Source: Candidatus Tanganyikabacteria bacterium (GTDB lineage Bacteria; Cyanobacteriota; Sericytochromatia; S15B-MN24; VGJW01). From it: a stretch of DNA of 39,358 nucleotides. The notes below the pieces were generated by a model. That model made no database searches, had not been told where the DNA came from, and saw only the letters and a program-made list of their open reading frames with translations. Shown in pieces: positions 1 through 39,358 of the stretch. The stretch is from NCBI GenBank assembly GCA_016867235.1, contig VGJY01000016.1, positions 1-39,358 of the forward strand, written 5' to 3'. The translations under genes were made by a program, and so were the position numbers. The first letter of the stretch is position 1. The number at the start of each line of letters is the position of its first letter.

Positions 1-42
1 CGTCATAGCGGCGCTCAAATGACCTGGCGCCTATCGGACGCA

Positions 43-93
43 GGCACGGAGGCCTGCGCCACCGATGCAACGGGTGGGGCCGGCCTCCGTGCC
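43..93. repeat. Palindromic hairpin repeat (element 1)
   Basis: Perfect 12-base inverted arms (GGCACGGAGGCC at 43-54 and its reverse complement at 82-93) enclose a core with a weaker inner pairing (CCACC against GGTGG). The element lies just beyond the 3' end of the antiporter gene on the minus strand. Its inner core resembles that of the hairpin at 11422-11502, so both may belong to a dispersed palindromic repeat family. It could also serve as a terminator, although no T-run follows. I see no gene in bases 1-131. Confidence 0.55.
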
Positions 94-131
94 GGCCGCG
101 ATGCCGGAGCGAAGTCATCAGAGCCGCGCTA

Positions 132-2186
132 TCAGACCCTGACGAGTAACTCGCCCCTCTCCTCGCCGATGGGTTCCTCGGCCGCGACCTCGGGGGGATG
201 GACCACCAGGAAACTCCGGTCGTGCCGTCGGGCAAGCAGGGCGGGCAACTTGTCCAGGGCCGGCTCCCAGGTGTACCCGTCGGGCCTGGACCCCACGACC
301 ACCAGGAGGTCGTCCCGCCCCACGGCAGCACCGAGCAGCCATTGCAGGCCTTTCCAGTCCGCGATGGCCTCGTAGCTGCCGCCGCTGCCGGCCGACAGGC
401 TGGCCAGGGACGGACGCCGGACCGTGGCGCGGGAGATGTGCCAGACGCAGACCGGCACGCCCAGCCGGCGGGAGAGGCGCGTGACCAGCGTCGCAACCGG
501 TCCGAATCTCGGAAACAGCCCGCCGTGCGGCGGCACTACCAGGATGATGCGGCCAATCGTGTTCAAGGGGACTGCCAGGCGAGCCACCGCTACCGTCACC
601 GGCGTGCCGGCGACCACCCGATCGATGATGCTGCCGAAGGCACGGCTGCCCAGCGTGCGCTCGCCGTTCCAGCCCATGACTATCAGGCCGGCACGGGTTT
701 CGCGCGCTGCCCGGCAAATGGCGCTCGCCACGTCGGAACCCAGCCGCAACGTGGGGCTCGCCGCGACTTCGGCTCCGGCGGCGTGCGAGACGGCGGCCGT
801 GAGAATGCCTTCGGCCGCGCGCACCCGGTCGTCGGTCGCACCGCCCTCCTCGGAGACCACCGAGAAGGGCGAGATCGGCTCGCCCTTGACGTCCTCCCGG
901 GCGAGCAGCGCCAGGTCGACCAGGGCGCGAGCGGTTGCCGGGTTCGCTATCGGCACCAGCACCCGCGGCGATGGTTCGCGGGCATCCGCATCTGCCGCGA
1001 GGCCGGTCGCCCGGGCGGCCAGGCGCAGTCCGGCCTGCTGGACGACGATCGGGCCGAGTAGACAAGTTGCTAATATCAAAATGATGATAGAGTTGACCAG
1101 GGTGTCGTCGAACAGGCCCAGCCTGTGCCCGACCAGCGTCGCGGCCAGCGTGGCGGCGGCCTGCGTGATGGAGAGCCCGAAGGTGATCCAGACCTCGGCG
1201 GCCGAGTACCGGAACCCGAGCGCCAGGAGCCAGCTGGCGATCAGCTTGGATCCCAGGACCACCAGCAGCATCGCCCCGGCCACCTCCCAGACCCTTGCGG
1301 TCCGTAGCACGTCCAGGTCCACGATCATCCCGGTCGAGATGAGGAACATCGGGATGAAGAGGCCGTTGCCGATCACCCCGACCCTGGACATCAGCGGCGA
1401 GTGTTCCGGAAGGAAGCGGTTGAGCGTAAGGCCCGCCAGGAATGCTCCCACGATGGCCTCGACGCCCGCCAGGTGTGCCAGTCCGGCGACGCCGCATAGC
1501 ACGGCCAGGACGAAGACGACTTCGCTCTCGGGCTGTAACGTGACCGACCGGAAGAACCATCGGCCAAGGCGAGGCACCAGCCACATCACCAGCGCGAGGT
1601 AGGCGCCGAGCACCGCGAACAGGCGGAGGAAGAACTCGAGATCGAGCGCGCCCCGCGCCGCGCCGGCGACGATCGCGAGGGCGACCAGGGCGAGGGTGTC
1701 GGTGATGAGCGTGGCTCCCAGCGTGGCGACGACCGCTCTGGCGCGCCCCAGGCCAAGCCTGCTCGCCACCGGGTACGCCAGCAGCGTGTGCGAGGCGAAC
1801 ACGCCGCCGAGCAGCACCGCCGCCAGCGCCGGGTAGCCGAGGAGGCGCCCGGTCAAGGTTCCGAGCGCGAAGGGCAGTGCGAACGAGAGCAGCCCGAACA
1901 GCACGCTCTGCGCCCGGTTCTTGCGAAACTGCCGCAGATCCAGCTCCAGCCCCGCGAGGAACATCACGTACAGCAGCCCGAACGTGGACAGGAAGACCAT
2001 GGTCTCCCCCCGAGCAACCACGTTGAGCCCGTGCGGACCGATCGCCACGCCTGCCAGCAGCAGGCCCACGACGCCGGGTATCTTCAAGCGCTCGCAGAGC
2101 AGCGGAACCAGGAGCACCACCAGCATGATCAGGGCCAGGACGTAGACGGGGTCGGCGAGAGGAAAGACGAAAGCGGCATCGTGCAT
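132..2186 (-). CDS. CPA2-type cation:proton antiporter with UspA-like C-terminal domain
   Basis: The 684-residue protein has a hydrophobic N-terminal half (about residues 10-385) with roughly a dozen membrane helices. Its family-typical segments include LKIPGVVGLLLAGVAIGPHG near residue 35 and a second broken-helix region near 220-250. This is the pattern of Na+/H+ or K+/H+ exchangers of the CPA2 (KefB/NapA) family. The soluble C-terminal part (about 405-684) carries a UspA-like nucleotide-binding motif, GWNGERTLGSRAFGSIIDR, consistent with a cytosolic regulatory domain that may sense ATP. The KefB RCK/TrkA-N domain is absent. It probably works in the inner membrane in pH or salt homeostasis. 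The transported ion cannot be told from sequence. The start codon is ATG with a weak ribosome site. The gene is divergent from the 2325 gene across 138 bases. Confidence 0.9.
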   Translation of the reverse strand: MHDAAFVFPLADPVYVLALIMLVVLLVPLLCERLKIPGVVGLLLAGVAIGPHGLNVVARGETMVFLSTFGLLYVMFLAGLELDLRQFRKNRAQSVLFGLLSFALPFALGTLTGRLLGYPALAAVLLGGVFASHTLLAYPVASRLGLGRARAVVATLGATLITDTLALVALAIVAGAARGALDLEFFLRLFAVLGAYLALVMWLVPRLGRWFFRSVTLQPESEVVFVLAVLCGVAGLAHLAGVEAIVGAFLAGLTLNRFLPEHSPLMSRVGVIGNGLFIPMFLISTGMIVDLDVLRTARVWEVAGAMLLVVLGSKLIASWLLALGFRYSAAEVWITFGLSITQAAATLAATLVGHRLGLFDDTLVNSIIILILATCLLGPIVVQQAGLRLAARATGLAADADAREPSPRVLVPIANPATARALVDLALLAREDVKGEPISPFSVVSEEGGATDDRVRAAEGILTAAVSHAAGAEVAASPTLRLGSDVASAICRAARETRAGLIVMGWNGERTLGSRAFGSIIDRVVAGTPVTVAVARLAVPLNTIGRIILVVPPHGGLFPRFGPVATLVTRLSRRLGVPVCVWHISRATVRRPSLASLSAGSGGSYEAIADWKGLQWLLGAAVGRDDLLVVVGSRPDGYTWEPALDKLPALLARRHDRSFLVVHPPEVAAEEPIGEERGELLVRV

Positions 2187-2276
2187 GGGCTACCAGCCAA
2201 GCATGTCGAGGCTCTGCCCGTGTGGCCCGCGCTTGAACCCTCGATTAACCAGGCTGCCTACGTGCCACATCAGTGG

Positions 2277-2303
2277 CAAGGTCCGCGCGGCGACCGCCGA
2301 TAA
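2277..2303 (+). promoter_or_regulatory. Sigma-28 (FliA/SigD)-like promoter
   Basis: CAAG at 2277-2280 is followed by exactly 15 bases and then GCCGATAA at 2296-2303. The -10 element is identical to the published FliA/sigma-28 consensus. The -35 CAAG differs from TAAA but recalls the TCAAG reported for some sigma-28 promoters. It lies 21 bases upstream of the start codon at 2325. The same CAAG-15-GCCGATAA arrangement recurs at 3826-3852. Confidence 0.5.
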
Positions 2304-2324
2304 CCCCAGCGGAGGAGTGAGTCG

Positions 2325-3083
2325 ATGGCCGTTGCCATGGTGTCGGCAGCCAACGCGCCGCAGAAGCGGCAAGCGCTGGTTACGTCGGTTGCCGCGGCGC
2401 AGCCCCGCTCCCTCGTCGACAACCTGATCCTGACCAACAAGGCGATGCTGCGCCAGGTCAAGGACGATGCGGTCGGCGCCTTGAAGAACCCCTTGGGCCC
2501 GCTCGGCACCATGCTCGAGGGCCTGGTGTACCCGTTCTTGCACCCGGTCGCCACGGTCAAGGGGATGATCAAGGCGGTCAAGGAAGATCCGGCCGATGGG
2601 CTCGCGAGCGCCGCAGGCACCGTTGGCGGCCTTGGCTGGTTCACGGCCGTGGTCGTGGCTGCCTTGGCCGTGGTCGCCGCACCGGTGACCGGCGGAGCGA
2701 GTTTGGCGATTGCCGCCCCCGCCTTCGCCGTCGGCAATGCGTTCTTTGCCGGCCTGATGATCGCCGACACCGCCGGCATCCTGCTCCACCAGTACCGCGG
2801 CGCCACGGCAAAATCGTCCGGCGAGGCCATGGCCGAGGGCGTGGCGATGGCGTCATACGTCGAGGACCAGGCGCTCAACATCCTGGCCTGGGCCGGCAGC
2901 AACGCCTTGGAAACCCGCGTCGGCCGGATGGTGAGCAGGGAGGCCGCGAGGGCGGGCGGGCGCGTGGTCGGCGAGGGCCTCGGCGTGATGGGCATCTACG
3001 ACATGCCTGCCGCGCAGGTGCGCCATCTAGTCCAGAAGGCCGGGGCGGCCGCCAAGCCGGTCGTCAAGCAGGCGAAACCCTAG
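2325..3083 (+). CDS. Hydrophobic protein of unknown function
   Basis: The 252-residue protein is not recognised. After an Ala-rich N-terminus and an amphipathic stretch (about 28-85) come two hydrophobic, Gly/Ala-rich segments (about 97-128 and 130-152), then an amphipathic Ala-rich C-terminal half ending in a basic Lys-rich tail. No signal peptide is evident. The hydrophobic region resembles a membrane hairpin and is reminiscent in style of the C-terminus of the 27696-29147 protein, though no real homology is shown. The ATG at 2325 follows a good GGAGG site at 2311-2315 with 9-base spacing. The sigma-28-like promoter just upstream suggests regulation with motility or cell-wall genes. Confidence 0.75.
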   Translation: MAVAMVSAANAPQKRQALVTSVAAAQPRSLVDNLILTNKAMLRQVKDDAVGALKNPLGPLGTMLEGLVYPFLHPVATVKGMIKAVKEDPADGLASAAGTVGGLGWFTAVVVAALAVVAAPVTGGASLAIAAPAFAVGNAFFAGLMIADTAGILLHQYRGATAKSSGEAMAEGVAMASYVEDQALNILAWAGSNALETRVGRMVSREAARAGGRVVGEGLGVMGIYDMPAAQVRHLVQKAGAAAKPVVKQAKP

Positions 3084-3117
3084 CGTTCCGGCGCGAAACC
3101 TGGCACGCTCGGACGCG

Positions 3118-3834
3118 ATGCCGGGCGACCTCCACGAATCGACCGAGACGCTCGCCGGGGCGCCGGCCCTGCTGGTCTGGCGCGGCGATCGGCGCCAGGC
3201 CGCGGCCACCGGCACGATCCTGTTCTACCACGGTCTGGGCGCCGCCAAGGAGGCCAATCGGCCCGAACTCCACGACCTGGCTCGGCGCGGTTTCCTGGCG
3301 ATCGGGATCGACGTCGTGGGACACGGCGAGCGGCGGTACCCCGACTTCGAGAGTCGCTTCGGAGCGGCCGATCCGCGGCCGGAGTGCCTCCAATGCGTCG
3401 CCGGTTCGGTCGGCGAGGTCCCGCGCATCGTGGATGCGCTGGCTGCCGACGCCGCGCGTTTCGGCATCGCCGGCATCTCGCTGGGCGCCTACATCCTCTA
3501 CGGGGCACTGCTGGCCGACCGCCGGCTGCAGGTGGCCGCTGCCATCCTGGGATCGCCGCGGTGGTGGTTCGACCCGCCGGACAGCCCGCACCGCCACCCG
3601 GACCGGTTCTTCCCCCGCGCCCTGTTGAGTCAGAACGCCGGGCGCGACGAGAACGTGCCTCCCGGCGAGGCGCAGGCCTTCCACGCGGCCCTTTCCCCGC
3701 ACTACCAGGCGGCGCCCGACCGGCAGCGCCACGTCATGTTCCCGCACTCCGGGCATTTCATGAACGATCCCGACTGGCGCTCGCTCTGGGACAGCACCTT
3801 GACCTGGTTCGACCGCCACTTGAAGCAAGCCTGA
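3118..3834 (+). CDS. Alpha/beta hydrolase (dienelactone hydrolase/esterase-like)
   Basis: The 238-residue protein has the alpha/beta hydrolase layout: an early strand with YHGLG (about 37-41, the oxyanion region), the nucleophile elbow G-I-S-L-G with Ser121, a likely acid Asp177 in NAGRDENVPP, and a catalytic His213 in HSGHF. This makes a complete Ser-Asp-His triad of the kind seen in prolyl-oligopeptidase-like and YjfP-type carboxylesterases. No signal peptide is visible, so it is probably cytosolic. The substrate is unknown. It begins 34 bases after the previous gene and may be cotranscribed with it. The ATG lacks a convincing Shine-Dalgarno sequence. Confidence 0.85.
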   Translation: MPGDLHESTETLAGAPALLVWRGDRRQAAATGTILFYHGLGAAKEANRPELHDLARRGFLAIGIDVVGHGERRYPDFESRFGAADPRPECLQCVAGSVGEVPRIVDALAADAARFGIAGISLGAYILYGALLADRRLQVAAAILGSPRWWFDPPDSPHRHPDRFFPRALLSQNAGRDENVPPGEAQAFHAALSPHYQAAPDRQRHVMFPHSGHFMNDPDWRSLWDSTLTWFDRHLKQA

Positions 3835-3852
3835 GCCGACCTCCGCCGATAA
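3826..3852 (+). promoter_or_regulatory. Sigma-28 (FliA/SigD)-like promoter
   Basis: CAAG at 3826-3829 (within the end of the hydrolase gene) is followed by 15 bases and then GCCGATAA at 3845-3852. It lies 43 bases upstream of the GTG start at 3896. The architecture is identical to the element at 2277-2303. In Bacillus, SigD, the orthologous sigma factor, drives NlpC/P60 autolysin genes such as lytF. That fits the NlpC/P60 product encoded here. Confidence 0.5.
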
Positions 3853-3895
3853 CTCGTACCAGTAGGGGTATTGCGGACAAGGGAGCAGGTGAGCT

Positions 3896-5062
3896 GTGGG
3901 CGAGCCGATCGATCGCCGCGCGGAATACGACGCGTTGCGGGCTGCGAATCCGAAACTCGACATGACGCTGCGCGAGTATCGGGACCGGATGCGCAAGGAA
4001 AACTCGTTCGCGGGGCTGGACAGGGACAACGACGGGTCGCTGTCGCGGGCCGAACTGCAAAAGCTCGATACCTACAACGGCCTGGCGAGCTACCGGACCG
4101 ACGCCGCCGGCAGCGTCTCCAAGGCCGATTTCCTCGCCGGCCGGCGGGACGATCTGGCGGCCAACCGCGAGGCCCTGGTCGCCAAGCGGTACGGCGCCCT
4201 AACGGCCGAGGAGCGGCGCGACTGGACCGCCCGCCATGATGCCGACGGCGACGGCAACCTCTCGCTCGAGGAGTATCGCGCCGGCCGCGAGGCGCGGCGG
4301 GACGCGCGCCTGGGCGACATGTTCGACAAGCTCGGCGCGCGGCGCAGCACGCTGGATCTCGAACCCGAGGACAGGCTCCTGGCCAGGCTGGATGCCGACG
4401 GCGACGGCACGCTCACCCGCGAGGAGTTCATCGCCGGCGTCGTGGCAGATCGCCGGGAGTCCGTCATTCTCGACGGCACCGAGGGCATCCTCGCGAAGAT
4501 CCGGGCGGAGCTGGACCGCCAGGACGCGACCCAGCAGCCCGGGCCGAAGCCCGGCCAGCAGCCCGGACCGAAACCCGGCCAGCAGCCCGGGCCGAAGCCC
4601 GGTCAGCAGCCCGGACCGAAACCCGGCCAGCAGCCCGGGCCCGAGCAGGGTGCCGAACCCAAGCCCGGTCCGAAGCCCGGCAAGGACGCCAGGGCCGACG
4701 CGCTGCGCGCGAAGGTCGTCGCGGCGGCCAAGGAGTATCTGGGGACGCCGTACCTCTGGGCAGGATCCAGCAAGAACGGCATCGACTGCTCCGGCCTCAC
4801 GCTGCGGGCCTACGAGGCGATCGGCAAGGATCTGCCGCACTACTCGGCGGCGCAGTCGAATCTCGGGCGCGACGTGGGACCGGGCAAGCTCAAGCCGGGC
4901 GACCTGGTCTTCTTCGACTACTCTTCCGCCCGGGCCGGCATCGACCACGTGGGCATGTACGTAGGCAAGGGCCAGGTCATCCAGGCGGTCTCGAAGGGAG
5001 TCAGCTACGCCAGCCTCTCCTCGTTGAAGGACGACATCGTGGACACGTCGCGGCTGATCTGA
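3896..5062 (+). CDS. EF-hand and NlpC/P60 domain protein (putative peptidoglycan endopeptidase)
   Basis: The 388-residue protein has an N-terminal calcium-binding-like half with three good EF-hand loops (DRDNDGSLSRAE at 42-53, DADGDGNLSLEE at 115-126, DADGDGTLTREE at 166-177) and a degenerate one near 68-79. A Pro/Gly linker of about four and a half QQPGPKPG repeats (213-248) follows. The C-terminal NlpC/P60 domain (about 268-388) has the catalytic Cys298 in DCSG and His351 in DHVGMYVG. The third polar position, often His, appears to be Gln363. Such enzymes cut gamma-D-Glu-diamino acid bonds in cell-wall peptides. No signal peptide is seen from the GTG start, so the export route is unclear. 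Calcium control of activity is inferred from the domain order only. Confidence 0.88.
   Translation: MGEPIDRRAEYDALRAANPKLDMTLREYRDRMRKENSFAGLDRDNDGSLSRAELQKLDTYNGLASYRTDAAGSVSKADFLAGRRDDLAANREALVAKRYGALTAEERRDWTARHDADGDGNLSLEEYRAGREARRDARLGDMFDKLGARRSTLDLEPEDRLLARLDADGDGTLTREEFIAGVVADRRESVILDGTEGILAKIRAELDRQDATQQPGPKPGQQPGPKPGQQPGPKPGQQPGPKPGQQPGPEQGAEPKPGPKPGKDARADALRAKVVAAAKEYLGTPYLWAGSSKNGIDCSGLTLRAYEAIGKDLPHYSAAQSNLGRDVGPGKLKPGDLVFFDYSSARAGIDHVGMYVGKGQVIQAVSKGVSYASLSSLKDDIVDTSRLI
4532..4639 (+). repeat. 24-base tandem repeat encoding QQPGPKPG
   Basis: About four and a half direct copies of a 24-base unit, differing by synonymous changes, encode a flexible Pro/Gly linker between the EF-hand and NlpC/P60 regions. 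Copy number may vary between strains through slippage or recombination. Confidence 0.85.
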
Positions 5063-5067
5063 GCAGA

Positions 5068-5706
5068 ATGTGTGCCATGAACAAGATGGCACTGCTTACC
5101 GCTACACTCTCGATCCTCGCCATCGCGGGCCCGGCCCATGCCGAGAGTTTCACGATCGCCGAGGACAACCACACGGTCAACGAGGTGAGCTTCACCTCCA
5201 TCGCTCCCCTGGTCCGCATGGTCGGCCGGACTCAGGACGTCACGGGCCAGGCCGACATCGACATCAACAGGCCCGCCGCGGCGAAGGGGCGGTTCGTGGT
5301 CGACCTCTCGTCGCTCCAGACCGGCATCAAGCGCCGGGACGCGCACATGCGGGACATGATCGAGGTGACGAAGTTCCCGACGGCCGTCCTGGAGGTCGAC
5401 CGCGTCGAGGGTGCCCCGAAGGCGCTCGAACCGGGCAAGACCGCCCACATCAAGGCCGTCGGCCGCTTCACCATTCATGGCGTCACCCGCGACGTGACGG
5501 TTCCGGGGCAGATCACCTTCCTGCCGGAAACCAAGGGCACGCGGGACGGCAACTGGGTCCTCCTGGAGTCGCGCTTCCCGTTGCTGCTGGTCGACTACGG
5601 CATCGCGTTGCCCAAGCCGTTGCTTGGCATCAAGGTCGCCGACACGGTCACCATCGATGTCAGCGCCATGGCGCGAGCCGGCGTACCCCAGGCCGGCAAG
5701 CAGTAG
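5068..5706 (+). CDS. YceI-family periplasmic protein
   Basis: The 212-residue protein starts with a typical signal peptide ending in GPAHA, with predicted cleavage before ESF. The mature part has the YceI lipocalin-like pattern: an early VSFTS strand, GQADIDINRPAAAKGRFVVD, the segment GIKRRDAHMRDMIEVTKFP and FTIHGVTRDVTVPGQI. YceI proteins form a beta-barrel that binds polyisoprenoid chains and are often induced by alkaline or osmotic stress. The ATG at 5068 is used here. An in-frame ATG at 5077 would give a neater signal peptide. It follows the NlpC/P60 gene by 5 bases and leads into the msrA genes, so an envelope-stress operon is likely. Confidence 0.9.
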   Translation: MCAMNKMALLTATLSILAIAGPAHAESFTIAEDNHTVNEVSFTSIAPLVRMVGRTQDVTGQADIDINRPAAAKGRFVVDLSSLQTGIKRRDAHMRDMIEVTKFPTAVLEVDRVEGAPKALEPGKTAHIKAVGRFTIHGVTRDVTVPGQITFLPETKGTRDGNWVLLESRFPLLLVDYGIALPKPLLGIKVADTVTIDVSAMARAGVPQAGKQ

Positions 5707-5739
5707 AAACCTTCCCGCGCTCCCGCCCGTCAGGATCGT

Positions 5740-6363
5740 ATGGGTAAACTACTTAGGCGTCTCGGCCTGGCCCTGCTCGCCTGCCTCTTCGTGGTGCCGG
5801 CGGCATGGGCGAAGGCGGAGCCTGCCGAGGTGGCGACACTGGGCGGGGGCTGCTTCTGGTGCATCGAGGCGATCTACCAGGAGCTGCGAGGCGTCCGGAA
5901 GGTGGAATCCGGCTACTCGGGCGGTGCCGCCGCGAATCCCAGCTACGAAGAAGTCGGGAGCGGCAAGTCGGGCCACGCCGAGGTCGTGCAGATCACCTTC
6001 GATCCGCGGAGCGTGACGTACAGGGACCTGCTGGAGGTCTTCTTCACCGTCCACGACCCGACGACTCCCGACCGGCAGGGCGCCGATGTCGGGCCCCAGT
6101 ACCGCTCGGTCGTGTTCTACCACTCCCCGGCCCAGAAAGCCGTCGCCGAGGCGGTGATGAGCGAAATCGCGAGGCAGCGAGTCTGGAAGGACCCGCTAGT
6201 CACGGAATTGGTGCCCTTCAAGGCTTTCTACAAGGCCGAGGTCTACCACCAGCAGTACTACGCCCGCAACCCGAACCAGCCCTACTGCGCGATCGTCATC
6301 GCGCCGAAGGTCGCGAAGTTTCGCAGGAAGTTCCTGTCCAGGCTCAAGGCGGGCAAGTCCTGA
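5740..6363 (+). CDS. msrA: Exported peptide-methionine (S)-S-oxide reductase MsrA
   Basis: The 207-residue protein has a signal peptide (about residues 1-24, ending PAAWA) followed by a complete MsrA domain. The GCFWC motif places the catalytic Cys at residue 38. The family segments GHAEVVQITFDP, DPTTPDRQGADVGPQYRS and QPYC (Cys183, candidate resolving residue) are present. MsrA reduces methionine-S-sulfoxide in oxidised proteins. With the signal peptide this copy should act outside the cytoplasm. It lacks the Cys found in the YEEVCSG motif of the neighbouring copy (Gly here). How an exported MsrA receives electrons is not shown by this window. It is followed 16 bases later by a second msrA. 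Confidence 0.94.
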   Translation: MGKLLRRLGLALLACLFVVPAAWAKAEPAEVATLGGGCFWCIEAIYQELRGVRKVESGYSGGAAANPSYEEVGSGKSGHAEVVQITFDPRSVTYRDLLEVFFTVHDPTTPDRQGADVGPQYRSVVFYHSPAQKAVAEAVMSEIARQRVWKDPLVTELVPFKAFYKAEVYHQQYYARNPNQPYCAIVIAPKVAKFRRKFLSRLKAGKS

Positions 6364-6379
6364 GGCAAGATAGGATGCG

Positions 6380-6916
<537 letters not shown>

Positions 6917-7008
6917 AGCTTCGATCAAAATCCCAAGATTTCTCTCGACTGATCGCATGATCGCGGAACACCTACGGGTTTTTGTTCGTCTAGTGGGGCG
7001 TGTCCCGG

Positions 7009-7032
7009 AAATTGCAGAAGACATGCAATTTT
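7009..7032 (+). promoter_or_regulatory. AT-rich inverted repeat in the 6917-7117 intergenic region
   Basis: The arms AAATTGCA (7009-7016) and TGCAATTT (7024-7031) form a perfect 8-base hairpin with a 7-base loop. It could be a weak terminator for msrA or an operator. The 3' arm overlaps TTTTGATC (7029-7036), which can instead pair with GATCAAAA at 6923-6930. The two structures would be mutually exclusive. The rest of this 201-base gap shows nothing else I can support, apart from the GGAGG site at 7109-7113. Confidence 0.3.
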
Positions 7033-7117
7033 GATCCGATTCTCGTTTAACTACGGCAAGACGCCGACCTCCCCGAGCAAGACCTGGCCGGGACCGATTG
7101 CGAGATTCGGAGGTCAC

Positions 7118-8035
7118 ATGCTGGGCAAGTCTTTCGTGCGCCGGTCGGTATGGCTGGCGTTCTCGGCGCACCTGATGGGATGCGGCCAGGGCCCCGCCGC
7201 TTCCCGCACCCCCGCCGCTCCGGCCGCCGCGGCGACCGAGGCCACGGATTCCGTGGAGGTCCAACCCATCGACGATGTCGCCGAACCCGAGTTCGTGGAG
7301 ACGTCCCTCGGGCGCAGCGTCAGCCAGATACCGGACGGCATCCGGTACGGCGCGCCGCTCCAGGCGCCTGCGCAGTATCCGGCGCCCGGGCAGTTCGCCA
7401 TGCCCGGCCAGTACGCGGTACCGGCCCAGTATCCGGCGCCCGGGCAGTTCGCCTTCCCCGGACAGACCGAGGTGGTGCCGCCCCTGGCCTACGGCGCCGA
7501 TCCGGCCCTCCTCGGGCGATTACCGGCGGAGATTCCCGCGGACCTCGCCGTTGGCCTGCTCTCGCCGCTGGATCCGGCGTGGCTCGCGCCGGATCTCGCG
7601 CCGGACGCCTTCGCCGGGTCTCCCGGCACGTATCTCGGCTACCCGCCCGGCATGGCCTCCTACTTCCAGGGCGGGCGCGTGCGCGTGCTGTACGTCGGCG
7701 GCGTCCTGGTGCCGTTCGTGCTGGTAGCGGGCCGGTGGGTGCCGCTGGCGTTCCTGCAGCGCAGCACCGGCCTCTACATCTACCCGACGTTCGTCAATGC
7801 GGGCGGCGCGTTCGCGCCGATCTTCCACGCCTCCCCGACCTTCTACGAGCCGTATTCCCGGAAGTTCGGCCACGGCCGGCACGAGATCCTCTCCCGGCTG
7901 GGCTGGCTGGGCAAGTACCGGCCGCGCATCGGGTTGCCGAAGCACAAAGTTGCCTACCTAAGAGAGGCCGGCCGCAAGCATGGCCAGGGTAGGTTCGACC
8001 GCCTCGAGTTCCGCAAGATCAAGCGTTGGCGCTGA
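7118..8035 (+). CDS. Pro-rich lipoprotein of unknown function
   Basis: I chose the ATG at 7118 because GGAGG lies at 7109-7113 with ideal spacing. It gives a 305-residue protein with a basic n-region, a short hydrophobic segment and a lipobox-like LMGC (Cys22). An Ala/Pro-rich spacer follows, then imperfect repeats built on QYPAPGQF/MPGQYAVP (about 85-120). A more ordered region comes next, with a hydrophobic strand-like segment (RVRVLYVGGVLVPFVLVAGR) and a basic C-terminus ending KIKRW. No known domain is recognised. It is likely membrane-anchored on the outer side of the cytoplasmic membrane or in the outer membrane. It is followed by a terminator-like hairpin. Confidence 0.75.
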   Translation: MLGKSFVRRSVWLAFSAHLMGCGQGPAASRTPAAPAAAATEATDSVEVQPIDDVAEPEFVETSLGRSVSQIPDGIRYGAPLQAPAQYPAPGQFAMPGQYAVPAQYPAPGQFAFPGQTEVVPPLAYGADPALLGRLPAEIPADLAVGLLSPLDPAWLAPDLAPDAFAGSPGTYLGYPPGMASYFQGGRVRVLYVGGVLVPFVLVAGRWVPLAFLQRSTGLYIYPTFVNAGGAFAPIFHASPTFYEPYSRKFGHGRHEILSRLGWLGKYRPRIGLPKHKVAYLREAGRKHGQGRFDRLEFRKIKRWR

Positions 8036-8047
8036 ATCCCACCGACC

Positions 8048-8088
8048 CGAGGCCCTGCCTGATAGGGGCGGGGCCTCGCCCCCGTTTC
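8048..8088 (+). terminator. GC-rich hairpin terminator candidate
   Basis: Two overlapping hairpins are possible: CGAGGCCC (8048-8055) with GGGCCTCG (8071-8078), or GGGGCG (8065-8070) with CGCCCC (8077-8082). The latter is followed by CGTTTCTC. It sits 12 bases after the lipoprotein stop codon and before the methyltransferase gene. Confidence 0.55.
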
Positions 8089-8137
8089 TCGCGCGCGTCA
8101 CTGACGATCGCCTGGCCGATGCGGCACGGTATCGTCG

Positions 8138-10639
8138 ATGGCCGCGATTCTGCCGCTCGACCTGCGCGACCTCCTCCTGGCGCGGGCCCGCCACGCCCTG
8201 GGCGCCGGGCGCGGCGCCGCCGACCCGCAACGCATGTGCCGCGAGGTACTGGGCGAGATCTTTCGAGATCTGGCTGAAGAAGCCCGCCAGGGGCGCCTGG
8301 GACAGCAGGCCTGGGGCGAGCTGGCCGATCTCTACGCACCGCTGCTCGATCTGCGCCCGGCCGTGGCCGACGGCGCCCTCGTCCTGGGTACGTCGGCCCT
8401 GGGCGGCGAGCGCAAGGAGTCGGGCTCGTACTACACGCCGGCGCCGCTGGTGTCGGCGATCCTGGATTCGACGCTCGAGCCGCTGATCATTCGGGCCTGC
8501 GCCGAGGCCGATCCGGCGGCCGCCCTGCTCGCCCTCGCGGTGGTCGATCCGGCTTGCGGGAGCGGGCAGTTCCTGGTCGCGGCCGCCCGGCGCCTGGCAA
8601 CCGCCCTCGCGCGCGCCGCGCGGCTCCCCTATCGCGAGGCCCTGCGCGAAATCGTCGGCAACTGTCTCTTCGGTCTCGACCACGATCCGACCGCCGCGCT
8701 GATCTGCCGCGTCAGCCTCTGGCTGGAGGCCCGGGACTTCGCGTTGCCCCTCGAACGGCGCATCCGCGTCGGCAACGGGCTGATGGGCGCCACGCCGGCA
8801 CTGGTCGCCGCCGGCCTGCCCGACGCGGCATTCACGCCCATCGAGGGCGACGACCCGCAGGTATGCAGGGCCCTCCGCCAGGCCAACCGCCAGGCCGCCC
8901 CCGGACCCATCGACGGCTGGAACGGCGCCGTTGCCGACGCCTGGTGCGCCGCCTTCGTCTGGCGCAAACGCCGGGACGCTCCAGCCGCGCCCACCGACGC
9001 CACTCTCCGGGCATTGTCCCGCGGGGAGGGCATAGCGCGGGACACGGCGCGGGAAATCGCTCGCCTGGCGGCCGAGTTCGGCTTCTGCCACGGGCACCTC
9101 GCATTCCCGGAGGTCCGCGGCGGCTTCGCTGCGGCCATCGGCAACCCGCCCTGGGAGCGGGTCAAGGTGCAGGACAAGGAGTGGTTCGGCGTGCGCCACG
9201 CCGCCATCGCCGGCGCACGCAACGCCGCGCACCGCGCCCGCGCCATCGCGGCCCTGGCCGACACGGCACCGGAACTGCTCGCGGCCTTTCGCGCCGCCTG
9301 CCGCATCGCCGCGGCCGAGAGCCACTTCGCCCGCCACTCGGGACGATTCCCGCTCTGCGGCAAGGGCGACGTCAACACCTACGCCCTGTTCGCCGAAGCG
9401 TTCCGCGATCTCATCGGTCCGGAGGGTCGCGCCGGCTTCATCGTGCCGTCGGGCATCGCCACCGACCACCACACCCGCGACTTCTTCGGCGCGCTGCTGC
9501 GCGACGGCTCGCTGGTGAGCCTGTTCGACTTCGAGAATCGCAAGGGGCTGTTCCCGGAGGTCGACCGGCGCGTCAAGTTCGCCCTGGTGACGCTCACCGG
9601 CCAGGCGCGCCCGGCGGCGCAGGCCGAGTTCGCGTTCTTCGCGCACTCGGTCGCGGATCTGGCGGATGCGGGACGGCGCCTGACGTTGACGAACGACGAC
9701 CTGGCGCTGCTCAACCCCAACAGCGGCACGTGCCCCATCTTCCGCAGCGCTCGGGAGGCCGGACTGGTGCGTACGCTGTACGAGAGGGCCGGCGTCTTCG
9801 TGCGGGAGGGCGTGCCTGGCGGCAACCCCTGGGGCGCGTCCTTCTGCCGCATGTTCGACATGGCGGGCGACTCCGGCCGTTTCGAATCCGAGAGCGGCGC
9901 GGCCCGGCTCCCGCTTTACGAAGCCAAGCTCCTCCACCAGTTCGATCACCGCTGGGCGACGTTTGCCGGCGGCCGGTTGCGACCGGTGACGCCGGACGAG
10001 AAGGTCGGCGCGGGGCGTGCGATCGCCCCGCGCTACTGGGTCGGTCGCGAGGCGGTCAGGGAGCGGCTGGGAGCGGAGCCCGGCTGGCTCTTCGCCTTTC
10101 GTGACATCGCGCGCAACACCGACGAGCGCACGGCGATCGCCGCCATCCTGCCGCTCGCGGCGGTCAGCCACCACGCCCCCCTCCTGCTTGCGGAGCGCCC
10201 GCCTGCCGAGCAAGCTTGCCTGCTGGCGAACTTCAACTCGCTGGCTCTCGACTTCGCGGCCCGTACGAAGGTGGGCGGCACGCATCTCACGTTCTTCATC
10301 GTGAAGCAGTTGCCGCTGCTTCCACCGGGTGCCTACGAACCGCCGCTGCGGGACTGGATCGCCGAGCGCGTGGTCGAACTGACTTGCACGACGCCCGACC
10401 TCCTGCCGTTCGGCCGCGCCTGCGGGTACCGGGGAACTCCCTTCGCGTGGGATCCCGAGCGGCGGTTCCGGCTCCGGTGCGAGCTGGACGCGGCCTTCTT
10501 CCGGCTCTACGGCGTGCCGCGCGACGAAATCCCCTTCATCCTCGCCACGTTTCCCATTCTCGAGCGAAAGGATCGCGCCCGGTCCGGGTATTACCGGACC
10601 CAGGAGGCGATTCTTGCCTCCTTCGACAGGATGCAATGA
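8138..10639 (+). CDS. Eco57I/type IIG-like N6-adenine DNA methyltransferase
   Basis: The 833-residue protein has the gamma-class adenine methyltransferase layout: a helical N-terminus, the motif X region ERKESGSYYTP (91-101), the SAM-binding motif I DPACGSGQF (137-145) and the catalytic motif IV NPPW (336-339). A long C-terminal part (about 370-833) probably holds target recognition. The style is that of Eco57I-type and PglX-like enzymes. The protein is shorter than a typical PglX (about 1200 residues). I see no PD-(D/E)XK nuclease motif at the N-terminus, so it is more likely methyltransferase-only than a bifunctional type IIG enzyme. A partner gene overlaps its stop codon. No restriction gene, BREX or DISARM component is recognisable nearby. 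The ATG has no clear ribosome site. Confidence 0.87.
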   Translation: MAAILPLDLRDLLLARARHALGAGRGAADPQRMCREVLGEIFRDLAEEARQGRLGQQAWGELADLYAPLLDLRPAVADGALVLGTSALGGERKESGSYYTPAPLVSAILDSTLEPLIIRACAEADPAAALLALAVVDPACGSGQFLVAAARRLATALARAARLPYREALREIVGNCLFGLDHDPTAALICRVSLWLEARDFALPLERRIRVGNGLMGATPALVAAGLPDAAFTPIEGDDPQVCRALRQANRQAAPGPIDGWNGAVADAWCAAFVWRKRRDAPAAPTDATLRALSRGEGIARDTAREIARLAAEFGFCHGHLAFPEVRGGFAAAIGNPPWERVKVQDKEWFGVRHAAIAGARNAAHRARAIAALADTAPELLAAFRAACRIAAAESHFARHSGRFPLCGKGDVNTYALFAEAFRDLIGPEGRAGFIVPSGIATDHHTRDFFGALLRDGSLVSLFDFENRKGLFPEVDRRVKFALVTLTGQARPAAQAEFAFFAHSVADLADAGRRLTLTNDDLALLNPNSGTCPIFRSAREAGLVRTLYERAGVFVREGVPGGNPWGASFCRMFDMAGDSGRFESESGAARLPLYEAKLLHQFDHRWATFAGGRLRPVTPDEKVGAGRAIAPRYWVGREAVRERLGAEPGWLFAFRDIARNTDERTAIAAILPLAAVSHHAPLLLAERPPAEQACLLANFNSLALDFAARTKVGGTHLTFFIVKQLPLLPPGAYEPPLRDWIAERVVELTCTTPDLLPFGRACGYRGTPFAWDPERRFRLRCELDAAFFRLYGVPRDEIPFILATFPILERKDRARSGYYRTQEAILASFDRMQ

Positions 10640-11391
10640 CTTACCGCGACTTCCTGACAGCCTGTGCCGGCCGCGCCCTGGCCGCCGCCGACGACGCCTT
10701 GCCGGCCGGGCTGGAGACCCCGCGCGAGGAGGCACTGGCGCTCGCCGCCGAGTGGCGGGAAGCTTGCGCGGAACTCGACTCGCCCGGCGACGCCGACGAG
10801 TACATGGAGGCGGCTCGAACGCACGCCATCCGCTGCGCCGCGGAAGTGCTGGCCGTGGCCACGGATCCCGCTCCCACCCCGGCCGACGTGGCGCGGGCGC
10901 GGGACGCGGCCTGCGCCGCGGCAGCGCATGCCGCCGAGGTGGCTGCGTGGGAGACGGCCCAGGAAGGCGAGGCCGACCCCTGGGTGAGCGTGCTCGATCG
11001 GGTGGACGATCTGCGCTGCGACAAGGGCGAGTACCGCCAGTGGCTGGCCGCCCTCGACGTGGCCCGGGTGGCGATCACCGATGCCGCCGCCGGTGAGGTC
11101 GACGCCGTGCGAGCCGACCGCATCAGCTGGTGGGACCGCATTCGCGGCGCCGGCGAGAAAGCCCGCGCCAAGGTCGCCGACCGTCGCGCCGAACCCGGCG
11201 CCGCGGCGCGCGTGTGGGACGCGGTAGACCGCGCCCTCGAAGGGCTTGCGAAGCTGGATCCCGCCGCACTGCGCCTTGACGACCCGGGTGATCCGCAGAT
11301 CCCGCCGATCCTGCTGGCCGCCCTCGCGGCCGGCGAGATCGCGCGACTCGCCGAGCAGGAGCGACAGGAAGCCGATCTGGCCCGGAGCTAG
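10636..11391 (+). CDS. Ala-rich helical protein, partner of the methyltransferase
   Basis: The 251-residue protein starts at ATG 10636, overlapping the methyltransferase stop by four bases (ATGA), which implies translational coupling. It is very rich in Ala, Glu, Asp and Arg and looks almost wholly alpha-helical. It has a conserved-looking DPWVSVLDRVDDLRCDKGEYRQW segment (about 114-136) and a basic patch RISWWDRIRGAGEKARAKV. No catalytic motif, signal peptide or membrane helix is seen, and I recognise no family. The coupling suggests a function with the methyltransferase, for example a specificity, regulatory or effector subunit, but that is inference. Confidence 0.75.
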   Translation: MTYRDFLTACAGRALAAADDALPAGLETPREEALALAAEWREACAELDSPGDADEYMEAARTHAIRCAAEVLAVATDPAPTPADVARARDAACAAAAHAAEVAAWETAQEGEADPWVSVLDRVDDLRCDKGEYRQWLAALDVARVAITDAAAGEVDAVRADRISWWDRIRGAGEKARAKVADRRAEPGAAARVWDAVDRALEGLAKLDPAALRLDDPGDPQIPPILLAALAAGEIARLAEQERQEADLARS

Positions 11392-11421
11392 CCTGACTCG
11401 CACGGGTCGAGAGTCCAACGA

Positions 11422-11502
11422 GCGCCTGGGACCGCCGGCATCTTGCCGGCCCCACGGGCGATCGCAAGTGGCAGCCGGCGTGACGCCGGCGGTCCCAGGC
11501 GC
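11422..11502. repeat. Large palindromic hairpin between convergent genes (element 2)
   Basis: Perfect 18-base inverted arms (11422-11439 and 11485-11502) are built on GCGCCTGGGACCGCCGGC. An inner GCCGGC pair and a CCAC/GTGG core surround GATCGCAA. It lies between the convergent 10636 and fpg genes and may act as a bidirectional terminator. Its layout resembles the element at 43-93. The rest of the 11392-11521 gap shows no gene. Confidence 0.65.
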
Positions 11503-11521
11503 CGGTCGAAACAATCGACGG

Positions 11522-12301
11522 TCAAGGTGAGTTTGCATAGTCCGCCGGCTGGCAGCGCGGGCAGAAGTACGCCGTACGGCCGGCGATGCGCCGGCTCGCT
11601 ACGGGCATGCCGCACTCGGGGCAAGGTTTTCCGCCCCGGCGGTGCACCCGCGGCACGAAAGTCCCCGTCTCGATACCGCCCGCGGCCAGGCTCTCGCGCA
11701 TCACCTCCTGGATCGCGGCGTGAATGGCGGCGGCCTCGGAGGTCGACAAGCGCCGCCGGGCGGGATGGACGCGTGCCCGGAAGAGCGCCTCGTCCGAGTA
11801 GATGTTGCCCACGCCCGCGGCGATGGCCTGGTCCAGGAGCAGGGCCTTGGCCGGCGCCATCATCCCGGCGATGCGCGAGGCGAGATAGTCGACGGTGAAA
11901 CGCGGATCCAGGGGTTCGGGTCCCAATCGCCGCAACGTTTCGGAAGCGGGCAGCTTTCCGGCCGGCACCATGTAGAGTCGGCCCAGGCGCCGCGGGTCCT
12001 CGAAGTAGAGCCGCTCCCCCCCGTCGAGCAGCCACTCGGCCCGTACGTGCGGCGGCCGCCTGTCGGCGGGGCCCAGGCACAGCCACCCGGTCAGACCCAG
12101 GTGGATCAGCAGGTCGCGATCCCCCAGGCGCAGGAAGAGGAACTTGCCGCGGCGATCGATTCCGGCGATCCGCCGGCCGACGGCGAGGCCGAGATCGTGG
12201 AAACGCGGACTATCGGGCGCCTCGACCGCCTGGATCCGGCGCCCGGCGAGCCGCGGTTCGAGCTGCCTCCGGAGCGACTCCACTTCTGGCAGTTCTGGCA
12301 T
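11522..12301 (-). CDS. mutM: Formamidopyrimidine-DNA glycosylase (Fpg/MutM)
   Basis: The 259-residue protein begins with MPELPEVE, whose Pro2 is the Schiff-base nucleophile and Glu3 the catalytic acid. Lys53 in RRGKF is the usual DNA-contacting lysine. The C-terminal zinc finger has Cys227, Cys230, Cys247 and Cys250. The helix-two-turn-helix segment AAGVGNIYSDEALF is present. Length and order match bifunctional base-excision glycosylase/AP lyases that remove 8-oxoguanine and formamidopyrimidines. Nei (endonuclease VIII) is less likely given the MPELPEVE start and the GNIY motif. The gene is divergent from the hemerythrin gene across 65 bases, so the two oxidative-stress-related genes may share a control region. 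Confidence 0.95.
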   Translation of the reverse strand: MPELPEVESLRRQLEPRLAGRRIQAVEAPDSPRFHDLGLAVGRRIAGIDRRGKFLFLRLGDRDLLIHLGLTGWLCLGPADRRPPHVRAEWLLDGGERLYFEDPRRLGRLYMVPAGKLPASETLRRLGPEPLDPRFTVDYLASRIAGMMAPAKALLLDQAIAAGVGNIYSDEALFRARVHPARRRLSTSEAAAIHAAIQEVMRESLAAGGIETGTFVPRVHRRGGKPCPECGMPVASRRIAGRTAYFCPRCQPADYANSP

Positions 12302-12366
12302 TGCGCACCTTCCGGCACCGGAGAATACTCCCCGGGACTGGGGTTGGATACCGGTAGGAGGTCGGG

Positions 12367-12870
12367 ATGGACGCCATCGAGAGCTTGAAGCAGGACCACA
12401 AGCGGGTGCTTGCGTTGATCGACCAGTGCGAGGGCGATGTCGCGCCCGAGCAATTGCATGACCTCGGGAAGCAGATCGTTCGCGAATTGAGCATCCACGC
12501 GGAACTGGAAGAGAAGCTCGTTTACCCGAAGGTTCGCGTGCTGCCGGAGGCGGAGGCCAACTTCGAGATCGTCGAGGCCCTGGAGCAGCACCATGTGATC
12601 AAGCTGATCATCGGAGAACTGAATGGCATGCGGCCGGACGACGACGTGTACCTCGCGAAGATCCTCACGCTCCGGGACGTGCTCGAGGCCCACATCGACG
12701 AAGAGGAGGGGGAAATCTTTCCCATGGCCGAGCGGCACATGAGCAAGAACCAGCTGAAGGACCTGGGCCGGGACATGGAGGAGATGCGCGGGAAGCTCGA
12801 GGAGCAAGGGCCGAACCTGGTCGTGACGATGTTCCGCGAGGTCGCCGAGCAGATCCGCCGGATGGTCTGA
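12367..12870 (+). CDS. Hemerythrin-like (HHE cation-binding) domain protein
   Basis: The 167-residue four-helix protein carries the spaced hemerythrin ligands: His11 in QDHKR, His44 and Glu48 in HAELE, His75/His76 in LEQHHVIK, and His109 with Glu113 in HIDEEEGEIFP. Such proteins bind a di-iron centre and sense or scavenge oxygen, nitric oxide or peroxide, or store iron. No membrane segment or second domain is seen, so it is cytosolic. An AGGAGG site (12356-12361) precedes the ATG with good spacing. It ends in a shared hairpin at 12883-12906. Confidence 0.92.
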   Translation: MDAIESLKQDHKRVLALIDQCEGDVAPEQLHDLGKQIVRELSIHAELEEKLVYPKVRVLPEAEANFEIVEALEQHHVIKLIIGELNGMRPDDDVYLAKILTLRDVLEAHIDEEEGEIFPMAERHMSKNQLKDLGRDMEEMRGKLEEQGPNLVVTMFREVAEQIRRMV

Positions 12871-12882
12871 CAAAATGCATGA

Positions 12883-12906
12883 CCGGGCGGCCGCGAGGCC
12901 GCCCGG
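12883..12906. terminator. Bidirectional hairpin terminator candidate
   Basis: A 10-base perfect stem, CCGGGCGGCC (12883-12892) with its complement (12897-12906), has a GCGA loop. It lies between two convergent stop codons. On the minus strand a short T-rich stretch (ATTTTG) follows some bases later. No T-run follows on the plus strand. Confidence 0.65.
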
Positions 12907-12921
12907 TTGGACGCTGTGGCG

Positions 12922-13788
12922 CTACGAGGCGGTCGTGTTGACCGTCGGCGCGGGTGCCGGCGTGACGGGAACCGGTGCCGGGGCCTGCGTCGTGCCGCCC
13001 GTGGCGCCCGTTTCGGGTGTTCCCGCCGGGCCCGCGGCGGCGGCGCCCGCCGCGACCTTCTTGGCGGCGAGGCCCTTCTGGTAGGCCTCTTCTTCTTCCT
13101 TGCGCCGCTTGTCGGATGCGTCGATCGACTGCTGCACGACCTTGGTCGCCAGGTCGAAGACCTTCGGGTTGGCCTGCCAGTCCGGATCGATGCCGGCCGC
13201 CTCGAGGGCTTCCTTGAGCTTCATGTCGGACATGTCCAGCGACCCGTTGCCATTGCCGTCCCACGCGATGGTGTTGCCGGTCGCCTTGTTGACCACGGCC
13301 TTCTTGCCGTCGACCGTGGTGACCTCGGCGTCGATGCCGTAACGCTCCTTGAGCTTCTTGGCCAGGTCCTCGGGGCTGATGTTGCCCTTGGCGTCCCGGA
13401 TGGTCCGGTACACGGCCAGGGCCTCGCTCTCGAGCATCGTGAACTTCTTGGACGCGCCCATCCCGGTGCCCGCGACTTCGATCATGCGGGGCGAGGGCGG
13501 CGGCGGCGGCGGCTCCGTGTACTTCACCTCGTTGACCGTCTGTCCCGGCACGGACTCGTACTTCCGGGGCTGCTCGGTGGCCGGCTTGATCTCCGACGGC
13601 ACGCCGGGCTGCGTCGGCGGCACCTCGACGTCGCCGAACTTGGGCGCCTCGACGAGCTTGCCGGGATCGGTCGGCTTGACCTCCGGCGCATCAACCAGGC
13701 CCCAGCCCTCGCGGGGTTTGCCGTCAGCGCCTACCAGCCCCGAAGAGACGTACGTGTTGTTGTTGGTCGCTCCCACTCCACCGGACAT
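12922..13788 (-). CDS. EF-hand-like protein with disordered Pro-rich N-terminus
   Basis: The 288-residue protein has no clear signal peptide. Residues 1-110 are Pro/Gly/Val-rich with a run of six prolines near 93-98 and look disordered. A compact middle region (about 115-205) contains a degenerate EF-like loop (DAKGNISPED near 132) and a good dockerin/EF-type loop DGNGNGSLDMSD at 177-188. A Lys/Glu helix and a Pro/Thr/Ala tail follow. It may bind calcium. The function is unknown. The start ATG follows a strong GGGGGG-type ribosome site. The 133-base gap upstream (13789-13921) contains an ACGTACGTACGT tract but no promoter I can support. Confidence 0.75.
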   Translation of the reverse strand: MSGGVGATNNNTYVSSGLVGADGKPREGWGLVDAPEVKPTDPGKLVEAPKFGDVEVPPTQPGVPSEIKPATEQPRKYESVPGQTVNEVKYTEPPPPPPSPRMIEVAGTGMGASKKFTMLESEALAVYRTIRDAKGNISPEDLAKKLKERYGIDAEVTTVDGKKAVVNKATGNTIAWDGNGNGSLDMSDMKLKEALEAAGIDPDWQANPKVFDLATKVVQQSIDASDKRRKEEEEAYQKGLAAKKVAAGAAAAGPAGTPETGATGGTTQAPAPVPVTPAPAPTVNTTAS

Positions 13789-13921
13789 TTCGTTCCCCCC
13801 TTATTGCCGTCGGTCCCCGACGGCGGTCGCACGTGTGTTTTCCGGCGCCTGGCGCGAACCTTCCTAAACTTGCAATCCCTTGAAAACGCCTTAACGGGCT
13901 GCACACATTACGTACGTACGT

Positions 13922-15358
13922 CTAGGGGGCAGTCGAGCCCTGGCGCCGGCGCCGCAGGCGCAGCCACAGCCCCGCAAGCGCGGTTCCGGCGAGCAGGGCC
14001 AGCGCCGCCCCGGTCTCCAGGGCGGTCTGCCACCACGGGACGTAGTAGAGGCGCGCCTCGCCGGCGCGCACCAGTTGTTGCGCGCGGTTCGAGAGGTTGC
14101 CCGGCACCGTCAGGCCCAGCCCGCGCAGTAGCTCCGGCAACATCGTGTGGAGCACGGGGTGGCCGCGCAGGTAGTGGACGCGCGGATCGAGGCGGTAGCG
14201 GGCCGGCGCCGCGTCGTCGATGACGAAGTACGGCCCCTCGCGGACGTGCCGTTCGAAGTCGGGATCGTCCGCGTCGCCGATGAGGAACGTCGGCACGCCC
14301 CGCAACGCCATGGCCTTGACCCAGGTGCCGTCGCGCAGGAACAGGTCGGCGACGGACTTCCAGTGCCCGAGGGTTCCGGCATACGTCACCCCGCCGCCGA
14401 CGATGACGTTGAACGGAAAGTAATCCCAGCCCTGGCGCGGGCGCCGCGCCTCGACGCGCGCCGCCTCGAGCGGCACGCCCAGGATGCCGATGGCGTCCGG
14501 GTCCGCCGTACCGAGGCCGATCGCGGCCCCCTCGGCCGCGAAGCGCAGGGTCGCGGGATCCAGGCCGAGCAGGCGGCAGATCGTGACGTCCATGGCGACC
14601 GGATCCGTGGCGGCCAGGACGCACCCGCACCAGCGCGGGGTGTTGGCTAGAGGCCCGTCGCCCTCACCCACGACGAGGGCGTCGCAGACGTTGAGGGCGG
14701 GGCGGGACACCGACATGACGTCCACCCACTCCTGGAACGCGAGCGCGTCGTGGTGCTCCTGGCGGCCCTCCTCCAGGCCGATGACGCCCACCCAGTTCTT
14801 GATCGCGCCCGAGATGGGATCCATGTGATGGGTCTTGGCCTTGCAGGCGTTGACGATCACGTCGGCGGCCAGCAGCGGCTCCGGCAGCCGGATCCGGCGC
14901 AGCGCCCTGCCGCCCGGGATTGCGACCTCGCGGTACCGGCACTCGTCGAAGAACACGATCTCGCCGCCGGCGGCCCTCACCGCCGAGGACATGCCGGTGG
15001 CCTGCATGACCAGCCAGGTCCGGTCCATGCCGGAACTCTCGCCGACCAGGACGCGCGCCGCGCCGGCTTCCCGGCAGAGGTTCAGGAGCGCCACGACCAC
15101 CCGCGGATCCGTCGTGATCCCTTCGTCGGCCAGCATCGGTCCGGTCTGGTTCGGCTTGATGAGCACGGTCTGGCCCGGCCGCACGAAGGTGCCCATCCCC
15201 CCGAAATGGTCGATCGCCTCGCGGACCAGGGCCGTGAGGGATTCCTGCGTCCGGTGTCGCTCCGCGGTGCGCGCGATCGCCACGGCGGCCCGGGCCCGCA
15301 CGACCCGCCGGACGCCCGGCGCCCGCCGCTCGGGCGGGAAGAACCGCTCGCCGCGCAT
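13922..15358 (-). CDS. DUF362-domain protein with C-terminal membrane anchor
   Basis: I place the start at ATG 15358, preceded by a strong GGAGGTGA site, giving 478 residues. The main body (about 20-430) matches the DUF362 pattern: VLIKPNQTG, DPRVVVALLNLCREAGAARV, ACKAKTHHMDPISGAIKN, and a Cys-containing ATDPVAMDVTICRLLGLDP. Members are often annotated as iron-sulfur-linked proteins, but the function is not firmly known. Here no ferredoxin-type cysteine cluster is visible. The C-terminus has one hydrophobic helix (about 450-470) followed by an Arg-rich tail, suggesting membrane attachment. The gene begins 2 bases after the stop of the debranching-type gene and is surely cotranscribed with it. 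Confidence 0.82.
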   Translation of the reverse strand: MRGERFFPPERRAPGVRRVVRARAAVAIARTAERHRTQESLTALVREAIDHFGGMGTFVRPGQTVLIKPNQTGPMLADEGITTDPRVVVALLNLCREAGAARVLVGESSGMDRTWLVMQATGMSSAVRAAGGEIVFFDECRYREVAIPGGRALRRIRLPEPLLAADVIVNACKAKTHHMDPISGAIKNWVGVIGLEEGRQEHHDALAFQEWVDVMSVSRPALNVCDALVVGEGDGPLANTPRWCGCVLAATDPVAMDVTICRLLGLDPATLRFAAEGAAIGLGTADPDAIGILGVPLEAARVEARRPRQGWDYFPFNVIVGGGVTYAGTLGHWKSVADLFLRDGTWVKAMALRGVPTFLIGDADDPDFERHVREGPYFVIDDAAPARYRLDPRVHYLRGHPVLHTMLPELLRGLGLTVPGNLSNRAQQLVRAGEARLYYVPWWQTALETGAALALLAGTALAGLWLRLRRRRQGSTAP

Positions 15359-15360
15359 CG

Positions 15361-17650
15361 TCACCTCACCTCCGGCAGCCATGCCCCGAGCAAGTCGAGC
15401 AGCCTGGTGGCCGTGGCACGCTCGGTGAGCGACCAGGGGCTCGGCTGCCTGATGAGCCGGATCTTTCCCTCGTGCTCCTCGAGCGAGACGTCCGTCCGCC
15501 CGTCCTGGCGCCTGCGGAAGTGCAGGGAGGCGACCGCTCGGCCCACGCGCAGGTTGCATAGCGAGATCTCCGGGAGCCACGGCGGTAGGTGCGGATCGGC
15601 CAGCAGTGCCGATTGTGGCGCGTACGGATACAGGCCCAGCACCGCCTGGAGCGCGCACACGAGCGCCGAGGACGACCACGCCTGGGGCCAGTTGGCCCGC
15701 GGGTAGAGCGCCGGGAAGGCGTGCTTCGGGTCTCGCTGGTGGCCGGCGAAGCATTCGGGCAATCGTTCGTCGTCGTACAGGGCCGCGGCTTCGAACAGCG
15801 CGCGCCACCAGGTCGACGTGGTCGAAGAGGCCGTAGCGCATGAACGCCAGCGCGAAGGTGCCGTTCTCGACCGGCCAGATCGAGCCGCGGTGGTAGGAGT
15901 AGGGATCGTAGGCCGGGTGGCGCGACGAGAGGGTCCGGATGCCCCAGCCCGAGAACAGGTCGCGGTCCACGAGGCGGCCGGCCGCGCGCAGGATCAGGTC
16001 GCGATCCACGATGCCGGTCGCCAGGCAATGCCCGGGATTGGACGCGACAGAGCGGATGCGCCGCTTGCGAGCGTCCAGGCCCAGCGCGAAGAACCCCAGA
16101 TCGTCGTCCCAGAACGCGTCGTTGAAGTGCTTCTTGAGCTCGGCGGCTTCCCGGAAGAGCTTTTCGGCCTCGGCGCGGTCGCCCAGCGACCACAGCACCT
16201 CCGCGAGCATGAACTTGGCGGCGTACACGAAGCCCTGCTCTTCGCAGGTCGCGATCGGCGGACGGACGGGGGCCCCGTCCTCGTCGACGATGGCGTCGCG
16301 AGAGTCCTTCCAGCCCTGGTGCTCGTTGCCTTGGGGGGAGCGCGTGAGGTACTCGTAGAAGCCGTCGCCGTCGAGATCGCCATGCGCATCGAGCCAGCGC
16401 AGCGCCCCCAGGGCCGCCGGAAGCAACTCCCGCACCAGGGCGGAATCGCCGGTCCAGTGCCAGAGTTCGGCGAGGGCCACCCCGAAGAAGGCCGACGTCG
16501 TCTGCGCGCCGTAGTACCGGTCGCGAGGCGTGTAACCCAGGGCGGCGAGCGGCCCCGTCTGGGCTTCGTGGAGCAGTTTCCCCGGTTGCTCGTCCCGCCA
16601 TGGATCGTCCCGCGTGCCCTTGAGCCGAGCGATGGCGGGCAGCGTGCCGCGCAGCATCTCGGGCCCGAGCAGGGCGGCCTGCCAGGCGGCGGTGAGCGTG
16701 TCGCGACCGAAGAGTGCCACGTAGTGGGGGAGGCCCGCGGCCATGGTCCAGGCGCGCTCGCCCACGTCCAGATCGCACAGCCGCAGGGCCGCCAGGTCGA
16801 ATCGCGCTCGCTCCAGGGCCGCGGCTACCGTCGGCGCCAGCGAACCGGTTTCCGGAAACGCGAAGCGCGCGGCCTCGGCCAGGAACGTGTCCCGGCGAAC
16901 GTCCTCTTCGTGCAGCGTGCGGCCGAACTCGTAGCAGGAATGGGCGGGGTGCAGCCACCGGCCGGCGACGTGGGGGATCAGGTCGAGGCAGGCGTGCCAG
17001 GACTCTCCAGGCAGGAGGGCGATCTCGAACTCGATGCGTCCCCGGACGTGCCGCGGCGGGGACGTCGCCGGGCCTATGCGCAGCAGGAGGCCGCGCACCA
17101 GGCGTGCCGAACGATGGGCGGCGACATGCCGGAACTCCAGTTGCCAGAACCCCGGCCGCGCCTGGCGCCAAGCCCGACGGGTGCGCCCCTTGTGGCGTCG
17201 CTTGGCCTCCGTCTCCTGCTGATCGGCGAAATCGGCCGCCACCTCGATGCCCAGCACGAACCGCGTCGGCACGCGAGCGTAGTTCGTGACGTCCAGGTCC
17301 TCGTGGCACCCGCCTCCGAGATAGCGGGAGCTGCGCAACTCGATCGTGCGGGCGGTCGCATCGCGCGCTTCCCCCCGTTCCGGACGGCAGTCCGGCGGCC
17401 ACGCAATGTAGTAGCCCAGGGACGAATGCTGCTGGACATTCGAGAAACCGGCCGGCTGCCAGGGTTTGCCGTCAATGCGGAAGGCGTAGCGCGACAGCAT
17501 GCGGGTCTGGTGGACGAAGAAGCCGAGTTCGGGCGATTCCGCGATCTCACCCGCGGCGTCGGTGACCAGCACCGCCCGGCCCTGGCTCACCACCCGGCTA
17601 CCGCTCCGCGGCCGAAGCCGCGCCAGCCACGCCCCCGATCGCCCGGACAT
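15361..17650 (-). CDS. Amylo-alpha-1,6-glucosidase/glycogen debranching-type protein, frameshifted
   Basis: The N-terminal part (GRAVLVTDAAGEIAESPELG, GFFVHQTRMLSRY) matches the GDE_N_bis domain. The central (alpha/alpha)6-barrel region carries GRDTLTAAW, the PY/YG segments and HRGSIWPVENG. This is the pattern of amylo-alpha-1,6-glucosidase-like glycosidases acting on glycogen or other alpha-glucans. The reading frame breaks near the GCGCGCGC tract at 15798-15805. After VDLVAR the homologous sequence (LFEAAALYDDERLPECFAG and the rest) continues in another frame to the stop at 15361. A one-base gain or two-base loss explains it. A sequencing error or a genuine inactivating or phase-variable indel are both possible. 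The start is uncertain: ATG 17650 (used) or TTG 17689. Confidence 0.82.
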
Positions 17651-17701
17651 CGCGATGGGGAGCCTACTCCGCGCGATCCCTAACCGCAACAGGAGAGGGC
17701 C

Positions 17702-17729
17702 TTGACAATTCGTTATCCTTGCCTTAACT
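17702..17729 (+). promoter_or_regulatory. Sigma-70-like promoter candidate
   Basis: TTGACA (17702-17707), a perfect -35, is followed 16 bases later by a poor -10 TTAACT (17724-17729). It lies in an AT-rich stretch before the lipoprotein start at 17758, which also has a GAGGGAGGG ribosome site. Confidence 0.4.
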
Positions 17730-17757
17730 TCTTCATAACCTAAGAGGGAGGGTTCAA

Positions 17758-18210
17758 ATGGGCAAGCATGTTCGCGTCGCCCTGGTGGCCATGGCGGCGG
17801 TCTTCGCCGCGGGCTGCGGCGTAGGGATAAGCGGCCAGACCGGGGCCGCCAAGAGCACGACGGTCGCGGCCAAGTCCGCGGTGACTGTCAAGGCGTTCAC
17901 CTTCCGCGGCATCGCCGGCGACGGCAAGATCAGGGACCATTTCACCATCTGGGAGCACCAGAGCATCCGCTTCAAGGCGGTGGTCGACAACCTGGACGGC
18001 GGCGCGCTCACGTACAAGTGGGACACCGACGGCTGGTTCTGGGGCAAGAAGGATCAGCCCGAGGCCAACTGGTCCGGCCCGTGGGACGGCTGGTACGACG
18101 TGACCTGCACGGTCTCGAATGCCGCCGGCCAGACCGAGAAGCGCCGCGTCAGCGTGAAGGTGTGGTCGGTGCCCACGCCCCCGCCGATCCCGCATCCGCC
18201 GGTTCCCTAG
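17758..18210 (+). CDS. Small PKD/Ig-like lipoprotein
   Basis: The 150-residue protein has a signal sequence and a lipobox-like FAAGC with Cys20. The mature part contains one beta-sandwich-like domain (about 45-138). Its segments IRFKAVVDNLDGGALTYKWD and WYDVTCTVSNAAGQTEKRRV are characteristic of PKD/Ig-like surface domains. It ends in a Pro-rich tail (PTPPPIPHPPVP). It is probably anchored in the envelope and involved in adhesion or protein interaction, but no partner is evident. The ATG follows a strong purine-rich ribosome site. A long GC hairpin follows the stop. Confidence 0.78.
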   Translation: MGKHVRVALVAMAAVFAAGCGVGISGQTGAAKSTTVAAKSAVTVKAFTFRGIAGDGKIRDHFTIWEHQSIRFKAVVDNLDGGALTYKWDTDGWFWGKKDQPEANWSGPWDGWYDVTCTVSNAAGQTEKRRVSVKVWSVPTPPPIPHPPVP

Positions 18211-18225
18211 ACCACTGAAACCTCG

Positions 18226-18262
18226 CGACCGGGCCGGCCTGAAGCAATGGCCGGCCCGGTCG
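18226..18262. terminator. Bidirectional hairpin terminator candidate
   Basis: A 14-base perfect stem (18226-18239 with 18249-18262, core CCGGGCCGGCC) has a 9-base loop. It lies between the convergent lipoprotein and oxidoreductase genes. No strong T-run is present on either side. Confidence 0.65.
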
Positions 18263-18301
18263 TCGCGCGCTGCGGCGGCCCCAGCGAGGACCGGCCGAGC
18301 C

Positions 18302-18973
18302 TTATACCGGCTCGGCCACGCGGTCGCGCGCTTCGAGCTTCAGCAGGTGGAAGGCGTGCGTCCACTGGTTGCGCAGCAGGCCGGGGGCGCACCATAGCTG
18401 GCAAAGCGCCTCGAGCGGCCGGGCCGACTCCACGGCCCCGACGTCTTCCGGCTCGAAGCCGAACTGCCGGAGGATGCCGGCCACCGTGGCCTTTGCCCCG
18501 TCATCGTTTCCGCAGATGAACATGGTCGGCGTGCCGCCCGGGAAGGTCGGGTTGACCATGAACGCATTGCCGATGCTGTTGAACGCCTTCACGAACCGCC
18601 CGTGAGGGAAGCGCGCCTGCAGGCGCTCCATCAGCGATTCGTTGGCGCCCGTGAAGTAGCGCAGCACGCCGTTTTGCGGCGCTTCCTCGGAGATGGGGTT
18701 GGTCGTGTCGACGACCACCTTCCCGGCGAGATTGGCAGCGCCCGCGAGATCCAGGGCCTCCGCGGCCGCCCGGCCCGCGACGGCCAGGACCACGATTTCG
18801 GCGAACGCGGCGGTCTGCTCGAACGTGCCGGTCCCTGCGCCGGCGTTCTCGCTTGCCCAGTCCGCGAGCTTCTCGGGGCTGCGGCTCCCGAGCATGACTT
18901 CGTGGCCGTGCTTCAGGAACCCCGTTCCGAGCGTCTTGGCGACCTGTCCCGAACCCAGTATTCCGACCTTCAT
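18302..18973 (-). CDS. NADPH-dependent F420 reductase-type oxidoreductase
   Basis: The 223-residue protein starts MKVGILGSGQVAKTLGTGF, a Rossmann nucleotide-binding loop. Further segments typical of the F420-dependent NADP oxidoreductase family are present: VMLGSRSPEKL, VVLAVAGRAAAEALDLAG, VVDTTNPIS, FVKAFNSIGN and FICGNDDGAK. Despite the family name, many members lack proven F420 use, and no F420 biosynthesis gene is seen here. I prefer ATG 18973 over the in-frame ATG 18979 because it is better spaced from the AAGGGG site. It is a single gene with no operon partner. Confidence 0.85.
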   Translation of the reverse strand: MKVGILGSGQVAKTLGTGFLKHGHEVMLGSRSPEKLADWASENAGAGTGTFEQTAAFAEIVVLAVAGRAAAEALDLAGAANLAGKVVVDTTNPISEEAPQNGVLRYFTGANESLMERLQARFPHGRFVKAFNSIGNAFMVNPTFPGGTPTMFICGNDDGAKATVAGILRQFGFEPEDVGAVESARPLEALCQLWCAPGLLRNQWTHAFHLLKLEARDRVAEPV

Positions 18974-19036
18974 CCACATCCCCTTTCAATGGCTAGCAGA
19001 CGAGATCATACACGGCCTGCCCTTGCCGATCCGGCG

Positions 19037-19045
19037 TGCTATAGT
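19037..19045 (+). promoter_or_regulatory. Extended -10 promoter of the nucleotidyltransferase unit
   Basis: TGCTATAGT (extended TG plus TATAGT at 19040-19045) predicts transcription starting near 19052, which is the GTG start codon of the following small gene. No convincing -35 is seen, as is common for extended -10 promoters. If the GTG is used, the transcript would be leaderless. Confidence 0.5.
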
Positions 19046-19051
19046 CGGTGC

Positions 19052-19288
19052 GTGGCTTCGCGCATGACCCGGGACCAGGCGCTCGACTGGAAACGCCGCA
19101 TGGAGCGCCTCAATGCATTCGAACGAGAGGAACTTCGCCGCACATCCCCGGATACGAAATTGCGCCAGCTGGTTTCGCTCATGCACACGGTGAGCGCGCT
19201 CGGGTGGTACGAAGCCCTTTCGAGTGAGGACAAGGCCGTCAGAGCACTCTGGAAGAAGCTGCGCGAGCGCCATGGCGCCTCCCGGTAG
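19052..19288 (+). CDS. Small helical protein upstream of nucleotidyltransferase (antitoxin-like position)
   Basis: From GTG 19052 the product has 78 residues (74 from ATG 19064). It is charged and helical: DQALDWKRRMERLNAFEREE, then LRQLVSLMHTVSALGW, with a basic C-terminus. No known DNA-binding fold is clearly recognised. It overlaps the start of the nucleotidyltransferase gene by 17 bases. The small-first, overlapping layout resembles toxin-antitoxin or AbiE-like pairs, but that role is inferred from arrangement only. Confidence 0.7.
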   Translation: MASRMTRDQALDWKRRMERLNAFEREELRRTSPDTKLRQLVSLMHTVSALGWYEALSSEDKAVRALWKKLRERHGASR

Positions 19289-19856
19289 GCTCCTGGGCGA
19301 GCTCTTGCCCGCCTTGGGCGACCTCGCTCGCTGGCTCTCTGCTACCTCCTACCCTGGTGCCGTCATCGGCGGGATCGCGGCGGGTCTGCAGGGGCGGCCG
19401 CGGGTCACCAAGGACATCGACGCGACGGTGATTGCCACGATCGAGGACGCGCCGGCAATACTCGCCGAGTTGCGGGAGTTCGGGTTCGAGCCGCGCGTAG
19501 ACGACCCGGTCGCCTTTGCCGGCGACACCGGGGTGCTGTTGCTCGTCCATTCCGACTCGAGCGTGGAGGTGGACCTCACTTTGGCCGCCCTGCCGTTCGA
19601 GATCGACATGGTGGAAGGCGCCCGGACGCTGGTGGTCGCCGGGACCACGCTGCGAGTGGCAGCACCCGAGGACTTGCTGGTCATGAAGTCCCTTGCGAGG
19701 CGCCCGGTCGATGTCGTGGACATCGAGGGTCTGCTGGACGCGAATCCGGCTCTCGATCTCGACCGGGTGCGATTGCAGCTCCGGAGTTTCGCCGAGGTTC
19801 TCGAAGCGCCGGAAATCGTGGCCGACTTCGAGGCGATCTTGGCCAGGAGAAAGTGA
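19272..19856 (+). CDS. AbiEii/MNT-like nucleotidyltransferase
   Basis: The 194-residue protein starts at ATG 19272. It has the minimal nucleotidyltransferase signature: VIGGIAAGLQGRPRVTKDID, with Gly-Gly at 33-34 and the acidic pair Asp48 and Asp50 in TKDID. A later acidic residue lies in VEVDLTLA (Asp101), followed by RVAAPEDLLVMKSLARRPVD, typical of AbiEii and DUF6036-type proteins. Such enzymes transfer nucleotides to tRNA or proteins and act as toxins in several toxin-antitoxin or phage-defence pairs. Others are simply uncharacterised. The overlapping upstream small gene fits a two-gene module. Confidence 0.82.
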   Translation: MAPPGRLLGELLPALGDLARWLSATSYPGAVIGGIAAGLQGRPRVTKDIDATVIATIEDAPAILAELREFGFEPRVDDPVAFAGDTGVLLLVHSDSSVEVDLTLAALPFEIDMVEGARTLVVAGTTLRVAAPEDLLVMKSLARRPVDVVDIEGLLDANPALDLDRVRLQLRSFAEVLEAPEIVADFEAILARRK

Positions 19857-19889
19857 GAGAGGGCGCCCTCCTCACTCCCCCGGGAATGG

Positions 19890-19913
19890 CGGCTCCCGGC
19901 CGGCCGGGAGCCG
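19890..19913. terminator. 24-base perfect palindrome, terminator candidate
   Basis: CGGCTCCCGGCC followed directly by its complement forms a 24-base palindrome between the convergent 19272 and 19924 genes. It probably folds as a hairpin with a small GGCC-centred loop. No T-run is present. Confidence 0.55.
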
Positions 19914-19923
19914 CGCGCCGGAT

Positions 19924-20442
19924 TCAGGCGGTCAGGGCGACCTGGTAGTTGCGGCCGTTGTTGGAGTCCCAGCGGCCATTGCCGGTGAAGGCTAGCTGGA
20001 CCTGGCGCAGGTCGCCGGTCATCTTGATCCGCCCCTCATGGATCGCGCCTACATGGTCGAGTTCGGCTACCGCCACGGTGCGCCCCTCGGCGACCATGAC
20101 GGCCAGGATCCGCGCGCCCAGGAAGCGATTGCGGTCCTCATAGCGCAGGATCGCGTCGCCGCCTGCCGTCACGGCGATCTCGAAGCCGTTGCCCAGGATC
20201 GTCGGGCGCATGCCGGATTCGAAGACGATCGCCGCCCTCTCCGCGACCGGCGGTGCCGCGGCGGTTTCCTGCGACTCGGCGGTAGCCACCACATCGGCGA
20301 CCACGGGCGTACCCGGGACGGTAGCCGGCTCCTCGGCGATCACGTGCGTCCGGGCGGCGGTTGCCTGGGCCGTCTTGCGCGGCGCGCGCTCCTTCTTCGG
20401 TTTGGCGGTCTTGGCTGCGGGCTTGGAAGTCTTGTCTGCCAT
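19924..20442 (-). CDS. Protein with basic Ala-rich N-terminus and CBM25-like C-terminal domain
   Basis: The 172-residue protein has a Lys/Ala/Pro-rich N-terminus (1-30), an Ala/Val/Thr linker and a beta-rich domain (about 70-172) ending in RWDSNNGRNYQVAL (157-170). This tail, with the preceding VQLAFTGNG, resembles the WDNNNGxNY ending of starch-binding CBM25/CBM53 modules. The first half of such a module is not clearly matched, so the assignment is tentative. No signal peptide is present, so any glycogen binding would be cytosolic. A debranching-type gene lies a few kilobases away. The ATG follows an AAAGGGG site. Confidence 0.7.
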   Translation of the reverse strand: MADKTSKPAAKTAKPKKERAPRKTAQATAARTHVIAEEPATVPGTPVVADVVATAESQETAAAPPVAERAAIVFESGMRPTILGNGFEIAVTAGGDAILRYEDRNRFLGARILAVMVAEGRTVAVAELDHVGAIHEGRIKMTGDLRQVQLAFTGNGRWDSNNGRNYQVALTA

Positions 20443-20555
20443 CGGAAACCCCTTTCGGAATGCGAGCCGAAGCGCGGCTCTCGGCTCCCGATGAAAGCCC
20501 CTTCAATAGGTGTTAGGCCGTGATCCCGATACCCGAACCGGACGGGCTGGCGGTC

Positions 20556-20576
20556 AAAACCCGCGCGAATCGCGGG
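20556..20576 (-). terminator. Rho-independent terminator of the ABC-F gene
   Basis: On the minus strand, CCCGCG-ATTCG-CGCGGG is followed at once by TTTT, 13 bases after the uup-like stop codon. This is the most classical terminator in the window. The remainder of the 20443-20588 gap shows no other feature. Confidence 0.75.
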
Positions 20577-20588
20577 ACATAACCCCGA

Positions 20589-22403
<1,815 letters not shown>

Positions 22404-22411
22404 CGGCCCAT

Positions 22412-22429
22412 GGTAGCGCGAGCGCTACC
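22412..22429 (-). terminator. Small hairpin between the GMC gene and uup
   Basis: GGTAGCGC (22412-22419) and GCGCTACC (22422-22429) pair over 8 bases with a very tight turn. It lies between the GMC stop and the uup start on the minus strand. It may attenuate readthrough or be an operator. There is no T-run. Confidence 0.35.
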
Positions 22430-22462
22430 CCACCTCGAATGCCACGCGGCCGCACCGGACGG

Positions 22463-23905
22463 TCACGACCAGGCTTCGGCCACTAGGGTCGCCACCGCCG
22501 TGATGGCCGACATCGGGTTGACGCCCAGGTTGGTCGGGAACAACGACGAGTCCGCCACGACCAGGCCCGGCAGGCCGGCGACCTGGAAGCGGTCGGTCAC
22601 GTGGACGCCGCCGAACAGGTGCGTGGCGACCATCGGCACCATCCCCGGGCGTGCCGGGAGATCGGCGAGAGCCGCCGCTTGCGCCCGCGACGTGACGATC
22701 TCGGGCGCGCCGTACACGGCCGGCCACACCTCGCTGGCGCCAGCCTCGAGCATCGCGATCGCCAGGATCGAGAGGCCGCGCAGCATGACCTGACGATCGC
22801 GGGGGGTCAGGGCGTAGTGCACGATCGGCCCCCACGGACCGCGCCGCACGGCGCCGACAGCCTCCGCCCGGACGCAGACGCCCCACAGGGCGACGCGATC
22901 GAGCAGGGCGAGGCGTTCCTGGAGCTTGCGGCCGACGCCCGGGACGCGGGCTCGCTTGAATGCCGCGGGCATCCCGAGGGTCTCGAACTTCAGCCCGTCG
23001 CCGAGCCAGGCGTGGCTCTCCATGGCCTGGGTCGCGCCGGTCGGGTCGAGGGCCTCGGGGAAGAGGCCGGCCAGGGCCGAGCCCGGATGGCACTGGAACG
23101 CCGGCATCGCCCCGGGCAAGCCGCTGCGCGCGATGAGCCATGGAGTCTGGATGGCGCTTGCCGCCAGGATCACGGCACGGCGGGCATGCGCGCGGAAGGG
23201 CGCGCCGCTCCGGAAGCGACCCGCGACGCCGGCGGGCCGGTGGCCCCAGGACGGAAATACCCGCAGGACGCGGCATCTGGCGTAGAGGCGGGCCCCGTCG
23301 CCGATGGCCCGAGGCAAGAGGGTCAGATCGGCGCTCGCCCGCCCGTCATGGGGACAGCCCTGCAGGCAGCGGCCGGTCCCGCGGCAGCCGGGGGCGTTGC
23401 GCCGCGTCGGCCGGGCATCCTCGCCCAGGCCCGCGAGCATGGTCCGGCCGTTGCCGCCCCACAGGCCGGGCGGCGTCGGAGCGACGGACAGCTCGCGATC
23501 CATGGCCTCCCGGCAGCGCTCGAGTTCCTCCCATGGCAGGAGGCGCGCCCAGCGCGAATCGCGGCGCACCCATTCCCGCCAGACGGCCTCGGGGAGAGGC
23601 ACCTGGATGCCGCCGTTGATGACGGTCGTCCCGCCGACGCAGCAGCCTTGCAGGAGGGGCAGGGGATCGGGCCCGATCGCCGCGACCGCGCCACCGTCGC
23701 GATACAGGCTCGCGAGGGCCTCGGCGGCGCCGCCGGGCGCCGGCCCCGCCGCCGCGCCTTCCTCGACGACCACGACCTCGTGGCCGGCCGCCGCCAGCCA
23801 GCGCGCGCAGGTCGCACCCGCGGCTCCGGAGCCGACTATCACGAAGTCGGCCATTTCCCGCACCGCAAGCTCCGAGCCGTCGCACAGCAGGCCCCTCGCG
23901 GGCAT
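22463..23905 (-). CDS. GMC-family FAD-dependent oxidoreductase (copy 1)
   Basis: The 480-residue protein starts at ATG 23905, 2 bases after the preceding stop, with a GAGG site. It has an N-terminal FAD-binding loop DFVIVGSGAAGA (20-31), the second GMC signature region near CCVGGTTVINGG (88-99), a cysteine motif CRGTGRCLQGC (Cys174, Cys180, Cys184) and a C-terminal HLFGG...ADSSLFPTNLGVNP segment. The latter supplies the His and Asn of the GMC active site. GMC enzymes oxidise alcohols or sugars. The substrate is unknown. The cysteine motif has the same spacing in the second GMC enzyme at 34356. It forms an operon with a 4-TM protein and a small partner. Confidence 0.88.
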   Translation of the reverse strand: MPARGLLCDGSELAVREMADFVIVGSGAAGATCARWLAAAGHEVVVVEEGAAAGPAPGGAAEALASLYRDGGAVAAIGPDPLPLLQGCCVGGTTVINGGIQVPLPEAVWREWVRRDSRWARLLPWEELERCREAMDRELSVAPTPPGLWGGNGRTMLAGLGEDARPTRRNAPGCRGTGRCLQGCPHDGRASADLTLLPRAIGDGARLYARCRVLRVFPSWGHRPAGVAGRFRSGAPFRAHARRAVILAASAIQTPWLIARSGLPGAMPAFQCHPGSALAGLFPEALDPTGATQAMESHAWLGDGLKFETLGMPAAFKRARVPGVGRKLQERLALLDRVALWGVCVRAEAVGAVRRGPWGPIVHYALTPRDRQVMLRGLSILAIAMLEAGASEVWPAVYGAPEIVTSRAQAAALADLPARPGMVPMVATHLFGGVHVTDRFQVAGLPGLVVADSSLFPTNLGVNPMSAITAVATLVAEAWS

Positions 23906-23907
23906 CG

Positions 23908-24192
23908 TCAGGGTTCCTCGGCAGAGACCAGGGCGACGAGCTTCCACCACTGGACAAGACCGCGCAAGGCGGCCAGGCGCGAGGCCGCCAGCCGTTCGAT
24001 GAGGTCCTGGCGCGCGGCGGGATCCAGGCGCCGGAACGACTTGCCGGAACGCGCCAGGGCGGCGAACTGGAAGACCCAGGCAGAACCGAGCAATGCAAGG
24101 CGCACGTGCGCGGGGAAGAACCCGGGCGGCACCCGCCCCTGCCAGCCCGGCAGGATCGTCGCGCACACGGTCTGGGCTAGCGAAGGCGTCAT
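23908..24192 (-). CDS. Small partner protein of GMC oxidoreductase (copy 1)
   Basis: The 94-residue protein starts at ATG 24192, overlapping the upstream gene stop by four bases. It resembles the 33971-34363 product in its second half: GKSFRRLDPAARQ with LRGLVQWWKLVALV here, against GKPFERLSEDQH with FRKGFWGVKALVYM there. Both sit directly before a GMC gene, so they are probably paralogous accessory subunits, comparable in position to the small subunits of gluconate-type dehydrogenases. No cofactor motif is seen. Confidence 0.78.
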   Translation of the reverse strand: MTPSLAQTVCATILPGWQGRVPPGFFPAHVRLALLGSAWVFQFAALARSGKSFRRLDPAARQDLIERLAASRLAALRGLVQWWKLVALVSAEEP

Positions 24193-24653
24193 GGCCGATC
24201 GAGCGCCCGCCGCGCGTTGATCCCGAAGTACAGCAGCAGGGCGACCGTCACGGTGTCGAGGACGCAGCCCGCGAGATGGCCGGGGAACGGCTCCGCGAAC
24301 CAGGCGAGCAGCAACCCCACGGCAGCCGTACCCTTGAGGAAGACCAGCGGCGTGAGCACCGGAAACCATTTCCGGAGATCGACCTGGATCAGCGCGCAAC
24401 AGAAGGCGAGCGTGAGCACGTTGGCGACCGCGAGCACGCGCCAGAGGGTGCTGTCCTCGGTATGCGGGTAGGCCCCGCCGCCCAGCATCGGTCCCAGGCG
24501 CGCGTACTCGGCCACGGCCACGCCGGGCGCGAACGCGTAGATCAGGGCCGGCACCAGAAACTGCAGGGCCAGCACCGTGTACACGACGTGGAAGGCGATC
24601 ACCACGCCCGGCGTCTTGCGGGGAAGCACCGGCGCGTTCGCTTCGCTGTTCAT
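24189..24653 (-). CDS. Four-helix membrane protein of the GMC operon
   Basis: The 154-residue protein starts at ATG 24653 (upstream GGAGG and GTGAGG). It has four predicted membrane helices at about 16-42, 70-90, 98-120 and 125-145, with short charged loops. No haem-binding His pair, quinone-site motif or known family is recognised. It is the first gene of a tight operon (four-base overlap with the next gene) that ends with the GMC oxidoreductase. It may anchor or supply the enzyme system, which is inference. No paralogue accompanies the second GMC module. Confidence 0.78.
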   Translation of the reverse strand: MNSEANAPVLPRKTPGVVIAFHVVYTVLALQFLVPALIYAFAPGVAVAEYARLGPMLGGGAYPHTEDSTLWRVLAVANVLTLAFCCALIQVDLRKWFPVLTPLVFLKGTAAVGLLLAWFAEPFPGHLAGCVLDTVTVALLLYFGINARRALDRP

Positions 24654-24807
24654 CCTCACGTACCTCCGGGACCGACCGGTCGCCTCGCGCTTGTCAGCAT
24701 ACTCGCGAGCGTCGCCTGTGAGCTCCGCGGCCGGCCGGGAGATGGTTACTTCCGGCAACCGGTCGGTCTCGGCCGTGGGCCTAAGCAGGAGTGGCCTTAA
24801 GCAGGAA

Positions 24808-24836
24808 TTGACCTAGGCTTTACTTTTTCTTAAGAT
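24808..24836 (+). promoter_or_regulatory. Sigma-70-like promoter
   Basis: TTGACC (24808-24813), a 17-base spacer and TAAGAT (24831-24836) form a good promoter. An AGGAGG site (24847-24852) and the ATG at 24861 follow, giving a short leader. Just upstream, the phrase CTTAAGCAGGA is nearly repeated twice and could be a regulatory site. Confidence 0.65.
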
Positions 24837-24860
24837 GTTTCCCGGTAGGAGGGCCCCCGC

Positions 24861-25919
24861 ATGCGTTTCTCGAAGTTTGGTGTCGCTCTGTGCAGTCTCG
24901 GCCTGGTGGCTGGCTGCGGGGTGGCCACGCCGGCGGGCCGGCCCGCCGCGACGCGGCCCGTGGCCGCCACGGTCTTCACGACCGCCGGTGCCACCGCGGA
25001 GCAGAAACAGGCCATCAGCGGCCGCCTGGCGGAGTTGCATTTGGCAACGGTCAAGGCGCTCGCGGTCAGGCCCGTGCGTGCGGGCACTCTGGGCGTCACG
25101 ATTCCGGCGCTCACGGCGTACTACGCCCTCGAAGCGGAGTTGCGGGCCTCCGCCGACCCGGCCGCCCGGGCGCGGCTGTCCGAGCGGGCCGACAGGCTCA
25201 CCGCGCAGGCGATGGCCGATCTCGGCCAGGCCCGGGATCCCTGGGGCGACCCCGACGCCGATCTCAAGCAGCGTCTGGCCACCTTGGAGCGCGAGTACGA
25301 GAACGGCACTTTCTCCTGGCGCGAGTACAACGAGGCCCGGATTGGCGCCATCTTGCGGGCCCACGGCGCCTCCACGGAGCTGCGCCTGGCGAGCCTCGAG
25401 GAGGTCCATCGCGACGGCGGCCTCGACTGGCAGACCTACAACAAGTACCGCCTCGATATCCTGGCAGGTAGCTACGGCACGCCGCTCGGCAAGCGCCTCG
25501 AACTGCTCGCGGACATCTACCGCGAGGGCGGCATCCGGTTTGCCGAGTACAACCAGACGCGGGTGCGGATGATCATGCAGGCGTACGGCGAGCCCATCGA
25601 CGGCCGGCTGGCTTACCTGGAGGACGTGTATCGCGACGGCGGACTCACCTGGCAAGCCTACAACCAGGCGCGGCTGGATCTCATAGCCAGGGCCTACGAC
25701 CAGCGTCTCGCCAAGCGCCTCGACCTCCTCGAGACGGTCTACCGGGAAGGCGGCATGACCTTCAAGGTCTTCAACGACACGCGGGTCGCGATGATCATGG
25801 GCGCCCGCTACGAGCCGCTGCAGACCCGCCTGGACTTCCTCGAGCAGGTGTATCGGGAGGGCGGTCTCACCTGGGCGGCCTACCAGGAGTATCGCAAGCA
25901 GTTGCTGGCCGAGGGTTAG
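24861..25919 (+). CDS. Lipoprotein with six 37-residue SHOCT-like repeats
   Basis: The 352-residue protein has a signal sequence with lipobox LVAGC (Cys19) and a helical region (about 45-130). Six repeats of exactly 37 residues begin at Arg138, 175, 212, 249, 286 and 323. The last is cut after 30 residues. Each follows RLxxLExVYRxGGLTWxxYNxxR. This resembles the SHOCT motif, a short amphipathic helix pair with a Gly turn and an aromatic, usually found once near C-termini. Repeats 3 and 5 (TRVRMIMQAY, TRVAMIMG) are more alike, as are 2, 4 and 6 (GGLTW...Y). This implies growth by duplication of a 74-residue pair. It is probably an envelope-anchored oligomerisation or binding protein. Confidence 0.82.
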   Translation: MRFSKFGVALCSLGLVAGCGVATPAGRPAATRPVAATVFTTAGATAEQKQAISGRLAELHLATVKALAVRPVRAGTLGVTIPALTAYYALEAELRASADPAARARLSERADRLTAQAMADLGQARDPWGDPDADLKQRLATLEREYENGTFSWREYNEARIGAILRAHGASTELRLASLEEVHRDGGLDWQTYNKYRLDILAGSYGTPLGKRLELLADIYREGGIRFAEYNQTRVRMIMQAYGEPIDGRLAYLEDVYRDGGLTWQAYNQARLDLIARAYDQRLAKRLDLLETVYREGGMTFKVFNDTRVAMIMGARYEPLQTRLDFLEQVYREGGLTWAAYQEYRKQLLAEG

Positions 25920-26041
25920 GACCGCTTCCCGGCTGACGGCAGCGAGGACCGTAGCCCGAGCGGGTTCTACACCAAAGACGACGCCCGGCAGGCCAGAGGC
26001 AACGCGCGCTGGCCCGTCGAATCGGACAAGGAGAGCCAAGC

Positions 26042-26824
26042 GTGATAGCCGACATCCCCGCTCCGACCACCGTGCTCAACACCGAGCTGGCCGAAGTTCT
26101 GCCGGCCAAGGCCATGGTCGTCGGCATCGGCGCCGGCTCGATCCTCCTCTCGGGTGACTCTCCCTTCCTCCTGGGCTTCACGTACGCTCGCGGCATGGCG
26201 GGGGGCGAGTTCCGGGTCTTCGAGCACACCCTGACGCCGGGCGGCGGAATCCTAAAGAGCGCGATGGCGCTGGGGGGCGGCGTCGGCTGGAAGCACCCCT
26301 TGCCCGCGCTCGGCCCCTTCGCCACCGCGTGGAAGGGCGCGATTTACTACACCGGCCAGCCGGTCGGCCCGATCGACACCAATACCTCGATCGCCTCGCA
26401 GCCGACCTTCGGGCTGCAAATCGCGCTGCCCCTCACGCTGGGCGCCTGGGACGTGACCATGATGCCGCAGCTCGAGGGGATCTATGCGCAGCCGTACACG
26501 TCGCCCGCCGGCAGTTCAAAGACCGGCATCGGACCCAACCTGTCGGGATCATTGGCCCTGGTCAAACGCTGGGCGCCCGTGTCCTGGCTGGATTTCAACT
26601 TCGAGTTGATCCCGGGAATCGCACCCGGCGCCTTCCCGTTCGCGTCCGCGCCAGCGCCCTGGCACTTCAACATGGGCACTAACCTGGGAGTGACGTTCCG
26701 GTTCCTCGATCGCTGGGCACTCGCGCTCGCGGCAAGCCCGCTGTTCATCAACAACGAGTTCACCTCAGCGGAGGCCTACCACAACCGCGGCCTGCTCCGG
26801 GCAGCGGTGGAGGTCGGCTTCTAG
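26042..26824 (+). CDS. Beta-barrel-like protein of unknown function
   Basis: The 260-residue protein starts at GTG 26042 (AAGGAG site at 26029-26034). Alternating hydrophobic strands rich in Gly and aromatics (FLLGFTYARGMAGGEFRVFE, AWDVTMMPQLEGIYAQPYT, FNMGTNLGVTFRFLDRWALAL) and a terminal Phe (AAVEVGF) fit an outer-membrane beta-barrel. However, no signal peptide is present, and the frame closes upstream at 25952 without a better ATG, GTG or TTG start. An alternative is a cytosolic or particle-associated beta protein. Neighbouring genes give no clue. Confidence 0.68.
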   Translation: MIADIPAPTTVLNTELAEVLPAKAMVVGIGAGSILLSGDSPFLLGFTYARGMAGGEFRVFEHTLTPGGGILKSAMALGGGVGWKHPLPALGPFATAWKGAIYYTGQPVGPIDTNTSIASQPTFGLQIALPLTLGAWDVTMMPQLEGIYAQPYTSPAGSSKTGIGPNLSGSLALVKRWAPVSWLDFNFELIPGIAPGAFPFASAPAPWHFNMGTNLGVTFRFLDRWALALAASPLFINNEFTSAEAYHNRGLLRAAVEVGF

Positions 26825-26849
26825 CGCTGGTTCCCGCGCCGAGAAAGAG

Positions 26850-26874
26850 CCGGGCCGGCGTCAGGCCGGCCCGG
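26850..26874. terminator. Bidirectional hairpin terminator candidate
   Basis: CCGGGCCGGC (26850-26859) and its complement (26865-26874) form a 10-base stem with a 5-base loop between convergent stop codons. In the minus direction CTCTTTCTC follows. The core CCGGGCCGGC is shared with the hairpin at 18226. Confidence 0.65.
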
Positions 26875-26916
26875 TGATCGATCCCGCCAACTGCGAAATC
26901 AGCAACGACCCCCGGC

Positions 26917-27162
26917 TCAGCCGAGGCCGAGCTGGCTCTGCTGGCCCTGGCCGCCGGCGAAGGCCGCCTGGTCCTGGCCCAGGATGCCCTTGAGCAGGTT
27001 GGCGACCATGTCCATGATGCCGCCGGCCCCGCCGCCGCCGGCCGCCTGGCCGCCGCCGAGCGCGCCGCCGATCGTCTGCAGGATGCCGCCGGCCTTGCCG
27101 CCGCCCAGGGCGCCGCCGACGATGTTAAGAATCGGGCCCGCCAAACCAAGAAGTGCTCCCAT
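26917..27162 (-). CDS. Small Gly-rich hydrophobic protein
   Basis: The 81-residue protein is about one third glycine, with hydrophobic helices LLGLAGPILNIVGGALGGG and GGIMDMVANLLKGILGQ flanking a Gly/Ala-rich hinge, and a Gln/Gly-rich tail. There is no classical signal peptide. Double-glycine and GxxxG-like patterns recall membrane-active or self-associating peptides, but no leader or processing genes are seen. It is the third in a row of Gly/Ala-rich genes on the minus strand. Function is unknown. Confidence 0.65.
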   Translation of the reverse strand: MGALLGLAGPILNIVGGALGGGKAGGILQTIGGALGGGQAAGGGGAGGIMDMVANLLKGILGQDQAAFAGGQGQQSQLGLG

Positions 27163-27279
27163 TCGGGCTACCCCTTTCCCTCAACCACCTCTACACCTGG
27201 TGCCGCATCTCGGCACTCCCGACTGGTTGTCGTCGGAGATTAGGGAAAGGTTGTCCGATTTAACAGAGACTTGATGGGC

Positions 27280-27612
27280 TCAAGCGGCGCGCGCCGGCTG
27301 CAATCCCCGCTGCTCGACCAACCTGGCGACCAGTCCAGTCAGCGAAGCAAGCAGCGCCGTCATGGCGGCCACCAGCTTCAGCAGGTCGGCCTCGCTGAGC
27401 GGCCCGCCGGGCGCCGGAGCGGGCGGAACCGGCGCCGGATCGGCCAGCGTGATGGTAGCGGGTGCGCCGACGCCGGCCTGCAAGCCGACGTCGCCCGGCC
27501 CGCCGGCCGCCACGACGCCGGGCGCCCTGGCGTCCCCCGCGGCGAATGCTTCGAGCCCCGGCCCGATGGTAGGACGTTTCCAGCCGCCCTCGGCGGCGAT
27601 CGCGATCGGCAT
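27280..27612 (-). CDS. Small Ala/Gly/Pro-rich protein
   Basis: From ATG 27612, preceded by an AGGGAGATCAAGGGG ribosome region, the product has 110 residues. A start at TTG 27651 is possible but poorer. The N-terminal two thirds are Gly/Ala/Pro-rich with PAPVPPAPAPGG. The C-terminus is an amphipathic helix (EADLLKLVAAMTALLASL through LVARLVEQRG). No known domain is seen. Its place between two other Gly/Ala-rich genes suggests a shared role. Confidence 0.62.
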   Translation of the reverse strand: MPIAIAAEGGWKRPTIGPGLEAFAAGDARAPGVVAAGGPGDVGLQAGVGAPATITLADPAPVPPAPAPGGPLSEADLLKLVAAMTALLASLTGLVARLVEQRGLQPARAA

Positions 27613-27695
27613 CCCCTTGATCTCCCTCAGACCCACAACTATCCCTGCCAAAGGAGTATGTAGACTGAGGCCGGAAATCCTTTCTTGACGGCTCT

Positions 27696-29147
27696 TTAAC
27701 CGCCGAACAGCCGCTGCACGCCGGCCTTGATCTTGTCGCCGATGATGGCGGAGAACAGGGCGTCGGCGATGGTGTAGCCGATCAGCGAGGCCGCCAGGCC
27801 GACCAGGAAGACCGGCAGGCCGGCCGTGAGGCCGAAGGCCCCGGCGACGGCGAGCACGCCGCCCGAGAACACCGCCGCGGCGCCGCCGGCGAAGAAGCCG
27901 GTCGCGGTGTCGCGGGCGATGCCGCCCATGGCCTCGGGCAGGCCTATCTGGCCGGAGAGCACGCCGTAGCCGTTGCTGAGGACCGAGATGACAAGGTTGA
28001 CGACCGCGGAGACCTTGGCGGCCTTCATGGCGCCCTGGAAGATGTTCTTGAAGCCGGCCTTGATCGCCTGGATGCCGAAGGGCTTCTTGAAGCCCTTGGC
28101 GCCCTTGGTGATGGTGGTGGTGGTCTCCGACACGCGTGCGCCGGCCCGCGAACCCTTGGCGGCCCCGGCCGATCCCTTGAGGCTCTTGGCCCCCTTGGCG
28201 GTCCGGACCAGCTTGGCTCCCTTCGCGGCAGAGCCGGCGCCCTTGGCACCCTTGGCCGCGCTGCCTGCACCCTTCGCGCCCTTGGCGGCCTTGCCGGCGC
28301 CACGCGCGCCGCGGGCCGCCGCGCCCGACTTGGCCGCGTTCAGGCCATGGGCCGCTCCGCTGCCGCCCGAGCCGCCGGCGCCGGCCGCGCCCTTGCCGGC
28401 GCCCTTGGCGCCGCGGGCGATCTCGCCGCCGCCCAGCTTGAACTTCGTCCCCTTGACGACCTTGAGGCCCGCCTCGCCGGCGCGGACCACCTTGCCGGCC
28501 TTGGCGGCCTCGGCGATCCGGGAACCCTTGCCGGCGCTCTTGGCCAGCTTGGCGCCCTTGCCGACCAGTTCGGCCTTGGTGACGTCCACGCGGGTGACTT
28601 CCCGGAAGCCGCCCGGGACCTTGATCTTCTTGACGCTGCCGGCGACCTTCGTGCCCTCGCGCAGCAGGACGTCGCCCTTGCGCGCCGCGCCCGAAGCGAC
28701 CGACCTGGCGCCCTTGGCGAAGTTGCCGGCGGTGGTGGCGCCCTTGGCGGCCTTGCCGGTGGCCTTGGCGGCCTTCCCGGCCTTTGAAGCAATGTCGACG
28801 ACCTTGCCCGCGTTGCCGGTCGCCTTGCCAGCCGTCCCGGCGCCCCTGGCGACCCGGCCGGCCGTTCCCGCGCCGCGGCCCAGAGCTCCCGGATCCCTAA
28901 CGACCCGTACGGTCCGGATGATCTTCGTGTGGCCTTCCAGGGTGCGGATGCCCTTGTAGACGTCCTGCCAGCCCCGGATGACCTGGTCGTTGACGGTGAG
29001 GCTGCGAACCTTGTCGGTGGCCCAGCCGGCGGCCTTCGAGTCCGCCAGGCGGCCCAGGCCGTTGCCGAGCTTGCCGGCCACCGAGCCCAGCTTGCCCTTC
29101 ATCGAGGACAGCAGTCCCGCGGCCTTCACTCCTCCATCCGTCGCCAT
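27696..29147 (-). CDS. Large Lys/Ala/Gly-rich low-complexity protein with hydrophobic C-terminus
   Basis: The 483-residue protein is strongly basic. Residues about 85-345 are dominated by KGAKGAGSAAKGAK-like repeats and related AGKATG units. The C-terminal 110 residues are hydrophobic and Gly-rich (two or three possible membrane segments: VVNLVISVLSNG, FFAGGAAAVFSGGVLAVAGA, LPVFLVGLAASLIGYTIADA). An ordered N-terminal segment is near DKVRSLTVNDQVIRGWQDVY. The layout is reminiscent of polymorphic-toxin or histone-like proteins, but no toxin domain is seen. The hydrophobic tail is similar in style to the 2325 product. The start is uncertain because no ribosome site precedes ATG 29147. Confidence 0.68.
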   Translation of the reverse strand: MATDGGVKAAGLLSSMKGKLGSVAGKLGNGLGRLADSKAAGWATDKVRSLTVNDQVIRGWQDVYKGIRTLEGHTKIIRTVRVVRDPGALGRGAGTAGRVARGAGTAGKATGNAGKVVDIASKAGKAAKATGKAAKGATTAGNFAKGARSVASGAARKGDVLLREGTKVAGSVKKIKVPGGFREVTRVDVTKAELVGKGAKLAKSAGKGSRIAEAAKAGKVVRAGEAGLKVVKGTKFKLGGGEIARGAKGAGKGAAGAGGSGGSGAAHGLNAAKSGAAARGARGAGKAAKGAKGAGSAAKGAKGAGSAAKGAKLVRTAKGAKSLKGSAGAAKGSRAGARVSETTTTITKGAKGFKKPFGIQAIKAGFKNIFQGAMKAAKVSAVVNLVISVLSNGYGVLSGQIGLPEAMGGIARDTATGFFAGGAAAVFSGGVLAVAGAFGLTAGLPVFLVGLAASLIGYTIADALFSAIIGDKIKAGVQRLFGG

Positions 29148-29279
29148 CGCATGGCTTATCGCGTCAATGGGCCGGCAAGTCGGTTATGGCCGGGGAAAAG
29201 TTGCGCTAAATCTGGCTTCCGACGCGCGGGCCCGACCTCCCCGCACGGGACCGGGGGCCCGGCGCCAGGAGCCGGGAGT

Positions 29280-29309
29280 TTGCGCCAGCGCCGCCCCAAG
29301 TGGTAGCAT
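29280..29309 (+). promoter_or_regulatory. Weak promoter candidate before the amidoligase operon
   Basis: TTGCGC (29280-29285), 18 bases and TAGCAT (29304-29309) give a modest sigma-70 match about 80 bases before the first gene. The divergent region 29148-29389 shows no other element that I can support. Confidence 0.25.
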
Positions 29310-29389
29310 GGCCGCCGGCCTACTAGATGACAGCCTGATTTTTCTAGCTGTTCAGCCGTTTTCCACACGTGATGCGAAGGGGTGATCCG

Positions 29390-30739
29390 GTGATCGCGCC
29401 AGTTGTCGAGCGTTACCACTCGCTGGTAGACGAAGCCAAGCTGTCCGACTCGTTCCTCGACGAGTTCAAGCAGCGCATGCGCGACGCCAAGATCACGTTC
29501 GGCGACCGCCTGAGCTGCCACTACCTGCGCCCGCAGTTGCTCACGGCCGAGCAGTACGCGCTGATCCAGCGCGTGGTCAAGACGCTGTGGTCGGCGCTCG
29601 AGAAGCTCGGCGCCGAGATTCACGCGCGGTCCGAGCTCCAGGATCGCCTCGGCCTGACCGCCGGCGAGCGCGAGCTTTGCGCCATCGACCCGGGATACAG
29701 GCGCATCAGCCCCATGGCGCGGTTCGACAGCTTCCTGGTCGGGGACCAGCTTGCCTTCGTCGAACTCAACGCCGAGTGCCCCGCGGGACCGGCCTACGTC
29801 GAGGTGCTGGCCAACCTGTTCCTGGATCTGCCCGTCATGCAGAAGTTCCAGGACGAGTACGTCATCCATCCCTACTCCACGCGCACGCGCCTGCGGGACA
29901 CCATCCTGGGCCACTGGCGGGAGTGGGGCGGCACGGGCATCCCGCGCATCGCCATCGTGGACTGGACCGACGTGCCCACCTACTCCGAGTTCGAGCTCAT
30001 CAAGGAGTACTTCACCCAGGAAGGCATTCCCACCGAGATAGCCGATCCCCGCGAGCTCACGTACGACGGCAAGACCCTGCGCACGAAGACCGGCTTCGAG
30101 ATCCAGCTCATCTACAAGCGGGTGCTCACCAACGAGTTCCTGGAGAAGCTAGCCGAGTGCCAGGCCATGCTGCAGGCCGTCAAGGACCGCGCCGTCTGCA
30201 TGATCAACCCCTTCCGCGGCAAGTACCTCCACAAGAAGGCCGTCTTCGCCTTGCTCACCGCCGAGGAGCTGCAGGACCTGTTTTCCGCCGAGGAGCAGGA
30301 GGCCATCCGCAAGCATATCCCGTGGACGCGCCGGCTGGAGCCCGGCAGCACGGTCTTCCACGGCGAGGACGTCCGGGATCTTCTCGCCTGGACCAAGGCC
30401 AACCGCGAGCAACTGGTGCTCAAGCCAAACGACGAGTACGGCGGCAAGGGCATCTTCGTCGGCTGGACGCTCGACGACGCCGCGTGGCACAAGGCCGTCG
30501 ACGAGTCCAGCGGCCACGACTACCTGGTCCAGGAGAAGGTCGAGGTCTCCTACATGGACTTCCCCACGTTCCACGCCGGTGCGCTCAAGCTCGAGCGCCA
30601 GCTGGTGGACCTGGATCCCTACGTCTTCGAGGGCGAGGTCGAGGGCTGCCTCACCCGCCTCTCGGGTACCGCGCTAGCCAACGTGACCGCCGGAGCGGGC
30701 ATCGTCCCGACCTTCGTGGTCTCCCCTAAAGACGACTAG
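29390..30739 (+). CDS. Circularly permuted ATP-grasp protein (carboxylate-amine ligase)
   Basis: I start at GTG 29390, which follows AAGGGG with 7-base spacing, giving 449 residues. In-frame GTG 29369 or ATG 29372 would lengthen it slightly. The pre-ATP-grasp-like part contains VELNAECPAGPAYVEVLANL (about 124-143). The nucleotide-binding loop LKPNDEYGGKGIFVGW lies late (about 344-359), with a VQEKV segment and the acidic EGEVEGCL region near the C-terminus. This order is that of circularly permuted ATP-grasp proteins, which join a carboxylate to an amine through an acyl-phosphate. The substrates are unknown. It is the first gene of a tight operon with a GCS2 ligase, a peptidase and another ATP-grasp. 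Confidence 0.82.
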   Translation: MIAPVVERYHSLVDEAKLSDSFLDEFKQRMRDAKITFGDRLSCHYLRPQLLTAEQYALIQRVVKTLWSALEKLGAEIHARSELQDRLGLTAGERELCAIDPGYRRISPMARFDSFLVGDQLAFVELNAECPAGPAYVEVLANLFLDLPVMQKFQDEYVIHPYSTRTRLRDTILGHWREWGGTGIPRIAIVDWTDVPTYSEFELIKEYFTQEGIPTEIADPRELTYDGKTLRTKTGFEIQLIYKRVLTNEFLEKLAECQAMLQAVKDRAVCMINPFRGKYLHKKAVFALLTAEELQDLFSAEEQEAIRKHIPWTRRLEPGSTVFHGEDVRDLLAWTKANREQLVLKPNDEYGGKGIFVGWTLDDAAWHKAVDESSGHDYLVQEKVEVSYMDFPTFHAGALKLERQLVDLDPYVFEGEVEGCLTRLSGTALANVTAGAGIVPTFVVSPKDD

Positions 30740-30745
30740 AGGCCT

Positions 30746-31900
<1,155 letters not shown>

Positions 31901-31903
31901 CCA

Positions 31904-32929
31904 TTGCCCAAGACCCGCCTGGACGACGTCGTCTTCGACCCCGAACTGGTCGCGGGGGCGCAGAACGCCGTGCGCGTGTGCCTCAAGGTCCGCGACGGCG
32001 AGAAGGTCACCCTCATCACCGATCGGGAGACCATGGAGGTCGCCGCCTGCATATACGACGAACTCAAGAAGGTGGGCGCCCGGGTCGAGGACTTCGTGCT
32101 GGAAGACTATGCTCTGCGGCCGCTGGCCTCGACGCCCTGGGAGGTGCTCGACAGCGTGGCCCGGAGCGCCGCCACGCTCTACGCCGTCATGCCGCAACCT
32201 GGCGAGGTCGTCACGCGCGCCCAGGTGATCAACCTGGCCACGCGCCGCAAGGTGCGCTATGGCCACATGGTGGGCATCACCAAGCAGATCATGCAGCAGG
32301 GCATGCGGGCCGACTTCGACCGCATCAACCGCATGAGCCTCAAGCTGCGCAGCATGCTTGCCGAGTGCCGCGTCATCAAAGTCACGAGCCCCGCGGGCAC
32401 CGACCTGGAAGTCGAGCACGACCCGCTCAAGTACCGCTGGATCAAGACGAGCGGCCTCATCAGCCGCGACGCCTGGGGCAACCTGCCTGGCGGCGAGATC
32501 TTCACCCACCCCGATCTGGTGCGCGGCGTCTGGGTCTGCGACGGCCCGGCGGGAGACTACTTCTCGGGCAAGTACGGCGATCTGCACCGCTCGCCGCTCA
32601 AGGTCGAGATCGCGAATTCCCGCATCAAGGGCGTGACCTGCGATCGCGAGGAGGTGGCCCTGGAGTTCTGGGACTACGTCCACGAGGCGGAAAACGCCAA
32701 CCGCGTCGGCGAGGTCGCGGTCGGCACCAACCTCAACGTCACCGAGTTCACCGGCAACCTTCTCCAGGACGAGAAGATTCCCGGCTTCCACATCGCCTTC
32801 GGCGAGCCGTGCGGCGTGCTCACCGGGGCCGACTGGACATGTCCCACGCACATCGATCTGCTGGCGCGGGACTGCAACATCTGGCTGGATGGCCAGTGCA
32901 TCATGGCAGCAGGCAAATTCCTGGTCTGA
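31904..32929 (+). CDS. M29-family (AmpS-like) aminopeptidase
   Basis: The 341-residue protein starts at TTG 31904, 3 bases after the previous stop. It matches thermophilic aminopeptidase family M29. The metal ligands can be placed as Glu198 in LPGGEIF, Glu270 in RVGEVAVGTN, His296 in GFHIAFG, and His316 with Asp318 in THID. All five expected positions are filled, so it is probably an active dinuclear metallopeptidase. Its length is somewhat below the usual 400 or so residues. Embedded between amide-forming ligases, it may trim or recycle the product or release it from a precursor, which is inference. Confidence 0.85.
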   Translation: MPKTRLDDVVFDPELVAGAQNAVRVCLKVRDGEKVTLITDRETMEVAACIYDELKKVGARVEDFVLEDYALRPLASTPWEVLDSVARSAATLYAVMPQPGEVVTRAQVINLATRRKVRYGHMVGITKQIMQQGMRADFDRINRMSLKLRSMLAECRVIKVTSPAGTDLEVEHDPLKYRWIKTSGLISRDAWGNLPGGEIFTHPDLVRGVWVCDGPAGDYFSGKYGDLHRSPLKVEIANSRIKGVTCDREEVALEFWDYVHEAENANRVGEVAVGTNLNVTEFTGNLLQDEKIPGFHIAFGEPCGVLTGADWTCPTHIDLLARDCNIWLDGQCIMAAGKFLV

Positions 32930-32945
32930 TTTAGGAGATACCTCT

Positions 32946-33962
32946 ATGGCAGCGAAAAAGGTCGGCATCCTGGTCGGTTGGGAAGACACGTTCCCGCCAG
33001 CGTTCATCGATGCCGTCAACAAGAAGGGCAACGGCGAGATTTCCGCCGAGATGGCGCAAGTCGGCAACACGACCCATGAAGACGAAAAGCGCTACGACGT
33101 GCTCGTGGACCGCATCTCGCACGAGATCCACATGTACAAGCCGTGGCTCAAGCTGGCGGCCCTCAACGGCACGTACGTCATCAACGACCCGTTCTGGTGG
33201 CTGTCCGACGACAAGTTCTTCGACAACGCGCTGATCAGCCGCCTGGGCCTCGCTGCCCCGCGCACCGTCGTGCTGCCCAGTTTCGAGCGCAACCCCAGCA
33301 CCACCGAGAAGAGCCACCGCAACATGCTGTTGATGGACTGGGGCAAGCTATTCGACTATCTCAAGTTCCCGATGTTCATGAAGCCGTACGACGGCGGCGG
33401 GTGGAAGCACGTCTACAAGTGCAAGACTCCCGAAGAGGTCTTCTACTACTACAGCCAGACCGGCCAGCACGTGATGATGCTGCAGGAGGCCATCGAGTTC
33501 GAACTCTACTGCCGCTGCCTCTGCATCGGCCGCGACAACATCATCCCGATCGAGTACGACCCGACCGCCAAGGAGCGCACGGGCTTCGGCCAGTACGTCA
33601 TCGGCGATCGCTTCGAGGCGGGCAAGAGCGCCCTGGCGGATCGCATCATTCAGGAGGCCCGCGTCATCAATAACGCCCTGGGCTACGACATGAACTCGGT
33701 GGAGTTCGCGGTGCGCAAGGAGAGTGGCGAGTACGTCCCGTACGCCATCGACTTCATGAACCCCGCGCCCGACATGGACTACTACTCCATCCAGGAGCCG
33801 TACTTCAAGCGCGTCGTGGCCGCCATGAGCGACCTGGTCGTGGACATCGCGAAGAACGGCCGCGAACTCAACACCGGCCACTACCCCTGGCGCAAGCTCC
33901 TGGCCGCGGGCGGCCAGAATGGCGCGGCCAAGGTCTCCAAGAAGGAGAAGGTCGCCAAGTAA
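32946..33962 (+). CDS. RimK/D-Ala-ligase-like ATP-grasp protein
   Basis: The 338-residue protein starts at ATG 32946 with an AGGAGA site 8 bases upstream. It has a pre-ATP-grasp part with IGILV-like MAAKKVGILVGWEDTFPP, an ATP-binding loop FMKPYDGGGWKHV (144-156), LQEAIEFELYCRCLCIG, and Mg-binding residues Glu253 (SVEFAV), Asp269 and Asn272 (IDFMNPAPD). These are the features of ATP-grasp amide ligases. The substrate is unknown. Together with the upstream ATP-grasp and GCS2 proteins it makes three ligases in one operon. The C-terminus is Lys-rich. Confidence 0.85.
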   Translation: MAAKKVGILVGWEDTFPPAFIDAVNKKGNGEISAEMAQVGNTTHEDEKRYDVLVDRISHEIHMYKPWLKLAALNGTYVINDPFWWLSDDKFFDNALISRLGLAAPRTVVLPSFERNPSTTEKSHRNMLLMDWGKLFDYLKFPMFMKPYDGGGWKHVYKCKTPEEVFYYYSQTGQHVMMLQEAIEFELYCRCLCIGRDNIIPIEYDPTAKERTGFGQYVIGDRFEAGKSALADRIIQEARVINNALGYDMNSVEFAVRKESGEYVPYAIDFMNPAPDMDYYSIQEPYFKRVVAAMSDLVVDIAKNGRELNTGHYPWRKLLAAGGQNGAAKVSKKEKVAK

Positions 33963-33970
33963 CGGCCTCC

Positions 33971-34363
33971 GTGCCGACCTCCGCGAATGCCCGCTTCCTG
34001 ACGGCGTTGATTTCCAGCATCGTCGGCCTGGAAGCGGGCGAGGGCATTCCCGACGCGGCACTCGCGATCTTCCATGAGGCGATCGGCAAGCGACCGCCGG
34101 CTCTCCGGCGCCAGGTGGGGGTCTTCCTGAACCTGCTCAGGTGGTTGCCCGCCCTGCGCCACGGCAAGCCGTTCGAGCGCCTGTCAGAAGATCAACATGT
34201 TGCTGTGCTGACATGGTTTCAGAGCGCACCCGTCGCCTTGTTTCGAAAGGGCTTCTGGGGCGTGAAGGCCCTGGTGTACATGGGCTACTACGGCCGGCCG
34301 GAGCTTGGCCCCGAAATCGGCTACCGGCCGTCGCCCGGCGGGAACGACCTGCTCCGTGCCTGA
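33971..34363 (+). CDS. Small partner protein of GMC oxidoreductase (copy 2)
   Basis: The 130-residue protein starts at GTG 33971, 8 bases after the ATP-grasp gene. It is helical, with GKRPPALRRQVGVFLNLLRW and GKPFERLSEDQHVAVLTWF. The following FRKGFWGVKALVYMGYYG resembles the copy-1 partner at 23908-24192. Longer than copy 1, it adds a C-terminal segment GYYGRPELGPEIGYRP. It overlaps the next gene by eight bases, so coupled expression with the GMC enzyme is likely. The family is known as a companion of GMC oxidoreductases. Its role as subunit or maturation factor is not established here. Confidence 0.78.
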   Translation: MPTSANARFLTALISSIVGLEAGEGIPDAALAIFHEAIGKRPPALRRQVGVFLNLLRWLPALRHGKPFERLSEDQHVAVLTWFQSAPVALFRKGFWGVKALVYMGYYGRPELGPEIGYRPSPGGNDLLRA

Positions 34364-35864
34364 CAGCGTCAAGGACTACGACGTCGTCATCGTGGGCTCG
34401 GGCGCCGGCGGCGGCACCGTGGCGGCCGAACTGGCGCCCCTGTGCAAGGACGGCCTCCGCGTGGCGGTGCTCGAAGCGGGCCCGCGCTTCCGAGCCGAGG
34501 ATCTGCGGGACCTCCCCGAGACCGCGGCGGCCGAACGGCTCTACGTGGACGGCGGCGGCTTCTTCACTCGCGACCGGGCCATGACCCTGGCCTTCGGCCG
34601 GGGCTACGGCGGATCGACGCAGGTCTACACCGGCACGTCCCTGAAGATCCCGGAGAAGGTGGTCGCGGACTGGGGTGTCCCGGGCCTGACGGCCGAGGAC
34701 GTGCACCTTCGCACCGCCAAGTACATGGCGCAGAACAACGTCCACCTGCTGCCCGAAGAGCTGATCAACGAGAACAACCGCCTCTTCCGCGACGGGTGCC
34801 GGGCGCTGGGCTTCCGCGTGGAGCAGTTCCCGGTCAACGTCAAGGGCTGCCGGGGTTCCGGCCGCTGCAACCTGGGGTGCGGCAACGGCGCCAAGCAGGG
34901 CACCCACGTCGTGCAACTGCCCGCGGCCGAACGGGCAGGCGTCGAGGTGGTCACCGACTGCCAGGTCGAGCGCATCAGCGACCGCGCCTGCCACGCCACG
35001 GTGCGCCACGCGGGCCACGGCGCGCCCGGCCCCTGGCCGGACGGGCGCTACGAGGTCCGCGGGAAGGTGATCGTGGCGGCGGGCGGCGCGATCAGCACCC
35101 CGGCGCTGCTGCTGCGCTCGCGGCTGCCGGCGGCGCTCCCGGCCCTGGGCCGCTTCTTCACCTGCCACCCGGCGCTGATCCTGGTGGCGCAGCACGAACG
35201 GGCGATCACAAACAGCGTGGGCCATCCCAAGAGCTACTGCTGCGACCACTTCGCGGAATCCCTGGGCTTCCTGCTCGAGACGTGCATGTACTTCCCGTTC
35301 GTCACGGCCAAGAGCATGGCCGGCTTCGGGCGGGAGCACCGGCGAATGCTCTCCCGGATGGACCACCTGCAGATGATCCTGGCCCTGGCGTTCGACGAGG
35401 CGACGCCGGGCAACCGCGTCCTGGTCGACCGGGACGGCAATCCCGTCGTGGACTATCGCCTGTCTCCGGCGGTCATGCGTTCCCTGCGAGACGCGATGGT
35501 GGCCGCGAGCCGCATCTTCTTCGCGGCCGGCGCGAAACTCGTGCATGCGCCGGCCGCCGTCCGGTTCTTCCTGGAGCCGGCGGACGAGGCGGCGCTGGAA
35601 GACCTCATTCCCCTGGCGGGGATGCTGCCGGGCAAGATCCCCATCGCCGCGGCCCACCCGATGGGCGGGTGCCGCATGGGAACCGATCGGGCGACGTCGG
35701 TGACCGATGCCTTTGGCCGGGTCCATGGCTTGCCCTGGCTGCGGGTGGCCGACGCGAGCCTGTTCCCGGCGTCGGCCGAGGCCAATCCCTACCTGACGGT
35801 GCAGGCCCTGGCAGACCGCGTCGCCGAGGGCATCAAGGCGGATCTCCCGGCTTTCCGGGCGTGA
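34356..35864 (+). CDS. GMC-family FAD-dependent oxidoreductase (copy 2)
   Basis: I use GTG 34356, giving 502 residues with the FAD loop YDVVIVGSGAGGGTVA at 8-23. TTG 34305 is an alternative. Other features are GRGYGGSTQVYTGTSLKIP, the cysteine motif CRGSGRCNLGC (Cys165, Cys171, Cys175), RGKVIVAAGGAISTPALLLR, and the C-terminal HPMGGCRMG with VADASLFPASAEANPYLTVQALADR. These give the catalytic His and Asn positions. It is closest in style to long-chain-alcohol-oxidase-like GMC enzymes. Being last in the ATP-grasp/GCS2/M29 operon, it may oxidise the operon product or its precursor. It overlaps the convergent minus gene by 32 bases. Confidence 0.9.
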   Translation: MPDSVKDYDVVIVGSGAGGGTVAAELAPLCKDGLRVAVLEAGPRFRAEDLRDLPETAAAERLYVDGGGFFTRDRAMTLAFGRGYGGSTQVYTGTSLKIPEKVVADWGVPGLTAEDVHLRTAKYMAQNNVHLLPEELINENNRLFRDGCRALGFRVEQFPVNVKGCRGSGRCNLGCGNGAKQGTHVVQLPAAERAGVEVVTDCQVERISDRACHATVRHAGHGAPGPWPDGRYEVRGKVIVAAGGAISTPALLLRSRLPAALPALGRFFTCHPALILVAQHERAITNSVGHPKSYCCDHFAESLGFLLETCMYFPFVTAKSMAGFGREHRRMLSRMDHLQMILALAFDEATPGNRVLVDRDGNPVVDYRLSPAVMRSLRDAMVAASRIFFAAGAKLVHAPAAVRFFLEPADEAALEDLIPLAGMLPGKIPIAAAHPMGGCRMGTDRATSVTDAFGRVHGLPWLRVADASLFPASAEANPYLTVQALADRVAEGIKADLPAFRA

Positions 35865-36192
35865 AATTCTGCTTTCGCTGCGCCTCCTGCACCCGCCGCA
35901 GCAGATCCGACGTGCTCGCCGCGGGCGCCGGGCGGTGCTGGATGGCCAGCCGATCGGCCACCTCGAAGCCCCGCTGGCGGTGATCCTCCAGGCGGACGGC
36001 CTCCTGGGGCGTGCCGGCCGGGATGATCGCGCAGACCAGGTCGTCGCCCTCGACGCGCCGCAAGGCGATCACGCCGGTGGCCCCCTGCGCTTGCGCCTTG
36101 GCCCCGCAGGCCTCGCACCACTGGCCGAGCGCGGAGTCGAGGTCCGGATCCGAAAGCGAGAACGTTCGCTCGTGGACCTCCGCTTCGGCCAT
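35833..36192 (-). CDS. Unknown small protein with a CxxC pair
   Basis: The 119-residue protein starts at ATG 36192, 7 bases after the preceding stop. It contains a short acidic N-terminus, WCEACGAKAQAQG (Cys26 and Cys29), a strand-rich middle (GVIALRRVEGDDLVCAIIPAG), and a polar C-terminus with a helix (SDLLRRVQEAQRKQN). A single CxxC is not enough for a zinc site unless it dimerises. No family is recognised. It forms a two-gene unit with the 36200-36463 gene. Confidence 0.65.
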   Translation of the reverse strand: MAEAEVHERTFSLSDPDLDSALGQWCEACGAKAQAQGATGVIALRRVEGDDLVCAIIPAGTPQEAVRLEDHRQRGFEVADRLAIQHRPAPAASTSDLLRRVQEAQRKQNFTPGKPGDPP

Positions 36193-36199
36193 CGGGCTA

Positions 36200-36463
36200 T
36201 CAGCGTGCGCCGGACTTGAAGAAGCTCGCGAGCTTGCTGCCCAACCCGACGTCCAGATCGACCTTGAAAAAGGCCGTCGCGCAATCGGGCAGTCTCCGGT
36301 CGAACTGCGCCGCGCCGTCGCGGGTGACGTAGGCCACCTCGGCGCCCACGCTGCGGGCTTCGCTGAAGACCGCCGGGGTCGCCTTGGCCGGCGCGCCGAA
36401 GCGCACCGCCGGGATCCCCGGGGTCCCGGCCTGACGGAGGAGCTTGTCGGAGGCCATGGGCAT
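36200..36463 (-). CDS. Unknown small protein
   Basis: The 87-residue protein starts at ATG 36463 with a GGGGGA ribosome site. It reads as an Ala/Lys-containing N-terminus, a strand-like segment VGAEVAYVTRDGAAQFDRRLP, and a tail CATAFFKVDLDVGLGSKLASFF. No domain, signal peptide or membrane helix is recognised. It is the first gene of a pair with the CxxC protein and is divergent from the methyltransferase pair. Confidence 0.65.
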   Translation of the reverse strand: MPMASDKLLRQAGTPGIPAVRFGAPAKATPAVFSEARSVGAEVAYVTRDGAAQFDRRLPDCATAFFKVDLDVGLGSKLASFFKSGAR

Positions 36464-36587
36464 GTTGTTCCCCCGATCGGGCGGCGTCCCACCTTTCGCC
36501 GCGCCCACCGGACTTCGACCCGGCGCGCCGCGCGGTCTTGCCGGGGTCAGGGCCGCCGGCCTCCGAGGAGGCGTACCATGAGCGACC

Positions 36588-37826
36588 ATGCCTGCGCCCG
36601 AACCCGCGCGCCCGGCCGGCCGGGAACCGCGCCTCGAGATCCGCTCGGCGGAAGATCTCGCGCCTGCCGAACGCGCGCAGCTAGCCCGGGCCGACCTCCT
36701 CGATCTGGCCGCGACACAGGCCTGGGAGGTGGCCGGCTCGAATCGCGATCTCGCGTACGCCACCCACGGCGTCTTCCGGTACTTCGGCAAGTTTCCGCCG
36801 CCGCTGGCCAGGTACCTCATCGAGACGTTCACGCCGGCGGGCGGCCAGGTCGCCGATCCGATGTGCGGGAGCGGCACCACGGGCGTCGAGGCGCTGCTCA
36901 GCCGACGGGGCGCCACGCTCCTGGACGTGAATCCCCTGTCGCTGCTGCTGGCGCGGGTCAAGACGACGCCGCTGGATGGCTCGAGGCTGGACGAGGCGGT
37001 CGGCCGGGTCCTCGCCCGCTACCGCCCGCTTGCCGCCCGGGACGGCATACCCGATCCGGTCGGCCTCCGCAACGCCGACCACTGGTTCCTGCCCGATACG
37101 AGCCGGTCGCTGCGAGGCTTGCGGGCGGCCGTGGACGCCGAGCCCGACCCCGACCTCAGGAACTTCTTGCTGGTCGCGTTCGCCGCCACCGTCCGGCGCG
37201 TCTCGCGGGCCACCATGCAGCAGGGTCGCCTCTTCCTCGACGCGGCGTCTGCGCTGCCCGACGCCCGGCCCGTTTTCGAGCGGCGGGCGGCCCGGGCGCG
37301 CGCCGCGATTGGCGCGTTGCCCCCTCCCCGCGCCCCGATCACGGTCGGCGTGCACGACCTGCGCACCCCTCCGGCAGGCGTTCCGTCCGCCGATCTGGTG
37401 GTCTGCCACCCGCCCTACTTCAACTCGTACAAGTACAGCGGCATCAATGCGCTGGAGCTGGCCTGGCTGGGCTTCGAGCCCGCGTCGGTCCGCAAGTGCG
37501 AGGTGCGCGAGTACTTCAAGGCCGGCGATCCGGCGAACGTGGCTAAGTACCTCGACGACATGGCCCTCGCGATCGGCCATGCGGCGAAGCTCTTGCGCCC
37601 CGCCGGCACGCTCGCCCTGATGATCGGCGACACCGTGGTGCGCGGCGACTACCTCCCCGTCACGCGCACCCTGCTCGACCGCGTGGCCGCGACGCTTCGG
37701 CCCGTGCGCGTCTGCCTGCGCGTCCCGCGGTACACGGAGGCGACGTGGGTGGCCAGCCAGCGCAGGCGCCGCGACGACGTGGGCATCAAGCTCTCCGATT
37801 TCGTGATCCTGCTGGAGCGCGCGTGA
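36588..37826 (+). CDS. DNA methyltransferase (N4/N6 type), first of a pair
   Basis: The 412-residue protein has a helical N-terminus, HGVFRYFGKFPPPLARYLIE (60-79), motif I DPMCGSGTTGVEA (90-102) and a motif IV equivalent HPPYFNSYKY (274-283) followed by LELAWLGFEP. The last segment recalls the SPPYxNRYDY-type cytosine-N4/adenine-N6 methyltransferases, but the usual Ser/Asp/Asn before PPY is His. This could alter catalysis or target. The start is uncertain: GAGGAGG (36565-36571) is better placed for an out-of-frame ATG at 36578. It overlaps the next methyltransferase by four bases (GTGA). Confidence 0.84.
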   Translation: MPAPEPARPAGREPRLEIRSAEDLAPAERAQLARADLLDLAATQAWEVAGSNRDLAYATHGVFRYFGKFPPPLARYLIETFTPAGGQVADPMCGSGTTGVEALLSRRGATLLDVNPLSLLLARVKTTPLDGSRLDEAVGRVLARYRPLAARDGIPDPVGLRNADHWFLPDTSRSLRGLRAAVDAEPDPDLRNFLLVAFAATVRRVSRATMQQGRLFLDAASALPDARPVFERRAARARAAIGALPPPRAPITVGVHDLRTPPAGVPSADLVVCHPPYFNSYKYSGINALELAWLGFEPASVRKCEVREYFKAGDPANVAKYLDDMALAIGHAAKLLRPAGTLALMIGDTVVRGDYLPVTRTLLDRVAATLRPVRVCLRVPRYTEATWVASQRRRRDDVGIKLSDFVILLERA

Positions 37827-39235
37827 GGCTCCCCGCCGCCAGGACGCACCCGCCCGGCCTGCTGCTGCACAAGTACTGGGCGCGCAAGCCCCACAACGTG
37901 ATGGCCGCCCTGGTGGAGCAGTACTCGCGTCCCGGCGACACGGTCGTGGACCCGTTCTGCGGCAGCGGGGTCTTCCTGCGCGAAGCCGCCCTGCGCGGCC
38001 GCCATGCCCTGGGCCTGGACAGCAACCCGATCGCCTGCCTCCTCTCGGAGGTGACCACGGCGCCGCCCGACCCCGCCGCGTTCCTGGCGTCTCTCTCCGG
38101 TCTCGTTCAGCGCCTGGAAGGCGCCCTGAGGGGCGCATACCTCGCCGGCGACCGGACGGTCCGCTTCGCCGTGCACGAAACCCTGGTTTCCTGCCCGGCC
38201 TGCGGCGCCTGTACGGGGCCTGCGGACGGCCGGCGCGCCGGGCGGGCCTATGCCTGCCCGTGCGGGCGCCGCCTGCGCTTCAATCTCGAAACCCTCGCGC
38301 GAACCCGGGTCACTGCGGTGGCTCTGGCGGACGGGACGCTGAGTCGGGATCCGGCGTTGCTGGCGGGCCAGGAACAGGCCGCGTCCCGCCTGCTCCCGGC
38401 GACTCCCGGGGGCTTCTCGCTGCCGTTCGCCGAGAATCGCCGCATCCTGGCCTTTGCCGGGTTCGGGACGGCCGACCTGTTCACCCCGCGCAACTTTTCG
38501 GCCCTGTCGCACATCGCGGCGGCGTTCCACGCGATCCCGGAGCCGAGCATTCGCCGCGCGGCGTTGCTGCTCCTGACGGCTTCCGCGGCCCAGTGCTCCA
38601 GGCTGATCGCCCACCGCAACAACCTCACGACGGGCGGGCCCGCATGGACGGTGCCAGGCTTCTGGGTGCCGCCGGTGCACCTCGAGACGAATCCCCTGTG
38701 GCACCTGCGGGCGCGCCTGGCCAGGTTCGGACGCGGCCTTCGCGACCTCGCGGCCGGCGGCGCCGGGGCGGGGCGGGCCAGGGTCATCCGGGCCGACGCC
38801 CGTGTCGGCCTTCGCGATCTCGCGGCGCAGGGAATCCGGGCGAGCCTGGTCTTCCTGGACCCGCCGTACGGCGACTCCGTGCCGTATGGCGAGTTCAGCA
38901 CGCTGTGGAACGGCTTCCTCAAGGAGGCTCCCGATCTCGACGCCGACCTCAGCGTGAGCGACCGCCTGCCCGCCGATATCGCCTGGAGCCGCTACCGGGA
39001 GGGGCTGGGCACGGTGCTTGCCGGCGTGACCCGGGTCCTGGCGCCGGGTGGCGCCGTCGTCGTCACGTTCAACAACAACGATCCGCGCGCCTGGGAGGCG
39101 CTTTCCGCCGCACTCGATTCGGCGGGCCTGGTCTGCGAGGCGGTCGCCTACCGCGATCCGGCGGTGGTGTCAGCCAAGGCGCAACTCGCCCCGGACGGCA
39201 GTTACGTCGGCGACCTCTATGCCGCGTTTCGCTAG
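37823..39235 (+). CDS. DNA methyltransferase with Zn-ribbon, second of a pair
   Basis: From GTG 37823 the product has 470 residues. It begins with LLLHKYWARKPHNVM, a signature of COG1743-like adenine-specific methylases. Motif I is DPFCGSG (43-49). A zinc-ribbon has Cys124, Cys127, Cys145 and Cys147. Motif IV is the canonical FLDPPYGD (345-351, with DPPY at 346-349). The C-terminal GGAVVVTFNNND strand completes the fold. It is translationally coupled to the upstream methyltransferase. No restriction endonuclease lies next to it within the window. The pair could be an orphan modification system, a two-methyltransferase restriction-modification remnant, or part of a larger system beyond the edge. 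Confidence 0.86.
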   Translation: MRLPAARTHPPGLLLHKYWARKPHNVMAALVEQYSRPGDTVVDPFCGSGVFLREAALRGRHALGLDSNPIACLLSEVTTAPPDPAAFLASLSGLVQRLEGALRGAYLAGDRTVRFAVHETLVSCPACGACTGPADGRRAGRAYACPCGRRLRFNLETLARTRVTAVALADGTLSRDPALLAGQEQAASRLLPATPGGFSLPFAENRRILAFAGFGTADLFTPRNFSALSHIAAAFHAIPEPSIRRAALLLLTASAAQCSRLIAHRNNLTTGGPAWTVPGFWVPPVHLETNPLWHLRARLARFGRGLRDLAAGGAGAGRARVIRADARVGLRDLAAQGIRASLVFLDPPYGDSVPYGEFSTLWNGFLKEAPDLDADLSVSDRLPADIAWSRYREGLGTVLAGVTRVLAPGGAVVVTFNNNDPRAWEALSAALDSAGLVCEAVAYRDPAVVSAKAQLAPDGSYVGDLYAAFR

Positions 39236-39358
39236 TACGACGTCTCCGAAGTTCGTTCCGGGTTTTCGGTAGGGTCGAGGACCCAGCCGAAATCGCTTAC
39301 GAGCATGCTGACGACATCGTTGAGCGGGCCGCGAAACGGTGTTGGCTCCCAGCGTCCC
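39232..39358 (-). CDS. C-terminal part of a gene running off the right edge
   Basis: An open minus-strand frame runs from the window edge to a TAG at 39232-39234. It encodes a protein-like C-terminus containing RGPLNDVVSMLVSDFGWVL and ending DPTENPERTSETSY. It is convergent with, and overlaps by three bases, the methyltransferase stop. Composition favours a real gene, but the family cannot be told. Confidence 0.5.
   Translation of the reverse strand, partial: GRWEPTPFRGPLNDVVSMLVSDFGWVLDPTENPERTSETSY

Follow-up and report, generated by a model that had tools for sequence, protein, structure and literature searches.

Two GCAAG-type sites and the genes around them

The window (the whole analyzed stretch of 39,358 nucleotides, contig C16) belongs to a Candidatus Tanganyikabacteria genome of 6.12 Mb in 514 contigs. 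Genes were predicted by a custom codon-bias caller trained on this genome, and the predicted starts may be off by some codons. Pattern counts below are genome-wide, and the background was taken from a sample of 1.64 Mb, about a third of the genome.

All genes considered at this locus are on the plus strand. The gene at 2325..3083 encodes a 252-aa protein with no Pfam or NCBIfam match. It is followed by the gene of an alpha/beta hydrolase (3118..3834; Peptidase_S9 above the cut-off), by the gene of a 388-aa EF-hand and NlpC/P60 protein (3896..5062; domain matches), and by genes encoding a YceI-like protein (5077..5706) and a peptide methionine sulfoxide reductase (5740..6363).

CAAG-N15-GCCGATAA occurs on the plus strand at 2277-2303 and 3826-3852, in both cases upstream of a gene start, exactly where the initial annotation had placed it. 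The fuller form of these sites is GCAAG-N15-GCCGATAA, at 2276-2303 (putative promoter 1) and 3825-3852 (putative promoter 2). In promoter 1, scoring 23.7 as a whole with the relatives-only matrix (see below), the -35-like GCAAG is at 2276..2280, and the -10-like GCCGATAA (2296..2303) ends 21 nt upstream of the ATG at 2325. The Shine-Dalgarno-like GGAGGAG (2311-2317) closely trails this -10 element, hence the predicted leader is very short (only about 14 nt). In promoter 2 (score 22.6 with the same matrix), GCAAG (3825..3829) overlaps the 3'-terminal codons of the hydrolase gene (stop codon 3832-3834), and GCCGATAA (3845..3852) ends 43 nt upstream of the GTG at 3896. The yceI-like and reductase genes are possibly co-transcribed from promoter 2.

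Both sites have the sigma-28 -10 sequence and a spacing of 15 nt, within the sigma-28 range of 14-16. Their -35 element is GCAAG, sharing three of five letters with TAAAG, and for this reason they were not filed as canonical sigma-28 promoters. The description of these sites as sigma-28-like promoters in the initial annotation is thus borne out by the -10 element, the spacing, the placement, and the presence of a FliA gene (see below), but not by the -35 element.

In the 388-aa protein, EF-hands and a proline-rich repeat linker are combined with an NlpC/P60 domain at the C-terminus. Over its EF-hand part it shares 43% identity with a protein encoded on contig C143, whose gene has the same promoter type. 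As judged by eye, a hydrophobic signal segment is lacking from the N-terminus of the NlpC/P60 protein, which does not fit a wall hydrolase exported by means of a signal peptide. For both the protein and its C143 paralogue, a type III effector family with EF-hands is among the sub-threshold NCBIfam matches, which is only suggestive of such a role.

The 2325 protein has a hydrophobic middle part and no signal peptide. Its relatives are found in six of the 59 searched genomes, its own included. In two of these genomes, G006 (L151) and G005 (L152), the matching segment forms the N-terminal module of a longer protein that ends with a PARP-like domain (Pfam E-values 3e-7 and 1e-5, the latter match being just below the curated cut-off). 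Of the role that had been proposed for this protein, membership in the same regulon is supported, but participation in wall hydrolysis is not, as its relatives include N-terminal modules of PARP-like-ended proteins. Among the five other homologues that were scored, only the one from G001 has a candidate site (score 11.2, 37 nt from the ATG), and no class promoter was found ahead of the homologues in G004 (one gene) and G006 (three genes). The AlphaFold model of the 2325 protein was set aside (mean pLDDT 47).

Over-representation and placement of the sites

The 8-mer GCCGATAA taken alone is not over-represented in the genome (50 occurrences vs 58 for the reversed word), and a genome-wide excess was therefore rejected. 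Its placement is not random: 19 of the 50 occurrences are intergenic, compared to 12.6% for letter permutations in the 1.64 Mb sample, and eight of the 50 lie 20-51 nt upstream of a gene start in the sense orientation, compared to 1.5% for permutations (binomial P about 1e-6). Thus the random placement that the initial annotation had named as an argument against promoters is not what is observed. However, other ATAA-containing permutations, e.g. CGGATAAC, are likewise concentrated upstream of genes; as ATAA words are favored there in general, the 8-mer placement test alone is not specific, and the specific tests are the spaced-pair and cross-species ones. The genome scan for CAAG-N14-16-GCCGATAA, proposed in the initial annotation, yields three exact matches in 6.12 Mb (one for the reversed control), two of them being the window sites and the third being antisense within a gene. 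Since the statistics were devised after these sites had been seen, the argument is carried by the tests from which the window sites were omitted.

In the spaced-pair test, performed on 870 upstream regions with both window genes omitted, each of the 256 tetramers located 15 or 16 nt ahead of CCGA was compared with its own counts at other spacings. CAAG-N16-CCGA is the top one among the 512 spaced pairs (10 observed vs 1.79 expected, P = 1.9e-5). This pair is also raised on the complementary strand of these regions (8), part of which may come from divergent promoters. As a positive control, the sigma-70 pair TTGA-N19-TAnnnT emerges from a test of this type (13 vs 3.0), and no comparable peak at P < 0.04 was seen for the control -10 words GCCGG, GCCCA and GACGA.

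The relaxed pattern CAAG-N15/16-CCGATA has 24 matches in the genome vs nine for the reversed pattern, 16 being intergenic and eight within genes. Thirteen of the 24 are at most 103 nt upstream of a gene, with 3.3% of strand positions lying within 150 nt. The base ahead of CAAG is G in all 12 upstream sites retained in the class (background 39%), this column not having been used in the site selection.

The relatives-only matrix was built from 17 of 25 upstream sites of five related genomes (G001, G004, G006, G007, G008), none from the studied genome, and the eight omitted sites have a spacing shorter by one base. With this matrix, the window sites rank second and third among the upstream matches in the 1.64 Mb sample, where six matches scoring at least 20 are found upstream of genes and none elsewhere. 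The mean number of upstream matches for 60 column-shuffled matrices is 0.03, and shifted spacings yield 0-1.

One of these six matches is a look-alike. The site upstream of an HTH gene on contig C56 (L309) lies in a palindrome and was dropped from the class; the same HTH gene in G003 (L398) is preceded by the same palindrome-like stretch around GCCGATAGTATA, which is probably the operator of the HTH gene itself and not a class promoter. This site is absent from the final 12. It is still included in the counts of 10 spaced pairs, 13 pattern sites within 103 nt and six matrix matches scoring at least 20, and among the 10 training sites of the matrix derived from the studied genome.

Apart from the two window genes, the 12 sites precede the gene of the EF-hand paralogue mentioned above (C143), and genes encoding a LysM and C39-like protein (C65), a DSP-type phosphatase lipoprotein (C3), a lipoprotein with a weak DUF2092 match (C58), a type IV pilin-like protein (C85), a Uma2-type protein (C129), a protein with a weak phosphotransferase match (C144), and three proteins that have no Pfam match or were left unscanned (C73, C222, C48). 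The C143 site, 44 nt upstream of the start, is unusually strong, scoring 27.7 with the matrix of this genome (the site being among those used to train that matrix). Weaker members by the matrix score are a CAP-domain protein (C31), a second DSP phosphatase (C61), and an LssY_C protein (C35). By eye, many class products start without a signal peptide. The excess of lipoproteins is weak (five of 20 genes at scores of at least 13, P = 0.02; one of 16 at scores of at least 14, P = 0.76). The class is broader than a wall-hydrolase regulon, its members being mostly surface, wall-acting and effector-like genes, and the Bacillus-like cell-wall hydrolase regulon initially suggested is too narrow for a class containing phosphatases, a pilin, lipoproteins, the LysM-C39 protein and unclassified proteins without signal peptides.

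In the relatives, class sites precede genes of lipoproteins (by eye) and others, in particular a glucosaminidase that has a proline-rich linker but lacks a signal peptide and a GGDEF protein (both in G008), and a phospholipase D-like protein (G006). When a separate caller was trained for each relative, the sites were upstream of genes in six of 17 cases in G006 (this count takes in one more locus set), five of eight in G007, and eight of 18 in G008 (where 18 of the 20 pattern sites are considered), and the first caller gave eight of 16, two of eight, and 11 of 18 in the same genomes. In G003, only three of 18 pattern sites lie upstream of genes and 15 are coding, which could count against recognition by FliA or reflect the base composition and 64% completeness of this genome. 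No flagellin match was found in G003, but its use as a FliA-free control was abandoned, as a FliA with 81% identity is encoded by a similar genome, a relative with 52-54% G+C that may be identical to G003.

TCAAG-N14/15-GCCGA was rejected as a promoter class: among its 154 matches, 29 of the 30 examined loci are inside genes, and the sole intergenic one is 532 nt from the next gene. In a general k-mer enrichment of the sense strand, the Shine-Dalgarno signal emerged, the other signals, ATAACC and GGGTAT, being weak. Unbiased dyads in upstream regions are dominated by repeats and by CTTAA direct repeats; in the sample of the studied genome, strong direct repeats CTTA(A)-N7-CTTA(A) upstream of genes resemble a two-half-site response-regulator box of the Pho-box kind.

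Sigma factors and flagellar promoters

The initial annotation had asked for a sigma-28 gene in the genome. One FliA/WhiG gene is indeed present on contig C121, scoring above the curated cut-offs of both TIGR02479 (259 bits vs 189.6) and NF005413 (FliA; 246 vs 201). Relatives of this FliA at 67-81% identity come from Candidatus Tanganyikabacteria, Candidatus Sericytochromatia S15B-MN24, and genomes labelled only as 'bacterium' or 'Cyanobacteria bacterium', which most likely places the studied genome in the non-photosynthetic Tanganyikabacteria/Sericytochromatia branch of Cyanobacteriota. Three further sigma factor genes are of the SigB/F/G type (C328, C9, C72), and one more is of the ECF kind. 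The fliA gene belongs to the run flhA-cheR-cheA-cheC-cheD-fliA-cheW (names other than fliA were assigned by eye). In this run (L125, 13983-16043, minus strand), GCAAGG...GGCCATAAAC (score 14.8) is found 47 nt upstream of flhA, and may be an autoregulatory promoter of the GCAAG class.

The flagellar promoters of this genome have a different -35 element. TAAAG-N14/15-GCCGA has 25 matches vs 23 for the reversed pattern, 18 of the 25 being intergenic, and precedes genes of flagellins, flaG, flgM and a flgB-like gene (by eye). Since these are its downstream genes, we regard TAAAG as the genuine flagellar class here. In particular, flgM (by eye) has the TAAAG form TAAAGTTCC...GCCGATAG 45 nt upstream. 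In two relatives the flgM-flgN genes are preceded by CAAG-N15/16-CCGATA, with TCAAGTTCC...ACCGATAA 43 nt upstream in G008 and TCAAGTTTC...TCCGATAG 78 nt upstream in G007, flgK, flgL and fliW being next after flgM-flgN in both genomes (by eye). As flgM follows the CAAG form in two relatives, the class is tied to sigma-28. Together, the flgM sites of the three genomes suggest that, most likely, C in the second position of the -35 element and any base ahead of CCGATA are acceptable to FliA of this order. The flgM promoters and the window sites would then differ only in the first letter of the -35 element, T in the former and G in the latter. As the -35 element of the window sites is GCAAG and that of the flagellar promoters in the same genome is TAAAG, recognition of the former by FliA is what we infer from these comparisons, and the window sites most likely work as sigma-28 promoters.

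Interpretation and comparison with known systems

Our preferred reading, held with moderate confidence, is that both sites are sigma-28-type GCAAG-N15-nCCGATAA promoters, most likely read by the single FliA. In this order of non-photosynthetic Cyanobacteriota, FliA would run the flagellar genes from TAAAG-N14/15-GCCGA promoters and, additionally, use GCAAG promoters for a more numerous set of genes with surface, wall-acting and effector-like products. At this locus, transcription of the 2325 gene and the hydrolase gene would start at promoter 1, and that of the EF-hand NlpC/P60 gene, perhaps with yceI and msrA, at promoter 2. Export of FlgM would free FliA, and both gene sets would be switched on in swimming cells. 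The computation establishes the promoter class with its spacing, its placement ahead of genes and its occurrence in relatives, the FliA gene, and the class sites ahead of flgM in two relatives; reading of GCAAG by FliA, transcription from these sites, and action of the products outside the cell are what we infer.

Two distinct -35 forms for one FliA are less simple than two sigma factors, and the invariant G in the 12 upstream sites makes a second sigma factor possible. Reading of the class by one of the three SigB/F/G-type factors, with specificity overlapping that of FliA, would agree with the clean GCAAG vs TAAAG split and with the lack of preference for G as the first base of the -10 element; still, we consider it rather unlikely, as the class retains the sigma-28 -10 element and spacing and precedes flgM-flgN, a classical sigma-28 target, in G007 and G008, and the -10 elements known for SigB/F/G factors are of the GGGTAT type. 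The mapped FliA class of Bdellovibrio is nearly the same (TTAAG-N16-CCGATA), which also argues against another sigma factor.

It is improbable that the window sites are chance matches or other binding sites while the class itself exists. The exact 8-mer is common, the C56 palindrome shows that look-alikes occur, and promoter 1 has a very short leader, but the sites rank second and third with a matrix made without this genome, lie 21 and 43 nt ahead of genes, and have a strong counterpart 44 nt upstream of the EF-hand paralogue gene. Even less probable is a regulon of the Bacillus SigD type, with autolysins serving cell separation. In Bacillus, an NlpC/P60 autolysin gene is behind a sigma-28-type promoter in the SigD regulon, and SigD autolysins carry signal peptides. 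The first of these features is shared by the gene behind promoter 2, and an Amidase_3 lipoprotein gene with a TAAAG site 114 nt upstream and the glucosaminidase of G008 also fit; however, most co-promoted products are not wall hydrolases, and the NlpC/P60 protein, unlike the SigD autolysins, lacks a signal peptide; it also contains EF-hands and a proline-rich linker.

The closest precedent is the attack-phase FliA regulon of Bdellovibrio bacteriovorus, where TTAAG-N16-CCGATA is found in 92 of the 140 attack-phase promoters that have been mapped. FliA has been proposed to regulate surface proteins and proteases globally in this bacterium, and its FliA-type promoters also reach many unknown genes (PMC3627812). 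In the genome studied here, NNAAG-N16-CCGATA is likewise found ahead of many non-flagellar genes, and in G007 and G008 ahead of flgM-flgN. The two systems share the -10 element CCGATA, the N16 spacing, a -35 element ending with AAG, the presence of FliA, and the breadth of the gene set, and differ in the first two bases of the -35 element, GCAAG here vs TTAAG there; moreover, the Bdellovibrio promoters have been mapped, whereas the class described here is predicted from sequence, and a predatory life would be hypothetical. Compared to the RpoF consensus TAAAAG-N15-GCCGATA of enterobacterial and Pseudomonas FliA promoters, as cited in PMC3247240, the window sites have the same -10 element GCCGATAA, N15 spacing and a cognate sigma gene, but differ in the -35 element and in the downstream genes, which are not flagellar or chemotaxis ones. 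In searches of the open-access literature, no papers on FliA promoters in Sericytochromatia or Tanganyikabacteria were found.

If the preferred reading, recognition of the GCAAG promoters by FliA, holds, the promoter signature, collecting surface, wall-acting and effector-like genes genome-wide, would be a testable sequence handle on the activity of swimming cells in uncultured non-photosynthetic sisters of cyanobacteria. It suggests that sigma-28 has broadened beyond flagella in a lineage distant from Bdellovibrio, and it would link the 2325 protein family to candidate effectors. A more speculative idea, doubtful at present, is that in Tanganyikabacteria/S15B-MN24 FliA has become the master switch of an arsenal for attack or contact, in parallel to Bdellovibrio and independently of it, with GCAAG as the second promoter tier. 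Such an arsenal would comprise EF-hand wall hydrolases, phospholipase D-like, phosphatase, kinase-like and hydrophobic PARP-module-related proteins, that is, modular proteins without signal peptides that would be made together with the flagellum and exit the cell through the flagellar export gate or some other dedicated machinery. In Campylobacter, non-flagellar proteins are reported to be exported through the flagellum (PMC5223770, PMC2764114); the similarity is in non-flagellar proteins being tied to the flagellar system, and flagellar export here is hypothetical.

Two other features of the window deserve mention. A 34-base dispersed repeat, GCGCAGGCCTCCGTGCCTGCGTCCGATAGGCGCC, is found at positions 26-59 (minus strand), as an exact copy at the contig start; it has 55 copies with at least 29 of 34 matches in the 1.64 Mb sample and includes CCGATA, thus producing false matches in promoter scans. 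At positions 13922-17593 (minus strand), an ORF of 1223 aa combines a glycogen-debranching-type region with DUF362, an unusual fusion.
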